Below are positions 1-64,000 of a stretch of DNA of 64,000 nt, piece by piece. Position 1 is the first letter of the stretch, and each line of letters begins with the position of its first letter. The notes under the pieces are model-generated. The model did not search any database. It was given only the letters and a program-made list of their open reading frames with translations, and was not told the origin of the DNA. The position numbers and the translations under genes were made by a program. Source of the stretch: Pinisolibacter aquiterrae (GTDB lineage Bacteria; Pseudomonadota; Alphaproteobacteria; Rhizobiales; Ancalomicrobiaceae); NCBI RefSeq assembly GCF_019160155.1, contig NZ_JAFNIH010000019.1, positions 372,001-436,000 on the forward strand, read 5' to 3'.

Positions 1-1177
1 CGCCGCCGGCGCCCTCTTCGTCCTCGACGGCGACCCGACCCCGGGCGACGCGAAACGCGTGCGCCTGCCCCATCCCGAGATCCTGGAGGCTGTCGAGGTC
101 GGTCATCACCTGTTGATCGACGACGGCAAGGTCAAGCTGCGCTGCGTCGAGAAGCGCGGCCACACCATCGTCGCCACCGTCGTCGTCGCCGGCCGCGTCT
201 CCGATCGCAAGGGCGTGTCGCTGCCCGACACCGACCTGCCGATCGGCGCCCTGACCGAGAAGGACCGCGCCGATCTCGACGCCGCCCTGGCCGAGAAGGT
301 CGACTGGATCGCCCTGTCCTTCGTCCAGCGCCCCGAGGATCTGGCCGAGGTCCGCAAGATCGCCAAGGGCCGCGCCGGCATCATGGCCAAGATCGAGAAG
401 CCGCAGGCGATCGAGCGCCTCGGCGAGATCATCGAACTGTCCGACGCGATCATGGTGGCGCGCGGCGATCTCGGCGTCGAAATGCCGCTCGAGCAGGTGC
501 CGGCGCTGCAGAAGCGCATCTCGCGCGCCTGCCGCAAGCTCGGCAAGCCGGTGGTGGTCGCCACCCAGATGCTGGAGAGCATGATCAACGCGCCGGTCCC
601 GACCCGCGCCGAGGTCTCCGACGTCGCCATCGCCGTCTACGAGAGTTCCGACGCGATCATGCTGTCGGCCGAGAGCGCCGCCGGCAAATACCCGGTCGAG
701 GCGGTGGCGATGATGAACGCGATCGCCGAGGCGACCGAGCGCGACCCGACCTGGCGCCAGATCGTCGCCGCCCAGCGCACCGAGCCGGAGGCGACCGGCG
801 CCGACGCCATCACCGCCGCCGCCCGCCAGATCGGCGAGACCCTCAACGTCGCCGCCATCGTCTGCCTGACCCAGTCCGGCTCGACCGGCCTGCGCGCCGC
901 CCGCGAGCGCCCCTTCACGCCGGTCGTGGCGCTGACCGCCTCGCCCGCCATGGCGCGTCGTCTCGCCCTCGTCTGGGGCGTCCACTGCGTGGTCGCGGCG
1001 GATGCCCGCGACGTCGACGACATGGTCGATCGTGCCTGCCGCATCGCCCATGGCGAGGGCTGGGCCCGCCCCGGCCAGCGCGTCATCGTCGTCGGCGGCG
1101 TGCCCTTCGGCACGCCCGGCTCGACCAACATGCTGCGCATCGCCTTCGTCGGCGCCGACGGCTCCGGGGCGCTCTGA
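1..1177 (+). CDS. pyk: Pyruvate kinase, C-terminal part (5' end outside window)
   Basis: Pyruvate kinase makes pyruvate and ATP from phosphoenolpyruvate and ADP in the last step of lower glycolysis and the Entner-Doudoroff route. The reading frame is open from base 2, so the true start lies upstream of the window. The visible part begins in the B domain (DGDPTPGDAKRVRLPHPEI) and runs through the catalytic barrel, with IMAKIEKP carrying the active-site lysine, IMVARGDLGVE, and VATQMLESM followed by PTRAEVSDVA. The C-terminal allosteric domain ends the protein. About 390 codons are visible of an expected 470-480. The KDPG aldolase at 28.4 kb supplies pyruvate to the same node of metabolism. Confidence 0.96.
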   Translation, partial: AAGALFVLDGDPTPGDAKRVRLPHPEILEAVEVGHHLLIDDGKVKLRCVEKRGHTIVATVVVAGRVSDRKGVSLPDTDLPIGALTEKDRADLDAALAEKVDWIALSFVQRPEDLAEVRKIAKGRAGIMAKIEKPQAIERLGEIIELSDAIMVARGDLGVEMPLEQVPALQKRISRACRKLGKPVVVATQMLESMINAPVPTRAEVSDVAIAVYESSDAIMLSAESAAGKYPVEAVAMMNAIAEATERDPTWRQIVAAQRTEPEATGADAITAAARQIGETLNVAAIVCLTQSGSTGLRAARERPFTPVVALTASPAMARRLALVWGVHCVVAADARDVDDMVDRACRIAHGEGWARPGQRVIVVGGVPFGTPGSTNMLRIAFVGADGSGAL

Positions 1178-1188
1178 GCCCGCGGGAA

Positions 1189-1557
1189 TCACGCCGCCGG
1201 TGGTTCCGGACGGGTCCACAGGAACACCGAGACGGCGACGAAGACCGCCGCCTGCACGCAGAGCAGCCACGCCGGCAGCCCCGCCACGGCGCCTACGACG
1301 AGCGTCGCGAGCATCACCAGCGCCGCCGTCCGCTTGGCCGAACGCGCCACCGCGCCGCGCTCGCGCCAATTGCGGATCGTCGGCCCGAATCGCCCATGCG
1401 CCAGCAGCCACGCCTCCGCCCTCGGCGACGACCGCGCGAAGGCCCAGGCCGCCAACAGCAGGAACGGCGTCGTCGGCAACAGCGGCAACACCGCCCCGGC
1501 GATCGCCAGACCGACCGAGCCGACGCCGATCCCCGCATAGAGCCCGCGCCGGATCAC
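1189..1557 (-). CDS. DUF454 (YbaN-like) inner-membrane protein
   Basis: This is a 122-residue membrane protein. Its first half contains [30 protein letters not shown] in pieces typical of the DUF454/YbaN family: a glycine-rich hydrophobic helix, a PLLPTTPF turn, then a charged segment and two more hydrophobic helices. The family function is unknown. The GTG start overlaps the stop codon of the upstream TPR gene as GTGA, so the two are probably translationally coupled. The gene converges on pyk with only 11 bases between the stops. Confidence 0.82.
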
Positions 1558-2228
1558 AGCGGCCGCCCCTCGACCTCGAGCGTCAGCCGCTCCACCGTCT
1601 CGCTCACCCCCGGCAACTGCGGATCGGCCGCCTGCGCCCGGCGCGCGAGATCGAGCGCCGCCGCCGGCTCGCCCGCCCGCTCCCGCAGCGCCGCCGAGAC
1701 GAACAAGGCCGTCGCGTCGCTCGGATCGAGCCGCACCGCCGCGTCGAGATCGACCGCCGCCGGCCCGAAGGCGCCGCGTTCCACATGCACCAGACCGCGC
1801 AGACGCCGTCCCGCCGCCCAATGCGGCGCCACCGCGATCGCCGCGTCGAGAAGATCGAGCGCCGTGCCGACGTCGCCGGCCGCCCGCGCCGCGCCCGCCC
1901 GCGCCGTCAGGAGATCGGCCGCCGCGCTGTTCGAATGGAGACGCAGGATCTCGAGCCGTCGCCGCAGAGGCGCCGCCACCTCGGCCGTCTCCGCCTCGGC
2001 CAGGGCCCGGCGCAACGCCTCCGCCTCGACCGGCTGCTCGATCGCGGCCGCCGGCCGGTCGATCGGCGGCGCCGCGCCCGCCGGCATCCCGCCGCCGATC
2101 GCAAGGAAAGAGACGAGCACGGCCACCGCCGCGCGTCTCTTCCGCGCGGCGCGAAGGCAACCGCCGGAGAGCACGACGCGAACCGGCGGAGAGAATCGAA
2201 GGCGAGGCAGAAACGAAACGAGCCGCAT
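1554..2228 (-). CDS. Secreted TPR-repeat protein
   Basis: A protein of about 224 residues has an arginine-rich N-terminus, a hydrophobic stretch ([14 protein letters not shown]) ending in AGAAP that looks like a signal peptide, and then TPR-like helical repeats. Visible repeat segments include [23 protein letters not shown] and [31 protein letters not shown] repeats bind proteins; no partner can be named. The start is uncertain. The ATG at 2228 lies inside the 3' arm of a strong hairpin, and a GTG at 2174 would give a cleaner signal peptide but has no clear ribosome binding site. The gene is coupled to the DUF454 gene downstream. Confidence 0.7.
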
Positions 2229-2260
2229 GAAGGGAGAATGCTCCCCTTCATGCGGCTCGT
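2218..2260 (-). terminator. Perfect 17-bp inverted repeat, probable rpmJ terminator
   Basis: Arms at 2218-2234 and 2244-2260 are perfectly complementary over 17 bp with a 9-base loop. On the minus strand the hairpin starts about 50 bases after the rpmJ stop and is followed by TTTCGTTTC, which fits an intrinsic terminator. The 3' arm contains the ATG used here as the start of the downstream TPR gene, so the hairpin could also limit that gene's translation. Confidence 0.65.
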
Positions 2261-2311
2261 CGAGATCACCCGGGATCCGGCGCGAAATCTCGCGCCTCGA
2301 TCGCGCGCGGC

Positions 2312-2437
2312 TCAGCCCTGACGGGCCTTGAAGCGCGGGTTGGTCTTGTTGATGACGTAGACGCGGCCCTTCCGGCGCACCAGACGATTGTCGCGGTGAC
2401 GGGTACGGAGCGACTTCAGCGAGTTCTTGATCTTCAT
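2312..2437 (-). CDS. rpmJ: 50S ribosomal protein L36
   Basis: This 41-residue protein begins [20 protein letters not shown] and ends [12 protein letters not shown]. This is the longer L36 form usual in alphaproteobacteria. L36 is a small basic protein of the large ribosomal subunit. The protein has no cysteine at all, so it cannot bind zinc through the Cys/His site of classical L36. An asparagine stands at position 17 (RDN), where related alphaproteobacterial proteins as I recall them often have cysteine. A strong hairpin that fits a terminator lies about 50 bases downstream. Confidence 0.95.
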
Positions 2438-3041
2438 CGTCTGATACCGAACGGTTGATCGACATGGAGGCCGTGACCCCCACCCCGATGCCGTCGTCGC
2501 CGGACGCCCCCTTCGGAGCCTCCTCGTCGACGGCGAGGAACATGCGAGAACGAGCGCGGTCGCCCGCGCTCGCTCGTGAATTCGAGCGGGACCATAGGGA
2601 TGCCGCCGCCGCCTGTCAATCGGTCCCGCACGCGATCCCGGGCTTTCCCGCGACGAAACGAGGCCTCCGGACCCTCCGCCCGCCGGGCGGACCGCTGCCC
2701 TCGCCCACCCCCGTCCGAAGGGCCACGCCGGGAGCCGCTTCGGCCCCGATTCCCGCGTCCGCGGGCCGAAATTGTTAACAGCCCCTCGCCGCCGCGTCTC
2801 CGTGATTTCGTCTATTCATCCTTCGTAAACCATCATATGGCGCCCGAAATTCGAATGAAAACAACGCCGAGCGGATCGATAACAGAAACAGATCTCAACG
2901 AAATATGAAGTACACGATTCGTTAACCAAGGCTGTTTACTGATTTTTTCCTGTAAAATTCGAAGGAAAATATTGCCGACTGCCTCGACGTCAAGTTCACG
3001 GTAGACCTGGGCTGGGACTACACCAACCGTGGATCGAAGCG
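2438..3041. other. Intergenic region between rpmJ and bcsA
   Basis: This stretch has no convincing gene. The rpmJ-proximal part contains a 9-bp hairpin (arms 2551-2559 and 2564-2572, four-base loop) in what would be the rpmJ 5' region. From about 2770 to 2970 the sequence becomes clearly AT-rich for this genome, with GTTAAC, GTTTACTGATTTTTTCCTGTAAAAT and GAAATATG blocks. It therefore probably carries the promoter and control region of the cellulose operon. I could not fix a single convincing -35/-10 pair. bcsA has only a weak Shine-Dalgarno sequence, GGATCGAAGCG before ATG. Confidence 0.5.
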
Positions 3042-5273
3042 ATGCCGCCCATCACCACTCTGCTCACCTGGTCGATCGCGACGATCGCCGTGCTCGCTCT
3101 GGCGACCAGCCCGGTCGGCGTCGAGACACAGTTGGTCTGTGGCGTCGCCGTGGTGGCCGCCATGGTGATTCTCCGCCGCACCGCGCCGACGCCGGTGCGC
3201 CGCCAGATCTATCTGGCGCTCGGCACGCTGGTGGTGTTGCGCTACGTGTGGTGGCGCACCACCGAGACGCTGCCGTCGATGTCGGACCCGGTCGGATTCG
3301 GCTTCGGCCTCGCGCTCTGGGCGGCCGAGATGTTCTGCGTCGGCATGTTGTTCGTCAGCCTGTTCGTGGTCGCCGCGCCCGTGCGCCGTCCCCCGACCCG
3401 TCGTCTCACCGCCGCGCAGAGCCCCAAGGTCGACGTCTACGTTCCGACCTACAACGAATCGGCCGACCTGATCGCCGCCACCCTCGCCGCCGCCGTGTCG
3501 ATGGACTATCCGGCCGACAAGCTGCGGGTCTATCTGCTCGACGACGGCGGCACCGATCAGAAGCGCAATTCCGCCGACCCCGTCGCCGCCGCCGCCGCCC
3601 ATGCGCGCCATGCCGAGATGAAGGAACTGGCCGCCCGCCTCGGCGCCACCTATCTCACCCGCGAGCGCAACGTCCACGCCAAGGCCGGCAACCTCAACGC
3701 CGCCCTCGCCCACACCGACGGCGACCTGATCGCGGTCTTCGACGCCGACCACGCCCCGACCCACGATTTCCTCCAGGAGACGGTCGGTCACTTCGCCGAC
3801 GACCCCAAGCTGTTCCTGGTCCAGACCCCGCACTTCTTTCTCAATCCCGACCCGATCGAGAAGAATCTGTCGACCTGGGCGCGGATGCCGTCCGAGAACG
3901 AGATGTTCTATTCGGTGATCCAGCGCGGTCTCGATCGCTGGGACGCCACCTTCTTCTGCGGCTCGGCCGCGGTGCTGCGGCGCTCCGCCGTCGACGAGGC
4001 CGGCGGCTTCTCCGGCGTCACCATCACCGAGGATTGCGAGACCGCGCTCGACCTCCACGCGCGCGGCTGGCATTCCCGCTTCGTCGACAAGCCGATGATC
4101 GCCGGTCTCCAGCCGGAGACGCTCGCCTCCTTCATCGGTCAGCGCTCGCGCTGGTGCCAGGGCATGATCCAGATCCTGCTCCTGAAGAACCCGCTGATGA
4201 AGCGCGGCCTCAGCCTGCCGCAGCGCATCGCCTATGCCTCGAGCGCGCTGTTCTGGCTGTTCCCGCTGCCGCGCCTCGCCTTCGTGGTCGCGCCGCTGCT
4301 CTACATCTTCTTCGGCGTGAAGCTCTACGTCGCCAACGTCCACGAGTTCATCGCCTACACGGTCTCCTACATGATCGTGAACATGCTGATGCAGAACTAT
4401 CTCTACGGCCGCGTGCGCTGGCCCTGGATCAGCGAGCTCTACGAATACGTCCAGATGCCCTATCTCGCCGGCGCCATCCTGTCGGTGATCCGCAATCCGA
4501 GGAAGCCGACCTTCAACGTCACGGCCAAGGGCCTGACCACCGAGAAGGCTCAGCTCTCCGAATTGGCGCCGCGCTATTTCGCCATCTTCGGCGTGCTCGC
4601 CGTCGCCTCCGCCGTCGCCTTCCAGCGCTTCTTCGTCGACCCCGAGGCCAACGACCTGATGCTGGTGGTCGGCCTGTGGAACACGTTCAACCTGATCATC
4701 GCCGGCGTCGCCCTCGGTGTCGTCGCCGAGAAGCCGGAGCGCCGCCGCAACCAGCGCCTCGACATCACCCGCAAGGCCGAGCTGCTCGTCGCCGGCGACA
4801 GCGTCCAGGTGGTGATCGAGGACGTCTCGATCGGCGGCGTGCGCCTGCGTCCGCTCGGCGCCACCCTCGGCGGCCCGCGCATCAACGGCGCCGTCGCCAC
4901 CCTCCTGGTCGATCGTCCCGGCCGGCCCCAGCCGACGCCGATCACCGTCATCGTCCGCCGCGTCGCCACCGACGAGAGCGGGCAGTTCCTCGGCATGGAG
5001 TTCAGGGAGCTGACCAGCGCCGGCTACGTCGCCGTGGCCGAGCTGATGTACGGCCAGGCCGCCGTGCTCGACAGTTTCCGCGAGCGCCGCCGCTCCGGCC
5101 GCAGCCTCTTCGCCGGCACGCTCCAGTTCCTCGGCTGGGCGGTATCCCAGACCGGCCGTGCGGTGAAGATCGCCGCCAAGGAACGCGCCGAGCCGACCCC
5201 GGTCGAGATACCCGTCGCCGTCGAGGAGCCCCGGCCGATCCCGGTGCCCCTCGAGAAGACCCGCTTCGCCTGA
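3042..5273 (+). CDS. bcsA: Cellulose synthase catalytic subunit (UDP-forming)
   Basis: BcsA polymerises glucose from UDP-glucose into beta-1,4-glucan and extrudes it through its own membrane channel. The 743 residues show N-terminal membrane helices, then the family 2 glycosyltransferase core: VYVPTYNE near 130, the first aspartates at 167-168 (LLDDGG), FDADHA with D234 and D236, TED ending at D331, and QRSRW at 367-371. Further membrane helices follow. A PilZ domain has the RxxxR motif at 568-572 and DxSxxG at 594-599, which bind cyclic di-GMP and relieve autoinhibition. It is the first of five genes, and its stop TGA shares its last A with a possible bcsB start. Confidence 0.97.
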   Translation: MPPITTLLTWSIATIAVLALATSPVGVETQLVCGVAVVAAMVILRRTAPTPVRRQIYLALGTLVVLRYVWWRTTETLPSMSDPVGFGFGLALWAAEMFCVGMLFVSLFVVAAPVRRPPTRRLTAAQSPKVDVYVPTYNESADLIAATLAAAVSMDYPADKLRVYLLDDGGTDQKRNSADPVAAAAAHARHAEMKELAARLGATYLTRERNVHAKAGNLNAALAHTDGDLIAVFDADHAPTHDFLQETVGHFADDPKLFLVQTPHFFLNPDPIEKNLSTWARMPSENEMFYSVIQRGLDRWDATFFCGSAAVLRRSAVDEAGGFSGVTITEDCETALDLHARGWHSRFVDKPMIAGLQPETLASFIGQRSRWCQGMIQILLLKNPLMKRGLSLPQRIAYASSALFWLFPLPRLAFVVAPLLYIFFGVKLYVANVHEFIAYTVSYMIVNMLMQNYLYGRVRWPWISELYEYVQMPYLAGAILSVIRNPRKPTFNVTAKGLTTEKAQLSELAPRYFAIFGVLAVASAVAFQRFFVDPEANDLMLVVGLWNTFNLIIAGVALGVVAEKPERRRNQRLDITRKAELLVAGDSVQVVIEDVSIGGVRLRPLGATLGGPRINGAVATLLVDRPGRPQPTPITVIVRRVATDESGQFLGMEFRELTSAGYVAVAELMYGQAAVLDSFRERRRSGRSLFAGTLQFLGWAVSQTGRAVKIAAKERAEPTPVEIPVAVEEPRPIPVPLEKTRFA

Positions 5274-5317
5274 TGGCGACCGAGCCCACCACGGCCCGAC
5301 CGATGAGAGGATCCGCC

Positions 5318-7726
5318 ATGCCGGTTCGCCCGCTCCGTTCGCCCCTGCCGCGTGCCGCCGTCGCCGCCGTTCTCCTCGGCGCCCTGGCCTCGATCGAGGC
5401 CGCAGCCGCGCCGCGGGGCGAGCCCGCGCCGTCGCCGGTCACCACCGGCTCGTCTGCCGCCGGTCAGTCGATCGTCACGGTCGCCACCGAGACCGGCACC
5501 CTGCGCCGTCTGCCCTCGATCGGCCGCTCCACCAAGCTGACCGGCGAGAACGACCACCTCACCTGGCCTGTGTGGCTGACCGCGGCCGAGGCGGCGAGCG
5601 CCCCGCGCCTGCGCCTCACCCATGTCGCCGCCGTCTCGGTGATGCCGGAGGGTTCGCGCCTCACCGTCTTCGTCGACGGCAAGTCGGTCGGCTCCTTCCC
5701 GATCGCCACCAACGGCGGCGCCAAGACCGTCGAGCTGACACTCCCCGCCGGCACGCTCCACGCCGGCTGGAACGATCTGCGCGTCGAGGCCGAACAGCGC
5801 CACCGCGTCGAATGTTCCGCCGCCTCGACCTATGAACTGTGGACCGAGATCGACCGCGCCCGCACCGGCCTCGTCTTCCCGCAGACCTTCGCGCCCGAGC
5901 GCCGCAGCCTCGCCGACGTCGCCGACGTCGCCCCCGACGCGAGCGGCCGCGTCCGCATCCGCCTCGTCACCGCGACCGATCCCGACCCGGCCCGCCTCGC
6001 CCGCGCCCTGCGCCTCGCGCAGGCGGTATCGCTCGCCGGCGGCTTCCTCGACCCCGTCGTCTCGGTGGTGCGCGCGCCCGAGAAGGGACCCGGCATCGAT
6101 CTCCTGATCGGCGCTCAGGCCCGCGCCGGGCTGGGCGCCACCGCCGCGCTGCCCGCCGACGTCGTCGCCCTGATCGACGATCCCGATCCGACCCGCCTCA
6201 CCCTGGCGGTGCCGGAGGACGCGACCGCGATCGACCGCGTCGTCGCCGACTTCACCGCCGCCGCCGACCATCCGGAAGGCAGCCCCGCCGGCCTTCGCGC
6301 CCGCGCCGCGCTCGGCGGCCTGCCCGTCGCCGGCGGCGAGGGCCACACCCTCGCCGAACTCGGCGCCACCTCGACCGAATTCTCCGGCCGCCTGTTCCGC
6401 ACCGCCGTCGACCTGCGCCTGCCGGCCGATCTCTATGCCGCCGACTACGCCAAGGTGTCGCTGAAGCTCGCCGGCGGCTACGCCCCCGGCCTCGATCGCG
6501 CGAGCCGCCTCACCCTGCGCGTCAACGGCCGTCAGATCGCCGGTATGCCGCTGTCGAACAAGGCCGGCGAGATCTTCTCCGACCGCGCCCTGAAGATCCC
6601 GCTCTCCGCCTTCCGCCCCGGCCGCAACCGGCTGGAGATCGAGGCGAGCGTGCCGCACGGCGACGACGAGACTTGCGATCCCGCCCTCCAGATCGATGCC
6701 GCCAAGCGTTTCCTCTTCGTCGACCGCAGCGAGATCGTCTTCCCGGCCTTCGCCCGGATCGCCCATCTGCCCGACCTCGGCGCGACCGGCGCCGGCGTCT
6801 TCGCGAGCCTCGACGCCGAGACCCGCCCGACCGTGTGGATGCCGCGCCCCGATCGCGGCACCGTCTCGGCGCTCGCCACGCTGCTGACCCGCATCGCCAC
6901 CGCCGACGGCCGCGTCGGCGTGCCCGAGATCGCCTATCGCAACCCGCCCGCCGACGCCCCCTCGGCCTGGGTCGTCGGCGCCTTCGCCGACCTGCCCGGC
7001 ACCATCGCCGGCGCCGTCGGCATCGAGCCCGTGGCGATCCGCGACGCCTGGAGCCGGCGCCCCGCCGCCGATCGCGTCTCCGAGGCGGCCCCGGCCGCGT
7101 CCGATCCCCTCGCCCGCCGCGTCGACGCGCTGCGCCTCGCCGCCCTCGAGGAGGCCTTCGATCCGATCGTCACCGGCACGCTCCAGTTCCGCCCGACCGC
7201 CCCCGCCGACGGCAAGACCGACCTCGTCGACCAGTGGCGCCGCTCGATGGAGAGCCCGTGGTCGCCGGCCGCCTTCGTGCGCGGCGCGGAATCCCAGATC
7301 CGCCGAGCCCTCGGTCCGGTCCTGGGCGGCGAGCCCGCCGGCCCCGCCTTCGCCCCCACGGCCACCACCGGCGTCGTCTTCGCCCAGGCTCTTTCCGGCG
7401 GCGGCGGCGTCTGGACGCTGACCACCGCCGCCACCGCGACCGCCCTCGCCGAGGGCGTCGAGATCCTCACCGAGGCCGAGCGCTGGGGCGAGCTTTCCGG
7501 CAAGGCCGCCGCCTGGGACCGGGTCGACGAAAAGCTCCAGACCGCCCCGACGGATGCTCGCGCCTTCTTCCCCACCACGGCCGCGAACCCCGGCAACTTC
7601 CGCCTGATCGCCGCCGGCTGGGTCGGCGAGCACCCGATCGTCTTCGTCGCCTTCGCGCTCCTCGCCGCCGGCCTGCTCGGTTTCTCCACCGCGCGCCTCA
7701 TCCCCCACGTGGGAGTGCGCTCGTGA
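5318..7726 (+). CDS. bcsB: Cellulose synthase periplasmic subunit BcsB
   Basis: BcsB is the periplasmic partner of BcsA; its C-terminal membrane anchor is needed for synthase activity and its body guides the glucan out. The protein has a signal peptide (hydrophobic AAVAAVLLGALASIEAAAA), a long periplasmic region with repeated carbohydrate-binding-like and ferredoxin-like segments, and one C-terminal membrane helix (PIVFVAFALLAAGLLGF). I chose the ATG at 5318 because GAGAGG lies 7 bases upstream and the signal peptide starts directly. An ATG at 5273 overlapping the bcsA stop would add 15 residues. The stop overlaps the bcsZ GTG as GTGA. Confidence 0.93.
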   Translation: MPVRPLRSPLPRAAVAAVLLGALASIEAAAAPRGEPAPSPVTTGSSAAGQSIVTVATETGTLRRLPSIGRSTKLTGENDHLTWPVWLTAAEAASAPRLRLTHVAAVSVMPEGSRLTVFVDGKSVGSFPIATNGGAKTVELTLPAGTLHAGWNDLRVEAEQRHRVECSAASTYELWTEIDRARTGLVFPQTFAPERRSLADVADVAPDASGRVRIRLVTATDPDPARLARALRLAQAVSLAGGFLDPVVSVVRAPEKGPGIDLLIGAQARAGLGATAALPADVVALIDDPDPTRLTLAVPEDATAIDRVVADFTAAADHPEGSPAGLRARAALGGLPVAGGEGHTLAELGATSTEFSGRLFRTAVDLRLPADLYAADYAKVSLKLAGGYAPGLDRASRLTLRVNGRQIAGMPLSNKAGEIFSDRALKIPLSAFRPGRNRLEIEASVPHGDDETCDPALQIDAAKRFLFVDRSEIVFPAFARIAHLPDLGATGAGVFASLDAETRPTVWMPRPDRGTVSALATLLTRIATADGRVGVPEIAYRNPPADAPSAWVVGAFADLPGTIAGAVGIEPVAIRDAWSRRPAADRVSEAAPAASDPLARRVDALRLAALEEAFDPIVTGTLQFRPTAPADGKTDLVDQWRRSMESPWSPAAFVRGAESQIRRALGPVLGGEPAGPAFAPTATTGVVFAQALSGGGGVWTLTTAATATALAEGVEILTEAERWGELSGKAAAWDRVDEKLQTAPTDARAFFPTTAANPGNFRLIAAGWVGEHPIVFVAFALLAAGLLGFSTARLIPHVGVRS

Positions 7727-8862
7727 CGTGGACCCCGTTCGGTGCCCGCCCCCTCGTCCGTCTCGCGCCGGTCGCCGCCCTGGTGCTGGCGATCGTCGCG
7801 GCGCTCTCGCTGGTCGGCCGGCCCGAGACCACGCGCGCCGTCGCCGCGCCCCGGGCGACCGACGTGACCCTGCGCGGCGCCCTGCCGGTGCCCGGCCTGT
7901 GGACCGCCTATGCGGCCCGCTTCGTCACCCCCGAGGGACGGGTCGTCGACGACGTCAACGGCGGCATCAGCCATTCCGAGAGCCAGGGCTACGGCCTGAT
8001 CCTCGCGCTCGCCGCCGACGACCGCGACGCCTTCCGCCGGATCTGGACCTGGACCCGGGCCAATCTCTATCTGCGCAAGGACGGCCTCGCCTCGTGGCGC
8101 TGGCAGCCCGGCCCCGCCCCCAATGTGCGCGACCCCAACAACGCCACCGACGGCGACCTCCTCGTCGCCTGGGCGCTCACCGTCGCCGGCGAGGCGTGGT
8201 CCGAACCCGCCTTCACCCTCGCCGGCCGCCGCATCGCCCATGCCGTCTACGACCGGACGGTGATCCGCACCGGCTTCGGCCCCGCCCTGCTGCCCGCCGT
8301 CGACGGGTTCCGCGCCGGCGACCGCAAGGACGGCCCGGTGGTGAACCCGTCCTACTGGGTCTTCCCCGCCCTCGCCGACCTCGACCGCGCCGTGCCCGAT
8401 CGCGACTGGAAGGCCGTGGCGGCGACTGGCCACGCGATCCTCGCCGCCACCCGCATCGGTTCGACCGGCCTGCCGCCCGAATGGGCCTCGCTTTCCGGCA
8501 AGGACGTCGCCGCCGCCGACGGCTTCCCGGCGGTCTTCGGCTACAACGCGCTGCGCGTGCCGCTCTACATCGCCTGGACCGCCGAGCATCGCCGCGAGAG
8601 CCTCGCCCCCTTCATGGCCCGCTGGTCGGTCGAGGGGACGGCGCGCCCCCCTCTCGCCGTCGTCGACCTGACCAGCGGCCGTGATCTCGAGCCCTTCGCC
8701 GACCCCGGCTATCGCGCCGTCGCCGCTCTCGTCGCCTGCAGCCTCGAGGGCACCCGCGTGCCCGACGACCTGCGCACCGCCGACGTCGACCACTACTACC
8801 CCGCGACCCTGCGCGCCCTCGCGCTGGTCGCGGTCAACATGAGGCATCCGACATGCTGGTGA
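7723..8862 (+). CDS. bcsZ: Periplasmic endo-1,4-beta-glucanase, glycoside hydrolase family 8
   Basis: BcsZ cuts nascent cellulose and is usual in bacterial cellulose operons. The 379 residues start with a hydrophobic export segment (VAALVLAIVAALSLVG) and continue as a GH8 alpha/alpha barrel. The conserved segment GGISHSESQGYG carries the catalytic acid glutamate at about residue 86. NNATDGDLLVAWAL carries the catalytic aspartate at about 143. The GTG start overlaps the bcsB stop and has GGGAG just upstream. The 3' end overlaps the next gene by 10 bases. Confidence 0.94.
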   Translation: MTWTPFGARPLVRLAPVAALVLAIVAALSLVGRPETTRAVAAPRATDVTLRGALPVPGLWTAYAARFVTPEGRVVDDVNGGISHSESQGYGLILALAADDRDAFRRIWTWTRANLYLRKDGLASWRWQPGPAPNVRDPNNATDGDLLVAWALTVAGEAWSEPAFTLAGRRIAHAVYDRTVIRTGFGPALLPAVDGFRAGDRKDGPVVNPSYWVFPALADLDRAVPDRDWKAVAATGHAILAATRIGSTGLPPEWASLSGKDVAAADGFPAVFGYNALRVPLYIAWTAEHRRESLAPFMARWSVEGTARPPLAVVDLTSGRDLEPFADPGYRAVAALVACSLEGTRVPDDLRTADVDHYYPATLRALALVAVNMRHPTCW

Positions 8863-10853
8863 CCGCCCGTCGTCTCGGCTCCACGCTCGCGCTCCTCGGC
8901 TCCTTCGCCGCCGCCCCCGCCGTCGCGCTCGACCGGGCCGGCTGGTCGCAGGCGACGCTCGACGCCGGCGCCATGACCCGCGAGGACGCCGATCGCGCCT
9001 TCGCCGCCCCGCCGGTCGACCCGGCGGTGTCGCGCAGCGACGCCCGCGTCGACGAGAGCGCGCTGCGCTATTACGCCTCTCAGCACGCCACGGCCCGGGT
9101 CGAGGCCGAGATCCGTCGCCTGCGCGCGCTCTATCCCGGCTGGGAGCCGCCGGCCGATCTCTATCGCCCCGGCGCCTCCGACGAACAGGCCCTGTGGGAC
9201 CTCTACGGCAAGGACCAGATCGACCAGTTGAAGCTCGAGATCGAGCGCCGCGGCGCCCGCCAGCCGGGTTGGCGCCCGTCCCAGGACATGGTCGACAAGC
9301 TCCGCCGCAAGGAACTGCGCAACGAACTGGTCAAGGCCTCCGACGCCGCCGATTGGGCCGAGGTGCTGAAGACCGCCGAGCGCGATCCGCTCCTGGTCGG
9401 CGCCGACGATCTCGACGTCACCTGGCGTCTCGCCGAGGCCTCCGCGAAGACCGGCGCCCGTGACCACGCCCTCGAGCTCTACAAGCTCGCGCTCGCCGGC
9501 GCCAAGACCGCCGAGGAACGCTCCGGCACCGTGCGCAAGGCCCTCGCCGTGCTCGGCGCCGACGCCGCCGGCCCCCTCTTCGCCGACGAGCGCAAGGACC
9601 CCGACGGCAAGGGCGAGTTCGAGGCCCTGCGCGTCGACGTCGCCCGCGCCGCCCTCGGCGACTGGCTGAAGGCCGACGCCGGCAAGCCCGTGCCCCCGGC
9701 CGACCTCGACCGCCTGACCAAGACCGCGTCCGCCACCGACGGCACCGCCGACGATGCCGCCCTGCTCGGCTGGGTCGCCCATCGCCGCAAGGACTGGAAG
9801 ACCGCTCAGCGCTGGTTCGATCTCGCCGCCGACCACGGCGGCGGCGCCAAGGCGGTGCTCGGCGGCGTGCTGGTGCGCGAGGCGAGCGGCCGCCACGCCG
9901 AGGCCCTGACCCTCGCCATGACGCAGATCGACGATCCGGAAGTCGGCGCGCTGTTCCTCGACCTGATGGGCGCCGACCTGACCCGGCCGAACCCCGGCAC
10001 CGTCCCCGCCGATCGCCTCGCCCGCTACGCGGCGCTGACCGAGAAGCTCGAATCCGGCGACGCCGCCCAGGCGCTCGCCTGGTACGCCCACGGCGCCCGC
10101 CAATATCGCGCCGCCGCCGCCTGGTTCGCCAAGTCGATGGCCTGGCGCCCGTCGGTGAAGTCGGCCGAAGGCCACCTCCTGGCGCTCGCCGCCCTCGGTG
10201 AGAAGAAGGACTTCGCCCGGCTCGAGACCGATTATCGCGGCCGTTTCCCCGACCTGCCGCGCCTCGTCACCTCCGATCCGAACGCCCACCGCGCCGTCGC
10301 CAAGGCCGCGCCGGTCGAACCGAAGCGTTCCTGCTCGACGCTGGTCGCCGAACGAATCCTGCGCTCCTCCGGATCGCCCGCCGACGCCCTCGCCGCCGGC
10401 TGGTGCCTGATGGATCAGAAGCGCGCGGAAGAGGCCGCCGTCGCCTTCGAGGCGGCGCGCCGGGGCGATCCCCGCATCGCCGCGGAAGCCGCCTATGGTC
10501 AGGCGCTCGCCCACCTGCGCTCGGGCCGCACCGACGACGCCGCTCGGGTCGCCGCCTCGGGCGGCCTCACCCCGGCGCGCCGCGACGAGATCGGCCGCAT
10601 CGTGCTCGCCCAGCAGGCGATCGCCAATTTCGACCGTCAGGCGTGGAGCGCCACCCTCGACGTGCTCGACCGCCGCCGCGCCCATGTCTCCGAGCCGCGC
10701 GACCTGATGACCATGCGCGCCTGGTCGCTCTATCACCTCGGCCGGCGCGCGGACGCCTTCGAGATCTTCACCCTACTCGACCGCCAGCTCTCCACGCGCG
10801 AGAGCCGCGCCGGCCTCGCCGCCACCGGCCCCCTCGCCTATGGGAGGAGCTGA
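8853..10853 (+). CDS. TPR protein of the cellulose operon (BcsK-like)
   Basis: This 666-residue exported protein has a signal peptide (LALLGSFAAAPAVALD) followed by many degenerate TPR or SEL1-like helical repeats to the end. It sits where gammaproteobacterial operons encode BcsC, but it is shorter and has no C-terminal outer-membrane beta-barrel that I can see. The known type III operons of Agrobacterium and relatives carry a TPR-only protein, BcsK, at this position, so I infer the same role as periplasmic scaffold. Two cysteines in RSCSTLV and GWCLMD are the only notable ones. It overlaps bcsZ by 10 bases and precedes bcsN by one base. Confidence 0.8.
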   Translation: MLVTARRLGSTLALLGSFAAAPAVALDRAGWSQATLDAGAMTREDADRAFAAPPVDPAVSRSDARVDESALRYYASQHATARVEAEIRRLRALYPGWEPPADLYRPGASDEQALWDLYGKDQIDQLKLEIERRGARQPGWRPSQDMVDKLRRKELRNELVKASDAADWAEVLKTAERDPLLVGADDLDVTWRLAEASAKTGARDHALELYKLALAGAKTAEERSGTVRKALAVLGADAAGPLFADERKDPDGKGEFEALRVDVARAALGDWLKADAGKPVPPADLDRLTKTASATDGTADDAALLGWVAHRRKDWKTAQRWFDLAADHGGGAKAVLGGVLVREASGRHAEALTLAMTQIDDPEVGALFLDLMGADLTRPNPGTVPADRLARYAALTEKLESGDAAQALAWYAHGARQYRAAAAWFAKSMAWRPSVKSAEGHLLALAALGEKKDFARLETDYRGRFPDLPRLVTSDPNAHRAVAKAAPVEPKRSCSTLVAERILRSSGSPADALAAGWCLMDQKRAEEAAVAFEAARRGDPRIAAEAAYGQALAHLRSGRTDDAARVAASGGLTPARRDEIGRIVLAQQAIANFDRQAWSATLDVLDRRRAHVSEPRDLMTMRAWSLYHLGRRADAFEIFTLLDRQLSTRESRAGLAATGPLAYGRS

Positions 10854-10854
10854 C

Positions 10855-11817
10855 ATGCTCAGGCTCTCGTCCGCCCTCGTCCTCACCGTCCCCGCCGCCC
10901 TGGCCGGCCTCGCGCTCGCCGGCTGCTCGGTCGCGCCGACGACCGGCCTGACCACCGCCTCGACGCCGGCCTCGACCCTCGGCGTGGCGCTGACGCCCGA
11001 TCGGGCGCTCGCCGCCCTGCCGCCGGAGGCCGGATCCGTGGTCTCGGTGGTCGAGCGCCGCACCGGCGGCGACGGCCTCGTCCAGACCATCACGCTCGCC
11101 GGCGACCCCGGCAGTCGCGGCGACGACCGCATCGAGGTCACCCGCCGCGAGGCCTCGGGCACGGCCACGAACACCCGCGTCGACGTCGAGACCATCGAGG
11201 CGGAAATGGCCGAGGCCCTGCCGGGCGTCGCCATGACCGTGTCGCCGCGCGTCGTCACCACGCCCACCGGCCCGGTCGGCGTCGCCACCGGCAGCGCCGG
11301 CGACGGCACCACCTGCCTCTATGCCTGGAGCAACGCCCGCACCCGCGCTCGCGCGACGCCGGCCGCGAGCTTCCTCGGCCTCCAAGTCGCCTCGGTGTCG
11401 AGCGACGAGATGACGGTGCGCGTCCGCCTGTGCCGGCGCGGCCTCGGCCCGGATCGCCTGATCGGCCTCGCCGAGGGCCTGCGCCTGCGCACCGACGGCG
11501 TCCTCGCCGATCCGGCCGCCGGCGGACGCCGCGTCGCCGGGAGCGATGCCCTCGCCAGCGCCGGTTACGGCGGCACCGTCGCCGGCGCCGGTTACGGAGG
11601 CTCCGCCGCCGGCCCCGAGGCGGCCCCGCTGCCGGCCTATGTGCCCTCCGCCCCTCGCCGCGTCGTCGACCGGACCCCGCCGAAGGCGACCGAGCCGAGA
11701 CACGCCGTGGCGAAACCGCGCGCCGTCGAAGCCTCCGCGAAGCCGGCGCCCGCGAAACCCGCTCCCGAGACGCCCGCCACGGTTGCCGCGCCGATCCCGC
11801 TCCCCTCCGGCGGCTGA
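10855..11817 (+). CDS. bcsN: Cellulose biosynthesis lipoprotein BcsN
   Basis: BcsN is a component of the cellulose operons of Rhizobiales; its molecular role is not established. The 320 residues start with a lipoprotein signal whose lipobox LAGC puts the lipidated cysteine near residue 24. A globular domain with TTCLYAWSN, typical of BcsN, follows. The C-terminal 80 or so residues are low-complexity Gly/Tyr/Ala then Pro/Lys/Ala-rich and probably disordered, perhaps spanning the periplasm. GGGAGGAG lies 5 bases before the ATG. It is the last gene of the bcs operon. Confidence 0.85.
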   Translation: MLRLSSALVLTVPAALAGLALAGCSVAPTTGLTTASTPASTLGVALTPDRALAALPPEAGSVVSVVERRTGGDGLVQTITLAGDPGSRGDDRIEVTRREASGTATNTRVDVETIEAEMAEALPGVAMTVSPRVVTTPTGPVGVATGSAGDGTTCLYAWSNARTRARATPAASFLGLQVASVSSDEMTVRVRLCRRGLGPDRLIGLAEGLRLRTDGVLADPAAGGRRVAGSDALASAGYGGTVAGAGYGGSAAGPEAAPLPAYVPSAPRRVVDRTPPKATEPRHAVAKPRAVEASAKPAPAKPAPETPATVAAPIPLPSGG

Positions 11818-12025
11818 CCGCGACGCCTCCACGCGACCGGCGCCACACGCGACCGACGCCGCCGCCGCGACGCGCGACGCCGGTCGTGCGTGCGACGAGG
11901 GATCCCGTCTTCGAATGATCGAGGGGCTGCGCCTGCGCGGCCGACGCGGCCGGTGCGCACCGCCGGTCACCGCGCGGATCGCGGGCGAGAAGCCGCCGCC
12001 GTCCCGTCCGGACGGCCGCGACGGG

Positions 12026-13168
12026 TCAGGAGGTCGGCGTCTCGGAACTCGCCGCCACTTCGCCCCCGCGCGAGAGGCGGCGACGCGTCGTCGCCACGAC
12101 CCGCCGAGCGACCGCCCGCAGGCGCCGCGCGAAGGCGCGCAGGCGCAGATAGGCGAGACCCTTGAAGGTCAGCGGCGTCTGCAACTCGTAGAGCTTCTCG
12201 ACGTCGACACCGAAGTCGGTCTTGTAGGGCTCGTCGCCGATGGTGAAGTCGTAGACGGTGACGCCGCGCGCGCACAGGAGCGCGATCGAGCTCTCGATCG
12301 CCAGGAGCCCCGGCGACCAATTCTTGAAGTCGCCGTCGTGCGCGACCACCAGGAGCTGGAACGTGTCGTCGGTGAGCGTGCCGAAGCAGCCCGCCAGAAG
12401 TCGCCCGTCGAGGGTCAGCCGGCCCACGCGGGCGATGTCGGTGTGGAGGCACAGCGAGCGATAGAACGCCCCGATCCGCGCCGCGTTCTCCGGGTCGGCC
12501 CGTTCGGCGAAACGATTGCCGCGCCATTCCAGGATCCGGTCGAGGGTCGGCAGCGCCTCCGGCCCGGAATCGAGCGCGAATTCGAGGCTGCCCTTGTTCT
12601 GCAGCTTCTTGCGCTTCTTGGCGAGCGTCCGGCGATGGGTCGGATTGAACCGCGTCGCGGCGAATTTCTCGAAGTCGCCGTCGGCCGGCAGCGGCAAGGG
12701 ATGGCGGGTGAATTTCGAGGCCTTGAGCCCGTCGACCTCCATCAGCGGATTGCCGATGTCGCCGACCACAGAAGGGAGTTTCTCGAGCTCCAGCAGGTCG
12801 GCCTTCGGCAGGGCGTGGAGCAGATCGGTCCACAACACCTTCATGTCGTCGCGCGTCGGCACGAAATTCTTCGACAGAACCGGCGCGTTGTAGTCGGAGA
12901 CGCCGGAATCCCAGGCCTTGAGACGTACGATGCCGCCGCGGTTCTCCACCACCAGCGGCAGCACGAAGACCGGCTCGCCGGTCCGCGAATCCTCGATCGA
13001 GGCGGCATAGATCTCCGATGGCGCGGCCGCGAAGGACCCGAACCACGTTTCCAGCCATTGCGCGCGCTGGAACGGCGAGCGCTCCAGATCGGCGCGATCC
13101 ACTCCGACGAGCCGCGCGATCTCTGCCGGGTCCTTGCGGACCGAGACGCGCCAGTTCGAATTCGACAT
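12026..13168 (-). CDS. GNAT-type acyltransferase, CelD/BcsL family
   Basis: The 380-residue cytosolic protein has the double-GNAT layout of the CelD/BcsL (COG5653) family. The N-terminal half contains RLKAWDSGVSDYNAPVL. In the C-terminal half, FNPTHRRTLAKKRKKL precedes a second fold with RLTLDGRLLAGCFG, WSPGLLAIESSIALL and YDFTIGDEPYKTDFG. Members are found near polysaccharide genes and are thought to acylate sugars or aminoacylate products. Here the gene converges on the bcs operon with 208 bases between stops, so a role in modifying cellulose or another surface glycan is likely but inferred. The C-terminus is an Arg-rich tail. Confidence 0.8.
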   Translation of the reverse strand: MSNSNWRVSVRKDPAEIARLVGVDRADLERSPFQRAQWLETWFGSFAAAPSEIYAASIEDSRTGEPVFVLPLVVENRGGIVRLKAWDSGVSDYNAPVLSKNFVPTRDDMKVLWTDLLHALPKADLLELEKLPSVVGDIGNPLMEVDGLKASKFTRHPLPLPADGDFEKFAATRFNPTHRRTLAKKRKKLQNKGSLEFALDSGPEALPTLDRILEWRGNRFAERADPENAARIGAFYRSLCLHTDIARVGRLTLDGRLLAGCFGTLTDDTFQLLVVAHDGDFKNWSPGLLAIESSIALLCARGVTVYDFTIGDEPYKTDFGVDVEKLYELQTPLTFKGLAYLRLRAFARRLRAVARRVVATTRRRLSRGGEVAASSETPTS

Positions 13169-13247
13169 CGGTGAGAGCCCCCTTCCCGTCGCTGCACTCT
13201 ATCCGATCGATCGCTAAGAATTCGCCAAGGGCGGAGGGCGCATGTCG

Positions 13248-14078
13248 TCACGGCAGATCGATCGCCGCGCGCGGCACCACCCCGCCGATCGCCCGGGTGA
13301 CGCGCGCCGCCGCCGCCGCCACCACCGGCCCCAGCGCCGCGAGCCGCTCCGGCCCGATCCGTTGACACGGACCCGAGATCGAGAGCCCCGCCACCGCCTC
13401 GCCGGTCTCGTCGTAGATCGCCGCCGCGATGCAGCGCATGCCGGGATTGCGCTCCTCGTCGTCGAGCGCGAAGCCGCGCGCCCGGATCTCGTCGAGAGCG
13501 GCGATCAGGCGCGCCGGTTCGGTGATCGTCGCCGGGGTGAAGGCTTCGAGCCTGCGTCCGCGCAACCATCGTGCCACCCGCTCCGGCGCCTGCGCCGCCA
13601 GGAGCGCCTTGCCGATCCCCGAGGCATGAGCCGCCCGCCGCTCGCCGGAGCGGAAGAAGGCGCGGATCGGCTCGCGGCTCTCCACCTGTTCGATGAAGAC
13701 CACGTCGCCGCCCTCGAAGAGGCCGATGTTGGCGGTCTCGCCGGTCTCCTCCATCAGATCGCGCATCACCGGCCGCGCCGCCGCCGCCGGCTTCGACCGG
13801 CGCTGGAACGCCTGACCGACCCGGAACGCCTCGACCCCGATCGCCCAGGTGCGGTCGTCGTCGTTGGTCTCCACGAAACCATGCGCGGCGAGCGTCGCCA
13901 GCAGACGATGCGCCGTCGAGGGCGGCAGCCCGACCCGCTCGGCGATCGCCGTCAGCGTCGCCCCGTCGCTCTCCGCGATCGCCGCCACCAGCCGCAGCGC
14001 CCGGTCGAGCGACTGCACCGCCCCGCCGGTCTCGCCCCGGTTCGACCCGCTGCCCTTCGGCCTGCCCCTCGGCGCCAT
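13248..14078 (-). CDS. IclR-family transcriptional regulator, probably of glyoxylate genes
   Basis: The 276-residue protein has an N-terminal winged helix (ALRLVAAIAESDGATLTAIAERVGLPPSTAHRLLATLAAHGFV) and a C-terminal ligand domain with GETANIGLFEGGDVVFIEQVES, HASGIGKALLA and GMRCIAAAIYDETGEAVAGLSISGP. This is the standard IclR layout. The ATG at 14078 is preferred because GGGGGAGG lies 5 bases upstream; a GTG two codons earlier touches that site. It is transcribed away from glcB across a 209-base region with TGGAAAT half-sites. Related regulators sense glyoxylate or acetyl-CoA-linked metabolites; control of glcB and glcDEFG is inferred from position. Confidence 0.88.
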   Translation of the reverse strand: MAPRGRPKGSGSNRGETGGAVQSLDRALRLVAAIAESDGATLTAIAERVGLPPSTAHRLLATLAAHGFVETNDDDRTWAIGVEAFRVGQAFQRRSKPAAAARPVMRDLMEETGETANIGLFEGGDVVFIEQVESREPIRAFFRSGERRAAHASGIGKALLAAQAPERVARWLRGRRLEAFTPATITEPARLIAALDEIRARGFALDDEERNPGMRCIAAAIYDETGEAVAGLSISGPCQRIGPERLAALGPVVAAAAARVTRAIGGVVPRAAIDLP

Positions 14079-14126
14079 CTCCACCTCCCCCGAAAAGCGA
14101 GTCGCACGCGACCCCGCGCGAAGCTC

Positions 14127-14196
14127 TGGAAATCCGATTTCTCATTCATGATCATGGAATTGACCCGTGTCGACGGGAAAATGAAAAACATTTCCA
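14127..14196. promoter_or_regulatory. Candidate IclR operator region between iclR and glcB
   Basis: TGGAAAT at 14127-14133 starts a small palindrome, GAAATCCGATTTC. An inverted copy, ATTTCCA, lies at 14190-14196. Between them is the 10-bp palindrome CATGATCATG near 14147-14156. E. coli IclR binds TGGAAAT/ATTTCCA half-sites, so these are plausible operators. The stretch is AT-richer than its surroundings and probably carries both divergent promoters. Confidence 0.45.
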
Positions 14197-14287
14197 GAAA
14201 AATTGACCCGCGCCCGCTCCTCCGCCATCTTGGGGACCGACACGACACGCCCGCGCCGCTCACGCGCCGCCTCTCGGGGAAACCGCC

Positions 14288-16441
14288 ATGGCCCACCTCC
14301 GCATCGAAGATCTCTCCATCGACGACCGCCTCGTCGCCTTCGTCGAGACCGAGGCCCTGCCCGAGACCGGCATCGCCCCCGCCGCCTTCTGGGCCGGCCT
14401 CGCCGCCCTTCTGCGCGACCTCGCCCCGAAGAACGCGGCGCTCCTCGCCACCCGCGACGCGCTCCAGGCGAAGATCGACGCCTGGCACGCCGAACGGCGC
14501 GGCCGTCCCCACGACGCCGCCGCCTATCGCGCCTTCCTCGAGGAGATCGGCTACCTCCTGCCCGAGCCGACCGCCCACCCGGTCGAGACCGCGAACGTCG
14601 ATCCCGAGATCGCCACCCTCGCCGGGCCGCAGCTGGTCGTTCCGATCGACAATGCCCGTTACGCCCTGAACGCCGCCAACGCCCGCTGGGGCAGCCTCTA
14701 CGACGCGCTCTACGGCACCGACGCGCTCGGCGACGCGCCGACCGCCAAGGGCTTCGACCCGGCCCGGGGCCTGCGCGTCGTCGCCGCCGCCAAGGCCCAT
14801 CTCGACACGATCGCGCCGCTCGCCGCCGGCGGCTGGGCCGACGTCGTCGGCTTCGCGATCGAGGGCGGCGCGCTGCGGCTCTCGCTCTGCGACGATCGCG
14901 AGACCGACCTCGCCGACCCCGCCGCCTTCGCCGGCTATCGCGGCGAGCACGAGCGCCCGACCGCCCTGCTCTTGCGCCACCACGGCCTCCACGCCGAGGT
15001 GATCGTCGACCGCTCGACCCCGGTCGGGGCGACCGACCCGGCCGGAATCTCCGACGTGATCCTGGAATCGGCGCTCTCCACCATCATGGACATGGAGGAC
15101 TCGGTCGCCGCCGTCGATGCCGCCGACAAGGTCGCGGTCTATCGCAACTGGCTCGGCCTGATGAAGGGCACCCTCGAGGACACGTTCGAGAAGGGCGGCC
15201 GCACCATCCTGCGGCGCCTCAATGCCGACCGCGTCTGGGGCCGTCCCGACGGCGGCACCCTGACCCTTCCCGGCCGCTCGCTGATGCTGGTCCGCAACGT
15301 CGGCCATCACATGATGACCGACATGGTCCTCGACGCCGACGGCCGCGAGGTCCCCGAGACCATGGTCGACGCCGCGATCACCGCCGTGATCGCCCGCCAC
15401 GACCTGTTCGGCGCGCACGAGACGAAGAACAGCCGCGCCGGCTCGGTCTACATCGTCAAGCCGAAGCTGCACGGCCCCGCCGAAGTCGCGCTCGCCGACG
15501 GGCTCTTCGCCCGCGCCGAGGCGATCGCCGCCCTGCCGCGCGACACGCTCAAGATGGGCATCATGGACGAGGAGCGCCGCACCACGGTCAACCTCGCCGC
15601 CGCGATCGACGCCGCCCGCCGCCGCGTCTTCTTCATCAACACCGGCTTCCTCGACCGCACCGGCGACGAGATCCACACCGCCATGGAGGCCGGCCCGGTC
15701 GTCCGCAAGAACGCGATGAAGGCCGAGCCCTGGATCGCGGCCTATGAGAACGCCAACGTCGACGTCGGCCTGATGATGGGCCTGCCCGGCCATGCTCAGA
15801 TCGGCAAGGGCATGTGGGCCGCGCCCGACCGGATGGCCGACATGCTGACCCAGAAGGCGGCGCACCCGATGTCCGGCGCCTCGACCGCCTGGGTGCCCTC
15901 GCCGACGGCGGCGACGCTGCACGCGCTGCACTATCACGAGGTCGACGTCGCCGCCCGCCGCGCCGCCATCGCCGGCCGGCCGCGCGCCGCGCTCGACGAC
16001 ATCCTGACCCTGCCGCTGGCGACGTCGAACTTCGCACCCGACGCGGTCCGCGAGGAACTCGACAACAATGCCCAAGGCATCCTCGGCTACGTCGTGCGTT
16101 GGGTCGATCTCGGCGTCGGCTGCTCCAAGGTCCCGGACATCCACGACGTCGGTCTGATGGAAGACCGCGCGACGCTGCGCATCTCCTCCCAGCACATCGC
16201 CAACTGGCTCGCCCACGGCATCGTCTCCCGTGACGAGGTGATCGCCGCCCTGAAGCGCATGGCCGTGGTGGTCGATCGTCAGAACGCCGGCGACCCCGCC
16301 TATCGGCGGATGGCGCCCGCCTTCGACGGCCCCGCCTTCCGCGCCGCCGAGGCGCTGATCTTCGAGGGCCGCGCTCAACCCAACGGCTACACCGAGTTCG
16401 TGCTGACCCGGTTCCGCCGCGAGGCCAAGGCGCGCGGCTGA
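14288..16441 (+). CDS. glcB: Malate synthase G
   Basis: Malate synthase G condenses glyoxylate with acetyl-CoA to give malate. The 717-residue length and sequence fit the G isoform, a monomer. Visible family segments are [27 protein letters not shown] in the N-terminal region, [28 protein letters not shown], the repeated [14 protein letters not shown], and [15 protein letters not shown]. It draws glyoxylate from the GlcDEF complex encoded just downstream on the same strand, so the block converts glycolate to malate. Its stop codon TGA forms the first bases of a 127-bp hairpin element. Confidence 0.97.
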
Positions 16442-16567
16442 TACCGAGTTCACGACGTTTCGACCCGTTCGAAACGTCGTGAACGAAGGCAAGCCCGACC
16501 GGGCGTCGGCCGGTCGGGCCGAAACCTCGGGCGATCCCGACGAGTCGGGATCGCCCGAGACTGGTAT
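16441..16567 (+). repeat. Stop-codon-associated three-hairpin element, copy 1
   Basis: An element of 127 bases starts on the last base of the glcB stop. ATACC at 16441-16445 pairs with GGTAT at 16563-16567. Inside are hairpin 1 (perfect 16-bp arms 16448-16463 and 16469-16484), a conserved core hairpin (10-bp arms 16493-16502 and 16510-16519), and hairpin 3 (perfect 15-bp arms 16526-16540 and 16545-16559, loop CGAG). A second copy follows the lacI-type gene at 27235. It may serve as a terminator or 3' stabiliser, or be a miniature mobile element. Confidence 0.85.
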
Positions 16568-16695
16568 GCGGCCACGAAACGATTGGAAAAGCGCGAGCGG
16601 GCGGCACGATTTCTCGGGCCGCCCGCTCGACGAACGTCCCGTCTCGAGACATTCATGACGGGGAAGGCCGCATCAGAGAGCCCGCGAGGAAACCC

Positions 16696-18189
16696 ATGTC
16701 GCTGACGATGCCCTTGCCCGAACCCGAGATCATGGCGGCGCGCGACGACATCGTCGCCCGCCTCCAGGCGATCCTGAAACCGTCGAGCGTCATCCACCTC
16801 GCCCGCGAACTCTCCCCCTACGAATGCGACGCCCTCACCATGTATCGCCAGACGCCGCTGGTGGTGGTGCTGCCGGAGACGGTGGAGGAGGTCGCCGCCG
16901 TCATGCGGCTCGCCGCCGAGCTGAACGTCAAGGTGGTGCCGCGCGGTTCGGGGACCTCGCTCTCCGGCGGATCGCTGCCGCTCGCCGACGGCATCCTGCT
17001 CGGTATGAGCAAGTTCAACCGCATCCTCGACGTCGATTTCGAGAACCGCTGCGCCCGCGTCCAGCCCGGCGTCACCAATCTCGCCATCACCAAGGCGGTC
17101 GAGCATCGCGGCTTCTATTACGCGCCCGATCCGTCCTCGCAGATCGCCTGCTCGATCGGCGGCAACATCGCCGAGAACGCCGGCGGCGTACATTGCCTCA
17201 AATACGGCCTCACCACCAACAACGTGCTCGGCGTGGAGATGGTGCTGATCGGCGGCGAGATCGTCCGTCTCGGCGGCAGGCATCTCGATTCGGAAGGTTA
17301 CGACCTGCTCGGCCTCGTCACCGGATCCGAAGGCCTGCTCGGCGTGATCACCGAGGTCACCGTGCGGATCCTGCAGAAGCCGGAGACGGCGCGCGGCGTC
17401 CTCCTCGGCTTCTCCTCCGTGAAGGCCGGCGCCGATTGCGTCGCCGCGATCATCGCCGCCGGCATCATCCCCGGCGGCATGGAGATGATGGACAAGCCCG
17501 CCATCGACGCCGCCGAGGCCTTCAAACCCTGCGGCTATCCGGAGGATGCCCAGGGCCTCGTCATCGTCGAGCTCGACGGCACCGCCGCCGAGGTCGACCA
17601 TCTCTGCGGCGAGGTCGCCAAGATCGCGGAAGCCGCCGGCGCCACCTCGATCCGCACTTCGAACTCCGACGCCGAGCGGATCGGCTTCTGGTTCGGCCGC
17701 AAGAACGCCTTCCCCGCCGTCGGCGCGATCGGCCCGGACTATCTCTGCATGGACGGCACGATCCCGCGCGGCCGCCTCGCCGAGGTGCTGACCGGCATGG
17801 GCGCTCTCGCCGCCGAACACGGCCTGCGCGTCGCCAACGTGTTTCATGCCGGCGACGGCAATCTCCATCCGCTGATCCTCTACGATGCGGCGATCCCCGG
17901 CGACATCGAGAAGGCCGAGGCCTTCGGCGCCGACATCCTGCGCCTCTGCGTCGCCGTCGGCGGGGTCCTGACCGGCGAGCACGGCGTCGGCGTCGAGAAG
18001 CGCGACTTGATGGGCGAGATGTTCGATTCCGTCGATCTCGGCCAGCAGGAGCGGGTCAAATGCGCCTTTGACGAGAACCACCGCCTCAACCCGGGCAAGG
18101 TCTTCCCGACGCTCCACCGCTGCGCCGAGATGGGCTTCATGCACGTCCGCTCCGGTGACCTGCCCTTCCCCGAGATCCCGAGGTTCTGA
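16696..18189 (+). CDS. glcD: Glycolate oxidase subunit GlcD (FAD-linked)
   Basis: GlcD is the FAD-binding catalytic subunit of glycolate dehydrogenase, which oxidises glycolate to glyoxylate and passes electrons to the membrane quinone pool through GlcE and GlcF. The 497 residues show a PCMH-type FAD domain (VVPRGSGTSLSGGSLP, PDPSSQIACSIGGNIAENAGG, GLVTGSEGLLGVITE) and a C-terminal cap ending in FHAGDGNLHPLILYD and LTGEHGVGVEKRD. These are standard for the family. The TGA of glcD shares its A with the ATG of glcE, so the two are coupled. Confidence 0.96.
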   Translation: MSLTMPLPEPEIMAARDDIVARLQAILKPSSVIHLARELSPYECDALTMYRQTPLVVVLPETVEEVAAVMRLAAELNVKVVPRGSGTSLSGGSLPLADGILLGMSKFNRILDVDFENRCARVQPGVTNLAITKAVEHRGFYYAPDPSSQIACSIGGNIAENAGGVHCLKYGLTTNNVLGVEMVLIGGEIVRLGGRHLDSEGYDLLGLVTGSEGLLGVITEVTVRILQKPETARGVLLGFSSVKAGADCVAAIIAAGIIPGGMEMMDKPAIDAAEAFKPCGYPEDAQGLVIVELDGTAAEVDHLCGEVAKIAEAAGATSIRTSNSDAERIGFWFGRKNAFPAVGAIGPDYLCMDGTIPRGRLAEVLTGMGALAAEHGLRVANVFHAGDGNLHPLILYDAAIPGDIEKAEAFGADILRLCVAVGGVLTGEHGVGVEKRDLMGEMFDSVDLGQQERVKCAFDENHRLNPGKVFPTLHRCAEMGFMHVRSGDLPFPEIPRF

Positions 18190-19397
18190 TGGCACGAACC
18201 GTTCACGCCCCCCGCGACGAGGCGGACCTCGCCGCCCTCGTCGCGAGCGCTCGCGAGACCCGCGCCCCCCTCGCCGTCGAGGGACGCGGCACCCGCCGCG
18301 CGCTCGGTCGCCCGGTCGAGGCGCCCGCCACCCTCTCGACGGCCGATCTCTCCGGCATCACCCTCTACGAGCCGGCCGAACTGGTGATGACCGCCCGCGC
18401 CGGCACCTCGCTCGCCGAAATCCGCGCGACGCTGGCGAGCGCGAACCAGGAACTGGCCTTCGACCCGATCGAGCACACCGCCCTCCTCGGCCACGACGCC
18501 GGCTCGACCACCATCGCCGCCGCCTTCGCGCTCAACGCCTCCGGCCCGCGTCGTCCCAAGATCGGTGCCGCCCGCGACCATCTCCTCGGCTTTCGCGCCG
18601 TCAACGGCCTCGGCGAGACCTTCAAGTCGGGCGGCCGGGTGATGAAGAACGTCACCGGCTTCGACCTCTCCAAACTCGTCTGCGGCTCCTGGGGGACGCT
18701 CGCCGTCCTCTCCGAGGTCACCTTCAAGGTGATGCCGGCCCCCGAGACCACCGAGACCATCGCCGTCTTCGGCCTCGACGACGAGGCCGCCGGCCGCCTG
18801 ATGCGCGAGGCCTCCGGCCTGCCGCAGGAGGTCGACGCCTTCGCCCACCTGCCCGCCGGCGCCGACGGGCCCTTCTCCCACGTCGCCACCACGCTGCTGC
18901 GCCTCGACGGCCCTCCGGTCTCGGTGGCGAGCCGCGAGGCCGATCTGGTCGCCCGGTTCAAGGCGCTCGGCCAGATCGAGATCCTCGGCGAGGACGATTC
19001 GCGCCGCGCCTGGACCGATCTGCGCGAGGCCGGGCCGATCGCCCGCCGCCCCGGCGCGATCTGGCGGATCTCGCTCGCCCCCTCCGACGGCCCGAAACTG
19101 GTGGCGGCGCTGCGCGCCCGCGAGCTGCCCCTCGCCGGCTGGTTCTACGATTGGGTCGGCGGTCTGGTCTGGCTGGCGCTGGAGCCCGAGGCCGGGCCGC
19201 AGGCCGGTCCCGTCCGGGCGGAAGTCGACCGCCTCGGCGGTCACGCCACGTTGATCCGCGCCGGTGAGCTGGTGCGTGGCGTCGACGACGTGTTCCACCC
19301 TCAGCCCGCCCCGCTCGCCGCCCTCGCCGCCCGCGTCAAACGCGCCTTCGACCCCGACGGGATCCTCTCTCCCGGCCGCATGACGAAAGGCGCGTGA
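18189..19397 (+). CDS. glcE: Glycolate oxidase subunit GlcE (FAD-binding)
   Basis: GlcE is the second FAD-binding subunit of the glycolate oxidase complex. The 402 residues carry the same type of FAD domain as GlcD but shorter (AVEGRGTRRALGRP, GHDAGSTTIAAAFALNASGPRR, FKSGGRVMKNVTGFDLSKLVCGSWGTLAVLSEVTFKV). The C-terminus (FHPQPAPLAALAARVKRAFDPDGILSPGRM) matches the family ending. It starts on the last base of glcD and ends one base before the glcF ATG, so the three genes form one translational unit. Confidence 0.95.
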   Translation: MARTVHAPRDEADLAALVASARETRAPLAVEGRGTRRALGRPVEAPATLSTADLSGITLYEPAELVMTARAGTSLAEIRATLASANQELAFDPIEHTALLGHDAGSTTIAAAFALNASGPRRPKIGAARDHLLGFRAVNGLGETFKSGGRVMKNVTGFDLSKLVCGSWGTLAVLSEVTFKVMPAPETTETIAVFGLDDEAAGRLMREASGLPQEVDAFAHLPAGADGPFSHVATTLLRLDGPPVSVASREADLVARFKALGQIEILGEDDSRRAWTDLREAGPIARRPGAIWRISLAPSDGPKLVAALRARELPLAGWFYDWVGGLVWLALEPEAGPQAGPVRAEVDRLGGHATLIRAGELVRGVDDVFHPQPAPLAALAARVKRAFDPDGILSPGRMTKGA

Positions 19398-19398
19398 G

Positions 19399-20718
19399 AT
19401 GCAGACGAATTTCCTGCCCGAGCTCCTGGCCGATCCCGACACCGCGCTGGCCGAGAAGATCCTGCGCAAATGCGTCCATTGCGGCTTCTGCACCGCGACC
19501 TGTCCGACCTTCCTCGAACTCGGCGACGAGTTGGACAGCCCGCGCGGACGCATCTGGCTGATCAAGGAGATGCTCGAGACCGGCCGCCCCGCCGACACCG
19601 AGACGGTGACCCATCTCGACCGCTGCCTGACCTGCCTCTCCTGCATGACCACCTGCCCGTCTGGGGTGGACTACATGCATCTGGTCGACCATGCCCGCGC
19701 CCATGTGGCGAAGACCCACACCCGCGCCCCGCTCGACCGCGCCTATCGCCGTCTGCTCGCCGCCGTCATCCCCAATCCGACGCTGTTCCGCCTCGCCCTG
19801 ATCGGCGCGACGCTCGCCCGGCCCTTCGCCCGGCTGATGCCGAAGGCCTTCTCCGCCCTCTTCGCGCTGGCGCCGAAGTCGGTGCCGCGCCCCTCCTGGG
19901 TCGACGCGCCGCAGACCATCGCGGCGACGGGCGAAAAGCGCCTGCGCGTCGCCCTCCTCAACGGCTGCGCCCAGACCGTGCTCGACACCGCCATCAACGA
20001 GGCGACGGTGCGGCTTCTCGCCCGCCTCGGCGTCGAGGTGGTGGTGGCCGAGGGCATGGGCTGCTGCGGCGCGCTCGAGCACCACATGGGCGAGACCGAC
20101 GCCGCCCACGCCCGCGCCGCCAAGAACATCGCCGCCTGGACCCGCGAGATCGACGGCGCCGGGCTCGACGCGATCGTCGTCAACACCTCCGGCTGCGGCA
20201 CCACGGTCAAGGACTACGGCCACATGTTCCGCAACGACCCGGCCCACGCCGCCGACGCCGCCCGCGTCTCAGGCCTGGCCCGCGACGTCTCGGAGGTGCT
20301 GGCGACGCTCGAGATCGAGGCCGCGCTGGTGCCGGGCCCGCGTCCGCGCGTCGCCTATCATTCGGCCTGTTCGATGCAGCACGGCCAGAAGATCACGACG
20401 CTGCCGATGGAGCTTCTCGCCAAGGCCGGCTTCGAGACGGTGTCGATCCCCGAGAGCCACGTCTGCTGCGGCTCGGCCGGCACCTACAACATCCTCCAGC
20501 CGGAGCTGGCGGGACGGTTGCGCGACCGCAAACTGGCCGCCATCGCCTCCGTCTCGCCCGACGTGATCGCCGCCGGCAACATCGGCTGCATGACGCAGAT
20601 CGGCTCCGGCACCACCACCCCGATCGTCCACACCGTCGAGCTTCTCGACTGGGCCACCGGCGGCCCGGTTCCCGAGGGGCTCGAAGCCTTCACCGAAACG
20701 AAGAAAGTCCTCGCATGA
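19399..20718 (+). CDS. glcF: Glycolate oxidase iron-sulfur subunit GlcF
   Basis: GlcF moves electrons from the flavin subunits towards the membrane. The 439 residues contain two 4Fe-4S ferredoxin motifs: C25-x2-C28-x2-C31-x3-C35 followed by P, and C76-x2-C79-x2-C82-x3-C86 followed by P. They are followed by two CCG domains (GMGCCGALEHHMG with NTSGCGTTVKDYG, and SHVCCGSAGTYN with GNIGCMTQIG). This is the complete family architecture. Its stop overlaps the glcG start as ATGA. Confidence 0.96.
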   Translation: MQTNFLPELLADPDTALAEKILRKCVHCGFCTATCPTFLELGDELDSPRGRIWLIKEMLETGRPADTETVTHLDRCLTCLSCMTTCPSGVDYMHLVDHARAHVAKTHTRAPLDRAYRRLLAAVIPNPTLFRLALIGATLARPFARLMPKAFSALFALAPKSVPRPSWVDAPQTIAATGEKRLRVALLNGCAQTVLDTAINEATVRLLARLGVEVVVAEGMGCCGALEHHMGETDAAHARAAKNIAAWTREIDGAGLDAIVVNTSGCGTTVKDYGHMFRNDPAHAADAARVSGLARDVSEVLATLEIEAALVPGPRPRVAYHSACSMQHGQKITTLPMELLAKAGFETVSIPESHVCCGSAGTYNILQPELAGRLRDRKLAAIASVSPDVIAAGNIGCMTQIGSGTTTPIVHTVELLDWATGGPVPEGLEAFTETKKVLA

Positions 20719-21149
20719 CCGATCTCACCCTCGCCCAGGCCCAGACCATCGTCACGCGTTCTCTCGCGGTGGCGCGCGAGCGCGGCCTCAACCCGATGGC
20801 CGTCGTCGTCCTCGACGCGCGCGGCGCGATCAAGGCCGCCGCCTGTGAGGACGGCTGCTCGGTCGGCCGTTGGAAGATCGCGCACGGCAAGGCCAACGGC
20901 GCGATCGAACTCGGCATCTCCAGCCGCCGCCTCGGCGCGATGGCCGTCGAGCGCCCGCATTTCTTCGCCGGTCTCACCACCGTCATCGGCGAGGCCGGCG
21001 CGATCCCCGTCGCGGGCGGCGTCCTGATCCGCGACGCCTCCGGCGCCCTCGTCGGCGTCTGCGGCATGTCCGGCGACACCTCCGACAACGACGAGGCGGC
21101 CGTGGTCGCCGGCATCGAGGCCGCCGGTCTCCTCGCCGACTGCGGCTGA
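20715..21149 (+). CDS. glcG: GlcG/HbpS-family protein of the glycolate operon
   Basis: The 144-residue protein belongs to the GlcG (DUF336, HbpS-like) family: NPMAVVVLDARGAIKAAACEDG, then KANGAIELGISSRRLGAMAVERPHFFAGL, VPVAGGVLIRD-type AIPVAGGVLIRDASG, and GVCGMSGDTSDNDEAAVVAGIEAAGL. Family members bind haem or cobalamin-type ligands in some organisms; the role in glycolate operons is not known. It overlaps the end of glcF by four bases and closes the glcDEFG operon. Confidence 0.9.
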   Translation: MTDLTLAQAQTIVTRSLAVARERGLNPMAVVVLDARGAIKAAACEDGCSVGRWKIAHGKANGAIELGISSRRLGAMAVERPHFFAGLTTVIGEAGAIPVAGGVLIRDASGALVGVCGMSGDTSDNDEAAVVAGIEAAGLLADCG

Positions 21150-21181
21150 ACCGCCTCGCCCCCTCTGTTCGGCTTCAGGCC

Positions 21182-21208
21182 GAGGTGAGAGCGAAGCGAG
21201 CCTCGAAG
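21182..21208. repeat. Dispersed palindromic intergenic repeat (GAGGTG...CCTCGAAG type), copy 1
   Basis: A 27-base segment that begins GAGGTGAGAGCG and ends GCGAGCCTCGAAG. A nearly identical segment with one extra base occurs in inverse orientation at 50418-50445. Sequences of this kind are common between genes of alphaproteobacteria and behave like REP elements. Confidence 0.55.
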
Positions 21209-21241
21209 CCCGAAGCCGGCGGCACGGCCCGTCGTCCCACA

Positions 21242-21290
21242 CCCTTCATGGTTCGAGTCCCGGACCTTCCGTCCGCCTCACCATGAAGGG
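21242..21290. terminator. Hairpin between convergent glcG and creatininase genes
   Basis: CCCTTCATGG at 21242-21251 and CCATGAAGGG at 21281-21290 form perfect 10-bp arms around a 29-base loop. The hairpin lies about 90 bases after glcG and 70 bases after the convergent creatininase gene, so it may terminate both transcripts. There is no T tract on either side, which lowers confidence. Confidence 0.4.
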
Positions 21291-21360
21291 AGCCGTGCGG
21301 AATGCGAAGCGGGGCCGTGCGGGATGAGGACCTCCACCCGGAGACGGCCGCCCCCCGCCC

Positions 21361-22158
21361 TCAGCCGATCTCGGCGAGGCGATCCATATCGAAGCGATCG
21401 ACCTCGGCGAGCAGCTCGAGGAATCCGGTCACCGCGTGATCGATCGCCGCCCGGCCCTTCTCCGGGGTCGAACGGCGTGGATCGCCGACCGCCCCCGATG
21501 CGTTCAGATCCCGTGCCGCCCAGCCGAAGGCATGTGGCCCATAGGCCCGGAGATGCGTGAACTCGCGCTCCATCTCCCCCTGGAGCGAGGGAAATTCGGC
21601 GAAGGCCTCGGGTCGCACCAGATCCGGCCGCAGCGCCATCACCATCGAGGTCTCGACGTCGCCGGCATGGATGCCGAGCCGCCGCTCGTCCGGATCGAAC
21701 AGCCCCTCCGGCCGCCCGAATCGCGACCACGACGACGCCACCGCGAGCATGCCGTGCTTCATCCGAAGCTCGCGGCAGACGAGATCCATGATCGGCACGT
21801 TGCCGCCGTGCGCGTTGACGACGACGAGCTTGCGCACCCCCGCCTTCGCCACCGACGCCCCGATCTCGAGCCAGACCTTGGCGACCGTCTCCCAGGAGAG
21901 CGTCAGCGTCCCCGGCGTGCCCTCGTGCTCGGCCGACCACGCCACCGCCTGGACGGGGAGGAACGTCACCGGCAGCACCTCGGGAAGCCGCGCCACCGTC
22001 GCCGCAACGTGGCCCTCGGCGATGATCGTGTCGGTGCCGAGCGGCATGTGCGGCCCGTGCTGCTCGATCGCCGCGATCGGCAACACCGCGATCCACGAGG
22101 CGACGTTCGGATCGGCGAAGTCGGTGGTGACGAGGTCGGACCAACGAGGACGAGGCAT
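21361..22158 (-). CDS. Creatininase-family hydrolase
   Basis: The 265-residue protein has the creatininase fold markers. AAIEQHGPHMPLGTD supplies metal ligands near E32, H34 and D43, VVNAHGGN follows in the middle, and GIHAGDVETS supplies the late glutamate. The family are metal-dependent amidohydrolases opening cyclic amides such as creatinine, and related enzymes act on formamides in cofactor synthesis. The exact substrate cannot be read here. It lies 11 bases downstream of an 8-oxoguanine deaminase gene on the same strand, which suggests breakdown of a cyclic nitrogen compound or purine derivative; this is inference. Confidence 0.85.
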   Translation of the reverse strand: MPRPRWSDLVTTDFADPNVASWIAVLPIAAIEQHGPHMPLGTDTIIAEGHVAATVARLPEVLPVTFLPVQAVAWSAEHEGTPGTLTLSWETVAKVWLEIGASVAKAGVRKLVVVNAHGGNVPIMDLVCRELRMKHGMLAVASSWSRFGRPEGLFDPDERRLGIHAGDVETSMVMALRPDLVRPEAFAEFPSLQGEMEREFTHLRAYGPHAFGWAARDLNASGAVGDPRRSTPEKGRAAIDHAVTGFLELLAEVDRFDMDRLAEIG

Positions 22159-22169
22159 GAGACGGTCTT

Positions 22170-23510
22170 TCAGAAGAGATCGAGGAAGGCGCGCGCCGCT
22201 TCCCCATGTTCGTAGCGGAGCTTCGCGACGTCGATGCCGACCGGCATCCCGTCGACCACCCGCCACTCGCCCGCCACCATCACCCGGTCGGCCCGATGCG
22301 CCCCGCACAGCACCAGCGCCGCGAGCGGATCGCCGGCCCCGGAAAAGCGCAATTCGTCGAGGGTGAAGAGCGCCAGATCCGCCTGTTTGCCGACCGCGAT
22401 TTCGCCGATGTCGGCGCGCCCCAGACACCGCGCCGAACCCTTGGTGGCCCAGCGCAGCACGTCCGTGTGGGAGAGCGTCGCGTCGTAGGTGAGCCGGCCG
22501 ATCATCAGGGCGTGGCGCACCCCTTCCATCAGGTTGGAATTGTCGTTCGAGGCCGACCCGTCGACCCCGAGCCCGACCGGGGCGCCCGCCGCCTCCAGTT
22601 CCCGCGTCCGGCACTGGCCCGAGGCGAGCACCATGTTCGAGGTCGGGCAATGGCAGATCCCGACCCCGTGCCGGCCGAGCCGCGCCACCTCGCCGTCGTC
22701 GAAATGGATGCCGTGGGCGAGCCAGGTGCGATCGCTCATCCAGCCGACCTCTTCGAGATAGTCGACCGGACGGCACCGGAGGGCCGAAAGGCAGAAGTCG
22801 TTCTCGTCGCGTGTCTCGCCGAGATGAGTGTGGAGGCGGCAGTCGTGCTTCGCCGCCAGATCCGCCGTCGCCTTCATCAAGGAGCGCGTCACCGAGAAGG
22901 GCGAGCACGGCGCCAGCGCGATCCGCGTCATCGAGCCGTCGGAGAGGTCGTGATATTTGGCGAGCACCCGCTCGCTGTCGGCGAGGATCGTGTCCTCGTC
23001 CTGCACCGCGGCTTTCGGCGGCAGCCCACCGTCCTCCTCCGAAAGATTCATCGACCCGCGCGTGACCGTCATGCGCAGGCCGAGCGTTCGTGCCTCCTCG
23101 ACCTCGATGTCGACGGCATCCTCGAGACCGGGCGGGAAGATGTAGTGGTGGTCGGCCGCCGTGGTGCAGCCCGACATCAGAAGCTCGGTGCCGGCGAGCC
23201 GGACCGCGAGGCGAAACGCTTCCGGATTCAGCCCCTTGGTCCAGATCGGATAGAGCGCCTGGAGCCACGGGAAGAGTTCCTTGTTGATGGCGCGCGGGTG
23301 GGCCCGGGTCAGCGTCTGATAGACGTGGTGATGGGTGTTGACGAGGCCGGGGATGACCACATGCCGGGAGGCGTCGAACACCGCGTCGACCGGCGTGACC
23401 GGCTCACGGCCCGCCGCCACCGTCTCGACGATGCGGCTTCCCTCCACCACGACGCCGCGCGCCGCGCCCTCGGCCATGACGGCGAGCGGATCCTTCACCC
23501 ACAGACGCAT
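22170..23510 (-). CDS. 8-oxoguanine deaminase
   Basis: This amidohydrolase-superfamily enzyme of 446 residues deaminates 8-oxoguanine to urate and belongs to the cytosine/guanine deaminase group (COG0402). Visible features are the metal-binding HxH in GLVNTHHHVY (H60, H62), TRGSMNLSEEDGGLPP which is characteristic of the 8-oxoguanine type, HTHLGE, HGIHFDDGE and GLGVDGSASNDNSNLMEG with the catalytic aspartate. ATG at 23510 is chosen because GAGGAG lies at the proper distance; the GTG two codons upstream overlaps that site. The creatininase-family gene follows on the same strand. Confidence 0.9.
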   Translation of the reverse strand: MRLWVKDPLAVMAEGAARGVVVEGSRIVETVAAGREPVTPVDAVFDASRHVVIPGLVNTHHHVYQTLTRAHPRAINKELFPWLQALYPIWTKGLNPEAFRLAVRLAGTELLMSGCTTAADHHYIFPPGLEDAVDIEVEEARTLGLRMTVTRGSMNLSEEDGGLPPKAAVQDEDTILADSERVLAKYHDLSDGSMTRIALAPCSPFSVTRSLMKATADLAAKHDCRLHTHLGETRDENDFCLSALRCRPVDYLEEVGWMSDRTWLAHGIHFDDGEVARLGRHGVGICHCPTSNMVLASGQCRTRELEAAGAPVGLGVDGSASNDNSNLMEGVRHALMIGRLTYDATLSHTDVLRWATKGSARCLGRADIGEIAVGKQADLALFTLDELRFSGAGDPLAALVLCGAHRADRVMVAGEWRVVDGMPVGIDVAKLRYEHGEAARAFLDLF

Positions 23511-23656
23511 GATCACTCCTCGATTGCCCCGCCATCCTAGCCGACGCCGGCGCCCCCGTCACCGCGCGTCGCCACGCGTCACCGCCCCGGCTCCGGTCGA
23601 CGGACCGGCCCGCCCGAGCTAGGGTCGGCCGCCCCGAACCGATCGGAACGCCCACG

Positions 23657-24478
23657 ATGATCCCGCCCGCGCACCCCGACGCCATGCCCGCGACCACGAT
23701 CGAGACGCCCGAGATCCTCGCCGCTCTCGACCATGTCGCCAAACGCTACCCCGGCGAACCGACCGTGCTCGACGACGTCTCGCTCGCGGTCGGCGCCGGC
23801 GAGGTGGTGACCCTGCTCGGCCCCTCCGGCTGCGGCAAATCGACGGTGCTGCGTCTCGTCGCCGGTCTCGAGACCGCCGATTCCGGACGCGTCGTCGCCC
23901 CCACCCGCGGCATCGGCCTCGTCTTTCAGGACGCCACGCTGATGCCCTGGGCGAGCGCCCTCGACAACGTCGCCCTGCCGCTCCGCCTCGATCGGCGCCC
24001 GAAGGCCGAGGCCCGGCGCCGCGCCCTCGCGGCGCTCGCCGGGGTCGGCCTCGCCGAGGCCGCCGGCAAACGCCCGCGCGAGCTCTCCGGCGGCATGCGC
24101 ATGCGCGTCGCCGTCGCCCGCGCCCTGGTCGGCGATCCCGGCCTCCTCCTGATGGACGAACCCTTCGCCGCGCTCGACGAGATCACCCGCTTCCGGCTGG
24201 TCGACGACCTCCTGCGGCTGAAGACGCTTCGCCGCCTCGGCATTCTCTTCGTCACCCACTCCGTCTACGAAGCCGTCTCGCTGTCCGACCGCATCCTCGT
24301 CATGAGCGGGACCCCGGGGCGGATCGCCGAGGTCGTCGACATCCCCGCCGACACCCCGCGCGGCGGCGCGTTCCGCGCCTCCCCCGCCTTCGCCGAGACG
24401 GCCGCGACCGTTTCACGCGCCCTCGCGACCGCCATGGGCGAGGCCGAACCCGTCGACGCAACTCCCGGAAGCGGCTAA
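23657..24478 (+). CDS. ABC transporter ATP-binding protein, nitrate/taurine/pyrimidine (NitT/TauT) type
   Basis: The 273-residue ATPase has Walker A GPSGCGKST at 55-63, the Q-loop in VFQDATLMPW, signature LSGGM, Walker B LLLMDEPFAALD and the H-loop in FVTHSVYEA. The spacing and the FQD...LMPW segment match the NitT/TauT/SsuB class. There is no permease or binding-protein gene in the window, so the partners must be elsewhere. It is divergent from the 8-oxoguanine deaminase and creatininase genes, and an import role for a related nitrogen compound is possible but unproven. A second ATG at residue 10 could be the real start. Confidence 0.88.
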   Translation: MIPPAHPDAMPATTIETPEILAALDHVAKRYPGEPTVLDDVSLAVGAGEVVTLLGPSGCGKSTVLRLVAGLETADSGRVVAPTRGIGLVFQDATLMPWASALDNVALPLRLDRRPKAEARRRALAALAGVGLAEAAGKRPRELSGGMRMRVAVARALVGDPGLLLMDEPFAALDEITRFRLVDDLLRLKTLRRLGILFVTHSVYEAVSLSDRILVMSGTPGRIAEVVDIPADTPRGGAFRASPAFAETAATVSRALATAMGEAEPVDATPGSG

Positions 24479-24531
24479 ACTCTTTCGATAGTCGTCGTAA
24501 ATTCGAAACATCCGACGCTTAAGGAACGGAC

Positions 24532-25020
24532 ATGAGCTTTCAACATCGCAAGTCCGTCACCTATCGTCTGGCCATGGCCGCCAAGGCCCACCGTGCCCGC
24601 TCCGGCACGCATCTGGCGCGCATCGGTCTCCACCCGGGTCAGGAGGCGGTCCTCAAGGCGCTGGCCGACGAGGACGGACGCACCATGAGCAACCTCGCCC
24701 AGGTGCTCGGCGTCCAGCCGCCGACCGTCACCAAGATGATCTCGCGCATGGCCGCGCAAGGCCTCCTGAAGCGCGTCGCCTCCCAGACCGACGGCCGCCT
24801 CGCCCGCGTCCACCTGACCGACGAGGGCCGCTCGCGCATCGACGAGATCGATCGCATCTGGACCCGGCTCGAGCGCGAGGCCCTCGCCGGCTTCGACGAC
24901 AAGGACCGCAAGCGCCTGCGCCGCCTGCTGCGCGACCTCGAGCGCAACCTCACCCTCCCCCTCGACGGCCTCGCCGAGCCCCAGGCCGCGGAAGAGACCG
25001 AGGACGATCCCGAGGATTGA
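24532..25020 (+). CDS. MarR-family transcriptional regulator
   Basis: The 162-residue protein has the MarR winged helix: GLHPGQEAVLKALADEDGRTMSNLAQVLGVQPPTVTKMISRMAAQGLLKR with the wing SQTDGRLARVHLTDEG. An N-terminal dimerisation helix precedes it, and an acidic C-terminal tail (EETEDDPED) ends it. An inverted pair, TTTCGA and TCGAAA, about 14 bases apart lies in the 53-base gap before the gene and could be its operator. The target is not evident; the DMT transporter gene immediately downstream is a candidate. A terminator-like site separates the two. Confidence 0.9.
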   Translation: MSFQHRKSVTYRLAMAAKAHRARSGTHLARIGLHPGQEAVLKALADEDGRTMSNLAQVLGVQPPTVTKMISRMAAQGLLKRVASQTDGRLARVHLTDEGRSRIDEIDRIWTRLEREALAGFDDKDRKRLRRLLRDLERNLTLPLDGLAEPQAAEETEDDPED

Positions 25021-25033
25021 GCCGGCTTCGTCG

Positions 25034-25051
25034 CCGCGATCGCGGTTTTTT
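25034..25051 (+). terminator. Short intrinsic terminator after the marR-type gene
   Basis: The palindrome CCGCGATCGCGG at 25034-25045 is followed directly by six T. The stem is short (four to six pairs), so it may be a weak terminator, but its place 13 bases after the stop fits. Confidence 0.5.
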
Positions 25052-25135
25052 CGAGGCTCCGTCGCGATTTCGCCACGACTGGGTCGCAGGAGCATGTCCG
25101 GCGCCCGAGACGGCGCGCGGGGGCCGGAGTTTTCA

Positions 25136-26062
25136 GTGACGGGATCGATCGACATCGCACGCCGCGAGGGCGCCCCCGAGGCGTGGGAGCGCCGCCGCCG
25201 CCTCGCCGGCATCGGCCTGATGTGCCTCGCCCTGATCGGCTTCACCGGCATCGACTCCTCGGCGAAATGGCTCGGTCACACCCTGCCGCCGCTCGAGATC
25301 GCCTTCTTCCGCAATCTCGTCGCCTTCCTCGCCGCCGCCGCCATCTTCGCGCCCTGGCGCGTCCCCGGCGCCTGGCGCAGCCGCCGCCCGCTGCTGCAGA
25401 TCGTCCGTGGACTCTGCCTGCTCGGATCGACGGTCTTCAACTTCATGGCGCTGCGCCATCTCCAGCTCGCCGAGACCATGTCGATCTCCTTCTCGGCGCC
25501 GATGATGATCGCGCTCCTCTCCGCGATCTTCCTCGGCGAGCGCATCGGGCTCGGCCGCTGGGTGCTGATCACCGTCGGCTTCGCCGGTGTCGTGGTGGTG
25601 GCGCAACCGAGCGCCGGCGGCTTCCAGCCGGCGATGCTGCTCGCCTTCGCCAACGTCGCCTGCTACGCGGTCTATGCCATCGTCACCCGCAAACTCGCCG
25701 GGGTCGATACCTCGGCGAGCATGTTGATCATCTCCGCCGGCCTGCCCGTCGTCGCGCTCGCGCCGTGGTTGCCGGCCGGCTGGGTCTGGCCGGAAGGACT
25801 CCAGACCTGGATCGTCCTGGTGATCATGGGCCTGTGCGGGGCCGCCGGCCATTTCCTGCTGATCCTCTCCTTCGCGCGCGCCCCCGCCTCCGTCGTCGCG
25901 CCCTTCACCTACACGCAGATCCTCTGGATGACGCTCTCGGGCTGGCTGCTCTTCGGCGACGTGCCCGGCACCTCGACTCTCGCCGGCGGCGCGATCGTGG
26001 TGGCGAGCGGTCTGCTGCTCCTGTGGCTCGAGCATCGTCCCGCGCGGCCCTCCACCATGTGA
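25136..26062 (+). CDS. DMT-superfamily (EamA) membrane transporter
   Basis: The protein of about 308 residues has ten hydrophobic helices in two EamA halves. The first half ends with FLGERIGLGRWVLITVGFAGVVVV and the second with FGDVPGTSTLAGGAIVVASGLLLLWLEHR, the two characteristic repeat ends. Family members export metabolites or amino acids, or import nucleotide sugars; the substrate is unknown. I prefer the GTG at 25136 with GGAG six bases before it. The ATG at 25094 (14 codons longer) has AGGAG only one base away, too close for normal initiation. Confidence 0.88.
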   Translation: MTGSIDIARREGAPEAWERRRRLAGIGLMCLALIGFTGIDSSAKWLGHTLPPLEIAFFRNLVAFLAAAAIFAPWRVPGAWRSRRPLLQIVRGLCLLGSTVFNFMALRHLQLAETMSISFSAPMMIALLSAIFLGERIGLGRWVLITVGFAGVVVVAQPSAGGFQPAMLLAFANVACYAVYAIVTRKLAGVDTSASMLIISAGLPVVALAPWLPAGWVWPEGLQTWIVLVIMGLCGAAGHFLLILSFARAPASVVAPFTYTQILWMTLSGWLLFGDVPGTSTLAGGAIVVASGLLLLWLEHRPARPSTM

Positions 26063-26197
26063 GCGTGCGACGTCCGCGCGATGCGTGACGGGTGGGTGAG
26101 TTGTTGCGGTTCGCTCGAGTTTCCGGCACAAACGGGCGACCGGCGGCGCGAGGGGCGCTCCGGTCGCAGGCCTTCTCACCCCTCGACCGAGATACCG

Positions 26198-27235
26198 ATG
26201 GATACCCCTGGCGCCACGCCGAAACGACGTCTCACCCTGGCGATGATCGCCGAGCGACTGGACCTGTCGACCGCGACGGTCTCCCTCGCCCTGCGCAATT
26301 CGACGCTGGTCGCCGAGGAGACGCGCAAGCGGGTCCACGCCCTCGCCGAGGAACTCGGTTACATCTACAATCGATCGGCCGCGAGCCTGCGCACCGCGCG
26401 CACCAACATCGTCGGTCTGGTCGTCCACGACATCCTCAACCCCTATTTCGCCGAGCTGGTCTCGGCGGTGGAGACCGAGCTCGGTCGCCAGGGGCAGACC
26501 GTGATCCTCTACAATCACGGCGACGATCCGCAGCGCCAACGCCAGTTCCTGGAGACGCTGCTCCAGTATCGCGCCGACGGCATGATCCTGTGCCCGGCCG
26601 CCGGCACCACGGCCAAGGACGTCGCCCGCATCGTCGACGCCGGCCTGCCCACCGTGCTGATCGCGCGCGAACTGCCCGACCTCGCCGACGTGCCGGTGAT
26701 TCGCGGCGACGATCGCGCCGGCATCCGCCTCGCCGTCGAGCATCTGATCGGCCAGGGCCACACCCGTATCGCCCTGGTCGGCGGCCAGCAGGAATCCTCC
26801 TCCGCCGCCTCCGAGCGTCGCGCCGGCTACGAGGACGCGCTGCGCGCCGCCGGCATCCCGGTCGATCCGGCGCTGGAGTTTCCGGCCGTCGCCAGCCGTC
26901 GCGCCGGTCGCGACATCTGCGGCGACGTCCTCGCCGCCCACCCGACCGCGATCGTCTGTTTCAACGACCTCCTGGCGCTCGGCATGTTGATGGAGCTGAA
27001 GCGGCGCGGCATCGATCCCGGCCGCGACATCTCGCTGACCGGCTACGACGACATCGACGAGGCCTCGGTCTGGTCGCCCGGCCTCACCTCGGTGTGGAAC
27101 GGCCAGCAGGAGGTCGGCCGCATCGCCGCCGAGACCCTGCTCGACGTCGTCGCCGGCCGCCGGCCCGAACAGACCCGCGTGCTGGTCGAACCCCAGTTGC
27201 GCCTGCGCGAGACCACCTGCCCGCCCAAGGCGTGA
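26198..27235 (+). CDS. LacI-family transcriptional regulator
   Basis: The 345-residue protein starts with a LacI helix-turn-helix (LTLAMIAERLDLSTATVSLALRNSTLVAEETRKRVHALAEELGYIYN, hinge SAASLRTART) and continues with a periplasmic-binding-like ligand domain (NIVGLVVHDILNPYFAELVSAVE, FNDLLALGMLMELKRRGIDPGRDISLTGYDDID). The ATG at 26198 gives the usual N-terminus. No sugar catabolism gene is next to it, so the regulon is unknown. The stop codon TGA forms the first bases of a three-hairpin element identical in plan to the one behind glcB. Confidence 0.92.
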   Translation: MDTPGATPKRRLTLAMIAERLDLSTATVSLALRNSTLVAEETRKRVHALAEELGYIYNRSAASLRTARTNIVGLVVHDILNPYFAELVSAVETELGRQGQTVILYNHGDDPQRQRQFLETLLQYRADGMILCPAAGTTAKDVARIVDAGLPTVLIARELPDLADVPVIRGDDRAGIRLAVEHLIGQGHTRIALVGGQQESSSAASERRAGYEDALRAAGIPVDPALEFPAVASRRAGRDICGDVLAAHPTAIVCFNDLLALGMLMELKRRGIDPGRDISLTGYDDIDEASVWSPGLTSVWNGQQEVGRIAAETLLDVVAGRRPEQTRVLVEPQLRLRETTCPPKA

Positions 27236-27362
27236 TACCGAGCGTAGAAAGGCCCGACTTGTTCGGAACTTTCTACGCGAAGGCAAGCCCGAACGGGCGT
27301 CGGCCGGTCAGGCCGCAGCGCTCACGAAATTCGGACGAGTCCGAATTTCGTGAGCCTGATAT
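27235..27362 (+). repeat. Stop-codon-associated three-hairpin element, copy 2
   Basis: The 128-base copy begins on the last base of the lacI-type stop with ATACC. Hairpin 1 has 10-bp perfect arms 27242-27251 and 27269-27278, extended inward with mismatches. The core (27279-27315) matches copy 1 almost base for base, with pairing arms 27287-27296 and 27304-27313. Hairpin 3 has perfect 16-bp arms 27320-27335 and 27340-27355 around the same CGAG loop as copy 1. The 3' end TGATAT pairs partly with the 5' ATACC. Confidence 0.85.
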
Positions 27363-27392
27363 GACACCCCTCGCCCCGGAAGACGACGAGAA

Positions 27393-27419
27393 ACGGCGCG
27401 CCCTCGCGGGACGCGCCGT
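27393..27419 (-). terminator. Terminator-like hairpin after the DUF533 gene
   Basis: ACGGCGCG at 27393-27400 and CGCGCCGT at 27412-27419 form perfect 8-bp arms. On the minus strand the stem is followed by TTTCTCG, about 30 bases after the stop of the DUF533 gene. Confidence 0.55.
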
Positions 27420-27448
27420 CTTCGTTTCCGACGAACGAGAGGGGGCCC

Positions 27449-28264
27449 TCAGGCGCCCTTCACCTGCGCGGTGATCTCGGCGACGAGAGCGGCGTCGAGG
27501 CCGAGCCTGGTCGCCAAGGCGTCGAGATAGGCCTTCTCCGAGGTCTGATCGGGATCGATGGCGAGCAGCGAGGCGGCATAGAGATGGACCGCCTCCTGCT
27601 GATTGGTCGCGAGCGAGGCGACCCGGTCGAGATCGAGCGGCGCCGCCAGTTCGGTGTCGAGGAAGGCCTTGGCGGCCGCCTCGACCTCGCCGACCCGCGC
27701 CAGGATCGCCGCCCGCTCGGCCGCGTCGACGTGACCGTCGGCCTTGGCCGCCTGGATCATCGCGATGATCGTCGCGGCGGCGAGCTTCTGCTCCGCCTCG
27801 GTCGAGACCGGCGCGGGCATGGGCGCCTCCGCCCCGGGAACGGCGGCCGGCGCCGTCGCCGAGGCTCCGGCCGAGCCGCTCTGATAGGATTGATAGGCCT
27901 TCCAGGCGAGACCGCCGAGCGCGGCGAGCGAGCCGAGCTTCACGGCCGTGCCGCCGACCTTGCGGCCGGTCTCGGTGCCGACCAGGAGCCCGAGCAGACC
28001 GCCGGCGAGCGCGCCGACGGCGAGGCCGTCGCCCTGTTTGGCGAAGAGGTCCTTGGCCTGGGCGACCTTCTCGGCGCCGACGTATTGCGTCGCCGTCGCC
28101 TCGAGGGAGCCGAGCCCCTCGCCCAACATCGCCTTGCCCTTGGCGATCGTGTCGGCGCCGACGAAGCCTTCGACGGTCTTGGTGCCCTGATCGATGGTGC
28201 TCTGGACGCCGGCCGCGGCCTGCGGACCCAACAGTTGCTCCAGAAGCTTCATGGCGTCGAACAT
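27449..28264 (-). CDS. DUF533 (YebE-like) tellurite-resistance-related protein
   Basis: The 271-residue protein has three visible parts. The N-terminus has repeated hydrophilic segments (GVQSTIDQGTKTVEGFVGADTIAKGKAML). A glycine-rich hydrophobic region follows (GLAVGALAGGLLGLLVGTETGRKVGGTAVKLGSLAALGGLAWKAYQSY). The C-terminal TerB-like helical domain contains AAATIIAMIQAAKADGHVDAAERAAILARV. This is the DUF533/YebE layout, an inner-membrane-associated family of unknown function that shares the TerB fold. AAAGGAGG precedes the ATG, an unusually strong ribosome binding site, so expression is probably high. Confidence 0.85.
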   Translation of the reverse strand: MFDAMKLLEQLLGPQAAAGVQSTIDQGTKTVEGFVGADTIAKGKAMLGEGLGSLEATATQYVGAEKVAQAKDLFAKQGDGLAVGALAGGLLGLLVGTETGRKVGGTAVKLGSLAALGGLAWKAYQSYQSGSAGASATAPAAVPGAEAPMPAPVSTEAEQKLAAATIIAMIQAAKADGHVDAAERAAILARVGEVEAAAKAFLDTELAAPLDLDRVASLATNQQEAVHLYAASLLAIDPDQTSEKAYLDALATRLGLDAALVAEITAQVKGA

Positions 28265-28384
28265 GTCCGATCCTCCTTTGCCGCTGAGGTTCCGTCCCGG
28301 CGGTAGGCAGGATCTAAGCACGCGGGCATGACGACACAAGGGCGCCTGCCCCAAAGGAAGGCCCGGTTGCGACCGACCCCGCCC

Positions 28385-29026
28385 TCAGCAGGCCGGGCCG
28401 AGATTGGCCGCCTCGCGCGCCAGCTTCTCGATCCGCCCCCAGTCGCTCGCCGCGACCGCGTCGCCCGGCGCGACCCAGGATCCACCGACACAGACGACGT
28501 TGGGGAGCGCCAGATAGCGCGACGCCTTGTCCGGTCCGATGCCGCCGGTCGGACAGAACTTGAGACGCGGCAAAGGCGAGGCGAGCGACTTCAGATGATC
28601 GACGCCGCCGATCGCCTCGGCCGGGAAGAATTTGAGCCGCTCGTAACCACGCTCCGAAAGCGCCATCGCCTCCGAGGCCGTGGCGATGCCGGGCAGGAGC
28701 GGGATGCTCGACCGATCGGCCGCCTCGAGGAGCTTCGGCGAGGTGCCGGGCGAGACCAGGAATTGCGCCCCCGCCTCGACGGCCGCCGCCAGCGCGAGCC
28801 CGTCGAGCACCGTGCCGGCGCCGACGATCGCCCCCTCCACCGAGGCGAGCGCCCGGATGCAGTCATAGGCGCGCGGCGTGCGCAGCGTCACCTCGAGCAC
28901 CGGCAGACCACCGGCGACCAGAGCGCGGCCGAGGCCGAGCGCCTTGTCCGGATCGTCGAGGATCAGCACCGGGATCACCGGCGCGCGGCTCATGATGTGA
29001 TCGAGAAGGGCGATGTCTTGGCTCAT
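28385..29026 (-). CDS. eda: 2-dehydro-3-deoxy-phosphogluconate (KDPG) aldolase
   Basis: Eda cleaves KDPG into pyruvate and glyceraldehyde 3-phosphate, the last specific step of the Entner-Doudoroff pathway. The 213 residues show the catalytic glutamate at position 45 in VLEVTLRTP and the Schiff-base lysine at 132 in [29 protein letters not shown] and [12 protein letters not shown] follow the family pattern. The edd and zwf genes are not in the window. The gene is on the same strand as the opg gene but separated from it by a palindromic terminator. Confidence 0.95.
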
Positions 29027-29077
29027 CAGACTTTGGTAGTCCAATTCCGTGACGCTGAGAAGACCCGCCCGAACGAA

Positions 29078-29101
29078 GAAGGGGCGCCGCGGCGCCCCTT
29101 C
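29078..29101 (-). terminator. Palindromic terminator after the opg gene
   Basis: A perfect 24-base palindrome (12-bp arms, GAAGGGGCGCCG and its complement) lies 33 bases after the opg stop. On the minus strand it runs into TTCGTTC. The centre must open to form a loop, leaving about ten pairs. Confidence 0.6.
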
Positions 29102-29133
29102 GTATCCCATGACCCCACGGCGAGGCCGAGGCC

Positions 29134-30720
29134 TCACCAGGTCTTCTGCGGATGCAGCTTGAACAGCCACGTCTCGGTCAGGGCGGTGTCGCCGTCGCGC
29201 AGATAGGCGCGCAGGTCGACCGGATCCGGCCCCTCGGCCTTGATGTCGAACTGCAGCCGCCACGCCTTGTTCCAGGTGGTGGTCTCCAGGAAGATCGAGG
29301 AGATCTGACCGCGCGAGGCGGTGATCACCGGCTCGGGCTTGCGATCCTTCGGGAAGCCGTCGAGCGGTCCGCCCGAGAACTCGATCACCATCCGCTTCAG
29401 TTCCGGCGGATTGACGCGGCTGTAGGGGAAGCCGCCGCGCCCGATCCGGGTCGCGGTCGGCCGCGCCAGATTGTTCGGCGGATTGGGCTCGTCGGCGTTC
29501 CAATACATCCGATAGCGGAATTCGAGGCTCTGCCCGGCCTTGACCGGCTCCTTCGGCACCCAGAAGCAGCCGATGTTGTCGAAATCCTCGTGATCGGTCG
29601 GAAACTCGACCAGATGGAACGCGCCCTGACCCCACCCGCCGATCGGCTCGATCCACAGGGACGGCCGCCGTTCGTAGTTGAGATAACGGTCCATGTAGTG
29701 CTGGGGATCGCGATCGCGCTGCATCAGGCCGAATCCGCGCGGATTGTCGTCGACGAAGGCCGAGGTCGACGGGCCGGGCGGATTGACCAGCGGCCGCCAG
29801 ATGCGCTCGCCGGCACCCGTCCACATCGCCAGACCGTCGCTGTCGTGGGCGCCCTCGCGCCATTCGAGCTGATAGCTCTTGTCGTAGTTGGAGAACCAAT
29901 ACATCGACGTCATCGGCGAGATGCCGAGCTTGCCGATGTCCTTGCGGACGAAGAGATTGCACTCGACGTCGATGATCACGCCCTCGGTGCGGCGGATCGT
30001 GAACTTGTAGGCGCCGGTGATCGACGGCCCGTCGAGCAGCGCGTAGACGACGACCGGCTGGGTCTCCGCGCTCGCCGGCTGGAGATAGAACTCGGTGAAG
30101 TCGGGGAATTCCTCCGGCTTCGGACTGGCGGTGTCGACCGTCACGCCGCGCGCCGAGAGCCCATATTCGCCGAGCGAGCCGATCGCGCGGAAATAGGAGG
30201 CGCCGAGGAAGGCGCACCAGTCCTTGGTGGTCCAGTCGGGGCGCGACTTGGCCTCGCGGATCTGGAAGCCGGCGAAGCCCGTGTCCTCGGGCAGCTTCGC
30301 CGCCGGGCTGTCGTCCGGCATGTCGAAATATTCGGGCTCGTAGAGCACCTCGGCCGCCTTGTCCCCGTCGACCGCGTGCATCTTGATGGTCTTGGGGAAG
30401 TACTTGCCGACGGGGAAGAAGGTGACCGGATAGACCCCCTTCTCGTCGGAGAAGAGCGCATGGTCGGAGCGGAACTTGATCTTGCCGTGCTGCTCGTAGC
30501 CGATCTGATCGACGATCTCCGGCGCCGGCTTGCGCGGGGCGAGATAGGCCTTGGCGGCCATGTCGCGGGCGCGGCCGACCAGCCCGGAGAAGGAGAAGGA
30601 CTTGGCCGGGCCGAACTTCAGTTGCGCGGCCGCCGCCGGGCCGGTGGCCCCCAGCAGGCTGGCGACGGAGGCGGCGACGGCGGCGGAGAGAACGTCACGG
30701 CGGGAAGGGGCAGCGCGCAT
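29134..30720 (-). CDS. Periplasmic glucan biosynthesis protein, OpgD/OpgG family
   Basis: The 528-residue protein belongs to the MdoG/OpgG-OpgD family that shapes osmoregulated periplasmic glucans. The N-terminus has a twin-arginine signal ([10 protein letters not shown]7-R8, then a hydrophobic stretch ending AAAA), which is typical of OpgD rather than OpgG. Downstream are [54 protein letters not shown], and [19 protein letters not shown]. No opgH-type glucosyltransferase lies in the window, so the partner is elsewhere. It ends with a palindromic terminator before eda. Confidence 0.9.
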
Positions 30721-31030
30721 GGATGGTCCTGAGGATCCCTGAAGGTCCGGAACGGAGGCGAGGCCGAGGGAGACGTAGCCTCCGATCCTTCTAATGCGCC
30801 GCAAGATCCATCGCAATCGGGCGGAAGAACGGCAACCCCGCCAGGATGCATCCTTCCCATGCGGAAAAGGAGCCCGTCTCGAACGTCGGCGGCGGAGGAA
30901 CGGCGAGAAAGTTGCGCGCTCGCGCCGGGAGGCGAGCGATTCCGATGGCGAGACGTCGGCGAGATCACCGGCCCCGCGAGGCACGAAGAGACCAGCCGAT
31001 CCGACCCGTCCGGCCCGGCGAGACGGGGCC
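30721..31030. other. Intergenic region between copper ATPase and opg gene
   Basis: No gene or confident signal is seen in these 310 bases. They must carry the minus-strand promoter of the opg gene and the end of the copper ATPase transcript, but no clear -35/-10 pair or terminator hairpin was found. The segment ACGTCGGCG occurs twice (near 30885 and 30951), too short to interpret. Confidence 0.4.
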
Positions 31031-33280
31031 TCAGAGCTTCGGCTTCCACCGCGTCAGCGTCAGCGCGTTGGTCACGACCGTGACCGAGCTCATCGCCATC
31101 GCCGCCCCGGCCAGCGCCGGGGTGAGGTGGCCCATGGCGGCGAGCGGCACGCCGACCACGTTGTAGAAGAACGCCCAGAAGAGATTCTGGCGGATCTTGC
31201 CCCAGGTCGCCCGGGCGATCTCGAGCGCCGCCGCCACCAGCCGCGGATCGGCCCGCATCAGGGTGATGCCCGCCGTCTCCATCGCCACGTCGGCGCCCGA
31301 GCCCATGGCGATGCCGACGTCCGCCGCGGCGAGCGCCGGCGCGTCGTTGACCCCGTCGCCGACCATCGCCACCACCTGGCCCGAGCGCCGGAGCAGCTCC
31401 ACCACCTCGACCTTGCCCTCGGGCAGGACCTGGGCGCGGACCGCGTCGACGCCGACCGCGCGCGCCACCGCCTGCGCCGGCGCCTTGGCGTCGCCGGTGA
31501 CGAGATGGGACGAGATGCGCTCGGCCGAGAGCCGGGCGATCGCCTCTGCCGCCGTCGCCCGCAACGGATCGGCCAGCGCCACCAGCCCCAGCGCCTCGTG
31601 ATCGCGCGCCACCACCACCACGGTCTTGGCCTCGCCGGCGAGGCGGCGCGCCTCGCTCTCGAAGAGGCGCAGATCGACGTCGAGTTCCTCCATCAGCCGG
31701 GCATTGCCGACCGCGATCGTCCGCCCCTCGACGGTGCCGGAGACCCCGCGCCCGACCGAGGCGCGGAACTCGGTCGCGGTCGAGAGCGCGATCCCGCGCG
31801 TCTCCGCCGCCCGCACGAAGGCGGCCGCGAGCGGATGTTCACTGGCGCTCTGGAGCGAGGCGGCGAGCCGCAACATCTCGTCGCCGGAGCCGCCCAGGGT
31901 GAAGACGTCGGTGACCGAGGGTCGCCCCTCCGTCAGCGTCCCGGTCTTGTCGAAGACGACGCAGTCGACCGCATGGGCCCGTTCCAGCGCTTCGATGTCA
32001 CGAATGAGAATGCCCGCCTTGGCCGCAGCCCCGGTGCCGGCGACGAGCGCCGTCGGCGTGGCGAGACCGAGCGCGCAGGGACAGGCGATCACCAGCACCG
32101 CCACGGCCGGGATCAGCGCCCCTTCGAAATCGTGCCCCGCCAGCCACCACGCCGCGAAGGTGAGGATCGCGATCGCCACGATCACCGGCACGAACACCGC
32201 CGCGATCCGGTCGACCAGCTTCTGCACCGGCGCCTTGGCGATCTGCGCCTGTTCGACCAGATGGCCGATCCGGGCGATGGTGGTGTCCTCGCCGACCGCC
32301 GTCAGCGTCACGGTGAGGGAGCCCGCGCCGTTGATGGTGCCGGCGGTCACCTTGTCTCCCGCCCCCTTGGCGACCGGCATGCTCTCGCCGGTGACGAGGC
32401 TCTCGTCGAGATCCGACGCCCCCTCGGCGACGAGACCGTCCGCCGCCACCCGCTCGCCGGGCCGCACCAGGATCCGTTCGCCGCGCCGCAGCCGATCGAC
32501 CGAGACCGTCTCCTGCGTCCCGTCGGGCAGAAGCCGCGTCGCCGTGTCCGGCCGCAGCTGCATCAGCTTGGCCACCGCCGCGCTCGCCGAGCGCTTGGCC
32601 CGCGCCTCCAGGAGCTTGCCGAGGATGATCAGGGTCAGCACGGTGGTCGACCCCTCGAAATAGAGATGCGGCCCGGCCGCGTCGCCGTGGCGCCCGATCG
32701 CCCAGACGGAGAACGCATAGGCCGCCGAGGTGCCGAGCGCCACCAGCACGTCCATGTTGGCGGAGCGCCCGCGCAGCGCCTTGAAGGCGCCGACGTAGAA
32801 GCGCGCCCCGGCGATCGCCTGCACCGGAGTCGCCAGCGCCAGCTGGACCCACGGCGTCAGCCAATGGGCATGCGCGCCCCAGGCCATCGGCACCATCGCC
32901 ACCAGGAAGGGCAGCGTCAGCACGGCGGAGAAGAGGAAGAGCGCGAAGGTGCGCCGCTCCTCGCGGGCCCGTTCCGCCGCCGCCCGCTCGAGCGCCGCGC
33001 GCCGGGCCGCGACTGCGGTGTCGCGCGGATGGGCGCCGAAACCGGCGCGCTCGATCGTCTCGACGATCGCGCTGGTCTCCACCCCCGGCGCCACGATTTC
33101 CGCCGTCTCGAGCGCCAGATTGACGGTCGCCCGCTCCACCCCGGGCATCCGCCCGAGCACCTTCTCGATGCGCGCCGAACAGGCCGCGCAGGTCATGCCG
33201 GTGACGTCGACGACGATCGGCGTCGCGCCGGAGGCGGTGTCGGAGGTCGGGTGGGAGGGGGCGGGAGCGAGGGCATTCAT
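31031..33280 (-). CDS. copA: Copper-translocating P1B-type ATPase
   Basis: This transporter exports Cu(I) from the cytosol using ATP. The 749 residues have one N-terminal heavy-metal domain with GMTCAAC (C31, C34), membrane helices, and TGES in the actuator domain. The membrane ion site CPC (VIACPCALGLATPTA) follows, then the phosphorylated aspartate in DKTGTLTEG, the HP motif SEHPLA, and the hinge GDGVNDAPALAAADVG. CPC with the single CxxC domain indicates the monovalent copper class. ATG at 33280 is chosen because the metal domain follows at normal distance. A MerR-type promoter-like sequence lies directly upstream. Confidence 0.95.
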   Translation of the reverse strand: MNALAPAPSHPTSDTASGATPIVVDVTGMTCAACSARIEKVLGRMPGVERATVNLALETAEIVAPGVETSAIVETIERAGFGAHPRDTAVAARRAALERAAAERAREERRTFALFLFSAVLTLPFLVAMVPMAWGAHAHWLTPWVQLALATPVQAIAGARFYVGAFKALRGRSANMDVLVALGTSAAYAFSVWAIGRHGDAAGPHLYFEGSTTVLTLIILGKLLEARAKRSASAAVAKLMQLRPDTATRLLPDGTQETVSVDRLRRGERILVRPGERVAADGLVAEGASDLDESLVTGESMPVAKGAGDKVTAGTINGAGSLTVTLTAVGEDTTIARIGHLVEQAQIAKAPVQKLVDRIAAVFVPVIVAIAILTFAAWWLAGHDFEGALIPAVAVLVIACPCALGLATPTALVAGTGAAAKAGILIRDIEALERAHAVDCVVFDKTGTLTEGRPSVTDVFTLGGSGDEMLRLAASLQSASEHPLAAAFVRAAETRGIALSTATEFRASVGRGVSGTVEGRTIAVGNARLMEELDVDLRLFESEARRLAGEAKTVVVVARDHEALGLVALADPLRATAAEAIARLSAERISSHLVTGDAKAPAQAVARAVGVDAVRAQVLPEGKVEVVELLRRSGQVVAMVGDGVNDAPALAAADVGIAMGSGADVAMETAGITLMRADPRLVAAALEIARATWGKIRQNLFWAFFYNVVGVPLAAMGHLTPALAGAAMAMSSVTVVTNALTLTRWKPKL

Positions 33281-33285
33281 GGGCT

Positions 33286-33316
33286 CATATTTGCGCTCTT
33301 CCGGCCGGAAGGTCGA
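33286..33316 (-). promoter_or_regulatory. Candidate CueR-type promoter of copA
   Basis: On the minus strand TCGACC (33311-33316) and AATATG (33286-33291) are separated by 19 bases, the long spacer typical of MerR-family-controlled promoters. The spacer contains the palindrome CTTCCGGCCGGAAG (33298-33311). The distance to the ATG implies a nearly leaderless mRNA. The hexamers are imperfect. Confidence 0.35.
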
Positions 33317-33468
33317 GAGGTCGCGCGTCCGGTTGCCGGAATGCGCGGTCACATCCGTGTCAGCGCGGATGACCGTTGATCTCGCCGCGCCCCAGCGCCT
33401 AAGGTCGCCTCGGGGCAAACGAAACGTCGCGCGTCGCCGACACCCCGCAAGAAAAGGATACCCGCACC

Positions 33469-34182
33469 ATGCCGGGAACTCGTGAGGAGCGCCCGGTCGG
33501 GCCGCTCGTCGAAGGCTGGAGCGAACGCGCTCGGCCGGTACGCGCCACCATCACAGGCACCCACGGCCGTCTCGAGCCGCTCGACACCGCCAAGCACGGC
33601 GCCGACCTGTGGGCGGCGATCGTGGGCCACGATTCGGTCTGGACCTACATGAGCTACGGCCCCTTCGAGACCGAAGGCGCCTTCCTCGCCTGGCTGAAGA
33701 GCCGCGAGGAACTGACCGATCCCCTCTCCTTCGCCGTGGTCGACACCGCCTCCGGCAAGGCGCTCGGCGTCCTGACGCTGATGGAGGTCCGTCCCGCCGC
33801 CGGCGTCGTCGAGATCGGCCACATCTTCTTCGCGCCGGTGCTCCAGAAGACCCGCGCCGCGACGGAGGCGATCTTCCTGGCCATGCGCCATGCCTTCGAC
33901 GACCTCGGCTATCGCCGCTTCGAATGGAAGTGCGACGGCCTCAACGCCCCGTCCCGCGCCGCCGCGATCCGCTTCGGCTTCACCTTCGAGGGCCTGTTCC
34001 GCCAGCACATGGTGATCAAGGGCCGCAACCGCGACACCGCCTGGTATTCGATCGTCGACAAGGAATGGCCGGTGGTGAAGGCCGGGTTCGAAGCCTGGCT
34101 GAAGCCGGAGAACTTCGACGCCGAGGGCCACCAGAAGGCCGGCCTCGCCGACCTCCGCCCGAAGGCCGCCCACGCCCGCTGA
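33469..34182 (+). CDS. GNAT-family N-acetyltransferase (RimJ/RimL type)
   Basis: The 237-residue protein has the RimJ/RimL-type fold: GRLEPLDTAKHGADLWAAI, FAVVDTASGKALGVLTLMEVRP, VVEIGHIFFAPVLQKTRAATEAIFLAMRHAFDDLGYRRFEWKCDGLNAPSRAAAIRFGFTFEG in consecutive strands and helices, and RDTAWYSIVDKEWP near the end. This subgroup acetylates small amines or protein N-termini; the substrate here is unknown. It is divergent from copA and followed by a clear terminator. Confidence 0.88.
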   Translation: MPGTREERPVGPLVEGWSERARPVRATITGTHGRLEPLDTAKHGADLWAAIVGHDSVWTYMSYGPFETEGAFLAWLKSREELTDPLSFAVVDTASGKALGVLTLMEVRPAAGVVEIGHIFFAPVLQKTRAATEAIFLAMRHAFDDLGYRRFEWKCDGLNAPSRAAAIRFGFTFEGLFRQHMVIKGRNRDTAWYSIVDKEWPVVKAGFEAWLKPENFDAEGHQKAGLADLRPKAAHAR

Positions 34183-34207
34183 GGACCGAGGAACCGAGAC
34201 GACGCGA

Positions 34208-34238
34208 GCCGGCCGGGGGCGACCTCGGCCGGCTTTTT
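34208..34238 (+). terminator. Rho-independent terminator after the GNAT gene
   Basis: Arms GCCGGCCG (34208-34215) and CGGCCGGC (34226-34233) are perfectly complementary and followed by TTTTT at 34234-34238. The convergent MFS gene ends 13 bases further on. Confidence 0.85.
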
Positions 34239-34250
34239 CCTGCGTCCCTC

Positions 34251-35492
34251 TCAGCGCGCCGAGCCGCCGCCGAAGGCCGCGCGGTTCGAGACCCGCATCA
34301 CGACCAGCGCCAACACCGCCGCCGCGAGCGGCACGAAGGAGACGGCGAGCACCGTGCTCCACCCCGACGTCGTCAGGAGCCCACCCGAGGAGAGCGAGCC
34401 GACCGTCATCGTTCCGAAGACGAGGAAATCGTTGAGCGACTGGACGCGCGTCCGCTCCTCCGGCCGGTGGCAACCGAGCACCAGCGCCGAGGCGCCGACG
34501 AAGCCGAAGTTCCAGCCGACCCCGAGCAGGATCAGCATCACCCAGAAATGGGGCACGTCGACGCCCATCAGCCCGGCCGCGGCCGAGAGCGCGATCAGCG
34601 TCAACCCGGCGGCGACCACGCGCGGCGCGCCGAAACGGGTGATGAGATGGCCGGTGACGAAGCCGGGCGCATACATGGCGATGATGTGCCACTGGAGCCC
34701 GGTATTGGCCGATTCCTGGCTGAGGCCACACATCCGCATCGCCAGCGGCGCGGCGGTCATCAGGAAGTTCATGACCATGTAGGATACGACCCCGCAGATG
34801 ACGGCGACGACGAAGCGCGGCTGGCGGGCGATCTCCATCAACGGCCGTCCGCCCGCGATCTCGGTTCGGCTCGGCATGGGGATGTGGACGCCGACGAGGA
34901 CGAGCGCGGAGACGGCCGCGACCGCCGCCTGCGCGACATGGGTCGCGGCGAAGAGATAGGGCGGCCACAGATCCATCGTATGGGTGACGAGCTGCGGCCC
35001 GATCACCCCGGCGAAGACCCCGCCCGCCATCACGAAGGACATCGCCCGCGCCCGCCGCTCGAAGGGCACGCAGTCCGCCGCCGCGAAGCGGAACGACACC
35101 ACGACCGCCGCATAGGCCCCGCCGAGGAAGGCGGCCAGGCAATAGAGCCAGAACGAGCCGAGGACCACCGCCGCCGTCGCGATCCCTCCGGCGACCACGG
35201 CCGCCCCCGTCCCGACGAGAAAAGCCGCGCGCCGGCCGTGGAGCCGCGCGATCGCCCCGACCGGCAGCGTCGACACCGCCATACCGACGACGAAGACCGA
35301 GATCGGCAGCGTCGCCAAAGTCTTGTCGGGTGCGAGGATGTTTCCGACCACCGCCCCGGTCGCATAGAAGACCGAGGAATTGGCCCCCGCGAGCGCCTGC
35401 GCCGTCGCCAGCCTGAGGACGTCGCGTCCCCCCGAAGGCCCCACCGCCTGCTGAACGGCACTCTCCTCGACGGCGGAACGGGACATCGTCAC
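34251..35492 (-). CDS. Major facilitator superfamily transporter
   Basis: The 413-residue protein has twelve predicted membrane helices in two halves. The segment ARLHGRRAAFLVGTGAAVVAGG after helix 2 is the usual MFS loop signature. FRFAAADCVPFERRARAMSFVMAGGVFAGVIGPQ lies between helices 4 and 5, and RFGAPRVVAAGL in the second half is the matching loop. The substrate is unknown; the closest pattern is that of small drug or metabolite exporters. The gene starts 235 bases from a divergently transcribed TPR gene of different base composition. Confidence 0.85.
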   Translation of the reverse strand: MTMSRSAVEESAVQQAVGPSGGRDVLRLATAQALAGANSSVFYATGAVVGNILAPDKTLATLPISVFVVGMAVSTLPVGAIARLHGRRAAFLVGTGAAVVAGGIATAAVVLGSFWLYCLAAFLGGAYAAVVVSFRFAAADCVPFERRARAMSFVMAGGVFAGVIGPQLVTHTMDLWPPYLFAATHVAQAAVAAVSALVLVGVHIPMPSRTEIAGGRPLMEIARQPRFVVAVICGVVSYMVMNFLMTAAPLAMRMCGLSQESANTGLQWHIIAMYAPGFVTGHLITRFGAPRVVAAGLTLIALSAAAGLMGVDVPHFWVMLILLGVGWNFGFVGASALVLGCHRPEERTRVQSLNDFLVFGTMTVGSLSSGGLLTTSGWSTVLAVSFVPLAAAVLALVVMRVSNRAAFGGGSAR

Positions 35493-35727
35493 CTCGATTT
35501 CGGCTGAGGACGCGAGCGGAAAGGAGAGCCGACCGCGAGAAAACCTCGCAGGACCGGACGAGCCGCATCACCTAGCAGAGCCCGCTCCCGATGGGAAATC
35601 CGAAGGTCGCGCGCTCACCGGCACGCGTCGTCGCGGGCGGCGCGGCGTCATGTGGAGAGGCCGGTTCTGGCGCTTTGCGGCAACTCGGAAGCAGGGTATT
35701 TCTGGTTGTCCGACGACGGAGCTGCTC

Positions 35728-38094
35728 ATGGAATGGTTGGGGATGCTGCTCGACACGGTCGTCGGCGGACTGCCGTCGGCGGCGGCGGCACTCTGCCCGG
35801 AGCACCTGAAGAGGCGATGGCAGCAGCGGCTCGCCGACAAGAATCCGTTCGCGACCATCTCGGACAACCATGATCTCATCCGGGCGACTAGGCTCGCGTG
35901 GATCGAGGCCGCGCAAGACGTTCTGGAGGCGGCACAAGCGCGAAAGTCAGATCGGGAATGGCACTCGCAATACGCGAGCATCTCAGCCTTCCACGACACG
36001 ATTCGGGACATCCTGCTCGACGTGCGCGAAGACGCGCTCGACCGGCGCAAGGCCCCTGGCCATTCCCCGATCGACGTGCATGTCGAGGCCGTGATCGCCG
36101 GCGTCCCAGAACGGATCTCTCTCGGCGAGCATGCGGCGAAAGGCGCGTCGGTGAGTGCCGGCTTCACCAAAACGCTGGCCGAACTCAGCAACTGGAGCGT
36201 GCCGGAAATTCCCCCGATCTTTCAACAGATCGCCGACGTCGGCCTCGCCCCCCATGGTGGAGGGGCGGCGCGGTCCTTCGGCGAGTTGGTCTTCGCGGCC
36301 TTCGCCGAAATCCTGAAGGATCCCAGGAAATACCCGCAAGCGTGCGAGGCCTTCCACATCGCCACCGAAAAGCTCGGTCGCGACCTCGGCCGAGCGACAC
36401 TCGACGCCGTGCGCGGGCTCGACGATCGGCTGGATGCTCTGACCTCGCAACTCGATGCGCTCGGCATCCTGCGCGCTGGCGTCATCCACCATCTGGAGCT
36501 CATACCGAAGATTGCGGACGATGCCGCAGCGACGCGCGACGGCGTCACTTCGGCGAACGACAAGCTCGACAAAATCATGCGGCGGATAGCGCAAGCCGAA
36601 GGCGTCCCGCTCGACGCGTTGCGCACCATCCTGACCGACATGGGCGAGGCGGCGGACGAACTCGACGCCGATCAAATCGAAGAACGGCTCAGAGCCAAGG
36701 CAGGTGAATTCAAGGCTCTGACCGACCGGCTGAACCGCCTCTCCAACGACGATCCCGAAGTCCGAGGACTGCGCCACGCGGCGGCCGAAGCGCTGGGCAT
36801 GGGCCGTTTCGCGCAGGCCGACACGCACCTCGCCGCCGCCGAAGAGCGCGATCTCGCAGGTCTGGAGGATCTGGAGGCGCTGGCGAAACAGAAGCGCCTC
36901 TCCGCAGCCGAAAGCCGCGCCGGGCGAGCCGCCGCCGCCAAGCTGCGCACCAGCCCGGACGGATACCGCGAAGCTGCGAGCCACTACGGTGAGGCCGCTC
37001 GGATCGCCGCACCCGCCGACCCCGGAATCTCGCGCGACTACGCGCGCCGGAAGGGCATGACGTTGATCGATCTGGGCGCCGAGTTCGGTCTGAACAATGC
37101 GCTTCTCGAAGCGGTCGATCATTTCAGGGAGATGACGAGCACTGTCGATCGGACCGACGATCCGCTCGAATGGGCAAGGACACAAGCCAGTCTCGGCACG
37201 GCGCTCATGAAGCTCGGTGAACGTGAAGGAGGTGTGGAGCGATTGAAGGAGGCGGTTGTCGCCTTCCGTGCGGTGCTGAAAGTCCGACGTTGGGATCGCG
37301 GTCCGCTCGAGTGGGCGATCGCACAGACCAACCTCGCCACGACACTCCTCAGGCTCGGTGAGAGAGAAAGTGGAACGGCGCGGCTCAAGGAGGCAGTCAC
37401 GGCCTTTCGTGCCGTATTGACCGTGCACCGTCGGAATCGTGTGCCGCTCCGATGGGCGATGACGCAGACCAATCTCGGCGTCGCACTCTCGATACTCGGC
37501 GAGCGTGAGGGCGAGGGCGAACGCGGTACGGCAAGATTGGAGGAGGCGGTCGAGGCTTACCGGGCAGCGCTCGAGGAATACCGGCAAGACGTCGTGCCAC
37601 TCCGATGGGCCATGACGCAGGCCAATCTCGGCACCACGCTCATGAGGCTCGGCCAACGCGAGGGCAGAACAACGCGGCTGCAAGAGGCGGTCGCCGCTTT
37701 CCGCGCGGCATTGAAGGAACAAACGCGAGAGCGCGATCCGGTGGAATGGGCGAGGACGCAGACCAATCTCGGCCTCACCCTCTTCATGCTCGGCGAGCGC
37801 GAGAAGAACACCACCGGGATGAAAGAGGCTCTCGTTGCTTTGAACGCGGCACTGGAGGAACGAAGGCAGGATCGCGCGCCACGCGACTGGGCGAACACGC
37901 TTTGCCTTGCGGGCGACGTCTTACGGACCATTGCCGACCAGAACCATGATCTCATTCTCGCCCAACTGGCCCTACGACAGATAGAGGACACGCGCCAAGC
38001 ATTCCACGCATACGGCAACGAGCGCGAACGGGTCTACCATGCCGAACAGAGTCGCGCGGCGCGAGAGTTGGTCGAGCGGTTGCGAAGAGGGTGA
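35728..38094 (+). CDS. Large TPR-repeat protein, possible modular sensor/defence protein
   Basis: The 788-residue protein has no recognised enzymatic motif. Residues 1-30 are hydrophobic (WLGMLLDTVVGGLPSAAAAL), possibly a membrane or lipid contact. A helical domain of about 240 residues follows, then a coiled-coil-like region. A conserved-looking linker (AEGVPLDALRTILTDMGE, RLSNDDPEVRGLRHAA, HYGEAARIAAP) precedes five and a half TPR-type repeats of 47 residues with the pattern PLxWAxTQxNLGxxLxxLGERE, from about residue 479 to 718. From memory, similar C-terminal modules in rhizobial proteins are joined to TIR, caspase-like or NTPase domains. ATG at 35728 has GGAG six bases upstream; an ATG at 35650 would add 26 residues. 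The base composition is clearly less GC-rich than the neighbours, suggesting transfer. Confidence 0.8.
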   Translation: MEWLGMLLDTVVGGLPSAAAALCPEHLKRRWQQRLADKNPFATISDNHDLIRATRLAWIEAAQDVLEAAQARKSDREWHSQYASISAFHDTIRDILLDVREDALDRRKAPGHSPIDVHVEAVIAGVPERISLGEHAAKGASVSAGFTKTLAELSNWSVPEIPPIFQQIADVGLAPHGGGAARSFGELVFAAFAEILKDPRKYPQACEAFHIATEKLGRDLGRATLDAVRGLDDRLDALTSQLDALGILRAGVIHHLELIPKIADDAAATRDGVTSANDKLDKIMRRIAQAEGVPLDALRTILTDMGEAADELDADQIEERLRAKAGEFKALTDRLNRLSNDDPEVRGLRHAAAEALGMGRFAQADTHLAAAEERDLAGLEDLEALAKQKRLSAAESRAGRAAAAKLRTSPDGYREAASHYGEAARIAAPADPGISRDYARRKGMTLIDLGAEFGLNNALLEAVDHFREMTSTVDRTDDPLEWARTQASLGTALMKLGEREGGVERLKEAVVAFRAVLKVRRWDRGPLEWAIAQTNLATTLLRLGERESGTARLKEAVTAFRAVLTVHRRNRVPLRWAMTQTNLGVALSILGEREGEGERGTARLEEAVEAYRAALEEYRQDVVPLRWAMTQANLGTTLMRLGQREGRTTRLQEAVAAFRAALKEQTRERDPVEWARTQTNLGLTLFMLGEREKNTTGMKEALVALNAALEERRQDRAPRDWANTLCLAGDVLRTIADQNHDLILAQLALRQIEDTRQAFHAYGNERERVYHAEQSRAARELVERLRRG

Positions 38095-38164
38095 TGGAAC
38101 GGGTCATGTCTGGAGTACGGCGAGTGTCGAGGCACCCGCCGAACCCCAGAGGAACACATGCCCC

Positions 38165-39427
38165 TCACCCCACCGGCCGTTCGTCGGCGATCACCTTGCC
38201 GTCCCTCGGCAGCGCGCCCGGCTCCACCCGGACGACGCCGCCCTTGAGCTTGGTCACCGCCTGCAGGGTCGCCGCCACCTTCGCCGGCAGGGCGCCGTCC
38301 TCCGTCTCGGTCTCGATGCGGAGCTCCATCGCGTCCTGCTCGCGCTCGCGGGTCACGACCAGCCGCGCCAGCCGGATCTCGGGATGGCGCTTCACCACCC
38401 GGTCGATGTCGGAGGGGTCGACGAACATGCCCTTGACCTTGGCCTTCTGGTCGGCGCGGCCCATCCAGCCCTTGATGCGCGGGCCGGTCCGGCCGCAGGG
38501 AGAGGCCTCGGTGAGCAGCGCCGAGAGGTCGCCCGTGCCGAGCCGGATCACCGGATGGACCGTGTCCGCCCGGCTCACCACCACCTCGCCGACCTCGCCC
38601 GGCGCGACCGCGTCGCTCGTCCCCGGCCGCACGATCTCGAGCACGATCCGCTCGTCGACCACCATCCCCGGATTGACCGAGCCGTCCGGCGCGTCGGTCT
38701 CGTAGGCGACCAGTCCCACGTCGGCGATCGCGTAGCATTGCCGCACCTTGACCCCGCGCGCCTCGAGCTCGGCGCGAAGCGTCGCCGGCAGCGCCGCGCC
38801 GGTCACCAGCGCCACTTGCAGGGACGAGGTGTCGCGGCCGAGCTCGCGGCCCGAATCGAGCAGGATCTTGAGGAAGTCGGGCGTCCCGACATAGGCGCGC
38901 GGCCGATAGTGCTCGATCAGCTCGAGCTGCGCCTCCTTGTTGCCCGGCCCGGCCGGGATCACCGGGCAGCCGAGCGCCCGCGCCCCCGCGTCCAGAATGA
39001 AGCCGCCCGGCGTCAGGTGATAGGCGAAGGTGTTGAGCACCACGTCGCCCTTGCGGATTCCCGCCGCATGGAGCGCGCGCGCGGTGCCCCACCAGTCGGA
39101 CGCGGCGCCCTCGGGCTCGTAGACCGGCCCCGGCGAGGTGAAGAGATGCGCGACGCCGGAGAGATCCGACGGCGTGATCTCGGCGAAGGGCCGGTTCTCC
39201 GACTGCAACAGCTTCAGCGCGTCCTTGCGCAGCACCGGGATCGCCGCGAGGTCGCGATAATGGCGCAGCGCCATCGGCTCGACCGTGGAAAACCGCTTGC
39301 GCCACAGGCGCTTGCGCGCCAGATCGGCGATCGCGCCGGCCAGCGCCGCCATCTGCTCGCGTTCGCGCACACGCGGCCCCCGCGTCTCCGCCCGATCGAA
39401 CCCCCGCGCCATGGGACGCCCCCTCAT
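38165..39427 (-). CDS. Phenylacetate-CoA ligase-like adenylate-forming enzyme
   Basis: The 420-residue protein resembles PaaK-type ligases: SGVAHLFTSPGPVYEP in place of the nucleotide-binding loop, FAYHLTPGGFILDAGARALGC, YVGTPDFLKILLD, LVTGAALPATLRAELEARGVKVRQCYAIADVG, VVSRADTVHPVIRLGTGDLSALL, and GRADQKAKVKGMFVDPSDIDRV. These enzymes activate an aromatic carboxylate to its CoA thioester using ATP. The start overlaps the stop of the ABC ATPase gene as ATGA. A later ATG at 39412 is possible. Its place at the end of the importer operon suggests it activates the imported acid. Confidence 0.85.
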   Translation of the reverse strand: MRGRPMARGFDRAETRGPRVREREQMAALAGAIADLARKRLWRKRFSTVEPMALRHYRDLAAIPVLRKDALKLLQSENRPFAEITPSDLSGVAHLFTSPGPVYEPEGAASDWWGTARALHAAGIRKGDVVLNTFAYHLTPGGFILDAGARALGCPVIPAGPGNKEAQLELIEHYRPRAYVGTPDFLKILLDSGRELGRDTSSLQVALVTGAALPATLRAELEARGVKVRQCYAIADVGLVAYETDAPDGSVNPGMVVDERIVLEIVRPGTSDAVAPGEVGEVVVSRADTVHPVIRLGTGDLSALLTEASPCGRTGPRIKGWMGRADQKAKVKGMFVDPSDIDRVVKRHPEIRLARLVVTREREQDAMELRIETETEDGALPAKVAATLQAVTKLKGGVVRVEPGALPRDGKVIADERPVG

Positions 39428-40260
39428 GCCAGCCAGCGCTTGCGCCGCTTGTAGTGTTTGACTTCCTTGAAACTCTTGCGCCCCGCCGCCGCCACGCCGA
39501 GGTAGAATTCCTTGACGTCCTCGTTCTCCGCCAAGGCCTTCGCCTCGCCGTCCATGACGATTCGCCCCGATTCGAGAATGTAGCCGTGGGTCGCCCAACG
39601 CAACGCGACCGCCGTGTTCTGCTCGGCGAGCAGGAACGAGACGCCCTCTTGCGTGTTGAGCCGATGGACGATCTCGAAGATCTCGTCGACGATCTGCGGC
39701 GCCAGCCCCATCGAGGGCTCGTCGAGCAGGATCATCGTCGGCCGCGACATCAGCGCCCGCCCCACCGCCACCATCTGCTGCTCGCCGCCCGAGGTGTAGC
39801 CGGCGAGCGACTTGCGGCGCTGCTTGAGGCGCGGAAAGAGCTCGTAGACCTTCTCGAGATCCGCCTTGATCGCGCCGCGCCCGTCGGCCCGGGTGAAGGC
39901 GCCGGTCAGGAGATTGTCCTCGACCGTCAGATGGCCGAAACAGTGCCGGCCCTCCATCACCTGGATGCAGCCGCGCCGCACCAACTCGTTGGGCGAGAGA
40001 TCCTGCACCTCCTCGCCGTTGAAGACGATCTTGCCCTTGGTCACCTCGCCGCGTTCGGCGTGGAGCAGGTTGGAGACCGCCTTCAGCGTCGTCGTCTTGC
40101 CGGCGCCGTTGGCGCCGAGCAGCGCCACCACGCCGCCCTTCGGCACCGTCAAGGAAACGCCCTTCAGCACCAGCGCGACGTGGTCGTAGACCACTTCGAT
40201 GTTGTCCACGGCGAGCAGCGGCCGGGCCGCGGGCGTCGTCTCGGATGTCTTCTCGGACAT
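39424..40260 (-). CDS. livF: Branched-chain-type ABC transporter ATPase, LivF-like
   Basis: The 278-residue ATPase has Walker A GANGAGKTT, the Q-loop region CIQVMEGRHCFGHLTVEDNL, signature SGGEQQ, and Walker B MILLDEPSMGLAP, the pattern of LivF-type subunits. The C-terminal YKRRKRWLA tail is basic. It works with LivG, LivH, LivM and LivK encoded on the same strand. The symbol denotes subunit type, since the substrate may not be an amino acid. Its end is coupled to the ligase gene. Confidence 0.9.
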   Translation of the reverse strand: MSEKTSETTPAARPLLAVDNIEVVYDHVALVLKGVSLTVPKGGVVALLGANGAGKTTTLKAVSNLLHAERGEVTKGKIVFNGEEVQDLSPNELVRRGCIQVMEGRHCFGHLTVEDNLLTGAFTRADGRGAIKADLEKVYELFPRLKQRRKSLAGYTSGGEQQMVAVGRALMSRPTMILLDEPSMGLAPQIVDEIFEIVHRLNTQEGVSFLLAEQNTAVALRWATHGYILESGRIVMDGEAKALAENEDVKEFYLGVAAAGRKSFKEVKHYKRRKRWLA

Positions 40261-40413
40261 GGGGTGTCGGTGCCTCGATGAGGTGTCGAGTGGGAAGGAG
40301 CCGTGGACGAAGTGTGGGTCAGACCTTCGCCCACGGCGATCGCCCGGGAGCGGCGAACCGCTCGCGCGCTTCGACGGGCCGCTCGGGGGCCGCCCGTCGA
40401 TTCGATCGCGACC

Positions 40414-41745
40414 TCAGCGGCCGCCACAGGCCTCGGTGCGCGCCGGCCACGGCGCGTTCTTGTCGGCATAGGCCTTGGCGTCGGCGAGAAGCGTCGGACG
40501 AATCTTGTCCGTCATCGGCTCGATCCAGTCGGAGACCTTCACCCACTTGGCCCCGTCCCACTGCTGCACGTAGACCGGGTTCTCACCGGAATGGTCGTCG
40601 CAGGTGACCTTCATCGGCGCCATGAAGCCCTCGAGCCCCATTTCCTTGATGCGGGCGGCGTCGATGTTGAGCGTCTCGAGACCGGCGCGCATGTCGGCGG
40701 CGTCGATCATCTTCTTGCCGGCGATCTTCTGCGCGTTGCGGATCGCCTCGGCGATCAGCATCGAGTTGTAGACGCCGTGATTGTAGTTGTTCTCGCCGAT
40801 GCGATCCTCGCCCTTCACCTGCGACAGGCCCTTGGCGAAGACGTATTTCTTGATGTCGGCGAGCGCGGGATAGTTCGCGCCGGTGCCGTTGAAGTTGAGC
40901 GTCAGGAAGCCCTTGGCGCCCGCGCCGCCGGCCTTGGCGTCGTCGTCGCCGCCGGAGAACCACACGCCGATGAAGCGATCCATCGGATAGCCGATCTTGG
41001 CGGCCTCCTTGACGGCGGTCGGGTTCATCGCGCCCCAGCCCCACATGATCATCCAATCGGGGCTGTCCGACTGGACGTTCAGCCACTGCGACGACTGATC
41101 CTGCATCTTGTCGCCGGGCACCGGATATTTGGCGAGCTTGAAGCCGTTCTCCTTGGCGAGCTCTTCCAGGAGCGGGATCGGCTCCTTGCCGTAGGGCGCG
41201 TCGAGATAGATGTAGCCGATGGTCTTGCCCTTGAGCTTGGCCATGCCGCCCGACTTCTCGGCGATGTACTTGATCGCGACCGAGGCGCCGTCCCAATAGG
41301 TCATCGGCGGATTGAACACCCACGGGAAGGTCTTGCCGTCCGCCGCGGCGGACAGGCCGTAGGCCATCGACAGGACCGGGATCTTGTCGACGCCGGCCTT
41401 GGGGATCAGCTGAAGCGTGATGCCGGTCGACCAGGGATTGTAGACGAGCGCGCCCTTGCCCTTGGTGGCCTCGTAGCACTCGACACCCTTCTGGGAGTTG
41501 TAGCCGGTCTCGCATTCCTCGAGCGCCAGCTTCACACCGCCGATGCCGCCGTCGCGCTGATTGAGCATCTCGAGATAGTCGTGCATGCCGTCGGCGATGC
41601 CGATGCCCGAACCGGCATAGGCGCCGGTGCGATAGGTGAGCAGCGGCACGTAGAGGCTCTCCTCCGCATGCGCCGTCGAGATCGGCGGCAGGACGGCGGC
41701 GATCACCGAGGCCACTGAAAAGGCTAGTCCAAGACGTCCGAACAT
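40414..41745 (-). CDS. livK: Branched-chain-type ABC substrate-binding protein, LivK-like
   Basis: The 443-residue protein has a signal peptide (LGLAFSVASVIAAVLPPISTAHAEES) and a type I periplasmic binding fold. It contains PLLTYRTGAYAGSGIGIADGMHDYLEMLNQRDGGIGG, YNPWSTGITLQLIPKAG, and IGYIYLDAPYGKEPIPLLEELAKENG. The subgroup is that found with aromatic acid or acyl-CoA ligase genes rather than with leucine transport. GGAGGAAA lies eight bases from the ATG. Two cysteine pairs (ECETGYNSQKGVEC, TCDD...ACGGR) may form disulfides. Confidence 0.88.
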   Translation of the reverse strand: MFGRLGLAFSVASVIAAVLPPISTAHAEESLYVPLLTYRTGAYAGSGIGIADGMHDYLEMLNQRDGGIGGVKLALEECETGYNSQKGVECYEATKGKGALVYNPWSTGITLQLIPKAGVDKIPVLSMAYGLSAAADGKTFPWVFNPPMTYWDGASVAIKYIAEKSGGMAKLKGKTIGYIYLDAPYGKEPIPLLEELAKENGFKLAKYPVPGDKMQDQSSQWLNVQSDSPDWMIMWGWGAMNPTAVKEAAKIGYPMDRFIGVWFSGGDDDAKAGGAGAKGFLTLNFNGTGANYPALADIKKYVFAKGLSQVKGEDRIGENNYNHGVYNSMLIAEAIRNAQKIAGKKMIDAADMRAGLETLNIDAARIKEMGLEGFMAPMKVTCDDHSGENPVYVQQWDGAKWVKVSDWIEPMTDKIRPTLLADAKAYADKNAPWPARTEACGGR

Positions 41746-41863
41746 CTGCGTTTCCTCCGCTCTCGGTGCCGCTCCCCCGTCTCGTTCGCGGGAGATGTGA
41801 CACCCTGGGCCGTCGTCGCACGAGGTCCGCCGACCGGCCCGTGCCGGCGGATGGGGGCGCCCC

Positions 41864-42940
41864 TCACCAGGGGAAGGGCCACACCCGAAGCTTCTGCTTG
41901 GTCACCGCCCACAGGCGCGCGAGCCCGTGCGGTTCCACGATCAGGAAGAAGATGATCAGCGCGCCGACGATCATCGAATTGACGTGCTCGACCCGCGCCG
42001 AGGGCACGTCGATGCCGACGAGGCCGGGCGCGAACTTGATGACGACCGGCAGCGCCCAGATGAAGGCCGCGCCGAGCCACGATCCGAGCAGGCTGCCGAG
42101 CCCGCCGATGATCACCATGAACAGCACCTGGAACGACAGCGTGATGCCGAAGGCCGAGGGCTCGGCCGCGCCCAGCCAGAAGAACACCATCATCGCCCCG
42201 GCGACGCCGGCGAGATAGGACGAGACCGCGAAGGCGAGGAGCTTCGCCGGCAACAGCCGCACACCCATCAGCTCCGCTGCGATGTCCATGTCGCGCACCA
42301 TCATCCAGGTCCGCCCGATGCGGCCGTGGACGAGGTTCGAGGTGATCCAGGTGAGGAACACGACGAGCCCCAGCACCACGAAATAGCGCGTCAGCGGATC
42401 CGCCTCCGGCCCCGAGATCGACAGGCCGAACAGCGTCCGCCGCACCGCCTCGATGGCGCCGGAAGACGAATAGTCGGTGAGCCAGCCCATCCGCACGAAG
42501 CACCACTCGAGGAAGAACTGCGCCGCCAGCGTCGTCACCGCCAGATAGAGCCCTTTGATGCGGAGCGACGGCAGGCCGAAGATCACGCCGATCCCGGCCG
42601 AGAAGACCCCCGAGCAGAGGATCCACACCAGGAGGTTCACCTCGGGAAAGGCATTGGCGAGCTTGTAGGCGGCATAGGCGCCGACGCCCATGAAGGCGCC
42701 GGTGCCGAGCGAGATCTGCCCCGCGTAGCCGGTCAGGATGTTGAGCCCGATCGCCGCCAGCGTGAAGATCAGGCCGGGGATCAGGATCGAGGTCAGAACG
42801 AAGTCGTTCGAGACCAGCGGCAACACCACCACGGCGATCGCCAGCAGCACGAGGATGCCGATCCGATCCTGACGGATCGGAAACACCGCCATGTCGGCCG
42901 CGTAGGTCGATTTGAACTGTCCGACTTCACGATAGAACAT
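41864..42940 (-). CDS. livM: Branched-chain-type ABC permease, LivM-like
   Basis: The 358-residue membrane protein has eight or more helices. It carries the LivM segment LNILTGYAGQISLGTGAFMGVGAYAAYKL in three adjacent stretches, then GLPSLRIKGLYLAVTTLAAQFFLEW, and the C-terminal MVIIGGLGSLLGSWLGAAFIWALP. These are the family hallmarks. It pairs with LivH to form the channel. A 177-base gap with a nested palindrome separates it from livH. Confidence 0.92.
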   Translation of the reverse strand: MFYREVGQFKSTYAADMAVFPIRQDRIGILVLLAIAVVVLPLVSNDFVLTSILIPGLIFTLAAIGLNILTGYAGQISLGTGAFMGVGAYAAYKLANAFPEVNLLVWILCSGVFSAGIGVIFGLPSLRIKGLYLAVTTLAAQFFLEWCFVRMGWLTDYSSSGAIEAVRRTLFGLSISGPEADPLTRYFVVLGLVVFLTWITSNLVHGRIGRTWMMVRDMDIAAELMGVRLLPAKLLAFAVSSYLAGVAGAMMVFFWLGAAEPSAFGITLSFQVLFMVIIGGLGSLLGSWLGAAFIWALPVVIKFAPGLVGIDVPSARVEHVNSMIVGALIIFFLIVEPHGLARLWAVTKQKLRVWPFPW

Positions 42941-42991
42941 GGGTCTCGATCCTGAAGCTCGTCGTCGTCGAAAGGGAGCACGGGAACCGTC

Positions 42992-43061
42992 GGGCGGAAT
43001 AGGTGACGCCGTATTCCGCCATCGGCGCCCCGGGCGGAATACGGCTGTGCCTATTCCGCCC
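42992..43061. repeat. Nested palindromic repeat between livH and livM
   Basis: GGGCGGAATAGG (42992-43003) is complementary to CCTATTCCGCCC (43050-43061). Inside, CGTATTCCGCC (43010-43020) is complementary to GGCGGAATACG (43033-43043). The whole can fold as one long stem or as two adjacent hairpins. Repeats with the GGCGGAATA motif are widespread REP-like sequences in Proteobacteria. It may tune read-through between the two permease genes. Confidence 0.75.
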
Positions 43062-43117
43062 TACGAGGCCGCGTTCACCGGCGGCGATGGTGTCGTGGTG
43101 CATGGTCATCGTCGTCC

Positions 43118-44074
43118 TCACACCCGCTCGATGATCTTTTCGCCGAACAGGCCCTGCGGCCGGAACAGCAGGAAGCCGAGCGCGATCAGATAGGCGAGCC
43201 AGCTCTCGATGCCACCGCCCAAGAGCCGCCCCCAATAGATCTCGCCGACCTTCTCGCCGATGCCGATCATCAAGCCGCCGACGATGGCGCCCGGCACCGA
43301 GGTGAAGCCGCCGAGGATCAGCACCGGCAGCGCCTTCAGCGCGATGATCTCGAGATCGAACGACACTTGCGAGCGCGCCCCCCACATGATGCCGGTGACC
43401 AGCGCGACGACGCCGGCGGCGAACCACACGATCACCCAGATCTTCTCGAGGGAGATGCCGACCGACAGCGCCGCCTGATGATCGTCGGCGACCGCCCGGA
43501 GCGCCCGGCCGATCTTGGTTCGGGCGAAGAACACCGCGAGGAAGGCCACCATCGCCAGCGCCACCACCGCGGCGGTGATGTCGATCTCCTTCAGGATCAG
43601 GGTCTTGCCGAAGAGCGGAACCCGCAGGACGTCGGTCGGAATGCCGAGCGCGCCGGTGATCATCACCTTGGGCTCGCCGCCGAACACCATCTCGCCGAGA
43701 CCGACCAGGAACCGCGTGAGGCCGATCGTCGCCATCAGGAGGATGATGTCGGGCTGGTTGACCAGCGGTCTCAGCACCAGCTTCTCGATGCCGAAGGCGA
43801 GGATCAGCATGGCGACGACCGCCGCCGCCAGGGCCAACCACCCCGGCATGCCCATCTCGGCGAGGCCGACCAGCGTCAGCGCGGCGAACACCACCATGAT
43901 GCCCTGGGCGAAGTTGAAGACTCCCGAGGCCTTGTAGATCAGCACGAAACCGAGCGCGACCAGCGCGTAGAGCACGCCGGAGACGAAGCCCTCCCACACC
44001 ACCTGGACCAGGAAGGTCGGGTTCGTGCCCATTCGGACGAAGGGATCGAGGAAGATCGAGGCGAGGAGATCCAT
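43118..44074 (-). CDS. livH: Branched-chain-type ABC permease, LivH-like
   Basis: The 318-residue membrane protein has the LivH pattern: FVSGVLYALVALGFVLIYKASGVFNFAQGIMVVFAAL near the start in consecutive helices, GRALRAVADDHQAALSVGISLEKIWVIVWF in the central cytosolic loop, and ALPVLILGGFTSVPGAIVGGLMIGI near the end. It forms the importer channel with LivM. It lies 13 bases downstream of livG. Confidence 0.92.
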   Translation of the reverse strand: MDLLASIFLDPFVRMGTNPTFLVQVVWEGFVSGVLYALVALGFVLIYKASGVFNFAQGIMVVFAALTLVGLAEMGMPGWLALAAAVVAMLILAFGIEKLVLRPLVNQPDIILLMATIGLTRFLVGLGEMVFGGEPKVMITGALGIPTDVLRVPLFGKTLILKEIDITAAVVALAMVAFLAVFFARTKIGRALRAVADDHQAALSVGISLEKIWVIVWFAAGVVALVTGIMWGARSQVSFDLEIIALKALPVLILGGFTSVPGAIVGGLMIGIGEKVGEIYWGRLLGGGIESWLAYLIALGFLLFRPQGLFGEKIIERV

Positions 44075-44087
44075 GGGTCGCTTCTCC

Positions 44088-44882
44088 TCAGTGGGACCGG
44101 CCGAGATAGGCGTCGATGACGGTCTGGTCGTTCTGGACCTCGTCGGGCGTGCCGTCGGCGATCTTGCGGCCGTATTCGAGCACCACCACCCGGTCGGAGA
44201 GATCCATCACCACCCCCATGTCGTGTTCGATGAGCGCGATCGTCGTGCCGTAGGTCTCGCGGATGTCGAGGATGAAGCGGCTCATGTCCTCCTTCTCCTC
44301 GAGGTTCATGCCGGCCATCGGTTCGTCGAGCAGCAGGAGTTCCGGCTCCTGGGCGAGCGCGCGCCCGAGTTCCACCCGCTTCTTGAGCCCGTAGGGGAGC
44401 TTGCCGACGGGCGTCTTGCGGATGTGCTGGATCTCCAGGAAGTCGATGATCTCCTCGACCTTGGCGCGGTGATCGATCTCCTCGGCGAGCGCCGGGCCGA
44501 AGCGCAGGCACTGCCAGAAGAAGCCGCGGGTCATCTTCAGGGTCCGCCCCGCCATGATGTTGTCGAGGGTGGAGAGCCCCTTGAAGAGCGCCACGTTCTG
44601 GAAGGTGCGGCCGATCCCGCGCCGCGCCGCCTCGTGCGGCCGGCGGCCCGTCCGCGCCTCGCCGCGATGGACCACACGACCGATCTGGGGATGGTAGAAA
44701 CCGTTGATGACGTTGAGCATCGACGTCTTGCCGGCGCCGTTCGGGCCGATGATCGCGCGCACCTCGCCCGCCTTGATGTCGAAGGACACGTCGGTCAAGG
44801 CCTTCACGCCGCCGAAGGAGAGCGAGATGTTCTCGACCGCGAGCAACTGCTTGCCGTGTTCGATCGGGGTGAGCCCACTCAT
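44088..44882 (-). CDS. livG: Branched-chain-type ABC transporter ATPase, LivG-like
   Basis: The 264-residue ATPase has Walker A GPNGAGKTS, the LivG-type segment RRGIGRTFQNVALFKGLSTLDNIMAG, a signature-like LPYGLKKRVELGRAL in which the usual LSGG is replaced by LPYG, Walker B LLLLDEPMAGM, and LIEHDMGVVMDLSDRVVVLEYG. The changed signature is common in LivG relatives that sit with acyl-CoA ligases. Its start overlaps the stop of the acyl-CoA ligase gene by four bases. Confidence 0.9.
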   Translation of the reverse strand: MSGLTPIEHGKQLLAVENISLSFGGVKALTDVSFDIKAGEVRAIIGPNGAGKTSMLNVINGFYHPQIGRVVHRGEARTGRRPHEAARRGIGRTFQNVALFKGLSTLDNIMAGRTLKMTRGFFWQCLRFGPALAEEIDHRAKVEEIIDFLEIQHIRKTPVGKLPYGLKKRVELGRALAQEPELLLLDEPMAGMNLEEKEDMSRFILDIRETYGTTIALIEHDMGVVMDLSDRVVVLEYGRKIADGTPDEVQNDQTVIDAYLGRSH

Positions 44883-46858
44883 TCCGCCGCCTCCCTCTGC
44901 GCGGTCGGATGGACCGTCATGTCCTCGATCTTCACGTCGCCGGTGATGCTGCCCTTGCGACCGTCCTCGAAGGCGATCTCGGTGACCACGTGCTTCTCGG
45001 TGGAGCCGTCGTAGAGCGCCTCCACCAGCGGGGCATAACGATCGGCGATGAAGCTGCGCCGCACCTTCTGGGTCCGGGTCAACTCGCCGTCGTCGGCGTC
45101 GAGTTCCTTGTGCAGGACCAGGAAACGGCGGATCTGCGCGCCCGCCATCATCGGTTCGGCCGCGAGGTCGCGATTGACCCGGTCGACCGCCGCCCGGATG
45201 CGCTCGATGACGCGTGGGTGGCCGGCGAGTTCCTGGTAGCTCGCGTAGGTGACGTCGTTGCGCTCGGCCCAGGCGCCGACCGAGCCGAGATCGATGTTGA
45301 CGAAGACCGTCACGAAGTCACGCTTGTCGCCGAAGGCCACCGCCTCCTTGATGTCGGCGAAGAACTTGAGCTTGTTCTCGATGTATTTCGGCGCGAACAA
45401 GGTGCCGTCGGCCAGTTTGCCGACGTCCTTGGCGCGGTCGATGATCTTGAGATGCCCGGTCGCGTCGACGAAGCCGGCGTCGCCCGAGCGCACCCAGCCG
45501 TCGGGCGTCTTGGTCTCGGCGGTGGCGGCGTCGTTCTTGTAGTAGCCGACGAAGACGCCGGGGCTCTTGTAGAGCACCTCGCCGCTGTCGGAGATCTTGA
45601 TCTCCACCTCCGGCGCCGGCACCCCGACCGTCTCGGCGTGGATCTCGGCATCCGGCTGCATCGTCACGTAGACCGAGGCTTCGGTCTGGCCGTAGAGCTG
45701 CTTCAGATTGATGCCGAGCGCGCGGAAATAGCGGAAGATCTCCGGCCCGATCGCCTCGCCGGCGGTATAGGCGACGCGGGTGCGCGAGAAGCCGTAGCGG
45801 TTCTTGAGCGGCCCGTAGACCAGGATCTCGCCGAGCCCGTAGGTGAGACGATCCATCAGCCCGACCGGCCGGCGATCGAGGATCGCCTCGCCGACCCGGT
45901 CGGCCACCTTCAGGAAATGCTCGACCATGCGCTGCTTGACGCGGCCGGCGTCCTGCATCCGGACCTGCGTGCGGGTCAGGAGGCTCTCGTAGACGCGCGG
46001 CGGGGCGAAGACGTAGGTCGGACCGATCTCGCGGCGATCGTCCTCCACCGTCTCCGCGCTCTCCGGACAGGAGACGCAGAAGCCGGCGATCAGCGATTGG
46101 GCATAGGAGAAGATGTGGTCGCCGACCCAGGCGATCGGCAGATAGGCGACGACCTCCTCGCTCTCGCCGAGCCGGTCGAAATCGATGCCGTTGCGGGCCG
46201 AGATCAACACGTTGTCGAAGGAGAGCATCACCCCCTTCGGCTTGCCGGTGGTGCCGGAGGTGTAGAGCATCACGGCGAGGTCGAAGCCGCGCCCCAACTC
46301 GATCCGCGCCCGCCAGCCCGCCTCGAGCACGGGATCGCGATCGCGCGCCTCCCGCCCCGACCGCGACACCTCGACGAAGGCGTGGAGCCGGCCGTGCTCG
46401 TAGTCGCGCATGCCGCGCTCGTCGTCGTAGATCATGTGGCGCAGCGCCGGCAGGCGACCGGCCACCGAGAGAACCTTGTCGACCTGCTCCTGGTCCTCGG
46501 CGACGACGAAGGCGACCTCGGCGTGCTCCAGCACATAGGCCATCTCGTCGGCGACGCTGTCCTTGTAGACCGGCACCGGCACCGCGCCGAGCGACTGCAC
46601 GGCGGCGAAGGTCCAATAGAGCCGCGGCCGGTTGGCGCCGATCACCGCCACCTTCTCGCCGGCCTCGAGACCGAGTTTCTGAAGGCCGAGCGCGTAGTCG
46701 CGCACCAGATCGGCGACCTCGCCCCACGTCCAGGTCTGCCAGATGCCGAGATCCTTCTCGCGCATCGCCGGACGATCGCGACGGTTCACGGCATTCCAGA
46801 TCAACAGTTTGGGAAAGGTGTCCCGTTCGCCGGAACGGGTTTCTCCCGCCGTCGCCAT
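44879..46858 (-). CDS. AMP-dependent acyl-CoA synthetase (long-chain type)
   Basis: The 659-residue protein is of the long-chain acyl-CoA synthetase class. The phosphate loop is LYTSGTTGKPKGV, followed by YLPIAWVGDHIFSYAQSL, QLYGQTEASVYVTM, WVRSGDAGFVDATGHLKIIDRAKD and FAPKYIENKLKF. It makes acyl-CoA from a carboxylic acid, CoA and ATP through an acyl-adenylate. It is the first gene of the liv-type operon and is coupled to livG. Together with the PaaK-like ligase at the other end, it suggests uptake and activation of aromatic or medium-chain acids; the substrate is inferred. Confidence 0.9.
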   Translation of the reverse strand: MATAGETRSGERDTFPKLLIWNAVNRRDRPAMREKDLGIWQTWTWGEVADLVRDYALGLQKLGLEAGEKVAVIGANRPRLYWTFAAVQSLGAVPVPVYKDSVADEMAYVLEHAEVAFVVAEDQEQVDKVLSVAGRLPALRHMIYDDERGMRDYEHGRLHAFVEVSRSGREARDRDPVLEAGWRARIELGRGFDLAVMLYTSGTTGKPKGVMLSFDNVLISARNGIDFDRLGESEEVVAYLPIAWVGDHIFSYAQSLIAGFCVSCPESAETVEDDRREIGPTYVFAPPRVYESLLTRTQVRMQDAGRVKQRMVEHFLKVADRVGEAILDRRPVGLMDRLTYGLGEILVYGPLKNRYGFSRTRVAYTAGEAIGPEIFRYFRALGINLKQLYGQTEASVYVTMQPDAEIHAETVGVPAPEVEIKISDSGEVLYKSPGVFVGYYKNDAATAETKTPDGWVRSGDAGFVDATGHLKIIDRAKDVGKLADGTLFAPKYIENKLKFFADIKEAVAFGDKRDFVTVFVNIDLGSVGAWAERNDVTYASYQELAGHPRVIERIRAAVDRVNRDLAAEPMMAGAQIRRFLVLHKELDADDGELTRTQKVRRSFIADRYAPLVEALYDGSTEKHVVTEIAFEDGRKGSITGDVKIEDMTVHPTAQREAAE

Positions 46859-46890
46859 GCGCGTCTTCTCCCCTCGGCGTCTCGCATTCT

Positions 46891-46905
46891 CACCGAATTT
46901 CGGTG
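46891..46905. promoter_or_regulatory. Palindromic operator candidate before the acyl-CoA synthetase operon
   Basis: CACCGAATTTCGGTG is a perfect 7-bp inverted repeat around one base, 33 bases upstream of the first gene of the operon. The size suits a dimeric regulator such as a TetR-type repressor. AT-rich sequence (ATTAAATGGGATTAAT near 46922-46937) lies just beyond and may hold the promoter. Confidence 0.4.
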
Positions 46906-47057
46906 GCGCTCGATCGTTCGATTAAATGGGATTAATGCCGAGTTTCGTCTCGGACGCAAGCCTCGAGCGCCGCCCATTGGTCGTAGAGAAGGAAATTCCA
47001 GTGGGCCGAAAAAATGCATGCTCACTGCATGTCGATGCCGTCGGAGCGAAAATGAGA

Positions 47058-47090
47058 AGGCCCGGAGGGCGTTTCTCGCCATCCGGGCCT
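47058..47090 (-). terminator. Terminator of the TRAP transporter operon
   Basis: AGGCCCGGA (47058-47066) and TCCGGGCCT (47082-47090) are perfectly complementary, and an inner GGCG/CGCC stem lies within. On the minus strand the hairpin is followed by TCTCATTTTC. It stands 67 bases after the dctM stop and before the acyl-CoA synthetase operon. Confidence 0.75.
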
Positions 47091-47156
47091 CGTCGGTTCG
47101 AACCGCTTTCGCACGCCGTGGGCGCCGGTTTTCGGCCTCCCGCGCGCGCCCCCGCG

Positions 47157-48746
47157 TCATTGCGACGCGTAGAGCAACCTCGGCAGCCAGGTCGCGAGCG
47201 ACGGCCATTCCCACAGCACCCACAGCATCGCCACCTGGATGACCACGAAGGGCACCGCGCCGAGATAGATGTGCGAGGTCTTGACCTCCGGTGGCGCCAC
47301 GCCGCGCAGGAAGAACAGCGCCGCGCCGAAGGGGGGATGCATGAACGAGGTCTGGAGATTGACGCTCATCAGCACGCCGAGCCACACCGGGCTCATCGCC
47401 GAACCGTCCGGCATCGGCATCTTCAAGAGCACCGGCGCGGCGATCGGCACGACGATATAGGCGATCTCCAGATAGTCGACGAAGAAACCGAGCAGGAACA
47501 TCGCGATCATCACGACGATGATCGCCTGGGCCGAGCCGCCCGGCAGCGCCTCGAGGTGACGCGCCACCATCGCCTCGCCGCCGAGGCCACGGAACACCAG
47601 GCTGAAGAAGGTCGCGCCGATGACGATGGTGAAGACCATCGTGGTGATCTCGGTGGTGGTGCGCACCACGGGCCGCAGCACTTCCCCCTTGAAGTTGACC
47701 CAGGTCGCCAGCAGCACGCCCGCCGCCAGCACCAGCGACAACACCACCGAGGCGGCGATCCCGAGCGACTGGAGCCCGGTGGTGTCGGAGCGACCGAGCC
47801 GCATGTCGACGGTGGTCGCCAGCACCAGCAGCGCCGCCAGCGCCACCCAGGTCGCGACGAACCACGGCGTGAGATGCGGCGCGCGCCGCTGGCCGCCGAG
47901 CAGAAGCGTGCCGACCGCGCCGACCGAGGCCGCTTCCGTCGGCGTGGCGATGCCGAACAGGATCGATCCGAGCACGCACAGGACGAGCGCCACCGGCGGG
48001 ATCAGAGCGCCGGCCACTTCACCGAGCGTCACCTTGCCGAGGCCTTCCGGCGCCGGCGGCGAGCTCTTCGGCGAGACGATCGCCACCACCACCTGATAGA
48101 CGATGTAGAGACCGGCGAGCGCGAGACCGGGGATCAGCGCGCCGGCGAAGAGATCCGACACCGAGACGGTCTCGGGGGCGAAGTTGCCCATGTCGGTCTG
48201 CGCGGTCTGATAGGCGTTGGCGAGCACGTCGCCGAGCACCACCAGCACCAGCGACGGCGGAATGATCTGCCCGAGCGTTCCCGCCGCCGCGATCGATCCG
48301 GCCGCCAGTTTCGGGTCGTAGCCCCAGCGCAGCATGGTCGGCAGCGACAGGAGCCCCATCGTCACCACCGTCGCCCCGACGATGCCGGTCGAGGCCGCGA
48401 GCAGCGCGCCGACCAGCGTCACGGATATGCCGAGCCCGCCGGGGAGGCGGCCGAACAGCCGCCCCATCGTCTCGAGCAGCAGTTCCGCCACCTTGGAGCG
48501 CTCGAGCATCACGCCCATGAAGACGAACAGCGGCACCGAGATCAGCACCGGGTTGGTCATGATGCCGAAGATGCGCTGCGGCAGCGCCGCCAGGAAGGTC
48601 GGGTCGAAGGCCCCGAGCATCCAGCCGATCACCGAGAACAGGATCGCCGTCCCGGCGAGCGTGAAGGCGACCGGAAAGCCCGCCAGCAGCACGACACAGG
48701 CGACGACGAACATGCCGACGTCGAGCCATTCGGACACGGTGTTCAT
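47157..48746 (-). CDS. dctM: TRAP transporter large permease subunit
   Basis: The 529-residue membrane protein is the ion-coupled large subunit of a TRAP transporter (DctM class). It has more than twelve helices, with PVLISVPLFVFMGVMLERS, GSIAAAGTLGQIIPPSLVLVVLGD, ATPTEAASVGAVGTLLLGG and NLQTSFMHPPFGAALFFLRGVAP, all conserved family segments. The loop after GTLLLGG is longer than in the short DctM form. It starts with ATGA overlap on the small subunit. No solute-binding (DctP) gene is present in the window, so the substrate cannot be predicted. Confidence 0.92.
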   Translation of the reverse strand: MNTVSEWLDVGMFVVACVVLLAGFPVAFTLAGTAILFSVIGWMLGAFDPTFLAALPQRIFGIMTNPVLISVPLFVFMGVMLERSKVAELLLETMGRLFGRLPGGLGISVTLVGALLAASTGIVGATVVTMGLLSLPTMLRWGYDPKLAAGSIAAAGTLGQIIPPSLVLVVLGDVLANAYQTAQTDMGNFAPETVSVSDLFAGALIPGLALAGLYIVYQVVVAIVSPKSSPPAPEGLGKVTLGEVAGALIPPVALVLCVLGSILFGIATPTEAASVGAVGTLLLGGQRRAPHLTPWFVATWVALAALLVLATTVDMRLGRSDTTGLQSLGIAASVVLSLVLAAGVLLATWVNFKGEVLRPVVRTTTEITTMVFTIVIGATFFSLVFRGLGGEAMVARHLEALPGGSAQAIIVVMIAMFLLGFFVDYLEIAYIVVPIAAPVLLKMPMPDGSAMSPVWLGVLMSVNLQTSFMHPPFGAALFFLRGVAPPEVKTSHIYLGAVPFVVIQVAMLWVLWEWPSLATWLPRLLYASQ

Positions 48747-49267
48747 CGGGCCGTCTCCTCGGTCTCGGCGTCGTCCTCGGTCAGCGTGGCGATCGCCCGG
48801 ATCACCGACGAGAGGCCCTGAAGGGCGAGCAGCCCGGCGAAGGCGAGCAACTCCGCCTTGAGCAGATAGAGGAAGGGCAGACCCGCCGTCTCGCGCGACC
48901 CTTCGAGGATGGCGAAGGAGCGCCACACGTAAGGGTAGGCGACCCAGAGCAGCAGCCCCGTCACCGGCCACAGGAAGACCAGCGTCCCCACCAGATCGAC
49001 GATCGCCCGCGCCTTCAGGCTCGCCTCACGATAATAGATGTCGACCCGCACATGCCCGTCGCGCAGCAGCGTGAACCCGGCCGCCAGCATGAACACCGAG
49101 GCATAGACGTAGGTGATGCCCTCCTGCAGCCAGACGAAGCCGACGCCGAAGACGTAACGCTGGATCACGACTGCGAACTGCAACAGGACGAGGGCGAACA
49201 CCCCCCAGGCGATGAAGCGGCCGACCTTGTCGTTCAAGGCCTCGATCGCTGTGGCGATTTTGAGCAT
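48743..49267 (-). CDS. dctQ: TRAP transporter small permease subunit
   Basis: The 174-residue protein has the four helices of the DctQ family (GVFALVLLQFAVVIQRYVFG, the GHVRVDIYYREASLKARAIVDLVGTLVFL segment, then two more). It partners the large subunit encoded directly downstream. The C-terminus is acidic (LTEDDAETEETAR). It is the first gene of the operon, 202 bases from the divergent amidotransferase-like gene. Confidence 0.9.
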   Translation of the reverse strand: MLKIATAIEALNDKVGRFIAWGVFALVLLQFAVVIQRYVFGVGFVWLQEGITYVYASVFMLAAGFTLLRDGHVRVDIYYREASLKARAIVDLVGTLVFLWPVTGLLLWVAYPYVWRSFAILEGSRETAGLPFLYLLKAELLAFAGLLALQGLSSVIRAIATLTEDDAETEETAR

Positions 49268-49469
49268 GAGATCCCCGAGAGGAACGAAGAACAGCGGGAA
49301 GGCCCTTCATAGACGGGCGAAACCCATCGGTCGAGCACCACGAGCGCGGGAGCCATGCGACCATCGGCTCCGTCTCGTCATTTCGCCGAGGTCGTGGCAT
49401 ATCTGCCGAACGACCGCTCGAGAGCCGGGGCCGCGCCCCCGGCCACTGGTTTCACGCTCGCGAGGTGCC

Positions 49470-50225
49470 ATGACCGCCCGTCCGCTCGTCCTTCTCTCCG
49501 CCGACTACAAGGTCATCGACGGCCTCGCCTGGCACATGACGCCGGCGCCCTACATCGAGGGCGTTCTGCACGGTGCCGGCGCCATGCCGGTGCTCCTGCC
49601 GGCGCTCGGCGGCGCGCTCGACCTCGACGCCATCCTCGCCCGCATGGACGGCGTGCTCCTGACCGGGTCGCGCTCCAACGTGCATCCGAGCCTCTACGGC
49701 GAGGAGCCGACCCTCGGCCACGAGCCCTACGACCCCGCCCGCGACGCCACCACCCTGCCGCTGATCCGCCGCGCCATCGATCTCGGCGTGCCGCTCCTCG
49801 CCATCTGCCGCGGCTATCAGGAGCTGAACGTCGCGCTCGGCGGCTCGCTCCACACGGAGATCCAGACCTTCGAGGGCCGGATGGACCACCGCGCCCCCGA
49901 CACCTCCGACTGGGACGCCCGCTTCGCCATCCGCCACCCGGTCCACATCGTCCGCGACGGCTGCATCGGCAAGATCCTGGACGCCGACAGCGTCGACGTG
50001 AATTCGCTCCACCGCCAGGGCCTCGCCCGCCTCGCCGATCGCCTGGCGATCGAGGCGACCGCGCCCGACGGCACCATCGAGGCGGTGCGCGTGGTCGATG
50101 CGAAGGCCTTCGCCGTCGGCGTCCAGTGGCATCCCGAATATTGGGTGAGGACCGACGGCCCCTCGGCCAAACTCTTCGCCGCCTTCGGCGCCGCCATGCA
50201 CGAGCGCGCCGCCGCGCGCGGGTGA
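49470..50225 (+). CDS. Class I glutamine amidotransferase-like hydrolase (PuuD family)
   Basis: The 251-residue protein resembles gamma-glutamyl-GABA hydrolase PuuD. It has GVLLTGSRSNVHPSLYGE, the nucleophile cysteine at about 113 in LLAICRGYQELNVALGG, and the His-Glu pair in GVQWHPEYW. Members hydrolyse gamma-glutamyl amides, for instance in putrescine degradation. The polyamine genes at 54-58 kb make that assignment attractive, but the neighbours here are transport genes. It has its own promoter region, divergent from the TRAP genes. Confidence 0.85.
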   Translation: MTARPLVLLSADYKVIDGLAWHMTPAPYIEGVLHGAGAMPVLLPALGGALDLDAILARMDGVLLTGSRSNVHPSLYGEEPTLGHEPYDPARDATTLPLIRRAIDLGVPLLAICRGYQELNVALGGSLHTEIQTFEGRMDHRAPDTSDWDARFAIRHPVHIVRDGCIGKILDADSVDVNSLHRQGLARLADRLAIEATAPDGTIEAVRVVDAKAFAVGVQWHPEYWVRTDGPSAKLFAAFGAAMHERAAARG

Positions 50226-50616
50226 CGGCGGGGGCGACCGGCGAAGGCCCGATCGGCCGTCCGCGAACGCGTCCTCTCCCCGCAACGACCTCGTGCGGAG
50301 ACCTTCACGGGTGAGGTGCCCGGTCGAAGACCGGGCCTCCAACCACGAAGGGCGAGAGGCACGGCCTCCGGGGATCGCGGGCGGGTCTCGGGCGATCGTG
50401 CCCATCGGCCCTTCGCCCTTCGAGGCTCGCTCACGCTCGCACCTCAGGGTGAAGCGCCTCCGCACCGGGAGCCCCGTTCGGCCGCACTCGGCCGCCACCC
50501 ATCTCTCCGGGAAGAATCGATCGGTGGCTTTCAGCCGCCGCCCATCTCTCCGGGAAGAATCGATCGGCGGCTTTCAGCCGCCGCCCATCTCTCCGGGAAG
50601 AATCGATCGGCGGCTT
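50226..50616. other. Repeat-rich intergenic region between amidotransferase-like and NicO genes
   Basis: There is no gene here. A hairpin at 50318-50336 (8-bp arms GCCCGGTC and GACCGGGC, loop GAA) lies 92 bases after the stop of the amidotransferase-like gene. A second copy of the dispersed GAGGTG-CCTCGAAG repeat lies at 50418-50445 in inverse orientation. From 50498 a 43-bp tandem repeat begins. The region lies between convergent genes and probably serves only for termination. Confidence 0.6.
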
Positions 50617-50626
50617 TCAGCCGCCG
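50498..50626. repeat. Three tandem 43-bp repeats at the 3' end of the NicO gene
   Basis: Units lie at 50498-50540, 50541-50583 and 50584-50626 and start CCCATCTCTCCGGGAAGAAT. Units 2 and 3 are identical and unit 1 differs by one base (GGTGG for GGCGG). Each unit contains the hairpin CGGCGGCTTTCAGCCGCCG or its variant. The last unit includes the stop codon and last codons of the NicO gene, so the array looks like a triplication of that gene's end. Confidence 0.92.
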
Positions 50627-51651
50627 ATCGGGCCACCCCAGATCGCCGCGCCGGTCAGGAGCGTGCCGGCGGTCAGGACGAGCAGCGCGCCCGTGACCTC
50701 CGCCGTGCGCAGGATCCGCAGGGGCCACGGCCCCTCGTCACCGGCGATCCTGAGCGCCAGATTGCGCGCGCTCACCGCCAGCGAGGCGAGAACCGACACG
50801 GTGAATCCGGTGCCGAGCGCCATCGCCATCACCGAGGCCATGCCGGGGCCCGGCATCTTCTGCGCGAAGGCGAAGACCAGAACGATCAGCGCCCCGGTAC
50901 AGGGCCGGATCCCGACCGCCGCGATCGCGCCGAGCGCCTTCTTCCAATCGAACGGCCCCTTGATCAGCGAGGGATCCGGCATGTGCGACACGCCGCAGGG
51001 ACAGGCCTGCGGCACCGCCGCCGGATCGCCGCCGATCGCGCAATCGACCACGTCCGCCTCGCTCGCCACCACCGGGGCGGCGCGCGCCGCCCGGCGCGCC
51101 CGCACGATCGGCTCGACGATCTTCACCCAGGCGAGCCACAGCCCGAGCCCGAGGATCGCCGCCGCGCTGGTGCGCTCGAGCGCCGTCGTGGCGTCGGTCA
51201 TCTGCAACGCCGTCAGATTGAAGATCAGGATCGCCGAACCGACCAGGAGGATCGCCATCGCCCCCTGCACCACCGCCGAGATGAAGGCGAGCACGATGCC
51301 GCGCTTCAGCGTCTCGTCGTTGGCGAGCACATAGGAGGTGATCACCGCCTTGCCGTGACCGGGACCGGCGGCGTGGAAGATGCCGTAGAGAAACGAGAGC
51401 CCGATCATCCACCAACCGGCGTGCGGCTGGGTCTTCATCGCCCTGAGCCCGTCCTTCAGCGCCAAGTAGAAGACGCTCTGCTGATGGACGATCCAGGCGA
51501 AGATCGTGCCGCGCGGCGCCGAGGCGCCGAGCTCCGGGTTGCCGACGCCGAAGGGACCGGCCTGGGCGAAGGCCGGTGCCGCCGTGACCATCACCGCGAG
51601 CCCGAGGACGATCGCCACGACCGCCCATCCGTGGAGCCGCCGGGCGCTCAC
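50617..51651 (-). CDS. NicO-family nickel/cobalt efflux-type permease
   Basis: The 344-residue membrane protein belongs to the NicO/RcnA family (COG2215). It has an export signal-like start (AVVAIVLGLAVMVTAAPAFA) and the histidine-rich motif FHAAGPGHGKAVITSYVL. Then come a loop with PQACPCGVSHMPD that may bind metal, VGIRPCTGALIVLVFAFAQ, and GTGFTVSVLASLAVSA. Such proteins export or import nickel, cobalt or other divalent metals. The GTG start overlaps the DUF1007 stop as GTGA. Its 3' end lies inside a 43-bp tandem repeat. Confidence 0.88.
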   Translation of the reverse strand: MSARRLHGWAVVAIVLGLAVMVTAAPAFAQAGPFGVGNPELGASAPRGTIFAWIVHQQSVFYLALKDGLRAMKTQPHAGWWMIGLSFLYGIFHAAGPGHGKAVITSYVLANDETLKRGIVLAFISAVVQGAMAILLVGSAILIFNLTALQMTDATTALERTSAAAILGLGLWLAWVKIVEPIVRARRAARAAPVVASEADVVDCAIGGDPAAVPQACPCGVSHMPDPSLIKGPFDWKKALGAIAAVGIRPCTGALIVLVFAFAQKMPGPGMASVMAMALGTGFTVSVLASLAVSARNLALRIAGDEGPWPLRILRTAEVTGALLVLTAGTLLTGAAIWGGPIGG

Positions 51652-52313
51652 GGGCACACCACCGTCATGCGATTGGCGAGATCGGAGGTCATCGCCTTGA
51701 GATTGGCCGGCAATTCGCGCTCGCTCGCCGGGATCTGGCCGAGGATCGCGGCGGTCGCCGGATCCGGCGCGTCCTTGCGCTTGAGGCTCGCCTTGCAGTT
51801 GGCCGGCGCGTTCTCGAGAACGATCGGGTCCTTCTCCACCATCTGGAAATCGACGAAATAGCCGGGATCGTAGACGTCCAGCGTGACCCCGGTCGCATCC
51901 GGCTTGATCGGCTGCATCAGATTGAGCGTGTAGAACAGCGTCAGATAGCCGTCGGCCGACTGCAGCCAATATTCGGTCGGGATCTTGAACCCGGTGCGGC
52001 GTCCGCCGACCCGAAGAAAGGTGAAATACTCGTAGTCCTTCAGCGAATCGACATTGACCTTGGCGAGCGGCTGCAATTCCTCGACGGTGAGGATGCCGTC
52101 GCCGTTCTTGTCGAGCCCCTGGGAGGCGAAGGCGGAAAAGGCGTCGTCGAAACGCCAGATCTGACGCACCGCGACGATCCGCCCCTCCTTGTCGAACACC
52201 ACCTGGCTGCGCGCGTCGACGAAGACGTGCGGATGGGCCGCCGCCGGCGCCGCCACGCCGATCACGGCACCGACCGCCGCGACGGCGCTGAGAACGAGGG
52301 ATCGCAACGACAT
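51648..52313 (-). CDS. DUF1007 periplasmic protein, partner of NicO transporter
   Basis: The 221-residue protein has a signal peptide (LVLSAVAAVGAVIGVAAPAAAHPHVF). The mature N-terminus AHPHVFVDAR could bind metal. A loop LDKNGDGILTVEEL matches an EF-hand calcium-binding loop. DUF1007 genes are regularly placed next to NicO-type permease genes, and here the two overlap by four bases. A role as periplasmic metal-binding subunit is inferred. Confidence 0.85.
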   Translation of the reverse strand: MSLRSLVLSAVAAVGAVIGVAAPAAAHPHVFVDARSQVVFDKEGRIVAVRQIWRFDDAFSAFASQGLDKNGDGILTVEELQPLAKVNVDSLKDYEYFTFLRVGGRRTGFKIPTEYWLQSADGYLTLFYTLNLMQPIKPDATGVTLDVYDPGYFVDFQMVEKDPIVLENAPANCKASLKRKDAPDPATAAILGQIPASERELPANLKAMTSDLANRMTVVCP

Positions 52314-52408
52314 GGGGCCTCCCGGCGGTTCCGCTGCCCGGCAGCGGTGGCTACGCGAATCGCGAGGGGATCATCGCATTGCGGCGAAGGCGAGGACAGG
52401 CATCCGCC

Positions 52409-53317
52409 TCACATGCAGGGGTCGCGCCGCTTGCGTCGCTCGAACCAGCCGACCAGAAAATCGACGAAGACCCGCACCTTGGCCGAGAGATGGCGGCGAT
52501 GCGGATAGACCGCGTTGACGGTCAGGCCGGTCAGCTCGAACTCCTCGAGCAGGGCGACGAGCCGCCCGTCCTGGATCGCCCGCGCCACCGCGAACAACGG
52601 CACCCGCGCCACCCCGACCCCGGCGATCGCCGCCTCGGCGGTCACCTGCGGTCCGTTGACGTTCATGCGCGGGCTCACCGCCACCACCACCCGCTCGCCA
52701 TCGACGATGAAGGGCCAATGGTGCCAGTTGCGCGCGTTGGTGTCGCAGATCGCCGGCAGTCCCAGGAGATCGTCCGGCCGCGCCGGGCGCCCATGCGCCT
52801 CGATCCACGCCGGCGCGGCGCAGGTCACCACTCGAAAGGCGGCGAGGCGCCGGGCGATCAGGCTCGAATCGGCCGGCTCCGAGACCCGGATCGCCACGTC
52901 GAACCCCTCCTCGACCAGATCGACGAAGCGATCGTCGAGCCTCAGATCGATGGTGATGTCGGGATGCTCGGCCATGAACTCGACCACCGCGCCCCCGAGC
53001 TCGGCGTCGCCATAGGAGCGCGGCGCCGAAATCCGCAGATGCCCACGCGCCTGAGTGTGGGTGTCGCGCACCGAGGCGGTGAGGTCCTCGAGCCGCTGCA
53101 GGAGATCGACCGCCTCGCGGTGATAGGCGATGCCGGCTTCCGTCGGCGACAGCTGCCGCGTCGTCCGATTGAGCAGGCGAACCCCCAGTTCGTCCTCGAG
53201 ATCGCGGACGTATTTGGAGAGCAACGCCTTCGATTTGCCGGCCTTGCGCGCGGCGGCCGAAAACCCGCCGGCATCCACCACCTGCACGAAGGCCTGCATG
53301 CGCGTCAGCGTGTCCAT
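52409..53317 (-). CDS. LysR-family transcriptional regulator
   Basis: The 302-residue protein has the LysR helix-turn-helix at its start (MQAFVQVVDAGGFSAAARKAGKSKALLSKYVRDLEDELGVRLLNRTTR) and a type 2 periplasmic-binding-like sensor domain (DVAIRVSEPADSSLIARRLA). The DSSLIARRL pattern belongs to the CrgA-like subgroup. ATG at 53317 is chosen because GGAGA lies at the right distance. The gene is divergent from the ornithine decarboxylase leader with about 190 bases to that promoter, and in tandem with the DUF1007-NicO pair; its target is not known. Confidence 0.9.
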   Translation of the reverse strand: MDTLTRMQAFVQVVDAGGFSAAARKAGKSKALLSKYVRDLEDELGVRLLNRTTRQLSPTEAGIAYHREAVDLLQRLEDLTASVRDTHTQARGHLRISAPRSYGDAELGGAVVEFMAEHPDITIDLRLDDRFVDLVEEGFDVAIRVSEPADSSLIARRLAAFRVVTCAAPAWIEAHGRPARPDDLLGLPAICDTNARNWHHWPFIVDGERVVVAVSPRMNVNGPQVTAEAAIAGVGVARVPLFAVARAIQDGRLVALLEEFELTGLTVNAVYPHRRHLSAKVRVFVDFLVGWFERRKRRDPCM

Positions 53318-53504
53318 CACCGTCTCCGCTCACCGAACGATCCTCGGGAAATCCTACTCGATCGTCTCCGATTTGCCACCCCCGAGGCGCCCGGTGCCGG
53401 CCTCGCGCGCGCTCCGCCGCGCCCACGCGGATTCCGTGAATTCCCTCGATCGGCCCGTGGCTTGCCCGGGGGTGGAAAATCTCGGTCCGTCATCGAGAAT
53501 TCAC

Positions 53505-53533
53505 TTGTGTCACCGGGCGAACGGCCCTATATC
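53505..53533 (+). promoter_or_regulatory. Sigma-70 type promoter of the ornithine decarboxylase leader
   Basis: TTGTGT (53505-53510) and TATATC (53528-53533) are separated by exactly 17 bases. A start point near 53540 would place the first hairpin of the leader about ten bases into the transcript. The untranslated leader would then be about 540 bases. Confidence 0.6.
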
Positions 53534-53539
53534 CCGGCT

Positions 53540-53830
53540 CGCCCAAATTCGCACGTGCCTGTGGCTACGTGCCGGTCGATGACGTTCCAGGGACAAGAGG
53601 CCTGGGAATTCCATCGGGGCAACCGGCAGCCGGAGTAACCGGCGCACCTCGTGACTCACACGGGGGACGTGGCTTGAAGCAACGACGTAGAGGGCTTTTT
53701 TGGTCTCTGCCGGCTCGTCCAAAGGCCGGGGTTACTGAAGAGGCAACTACTTCCTTGCCGGCGTGCGGACGGGTCCTCCCATCCAAGCCATGGCAGCAAC
53801 GTCCGTGATCGAGCCGCTCCGCGTCTCGTG
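53540..53830 (+). ncRNA. Structured 5' leader of ornithine decarboxylase, probable speF leader motif
   Basis: The leader is AT-richer than the genes around it and full of complementary segments. They include GCACGT/ACGTGC (53551-53556 and 53567-53572), TTCCAGG with CCTGGGAA near 53585-53608, GGCAA/TTGCC (53742-53759), and CGGAC/GTCCG further on. A six-T run lies at 53696-53701. Rfam describes a speF leader upstream of ornithine decarboxylase in alphaproteobacteria, and position and gene fit. I assign it by context rather than by alignment. From 53831 to the ATG at 54081 I see no gene, only a small hairpin at 54034-54049 (CCGACG, loop GCAT, CGTCGG). Confidence 0.65.
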
Positions 53831-54080
53831 ACCGGAAGGGTCCGCGCCCCTCTCCTCAGCGCGGGTTCGGGTCGGCGTCACACCGCCGGCTCATCGGGTG
53901 CTCGTCACCGTCGTTCGGTCGTCTCCAAAGCGATCGTCGGCGCGGGATGTGCTCCCCGAACACTTTCGCGCGTCGCCGCGCGGAGGAAACGCCCGAGAAC
54001 GGCCGAAAGGCCCGATGCGGGGATGACCGAACGCCGACGGCATCGTCGGCCTGCTTGGAAGACCCGGGAAGGACCCCGCC

Positions 54081-55211
54081 ATGACCGCTCGCATCCGTGA
54101 ATTCCTCCGCACCCGCCGTCCCGATGGTCCCTGCCTGGTGGTCGACCTCGACGTCGTGCGCGAGAAATACATGTCCTTCGCCAAGGCGATGCCCGACACC
54201 CGCGTCTTCTACGCGGTGAAGGCCAACCCGGCGCCGGAAGTGCTGGCGCTGCTCGCCGAGATGGGCTCCTGCTTCGACACCGCCTCGGTCGCCGAGGTGG
54301 AGATGGCGCTCGCCGCCGGCGCCACCCCGGACCGCGTCTCCTATGGCAACACCATCAAGAAGGAGCGCGACATCGCCCGCGCCTTCGAGCTGGGCGTTCG
54401 CCTCTATGCGGTCGATTGCGAGGCCGAGGTGGAGAAGGTCGCCCGCGCCGCTCCCGGCTCGAAGGTCTTCTGCCGCATCCTGTCGGACGGCGCCGGCGCC
54501 GAATGGCCGCTGTCGAAGAAGTTCGGCTGCGTGCCGGAGATGGCGCCGCGCGTGCTCGAGCACGCCCATCGTCTCGGCCTCGAGGCCTATGGCGTGTCCT
54601 TCCACGTCGGCTCGCAGCAGCGCGACACCGGCGCCTGGGACGCCGCCGTGGCGTCGGCCGCCGGCATCTTCCGCGAGATGGCCGATCGCGGCATCCACCT
54701 GCGCATGGTCAACCTCGGCGGCGGCTTCCCGACCCGGTATCTGAAGAACGTGCCGGCGGTGCAGGCCTATGCCCAGGCGATCTCCGACGCCATCCTGACC
54801 CATTTCGGCAACCACGTCCCCGAGACCATCATCGAGCCGGGGCGCGGCATGGTGGGTTCGGCCGGCATCATCAAGACCGAGGTCGTGCTCATCTCCAAGA
54901 AGAGCGACGACGACGAGGTCCGATGGGTCTATCTCGACATCGGCAAGTTCGGAGGTCTCGCCGAGACCATGGACGAGGCGATCCGCTACCCGATCAAGAC
55001 GGCCCGCGACGGCGACGAGATGAGCGCCTGCGTGCTGGCCGGCCCGACTTGCGACAGCGCCGACGTGCTCTACGAGAAGGATCCCTACCTCCTTCCCGTC
55101 AGCCTCGAGATCGGCGACGAGGTTCTGATCGAGGGCACCGGCGCCTATACGACCACCTATTCGGCGGTCGCCTTCAACGGTTTCGCGCCGCTGAAGAGCT
55201 ACGTCATCTGA
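54081..55211 (+). CDS. Ornithine decarboxylase (PLP-dependent, alanine-racemase fold)
   Basis: The 376-residue enzyme converts ornithine to putrescine and may also use lysine, like other bacterial group IV decarboxylases. The PLP-binding lysine is K47 in YAVKANP. FDTASVAEVEMAL, SFHVGSQQRD, NLGGGFPTRY and EPGRGMVG follow the fold, and C324 in GPTCDSAD is the catalytic cysteine supplied across the dimer. The long structured leader suggests regulation by polyamine supply. The putrescine made is a substrate of the homospermidine synthase encoded 2 kb downstream. Confidence 0.95.
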   Translation: MTARIREFLRTRRPDGPCLVVDLDVVREKYMSFAKAMPDTRVFYAVKANPAPEVLALLAEMGSCFDTASVAEVEMALAAGATPDRVSYGNTIKKERDIARAFELGVRLYAVDCEAEVEKVARAAPGSKVFCRILSDGAGAEWPLSKKFGCVPEMAPRVLEHAHRLGLEAYGVSFHVGSQQRDTGAWDAAVASAAGIFREMADRGIHLRMVNLGGGFPTRYLKNVPAVQAYAQAISDAILTHFGNHVPETIIEPGRGMVGSAGIIKTEVVLISKKSDDDEVRWVYLDIGKFGGLAETMDEAIRYPIKTARDGDEMSACVLAGPTCDSADVLYEKDPYLLPVSLEIGDEVLIEGTGAYTTTYSAVAFNGFAPLKSYVI

Positions 55212-55223
55212 GGATGACCGATC

Positions 55224-55241
55224 GGGGGTGAGCCCACCCCC
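55224..55241 (+). terminator. Possible hairpin terminator after ornithine decarboxylase
   Basis: GGGGGTG (55224-55230) and CACCCCC (55235-55241) are perfectly complementary with a four-base loop, 12 bases after the stop. No T run follows, so it may attenuate rather than end transcription into the GNAT gene. Confidence 0.35.
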
Positions 55242-55327
55242 GGCCTCCCGCACCGTTCCCGACCGGCCGGCCCTCCGGGGCTCGGCACGAGGGTCGTCGT
55301 CCACTCGCTCGCCCGAGGACCTCGACC

Positions 55328-55888
55328 GTGATCCACGTTCGTCCCCATCTCGCCGTCGCCACCCCCGCCTTCCACGTCCGTGACGAGATCGACACCGATT
55401 TCGTCGCGCGCGAAGCCCTGCTCGACGCCGCCTTCGGCCCGACCCGCTTCGCCAAGACCTGCGAGCGCCTGCGCGAGGGCCGCCGCCCCGCCGAGGGTCT
55501 CGCGCTGGTCGCGGAGGGTGCCGACGGCCGCCTGATCGGCACCGTCCGGTTGTGGCACGTCGAGGCCGGATCGGCCGGCGCCGCCCTGATGCTCGGCCCC
55601 ATCGCGATCGATGCCGAGGCCCGTTCGCTCGGCCTCGGCGGCGCGCTGATGCGGGTCGCCATCGACCGCGCCCGGCGCTTCGGCCATCGCGCGATCGTTC
55701 TGGTCGGCGACGCGCCGTATTACACCCGCTTCGACTTCACCCCCGAGGCGACCCTCGGCCTCGACCTGCCCGGCCCGGTCGATCGCACTCGGTTCCTCGG
55801 CCTCGACCTCGTCGACGGCGCGCTTTCCGGCGCCTCCGGGATGGTCGAAGCGACCGGCCCCTTCGAGGCGATCGCCCGCGCGGCGTAA
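55328..55888 (+). CDS. GNAT-family N-acetyltransferase (YhbS type)
   Basis: The 186-residue protein shows the GNAT fold with GTVRLWHVEAGSAGAALMLGPIAIDAEARSLGLGGALMRVAIDRARRFGHRAIVLVGDAPYYTRFDF; the RSLGLGGALM segment is the acetyl-CoA site. This YhbS-type protein lies between ornithine decarboxylase and homospermidine synthase, an order I recall from other Rhizobiales. Acetylation of polyamines is possible but inferred. A dozen C-terminal residues carry the LSGASGMVEATGPF tail. Confidence 0.88.
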   Translation: MIHVRPHLAVATPAFHVRDEIDTDFVAREALLDAAFGPTRFAKTCERLREGRRPAEGLALVAEGADGRLIGTVRLWHVEAGSAGAALMLGPIAIDAEARSLGLGGALMRVAIDRARRFGHRAIVLVGDAPYYTRFDFTPEATLGLDLPGPVDRTRFLGLDLVDGALSGASGMVEATGPFEAIARAA

Positions 55889-56002
55889 GACGGGGCCGGC
55901 GCGATCCGGCGCCCGGCCCTTCGCTCGTCGACGAATGGACCGATGGGAATCCCGGCGGGGGAAGGATACGCTCGCTCCGATTGCATATGATCGGAGTACA
56001 CG

Positions 56003-56365
56003 ATGACGTTTATTCTCCCCCTCGGCCTCGCGCTGCTCTTCCCCGTCACCGCCGAAGCCGCCAGCAAATGTTTCACCCCGCGATTCGTCTCCCTCGTCGG
56101 CCAGACCGTCAACGCCCAGATGATCGCCGAGAGTGGCCGGTCCTGCAGCATCGGCCTGGGAAGCTCCGAGGGCCCCGTCAAGTCGACCTGGATCTCGACC
56201 CAGGCCCGCAACGGAACCGCCACGGCGACCGGCACCAGGGTCTCCTACAAGTCGAGACCGGGTTTCACCGGCCGCGATTCCTTCACCTATTCCCGCACTC
56301 TGATCGACCGATACGGCAAGCCGGGAACCAAGATCGTCGTGGTGAACATCGAGGTCGTCCACTAG
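56003..56365 (+). CDS. Small secreted protein with Ig-like fold
   Basis: The 120-residue protein has a signal peptide (ILPLGLALLFPVTAEAAS) and a mature domain of about 100 residues made of short beta-strands. The ending, SRPGFTGRDSFTYSRTL...TKIVVVNIEVV, resembles the last strands of bacterial Ig-like or cadherin-like domains. Two cysteines (C23 and C48 region) may form a disulfide. No function is known. It lies within the polyamine block, but the 115-base gap before it suggests its own promoter. Confidence 0.75.
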   Translation: MTFILPLGLALLFPVTAEAASKCFTPRFVSLVGQTVNAQMIAESGRSCSIGLGSSEGPVKSTWISTQARNGTATATGTRVSYKSRPGFTGRDSFTYSRTLIDRYGKPGTKIVVVNIEVVH

Positions 56366-56559
56366 GACGCCCGACACGGCGCCCGGCCGGCGGGCTCTCC
56401 CGCGCCCGCGCCCTGGACGGCCGGGGCGAACCCGGCCGTGTGGCGGCGCGAGCCGTCCGGCCCTCGATTGGCATCGCTCCTGCTTGGGGGACCGCCATCG
56501 CCCCCTCGCGCGCGTCGCGGCGAGCGGATCGTCGCGTGCGTGTCGCGAAGGAGACGAAC

Positions 56560-57036
56560 ATGACCACCCCGACCGACGTCGACGCCCCGCGCGACGCCTT
56601 CGACATTCTCGAGGGCGCCCGCGCCGCGCGGAGCGAGCCGGAGCGCTCCGAGGCGGCCGTCCTCGCCGCGCTCCAGGCCGCGCCCGACGACCGCGCCGTG
56701 CGGATGGGCGCCTACAAGTTCTATTTCTACGCCGGACGCCTCGCCGAGGCGGTGCCCCATGCCGCATGGTGCGTCGCCGACGGCGCCCGCGCCCTCGCGA
56801 TCCCGCCCGATTGGCGTGGCCTCGCCCCGGGCTCGGTGCCGTGCGCCGGCTACGACGAGGCGCCGCGCTTCTTCGTCCAGTCCCTGGTTGCCCTCGGCTA
56901 TTGCCGGACCCGGATCGGCGAGATCGACGCCGGCCTCGAGGCGCTGCGGAAGGCCGCCGAGATCGACCCCACCGACACCTTCGGTGTGAAGCGCCTGATC
57001 GCCGTGATCGAGCGCGGCGGCCTCGACGAGGACTGA
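56560..57036 (+). CDS. Small TPR-like protein of unknown function
   Basis: The 158-residue cytosolic protein looks like three TPR hairpins: EPERSEAAVLAALQAAPDDRAVRMGAYKFYFYAGRLAEAVPHA, then a middle insert with RGLAPGSVPCAGYDEAPRFF, then VALGYCRTRIGEIDAGLEALRKAAEIDPTD. AAGGAGA stands before the ATG. I do not recognise the family. It is 220 bases upstream of homospermidine synthase. Confidence 0.75.
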   Translation: MTTPTDVDAPRDAFDILEGARAARSEPERSEAAVLAALQAAPDDRAVRMGAYKFYFYAGRLAEAVPHAAWCVADGARALAIPPDWRGLAPGSVPCAGYDEAPRFFVQSLVALGYCRTRIGEIDAGLEALRKAAEIDPTDTFGVKRLIAVIERGGLDED

Positions 57037-57169
57037 AACCCCCGCGAAGCCCCGAATGACGGTCTTGCGACGCGGATTCCCGTTGACCCGCCGGCCGTCG
57101 CCCTGTTTTGTGATCACGAATTCCGCATCCGGCCGCTCGGCCGATCGCGGCCCTTTCGACGTCGCCTCC

Positions 57170-57228
57170 GCGACACGTGTTTCCCGGGTCGCCCATGCGA
57201 CACGATCTTCCCGGGTCGCCCATGCGAC
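57170..57228 (+). repeat. 27-bp direct repeat upstream of homospermidine synthase
   Basis: A 27-base unit beginning GCGACACG occurs at 57170-57196 and again at 57197-57223, followed by another partial copy. A 21-base part (57181-57201 and 57208-57228) is identical. The second copy ends 28 bases before the ATG, so the repeats probably lie in the leader or at the promoter. Confidence 0.8.
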
Positions 57229-57256
57229 CAGCCATCAACCCCAGGAGTTGAAACGA

Positions 57257-58687
57257 ATGAAGACTTGGCCGATCTACGGCGAAATCACCGGCCCCATCGT
57301 GATGATCGGCTTCGGCTCGATCGGCCGAGGCACCCTTCCCCTGATCGAACGCCATTTCAAATTCGACAAGTCGCGTCTCGTGGTGATCGACCCGTCCGAC
57401 GCCGACCGCAAGCTCGTCGACGAGCGCGGCTACGCCTTCGTCCATCAGGCGGTCACCAAGCAGAACTATCGCGAACTGCTGCTGCCCTTCCTCACCGCCG
57501 GCGAGGGCCGGGCCTTCATCGTCAACCTGTCGGTCGACACCGGCTCGCTCGACCTGATGAAGTTCGCCCGCGAGAATGGCGCGCTCTATATCGACACCGT
57601 GGCCGAACCCTGGCTCGGCTTCTATTTCGACAAGAATGCCACCACCGCCGACCGCTCCAACTACGCCCTGCGCGAGGCGGTGCGGACCGAGAAGGCCGCC
57701 TCCCCCGGCGGCCCTACGGCGGTCTCCTGCTGCGGCGCCAATCCCGGCATGGTCTCGTGGTTCGTCAAGGCGGCGCTGCTCGACATCGCCCGCGACACCG
57801 GCGCCGAGGCCGAGAAGCCCACCACCCGCGAGGGCTGGGCGAAGCTGATGCAGTCGCTCGGCGTCCACGGCGTCCACATCGCCGAACGCGACACTCAACG
57901 CTCCAGGAACCCGAAGCCCGCGAACGTCTTCGTCAACACCTGGTCGGTCGAGGGCTTCATCTCGGAAGGTCTGCAGCCGGCCGAACTCGGCTGGGGCACC
58001 AAGGAGACCTGGAAGCCCGACAACGCCCGCTCCCATGAGAAGGGCTGTCTGGCGGCGATCTATCTGCTCCAGGCCGGCGCCAACACCCGCGTCCGCACCT
58101 GGTGCCCGACGCCCGGCGCCCAGTACGGCTTCCTCGTCACCCACAACGAGGCGATCTCCATCGCCGACTACTACACCGTCGGCGACAAGGCGGCCCCCGA
58201 GTTCCGCCCGACCTGCCACTACGCCTACCATCCCGCCAACGACGCCGTCCTGTCGCTGCACGAGATGTTCGGCGCGGAAGGCCGCAAGCAGCCGGCGCAG
58301 CACATCCTCGACGAGCACGAGATCGTCGACGGCATCGACGAACTCGGCGTGCTCGTCTACGGCCACGCCAAGAACGCCTATTGGTACGGTTCGCAGCTCT
58401 CGATCGAAGAGACCCGCGTTCTCGCCCCCTACCAGAACGCCACCGGCCTCCAGGTCTCCTCGGCCGTGCTCGCCGGCATGGTGTGGGCGCTCGAGAACCC
58501 GATGGCCGGCATCGTCGAGGCCGACGAGATGGATCACGAGCGCTGCCTCGAGGTCCAGACCCCCTACCTCGGCCCGGTCTGCGGCTACTACACCGACTGG
58601 ACCCCGCTGGAAGGACGCCCCGGCCTCTTCCCCGAGGACATCGATACCGCCAACCCCTGGGCCTTCCGCAACGTTCTGGTGCGCTGA
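57257..58687 (+). CDS. hss: Homospermidine synthase
   Basis: The enzyme makes homospermidine from two putrescine molecules (or putrescine and spermidine) with NAD. The 476 residues match the bacterial family length. The NAD-binding motif GFGSIGRGT lies near residue 16, followed by [11 protein letters not shown], the [30 protein letters not shown] segment, [15 protein letters not shown], and [23 protein letters not shown] precedes the ATG at 57257. The pathway is ornithine to putrescine by the decarboxylase at 54 kb, then homospermidine here, a typical triamine of Rhizobiales. A strong terminator follows. Confidence 0.97.
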
Positions 58688-58717
58688 GCCTTCCTACAAT
58701 TTCAGTAGGCATGGAGA

Positions 58718-58748
58718 ACCCGGAGAACACCACTCCGGGTTTTTCTTT
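58718..58748 (+). terminator. Rho-independent terminator of homospermidine synthase
   Basis: ACCCGGAG (58718-58725) and CTCCGGGT (58733-58740) form a perfect 8-bp stem around a seven-base loop, followed by TTTTCTTT. It lies 30 bases after the stop. Confidence 0.92.
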
Positions 58749-58851
58749 ACGCGACCGGATACTGACGCGACGTCAGGCCTTTAAAACGTCTCGACAACGA
58801 AAAATTTACCCGTGCGGAGGAGATTATCGGCGAAAATCGAGAGGATTCCCC

Positions 58852-60528
58852 ATGAAGAACGTCTCCATTGCCGCGAAGTTGGCCATTCTCTTCGCGATGA
58901 CCGCCGCGTTGTCGCTCGTGGTCGGCGCGGTCGGTCTGTGGGCGGAATCCTCTCAGCGCGCCCTCGGCGAGGACATGCGCCAGGCCTTCCTCGGCCAGGC
59001 CTATGTCGAGCGCATCAATGGCCTCGTCTATGCGGTGGTGATGGACAGCCGCGGCGTCTACATGTCCGCCGACCCCAAGAAGCTCGCCAAGTTCGCCGAC
59101 GGCATGGCCAAGAATCTCGACCGGATGACGCAGGAAGTGGCGGACTGGAAGAAGGACGTCGCCCCCGCGCTCCGTTCCCGCTTCGACACCCTCGAGAGCC
59201 GCGTCGCCCAATTCCGCGAGTTCCGCCTGGAGACCGCCCGTCGCGGCCGCGAGATCGGTTACGAGGCGGCCCGCGAGCACGGCGACAACGACGCCAACCG
59301 CTCCGTCCGCTCCGCCCTCAACAAGGATCTCGAGGCCCTGGCCGAAGGCCTCTCCGATCAGGCCGCCGCCGCCTCCGCCCGTCTCGACACGCTCACCGAG
59401 CGGTCCCGCCTCATGGTCGCCCTGTCGATCGGCCTCGCCGTGGTCGTCGGCCTGTTCGGCTTCTGGCGCGTTCGCTCCGACGTGACCAAGCCGATCGAGC
59501 GCCTCGTCACGGTGATGGCTCAGATTTCCGCCGGACGCACCGACGTCGAAGTGCCCCTGCGCGATCGCGGCGACGAGATCGGAGCGATCGCCACCGCGGT
59601 CGCGGAATTTCGTGCGACCGTCGAACGGTCCGACGCGATGAAGGCGAGCCTCTCCGACGAGGGCCGCGCCCGCGCCGAACGCCAGGCCAAGATCGACACG
59701 GCGATCACCGCCTTCGACCACGAGATCCGCGACCTGACCACCGAACTCGGCCGCGCCGTCGAGACCCTGTCAGGCGCCGCCCGTCATCAGATCGAGTCGA
59801 CCCAGGGCGCCGGCGCCCGCGCCCGCGACGTCGCCGGCGCCTCCGAACAGGCCGCCGGCAACGTCCAGACCGTCGCCGCCGCCGCCGAGGAACTCTCCGC
59901 CTCCGTCGCCGAGATCAACGCCCGCGTCGCCGACGCCACCGGCACCGCCCGCACCGCCGTCGACACCGCCGAGCGCTCCGCCGCCGCCGTCCAGGGGCTC
60001 GCCGGCTCGGCCCAGAAGATCGGCGAGGTGGTCGGCCTGATCCGCTCGATCGCCGAACAGACCAACCTCCTCGCCCTCAACGCCACCATCGAGGCCGCCC
60101 GCGCCGGCGAGAGCGGCCGTGGCTTCGCCGTCGTCGCCAACGAGGTCAAGGCGCTCGCCGACCAGACCGCCAAGGCGACCGAGGAGATCTCCGCCCAGAT
60201 CATCGAGATGCAGTCGACCACCCGCGCCTCGGTCGCGGCGATCGAGGAGATCCGCGCCACCATCCGCGCCATCGACGGCATCACCATGTCGGTCGCCGCC
60301 GCTGTCGAGGAACAGAGCGCCTCCACCGACGAGATCGCCCGCAACGTCAATCACGCCGCCTCCGCCTCGCGCGAGGTCGACCACAACATCCGCGAAGTCG
60401 ACGTCGCGATGGGCGAGACCGCCCGCAGCGCCGAGAGCCTGCTCGATCTGGCCGTCGGCCTCGACCGCCGGTCCTCCGACCTGCGGTCCCGTGTCGACGC
60501 TTTTCTGCGAACCATCGCCGCCGCCTGA
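58852..60528 (+). CDS. Methyl-accepting chemotaxis protein
   Basis: The 558-residue receptor has membrane helices at about 8-29 and 187-205, a periplasmic four-helix-type sensor of 155 residues between them, and a HAMP domain with [22 protein letters not shown]. The cytosolic signalling helix hairpin has its tip at [20 protein letters not shown] near residue 400, then [22 protein letters not shown]. The sensor lacks a recognisable ligand motif. GAGAGGA precedes the ATG. No chemotaxis kinase genes are nearby, so it is an orphan receptor feeding a distant che cluster. Confidence 0.95.
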
Positions 60529-60647
60529 GATCCCGGCGCGATCGGCCGGACGCCGCCCTCACCGCTCCCGTCCGGCCACGACCTTGCGACGGTAACCGCT
60601 CCGAAACGCCTCTCGGCTACGGTGGCCGTCGGGAACGGGGGAACGAG

Positions 60648-61160
60648 ATGCGTGGTCTGGTCGGATATGTCGCAGCAGCCGTGATCGCCGCGATGGTGGC
60701 GACCGCGTGGACACTGCTCCAGAGCGACGGCCAGTCGCTGATCGCGTCGTTCCGCATCCCCGATTCGCTCGCCGGCATGATGCCCGACCTCGCCATCGGC
60801 ATGCGTCGCCTGATCGGCTATTACAACGAGACCGGCCGCCCCATGACCGTCCTCATCGACGTCCCGGCCGGCGTGCTGATCTTCCTGGTCCTGAACATCC
60901 CCGGCGCGATCTTTCTCTGGGCCGCCGAGGGCGCCTGGGGCAAGGCGCCGAGCTGGCGCACCATGAAACCCCTGTGGGGCGGCCTCGCCTATGCGGTGAT
61001 GGCCGCGACCTTCGTCATGCTCTGCATGAACTACGGTCTGCCGCCCTTCTCGAGCCTGCGCATCTCGCCGATCGGCGCGACCCTCGCCGCGCTCTTCTCC
61101 GGCGCCATCCTCGGCCTCACCCCGCCGCCGGAACCGAAGATCGACGACTACGGCTACTGA
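60648..61160 (+). CDS. Small multi-pass membrane protein of unknown function
   Basis: The 170-residue protein has about four hydrophobic helices: GYVAAAVIAAMVATAWTLL, the PAGVLIFLVLNIPGAIFLWAAEG stretch, LAYAVMAATFVMLCMNYG, and IGATLAALFSGAILGL. The soluble part after helix 1 contains GMRRLIGYYNETGRP. I do not recognise the family. It stands alone between the chemoreceptor gene and the convergent WD40 gene. Confidence 0.7.
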   Translation: MRGLVGYVAAAVIAAMVATAWTLLQSDGQSLIASFRIPDSLAGMMPDLAIGMRRLIGYYNETGRPMTVLIDVPAGVLIFLVLNIPGAIFLWAAEGAWGKAPSWRTMKPLWGGLAYAVMAATFVMLCMNYGLPPFSSLRISPIGATLAALFSGAILGLTPPPEPKIDDYGY

Positions 61161-61217
61161 GGCCCGACGCGCCGACGCCCGTTCCGGATCGCGACCCGAC
61201 GGCGGCGGCGGGATCGC

Positions 61218-62195
61218 TCACCGCCGGATGTCGATCACCCCGGCCTCGCCGCCCTCGCCGCCGAAGGCGATCCGGACGCCGGCCGCGTCCCACGCCAGCG
61301 CCGAGACGGGCGATCCTTCCGGCTTGCGCAGCAGCACCTCCGCCGCATCGCCGAAGCGCACCGCCATGATCATGCCGTCGTCGTAGCCGATCGCCACCAC
61401 GTCCTCGCTCGGATGACAGGCGACGGAGGTGACGATGCGGTCGCGCGGACCGAGCTCGAGCGGGGCCTTGCCCATCGGCCCGTCCTTGGAGAGATAGGGC
61501 CAGAGGATCGCCGCATTGGCCCCGGAGGTGGCGAGAAACCGCCCCTTGGCCGACCACGAGATCGACTTCACCTTGGTCGGATAGCCGGTCATCCGCATGT
61601 GTTTCATGTCGTCGATGCGCCAGCCGTGCAGCGCCGGCTCCTGCATCGTCGTCACCAGGAAGCGCCCGTCGGGCGAGGCGGTGATGCCGGTATGCGCGCC
61701 CTTCCACGGCAGATCGACCGGGGCGCCCTTGGCGGTGACCCAATGCAGCATCGCCTTGTCGGTGGTCGCGGTGGCGAGCCGCAACCCCTTGGGCAGGAAG
61801 GCGACGCCGCCGACCGCCTTCTCGTGCGGAAATTCCACCACGGTGCCGTCGGCGAGCCGCACCCAGGCCATGCGGCCGGAGGCGGTGGCGATCGCCCCCT
61901 GCGGCCCCTCGGCCAATTGGTCGAGCCACTTGCCTCGTCTCTCGAACAGGGTCTCGGTGGTACCGTCGGCGGTGGTGCGGACCACCCGGCCGTCGTCGCC
62001 GGCGGTCAGGAGGCTCCGGCCGTCGGCGGCGACACGGGCGGCGAGAATGCCGCCGTCGTGCGCCTCCACGGTCGGATCCGTCTCGCCGACGACGAGCCGG
62101 ACGTGCCCGTCGCCGAGCGCGAAGACCGGCGCCTCGCCGAGGAAGCCGGAGGCGACGACATAGGCGTCGAAGCTGCGCGGATCGATCGTCGGCAT
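61218..62195 (-). CDS. WD40-repeat beta-propeller protein of the zinc cluster
   Basis: The 325-residue protein consists of about seven propeller blades, each with the pattern xxSPDGRFLVTTMQEPALHGW: visible examples are AADGRSLLTAGDDGRVVRT, SWSAKGRFLATSGANAAILWP and CHPSEDVVAIGYDDGMIMAV. There is no signal peptide, so it is cytosolic. It lies four bases after the COG0523 GTPase gene on the same strand. A WD40 protein in this place suggests a scaffold for the GTPase or its client; the role is unknown. Confidence 0.85.
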   Translation of the reverse strand: MPTIDPRSFDAYVVASGFLGEAPVFALGDGHVRLVVGETDPTVEAHDGGILAARVAADGRSLLTAGDDGRVVRTTADGTTETLFERRGKWLDQLAEGPQGAIATASGRMAWVRLADGTVVEFPHEKAVGGVAFLPKGLRLATATTDKAMLHWVTAKGAPVDLPWKGAHTGITASPDGRFLVTTMQEPALHGWRIDDMKHMRMTGYPTKVKSISWSAKGRFLATSGANAAILWPYLSKDGPMGKAPLELGPRDRIVTSVACHPSEDVVAIGYDDGMIMAVRFGDAAEVLLRKPEGSPVSALAWDAAGVRIAFGGEGGEAGVIDIRR

Positions 62196-62199
62196 CGCG

Positions 62200-63171
62200 T
62201 CAGGCCGCCTTGCAGGCTTCGAAACCGGCCTTCAGGGCCGCGAAGTCGAGATCGCGGCCGATGAAGACCAGACGCGTGCGGCGCTCCTCGTCGGGCTTCC
62301 AGTCGCGCTGGTGATTGCCCTCGACGATCATGTGGACGCCCTGGACCACGTAGCGCTCGGGATCGCCCTTGAAGGCGATGATGCCCTTCATCCGGCGGAT
62401 GTTGGGACCCTGTTCCTGGGTCGCCCGGTTGACCCATTCGAAGAAGGGTTCCGGCTCCATGTCGCCGGCCTCGAGGCTGATCGACTTCACCGTCTCGTCG
62501 TGGCTGTGATGATCGGCGACGAGGAACTCCGGCTCGACCAGAAGGATCCGGTCGAGATCGAAGGCGCCGCGATCGAGCACTTCGGAGAGATCGACCGCGC
62601 AGCGCTCGGTCTCGACGATGCGGGCCTGCGGATTGATCGCCAGGATCTCCGCCTTGACCCGCGCCAGTTCCTCGGCGGAGACGAGATCGACCTTGTTGAG
62701 CAGGATCACGTCGGCGAAGGCGACCTGATCCTCGGCCTCGGGGCTGTCCTCGATGCGGGCCATCAGGTTCTTGGCATCGACCACGGTGACGATCGCATCG
62801 AGACGCGTCTTGGCGCGCACCTCGTCGTCCATGAAGAAGGTCTGGGCGACCGGCGCGGGATCGGCGAGACCCGTGGTCTCGATGATCACCGCGTCGAACT
62901 TGCCCTTGCGCTTCATCAGGCCTTCGAGAATGCGAATGAGATCGCCGCGAACGGTGCAGCAGATGCAGCCGTTGTTCATCTCGAAGATCTCCTCGTCGGT
63001 GTCGACGACCAGGTCGTTGTCGATGCCGACTTCGCCGAACTCGTTGACGATCACCGCATATTTCTTGCCGTGATCCTCCGAGAGGATGCGATTGAGGAGG
63101 GTCGTCTTGCCGGCACCGAGATAGCCGGTGAGCACGGTGACGGGAATGGCCGAAGCGGCGGCGGACGTCAT
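62200..63171 (-). CDS. COG0523 (CobW-type) GTPase, probable zinc chaperone
   Basis: The 323-residue GTPase has Walker A GYLGAGKT at 16-23, the metal-binding CxCC (C69, C71, C72) in NNGCICCTVRGD, ETTGLADPAPVAQTFF as switch region, and NKVD for guanine recognition. A C-terminal CobW domain starts near GPNIRRMKGIIAF. Proteins of this group deliver zinc to client enzymes under scarcity. ATG at 63171 has AAGGA ten bases upstream; a GTG at 63222, overlapping the znuA stop as GTGA, would add 17 residues. Position after znuA supports zinc rather than cobalamin. Confidence 0.9.
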   Translation of the reverse strand: MTSAAASAIPVTVLTGYLGAGKTTLLNRILSEDHGKKYAVIVNEFGEVGIDNDLVVDTDEEIFEMNNGCICCTVRGDLIRILEGLMKRKGKFDAVIIETTGLADPAPVAQTFFMDDEVRAKTRLDAIVTVVDAKNLMARIEDSPEAEDQVAFADVILLNKVDLVSAEELARVKAEILAINPQARIVETERCAVDLSEVLDRGAFDLDRILLVEPEFLVADHHSHDETVKSISLEAGDMEPEPFFEWVNRATQEQGPNIRRMKGIIAFKGDPERYVVQGVHMIVEGNHQRDWKPDEERRTRLVFIGRDLDFAALKAGFEACKAA

Positions 63172-63218
63172 CGAGGAGGGTTCCTTGTCTCTCGCGAAGC
63201 CCACCGCCGGGCGATCGG

Positions 63219-64000
63219 TCACGAATCGGCCATCGCCGCCGTCAGGAGCTTCACGTTGTTGCGGACCATATCGACATATGTGGAGGCCGGTCCACCCTTT
63301 GGCGAGAGGCTGTCGGAATAGAGTTCCCCACCCAGGACGACACCCGTCTCCTTGGCGATCCGCTTCACCAATCGACCGTCCGTCATGTTCTCGATGAAGA
63401 CGGCGGTGATGTGTTCACGCCGGATCTGGCGGATCAGCGCGGCGACCGCCTTGGCAGAGGGCTCGGCGTCGGTCGACAGACCCTGCGGCGCCACGAATTC
63501 GATGCCGTAGGTCGTGGCGAAATAGCCGAAGGCGTCGTGAGAGGTGATGACCCGCCGCCGCGCCGCCGGCACCGCCGCGATCTTCGCCCGCACCTCGGCG
63601 TCGAGGCCGGCGAGTTCGCTGGTGAAGGCGGCGGCATTGGCTGTGTAGACCTCGCGCCCCTCCGGATCGGCGACGATCAGCGCGTCGCGAATGTTCGCCA
63701 CGTAGAGCTTCACGTTGTCGATCGACTGCCAGGCGTGGGGATCGAAGGCACCGTGATCATGGTCGTGGCCGGCCTTGGCCTCGGCGCCGTGCGCCTCGCC
63801 CTCGTCCTCGGCCTTCTGCGGCACGACGCCCTTGGAGGCGACCACCACCGCCGCCCGGGTTCCCGAGGCGGCGACCAGACGATCCATCCAGCCCTCGAAG
63901 CCGAGCCCGTTGACGAAGACGAGTTTCGCGGCGGCGAGCGTCTTGGCGTCGCTCGGCTTCGGCTGGAACACGTGCGCGTCGCCGTTCGGCCCGACCAGCG
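63219..64000 (-). CDS. znuA: Zinc ABC transporter substrate-binding protein ZnuA (N-terminus outside window)
   Basis: Only the C-terminal 260 codons are present; the start is beyond the right edge. The visible part has NGDAHVFQP with a zinc-ligand histidine, and a His/Asp/Glu-rich loop (EDEGEAHGAEAKAGHDHDHG) that recruits zinc. FDPHAWQS carries the second ligand histidine, TSHDAFGYFATTYG the third, and the late acidic ligand lies in GGELYSDSLSPKGG. It captures zinc in the periplasm for ZnuBC, whose genes are not in the window. It is the first of three minus-strand zinc genes seen here. Confidence 0.93.
   Translation of the reverse strand, partial: LVGPNGDAHVFQPKPSDAKTLAAAKLVFVNGLGFEGWMDRLVAASGTRAAVVVASKGVVPQKAEDEGEAHGAEAKAGHDHDHGAFDPHAWQSIDNVKLYVANIRDALIVADPEGREVYTANAAAFTSELAGLDAEVRAKIAAVPAARRRVITSHDAFGYFATTYGIEFVAPQGLSTDAEPSAKAVAALIRQIRREHITAVFIENMTDGRLVKRIAKETGVVLGGELYSDSLSPKGGPASTYVDMVRNNVKLLTAAMADS

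Follow-up and report, generated by a model that had tools for sequence, protein, structure and literature searches.

The window, a 64,000-nucleotide stretch of the Pinisolibacter aquiterrae genome, contains at 35728–38094 on the forward strand an open reading frame whose uninterrupted translation gives a protein of 788 residues (Table 1). We place the start at the ATG at 35728, rather than at the ATG at 35650 from which the frame is already open, because the starts of homologues match the former and a GGAG lies 6 nt 5' of it. The gene stands alone, as the original prediction had it, since the upstream MFS gene is divergent and the downstream CoA-ligase-like gene is convergent. A lowered GC content had also been proposed. 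Total GC is indeed lower in the gene (64.8%) than in the whole window (69.7%), and the nearby liv genes are just as low; GC3 is 75% in the gene against 91–94% in neighbouring genes. By codon usage the gene is foreign, with GC3, rather than total GC, as the decisive measure.

Table 1. Features of the gene and its product, in window coordinates.
Feature	Position	Strand	Basis
Whole gene, solitary, 788 aa	35728..38094	+	ORF translation; GC3 0.752 against 0.905-0.937 in neighbours
Shine-Dalgarno-like CGGAG	35717..35721	+	Sequence reading; GGAG 6 nt before ATG 35728
Putative output domain: helical N-terminal module, residues 1-245	35728..36462	+	Common to NACHT, STAND and nSTAND1 proteins
Predicted coiled helix, residues 246-290, varying among homologues	36463..36597	+	AF2; alignment
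Helical linker, residues 291-480	36598..37167	+	Common to caspase-TPR and esterase-TPR proteins
Putative sensor array of five TPR-type repeats (47-51 aa each), residues 482-720	37171..37887	+	Repeat reading; tandem period 141 bp
C-terminal cap, residues 721-788, 68 aa	37888..38091	+	Also found in Methylorubrum homologue

By its tandem helical repeats, the product is a TPR protein. The repeats, 47, 47, 51, 47 and 47 aa long in order, start at residues 482, 529, 576, 627 and 674, and their periodicity is also visible as a tandem structure in the DNA. Pfam reports TPRs below threshold in the window protein and TPR_10 strongly in homologues, so that the predicted C-terminal array holds, as does the preceding linker as a conserved unit. 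AF2 modelling of residues 1–241 from 12 sequences returned an all-helical structure (pLDDT 74, pTM 0.69) that is confident over residues ~50–125 and ~140–195 and poorly predicted over the first 20. The best 19-residue Kyte-Doolittle mean is 1.51 (residues 4–22); the N-terminus, originally described as hydrophobic, is therefore only mildly so and has no clear membrane segment or signal peptide. In the alignment of the module, the charged residues R34, D49, R52, R55, E60, E77, R100, R106, D116 and E194 are invariant. A HEPN-type R-x4-6-H motif, seen by eye at R107-H112, was rejected, as H112 is not conserved.

The N-terminal module is unnamed in the libraries that we searched; figures and supplements of the surveys cited below, which may show it, lie outside that scope. 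Pfam searches of 12 module members gave no convincing N-terminal match (a single chance match, E = 0.078), and the window protein had no match in NCBIfam or in PADLOC-DB 2.0.0, by which it is not a catalogued anti-phage system; its homologues gave weak PADLOC matches in the TPR region only. No profile for a TIR, caspase, nuclease or gasdermin effector domain matched in these searches (Pfam for the 12 members, PADLOC and NCBIfam for the window protein). PDB sequence searches with the whole protein and with an N-terminal profile returned nothing or chance matches to de novo proteins, and Foldseek searches of the AF2 models against the PDB (two models) and BFVD (one model) gave nothing at E < 0.001, in keeping with the original description of a helical domain of no known fold. 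Generic helical bundles and BAR-like coils among the Foldseek results were dismissed (best E about 0.1, low TM-scores). The module was also not found in phage and viral collections.

Across genomes, the module is rare, patchy and accessory. It occurs in 2 of 397 genomes of the order, 3 of 385 in a class sample and 5 of 398 in a phylum sample, tallies that all include the window's own genome, and in 1 of 179 genomes of a Pseudomonas sample and 7 of 100 in the family of genome G853. Each of 14 genomes, namely that of the window and 13 of 13 other carriers checked, has one match; genome G1330 has two adjacent pieces that are apparently one broken copy. Neither congener has this gene or the MFS gene upstream of it, and both keep the downstream ligase gene, which rules out a housekeeping role at this locus and excludes a family fixed there in all relatives. 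The congeners also have a NiCoT-type transporter gene directly after the ligase gene. In the window this transporter lies at 50.7 kb, so that the segment from 38.1 to 50.6 kb appears inverted, with the gene at one breakpoint. This segment (38100–50650, roughly 12.5 kb) carries the liv operon and the CoA ligase; the NiCoT and DUF1007 genes, which follow the ligase directly in the congeners, lie at 50.7–52.2 kb in the window, beside tRNA-Phe (50557–50647).

A search of 84,980 species genomes returned 11 loci with the N-terminal module, on several protein builds. The same linker and TPR array follow it in Methylorubrum rhodinum (L037), whose protein is 58% identical to the window protein over 710 aa, and in Zavarzinia (L038); other linkers with similar TPRs follow it in L039, L040, L041, L042 and L043. 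In L036 (the same gene as L023), an N-terminus 55–60% identical to that of the window protein precedes a different TPR array, with a weak, TPR-like C-terminal match of 24% to the window protein. Judged by their alignments, L036 and L037 are an apparent C-terminal swap behind a common N-terminal module. A P-loop motif, APGGAGKT, can be read by eye in L044, for which Pfam reported TPRs only, and suggests a STAND+TPR protein. The module is joined to NACHT and FGE-sulfatase domains in L055 (profile search, E = 5e-82), L117, L118 and L119, with the domains assigned by Pfam except in L118, where they were assigned by eye. In L056 (profile search, E = 6e-28; Pfam) it is joined to nSTAND1 and ankyrin repeats. 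A distant STAND-TPR protein, L053 (genome G641), aligns to the module over 58 columns with a probability of 90%; it was treated as suggestive and left out of the counts. By natural recombination, the conserved module has come to stand before several C-terminal parts that are unrelated to one another, namely TPR, STAND-TPR, NACHT-FGE and nSTAND1-ankyrin parts.

The NACHT-FGE proteins with the module were found in one family of Pseudomonadota, that of L045 (Nitrosomonas). A ribD-like and an asnB-like gene flank three of the four genes, and the FGE C-termini of the proteins are strongly divergent; the listed stretches around the genes show no ORF for a reverse transcriptase. Other family members have module fragments or copies with stops (L114–L116), so that the gene is apparently gained and lost within this family. 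In the nSTAND1-ankyrin protein (L056:5230-10044, minus strand), a further, unassigned stretch at residues ~290–500 lies between the N-terminal module and the NTPase.

The linker and TPR array also occur behind other N-termini. Linker profile matches, some of them weak, were found in 12 of 297 genomes of the order. Linker and array follow caspase-like domains (PF00656) in L026, L027, L028, L080, L081, L091, L092 and L094, where Pfam C14 confirmed the caspase for L026, L027 and L091 and SGHG and DACR motifs identified the remainder; these versions carry apparent signal peptides. They also follow a serine esterase in L082 (PF05057, DUF676) and a signal-peptide region in L083. TPRs of the same type with other linkers stand behind HTH_3 domains in L025 and L031. 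The original prediction had named TIR, caspase-like and NTPase domains as the varied N-termini of this unit. Of these, the caspase-like domains are borne out; TIR domains were not found among the partners examined, and NTPases, which do partner the N-terminal module, were not observed on this particular linker and array.

At some loci, the module gene has defence genes nearby. In Pseudomonas graminis (L043) some 340 bp separate it from a PD-T7-5 gene (E = 2.5e-121), beyond which an exonuclease effector gene and a restriction-type gene follow, and the stretch L043:13123-20541 is likely a defence island. In Hydrogenophaga, module genes lie near PDC-S06 or ABC-three-component genes. The neighbours tested at the window locus and five other loci gave no PADLOC match; the association rests on a subset of neighbours and amounts to an indication rather than a test of enrichment.

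These architectures invite comparison with known systems. Bacterial STAND/NACHT-FGE (FGS) counter-invader proteins have variable N-termini (PMC8195603), with retroelement-diversified examples (PMC10907252). L055, L117, L118 and L119 bear the N-terminal module on exactly that build, whereas the window protein has TPRs in place of NACHT and FGE, and the module lacks a name in the searched libraries. The Avs and bNACHT anti-phage NLR-like proteins (PMC12169576; PMC12931631) are similar in their variable N-terminal output, C-terminal sensor and accessory genes, but the window protein lacks an NTPase and a known effector domain. Alphaproteobacterial caspase-TPR proteins (PF00656 with TPRs; L026, L027, L080, L091) have a homologous linker (26–29% identity) and TPRs of the same 47-aa type; in contrast, they begin with an apparent signal peptide followed by a caspase-like domain. 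EADs (PMC7159879) are likewise helical and occur on conflict proteins with different partners. EADs are small domains, however, of which one genome has several copies, each on a different protein, whereas the window module is much longer and single-copy.

Judged against NLR/STAND proteins, the window protein has a C-terminal repeat array, which would be the sensor, and an exchangeable N-terminal domain, found on four other builds, but no central STAND NTPase with a P-loop. Pfam finds no NTPase in it, whereas module-bearing relatives do have one. The window protein is therefore not itself an NLR; the NLR-like build of the original prediction survives in its architecture and its STAND/NACHT relatives. 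Because NACHT-FGE and nSTAND1-ankyrin are standard NLR-type builds, residues 1–245 match the place that outputs or adaptors occupy in NLR-like proteins. Repeat or lectin sensors are C-terminal and output or adaptor domains N-terminal in such proteins (PMC8195603, PMC10907252, PMC12169576), and many bacterial NLR-like proteins have N-terminal extensions without characterised domains (PMC10907252).

We consider it fairly probable, from sequence comparison, that the gene encodes a self-contained sensor-effector of the conflict or immune type, with the N-terminal domain as an output module of NLR-like proteins. Other readings have to be weighed against this one. It is very improbable that the gene was transferred and is now decaying or without function: its place at one end of the roughly 12.5-kb inversion and the broken or short module pieces elsewhere (L045; G1330, with stops) would fit, but the frame of 788 codons is intact and preceded by a ribosome-binding site, and every part of the protein is kept in the alignment with its full-length Methylorubrum homologue. 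An everyday regulatory or scaffolding role for this TPR protein, in transport, the envelope or signalling and with no part in immunity, is rather improbable. TPRs are general protein-binding repeats, the neighbouring genes in the window encode transport proteins and a CoA ligase, and TPRs of the same type also follow HTH_3 and signal-peptide regions. The gene is nevertheless rare and patchy with a foreign GC3, it is missing from congeners that retain the downstream ligase gene, and its N-terminal module is found on NACHT and STAND proteins and, in P. graminis and Hydrogenophaga, among defence genes.

In a further reading, the N-terminal module is an adaptor, EAD-like or death-domain-like, that performs no chemistry of its own and brings in a separate effector through like-with-like binding, leaving the TPR protein as scaffold or sensor. 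The all-helical prediction is consistent with this, as is the presence of the module on NACHT-FGE proteins, where N-terminal adaptor domains are common (PMC8195603). On the other hand, the module is about 240 aa long, against the small size of published EADs (PMC7159879), and the 14 genomes checked have no second module-bearing protein, which the EAD principle needs; the two adjacent pieces in G1330 look like one broken copy. On balance, we regard this adaptor reading as unlikely.

For the sensor-effector, we infer an anti-phage role and an effector chemistry. The protein would probably sense and act in a manner similar to NLR-like proteins: the TPR array would bind a ligand related to infection or damage, and the linker, acting as a restraint, would link this binding to the N-terminal module, which would then be released or cluster and, as the output part, cause growth arrest or cell death. 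Within this reading, a division of the output chemistry that reflects judgement and not measurement tentatively places first a perturbation of the inner membrane through the conserved first helix and helical bundle, an option prompted by the conserved amphipathic start of the module. A self-associating adaptor and an unrecognised enzyme are possible at somewhat lower and equal weight, the latter kept because many charged residues are invariant. Against the sensor-effector are the missing NTPase, which leaves the window protein with no known oligomerisation motor, the lack of defence genes among the neighbours tested at the window locus and five other loci, the apparent export of the caspase versions of the linker and array, and the poorly predicted and only mildly hydrophobic first helix. 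The boldest form of the proposal, which we put forward as doubtful, is that residues 1–245 could be an undescribed, inner-membrane-acting cell-death output domain of prokaryotic NLR-like proteins, taxonomically scattered but rare in Pseudomonadota, that is used both with a STAND or NACHT motor and, here, without one under direct TPR control.

The effect of an NLR-like protein on the cell is decided by its N-terminal module, and one such module is now delimited, with its members and partners. Natural proteins that keep it without an NTPase make its function testable in small constructs, and they raise the question of whether the NTPase is needed for output at all.

Because the caspase versions appear to be exported, the linker and TPR array may not always serve to detect cytoplasmic phage and could have another target. 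Genome G253 has up to seven linker matches (L080, L091, L094, L096, L097, L098), and the copies read are apparent exported paralogues with caspase, linker and TPRs. In L029:6189-8681 (minus strand), the same TPR type stands behind a further N-terminus of no recognised kind, which has a hydrophobic, glycine-rich stretch.

Follow-up and report, generated by a model that had tools for sequence, protein, structure and literature searches.

speF has been known as an orphan leader since 2005, and ar45 as an orphan small RNA (sRNA) since 2007. As described in the portion of Corbino et al. (2005) drawn on here (PMC1273637), the extended speF element is conserved from the start site on and consists of a stem that carries a branched insert, a long, bulged stem-loop of about 80 conserved nucleotides whose outer pairs do not vary, and more conserved blocks before the start codon to which that portion assigns no structure. 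The same portion reports that six pathway compounds, including ornithine, putrescine, and spermidine, did not bind Agrobacterium tumefaciens speF in tests on RNA spanning −400 to +3. According to excerpts of the later reports, the 5′ part of the extended speF element turned up in separate work on S. meliloti as SmrC45, whose 5′ end was mapped and whose 3′ end was placed at a terminator U-run solely by inspection (PMC2780559); SmrC45 is co-precipitated by Hfq (PMC2848018); the ar45 RNA is catalogued as a 148-nt trans-acting sRNA (PMC7143759); the overlap of SmrC45 with speF was recognised by Valverde in 2008 (PMC2573895); and ar45 and speF gave separate Northern signals in Bartonella bacilliformis, that of speF exceeding 700 bases (PMC7717549). 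Our literature search, covering few subscription papers, found no function or structure of speF or ar45 beyond this cited work, in line with the remark in an earlier note on this DNA that the mechanism of speF is unresolved. Here, we report an analysis of an ornithine decarboxylase (ODC) leader in 64,000 nucleotides of Pinisolibacter aquiterrae DNA (the window), together with related leaders, whose sequences suggest that ar45 and speF, separate in Rfam, are one element with two competing folds.

A search of the whole of Rfam gave two matches above cut-off in the window, ar45 and, adjoining it, the speF leader (Table 1). The ar45 match scores above the curated cut-off of RF02347 (40) over the full model, and the speF match, the only one in the genome, scores above that of RF00518 and stands upstream of a COG0019-type ODC, the two marks of membership in that family. 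The earlier note had named an alphaproteobacterial speF leader, correctly as to family, and expected the match at 53550 to 53820; the positions are those of Table 1, and the first 160 nt of what it read as speF are the catalogued sRNA ar45, which it had missed. Its 540-nt leader with an own promoter ahead of ODC was confirmed: the ar45 match begins at 53541, 53541 to 54080 makes 540 bases, and ODC starts 236 nt beyond the end of the speF match. The promoter that it described (TTGTGT, 53505 to 53510; 17 bases; TATATC, 53528 to 53533) is present in the sequence and, shifted one base 5′, reads CTTGTG-N17-CTATAT, near the S. meliloti sigma-70 consensus CTTGAC-N17-CTATAT (as excerpted from PMC2873474); CTTG is kept at this position in 88 of 95 leaders examined. 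A scan with an E. coli-type consensus found no promoter here. The many complementary blocks noted earlier exceed chance over the whole leader (z = −2.9; 0 of 100 dinucleotide shuffles as stable) and over its ar45 part (z = −2.5), but 53797 to 54083 reached only z = −1.4. The nearest solved relatives of the ODC are lysine/ornithine decarboxylases. ODC, the GNAT acetyltransferase, and homospermidine synthase form a compact cluster (ornithine to putrescine to homospermidine), and a LysR-type regulator (52409 to 53320, minus strand) lies divergent from the ODC leader.

Table 1. Features of the ODC leader and downstream genes (positions in the window)
Feature	Position	Strand	Evidence or remark
Promoter CTTGTG-N17-CTATAT	53504–53532	+	Sequence; CTTG conservation; S. 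meliloti consensus
ar45 (RF02347), proposed first fold of transcript	53541–53699	+	58.4 bits, cut-off 40, model 1–148 of 148
P1 5′ strand GCCC, very 5′ end	53541–53544	+	Partner GGGC 53692–53695 beside U-run; fold of 53541–53701
Block I, J1 5′ strand (UUCGCAC/GCC)	53548–53559	+	Partner 53760–53769; fold of window core
Insert hairpin, loop ACAAGAGG	53587–53605	+	Loop repeats AAGAGG that pairs with U-run in PU
Block II GCAACGACGUAG, PX 5′ strand, also in ar45 fold	53679–53690	+	Covariation with 53747–53758
GCUUUUUUGGU, contains U-run ending ar45; PU 5′ strand	53694–53704	+	11-bp complement at 53734–53744
speF leader motif (RF00518)	53708–53844	+	54.7 bits, cut-off 37, full model
Hairpin P3, UCCAAA loop	53709–53729	+	5/5 pairs with two-sided changes; 96.1% of cells paired
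ACUGAAGAGGC, PU 3′ strand	53734–53744	+	Complement to U-run strand
CUACUUCCUUGC, PX 3′ strand	53747–53758	+	Covariation
GGCGUGCGGA, J1 3′ strand	53760–53769	+	Conservation; window core fold
Hairpin P4, GGA-c-GGG...CCC-a-UCC	53767–53784	+	4/5 pairs with two-sided changes
Hairpin IV, loop UCUCCANNG (anti-SD-like)	53918–53934	+	Stem covariation
Probable Shine-Dalgarno (SD) GGGAAGGA of ODC	54066–54073	+	Sequence; inference
Ornithine decarboxylase (ODC)	54081–55211	+	Orn_Arg_deC_N, 190 bits
GNAT acetyltransferase	55328–55888	+	Between ODC and homospermidine synthase
Homospermidine synthase	57206–58687	+	4plp, E 1.2e-247

Across the order (297 genomes), ar45 matched 127 genomes, and R1, a covariance model spanning speF and the 3′ part of ar45 as one joint core, matched 147; when the two lists were compared, all 127 ar45-positive genomes were among the R1-positive ones, and 20 more carried R1 without ar45. 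At class level (385 genomes), R1 matched in 16 and RF00518 in 15, with 11 of the 16 R1 matches outside the order Hyphomicrobiales. ODC was present in 110 of 110 ar45 loci fetched (17 of the 127 were not among these) and adjoined 24 of 24 R1 loci. It was likewise found in all 206 sequences collected, of which 80 had been fetched by ODC itself and prove nothing on this point, 110 by ar45, and 15 by speF. These sequences, mostly from Hyphomicrobiales, comprise 205 loci plus the window segment (which overlaps locus L001) and gave 203 usable leaders, 187 of them distinct; 101 representatives were chosen from the distinct leaders by k-mer clusters, of which 83 form alignment A1 (18 left out) and 90 the folding survey (11 unparsed). 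Outside the order, one divergent leader (L221, G301) gave a weak R1 match (40.5 bits) and adjoins an ODC gene of 68% identity. Three minimal leaders (L087, L088, and L122) have block I 237 to 250 nt before the start codon and an ar45 insert that is nearly gone; they keep blocks I and II despite the shrunken insert.

An unguided covariation scan of concatenated blocks from 94 leaders placed the hairpin IV stem, PX pairs, P2, and P3 at the top, with PX columns ranking second and fourth among all column pairs. PX joins the two Rfam families, pairing GCAACGACGUAG of ar45 with CUACUUCCUUGC of speF; its outer GCAA:UUGC is invariant in all 83 aligned leaders, and its inner part varies (GUAG:CUAC, GGUG:CACC, GGAC:GUCU, and others). 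Own strands form a PX of at least 4 bp in 81 of 94 leaders, against a mean of 59 and a maximum of 69 in 2,000 re-pairings. Over A1, the structure scored 0.244; shuffles gave 0.125 (0 of 500 as high), and sliding gave no more than 0.097. PX column pair 25-97 is unpaired in 27 rows and pair 26-96 in 20, and by eye the GGA-type leaders pair one register off. PU, GCUUUUUUGGU with ACUGAAGAGGC, is a conserved 11-bp helix (at least 9 bp in 78 of 83) in which one pair occurs as U-G, U-A, or C-G and its neighbour as G-U or G-C. J1, block I with GGCGUGCGGA, reads CGCAC:GUGCG in 171 of 179 leaders; one leader (L114) is changed on both sides, from A-U to G-C, three (L009, L010, and L014) pair only after a shift of register, and in L122 pairing is poor. 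In the variant J1 clade, own partners had no clear energetic advantage over cross-paired ones, and because PU and J1 are nearly invariant, covariation there is thin. As drawn for the window, the first bases of P4 overlap the end of J1. P2, P3, P4, PX, and hairpin IV are supported by covariation, conservation, and linkage, and PU and J1 mainly by conservation. AAGAGG, the sequence that binds the U-run in PU, recurs in the insert of 35 of 98 representatives, versus 3.4% of shuffled inserts.

Folding predictions differed with RNA length. At ar45 length, P1 exceeded a probability of 0.5 in all 90 leaders (1.00 in the window); in the core RNA it was near 0, and PX, PU, and J1 exceeded 0.5 in 83, 90, and 88 of 90, respectively. 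For the complete leader, the counts were 72 for PX, 88 for PU, and only 42 for J1. The three-way junction J1/P2/PX is the minimum free energy (MFE) structure of the window's own leader, and the ar45 fold, which closes against the same U-run, is incompatible with this predicted junction. The window values are length-sensitive: up to the ATG, PX reached 0.69, PU 0.94, and J1 0.70; with 15 nt more, PX fell to 0.02 and J1 to 0.01, with PU at 0.95. When the speF part was shuffled, mean P1 was 0.217 (above 0.5 in 6 of 91) versus 0.000 in native leaders. Because shuffled speF also lowers P1, the junction is specific and the fragility of P1 is not, and the idea that speF disrupts P1 specifically was weakened. 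No canonical intrinsic terminator (a G+C-rich local hairpin directly before the U-run) was found at the end of ar45, where the U6 is preceded only by the 4-bp long-range P1, nor was a tRNA-like element found. We infer that both states form in the cell and that regulation acts on whether the RNA ends at the U-run.

The reading that we prefer, at a chance slightly below even, is a single leader that refolds during transcription, with ar45 and speF as its halves and ar45 as its short product. The ar45-sized RNAs seen apart from speF in B. bacilliformis (PMC7717549) and S. meliloti (PMC2780559) agree with such a product. Once about 160 nt are made, the 5′ GCCC would pair with the GGGC that abuts the U6 run (P1), closing off an internal loop of almost constant sequence together with the variable branched insert; the end of transcription or an RNA cut at the U-run, indistinguishable here, would then release the sRNA ar45. 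Upon read-through, the speF half would capture the strands of the first state, block II pairing with CUACUUCCUUGC (PX) and the U-run with ACUGAAGAGGC (PU), while block I with GGCGUGCGGA (J1) would complete the junction J1/P2/PX, followed by translation of ODC; hairpin IV, whose UCUCCA loop complements a generic SD, may tune translation. Since the speF strands are made after the U-run, they could fix the read-through state but could not choose it, nor by themselves stop termination there. The choice at the U-run would lie in the ar45 fold and whatever binds there, with the conserved internal loop of the ar45 state as the likeliest sensor site. The insert loop ACAAGAGG, which copies the AAGAGG that binds the U-run, stands upstream and, speculatively, could act earlier.

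If this is one refolding element, the question of the ar45 target and that of the speF ligand become one testable decision at the U-run, which would precede the first enzyme of putrescine and homospermidine synthesis. A more specific version, which we consider rather doubtful, is a bistable element in which a 5′ aptamer-like ar45 fold ending at the U-run competes with the read-through junction, which would take back the U-run and both invariant blocks, the ACAAGAGG loop of about a third of leaders possibly being a built-in antiterminator. Folding predicts that the RNA used in 2005 (−400 to +3) was trapped in the second state, and those tests would therefore have overlooked a ligand or protein specific for the ar45 state; if true, this gives a concrete reason why earlier binding tests, in which one fold was examined, may have failed. 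The earlier note called an ornithine- or polyamine-responsive element likely, which is unsupported in view of the six compounds that did not bind in the excerpted 2005 results (PMC1273637). Such sensing may nevertheless occur, as homospermidine is absent from that list and the gene cluster ends in homospermidine synthase.

The same observations give some weight to a classical metabolite riboswitch with an as yet untried ligand, e.g., homospermidine, and the P1/P2 internal loop as aptamer, a reading that we regard as unlikely: this loop is near-invariant, the downstream genes make up an ODC-GNAT-homospermidine synthase cluster, and homospermidine is not among the compounds in the excerpt of PMC1273637, while the six pathway compounds tested there on the full leader did not bind it. 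A ligand test of ar45 RNA alone was not found in our search (few subscription papers covered). Similarly unlikely is that an RNase cuts ar45 from the leader without attenuation, either RNase III within the near-continuous duplex PX+PU+P3 or RNase E at a free U-run. The missing canonical terminator and the position of the U-run inside an 11-bp duplex in the full RNA speak for cleavage; the S. meliloti authors, in the excerpted text, assign the 3′ end to the terminator U-run, though by inspection only (PMC2780559). Somewhat less probable again is that ar45, a trans-acting sRNA bound by Hfq, has an independent gene that just happens to lie before a separate speF leader, as the listing of ar45 as a trans-sRNA (PMC7143759), the co-precipitation with Hfq (PMC2848018), and the separate Northern signal in B. 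bacilliformis (PMC7717549), all known from excerpts, would have it. Against such a gene, ar45 lay away from ODC in 0 of 110 loci, its 3′ part covaries with speF, and one conserved promoter position precedes both halves; a fragment of the leader could nevertheless act in trans.

Several observations bear on whether the leader encodes a regulatory peptide. Gammaproteobacterial speF leaders use the leader peptide SpeFL, and an attenuator of this kind could draw on short ATG open reading frames (ORFs) in the window, e.g., 53579 to 53638 and 53791 to 53832. However, ATG ORFs of at least 8 codons are rarer than in shuffles (1.07 versus 2.61 per leader) and absent from 35 of 96 leaders; an SD-like site precedes 9 of 103, the ATG position is conserved nowhere, and the spacing of II and III occurs in all three phases. 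A GTG stands at block I+5 in 96 of 96 leaders, but the peptides (7 to 171 amino acids) look unrelated past their first residues. A SpeFL-like peptide is thus highly improbable and was rejected on conservation, no conserved upstream ORF (uORF) having been found.

Hairpin IV lies between speF and ODC, about 150 to 160 nt before the ATG, and has a 9-nt loop with a near-constant UCUCCA. Over 63 sites picked by the loop alone, its stem covariation reached 0.631; shuffles gave 0.197 (0 of 500 as high), and slid stems stayed at or below 0.227. These sites (alignment A2) are TCTCCA occurrences from 61 of the 101 representatives, with no stem required and leaders lacking TCTCCA excluded. Among 138 TCTCCA sites, 105 have a stem of at least 4 bp at loop length 9, against 0 to 13 at other lengths. 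A hairpin IV of at least 4 bp is present in 140 of 187 distinct leaders and absent in 47; exact TCTCCA loops number 98, versus 0.1% in shuffles. In the MFE structure of the window's own leader it is not formed, and a longer helix takes up its loop instead. The bases of the loop complement a generic SD, and the SD window is more complementary to it than two upstream windows (−4.4 and −4.6), as any purine-rich SD would be. Coevolution of loop and SD was rejected (own pairs, −7.20, versus permuted, −7.14 kcal/mol; P = 0.34; n = 94). Anti-SD pairing of loop IV is therefore possible but unsupported, and hairpin IV may contact the SD.

Between 53838 and 54060, close relatives (Siculibacillus and other Ancalomicrobiaceae) conserve GGGUUCGGGUCGG, CCCCGAACAC, and GGGGAUGACCGAACGCC, behind which comes a hairpin that varies. 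In this post-speF stretch, each of the two CCGAAC copies has its complement in GUUCGG. A family-specific second switching domain is conceivable there. At 54023 to 54035, 58 nt upstream of the ODC start (ATGACCG...), ATGACCGAACGC looks similar to that start but is not in frame with it; it is kept in several close relatives within the conserved pieces just described and may be a decoy start or a coincidence.

Compared with the gammaproteobacterial SpeFL leaders, this locus likewise places ornithine decarboxylase under leader control, whereas no conserved uORF was found here. The SAM-II riboswitch of S. meliloti metZ (sRNA RZ; excerpted from PMC9373788) is also a leader in which termination, as predicted, would yield a small RNA; it differs in RNA fold, gene, and its known ligand. 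With ar45/SmrC45/SmelC706 (RF02347), the locus shares the first 159 nt, the 5′ end, and the end at the U-run; ar45 is treated in print as a separate sRNA, whereas here it is the 5′ half of an ODC leader in 110 of 110 ar45 loci. With speF as described in the portion of Corbino et al. drawn on (PMC1273637), it shares the sequence, the place before ODC, conservation from the start site, the stem with a branched insert, and the bulged stem-loop. Going by that text description, the long bulged stem-loop is probably PX+PU+P3, into which it is resolved here; our model adds J1 as well as competition from the ar45 fold, and it places hairpin IV in a stretch to which the same portion gives no structure. 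The element itself was already known; the joined architecture, the three-way junction, and hairpin IV are new.
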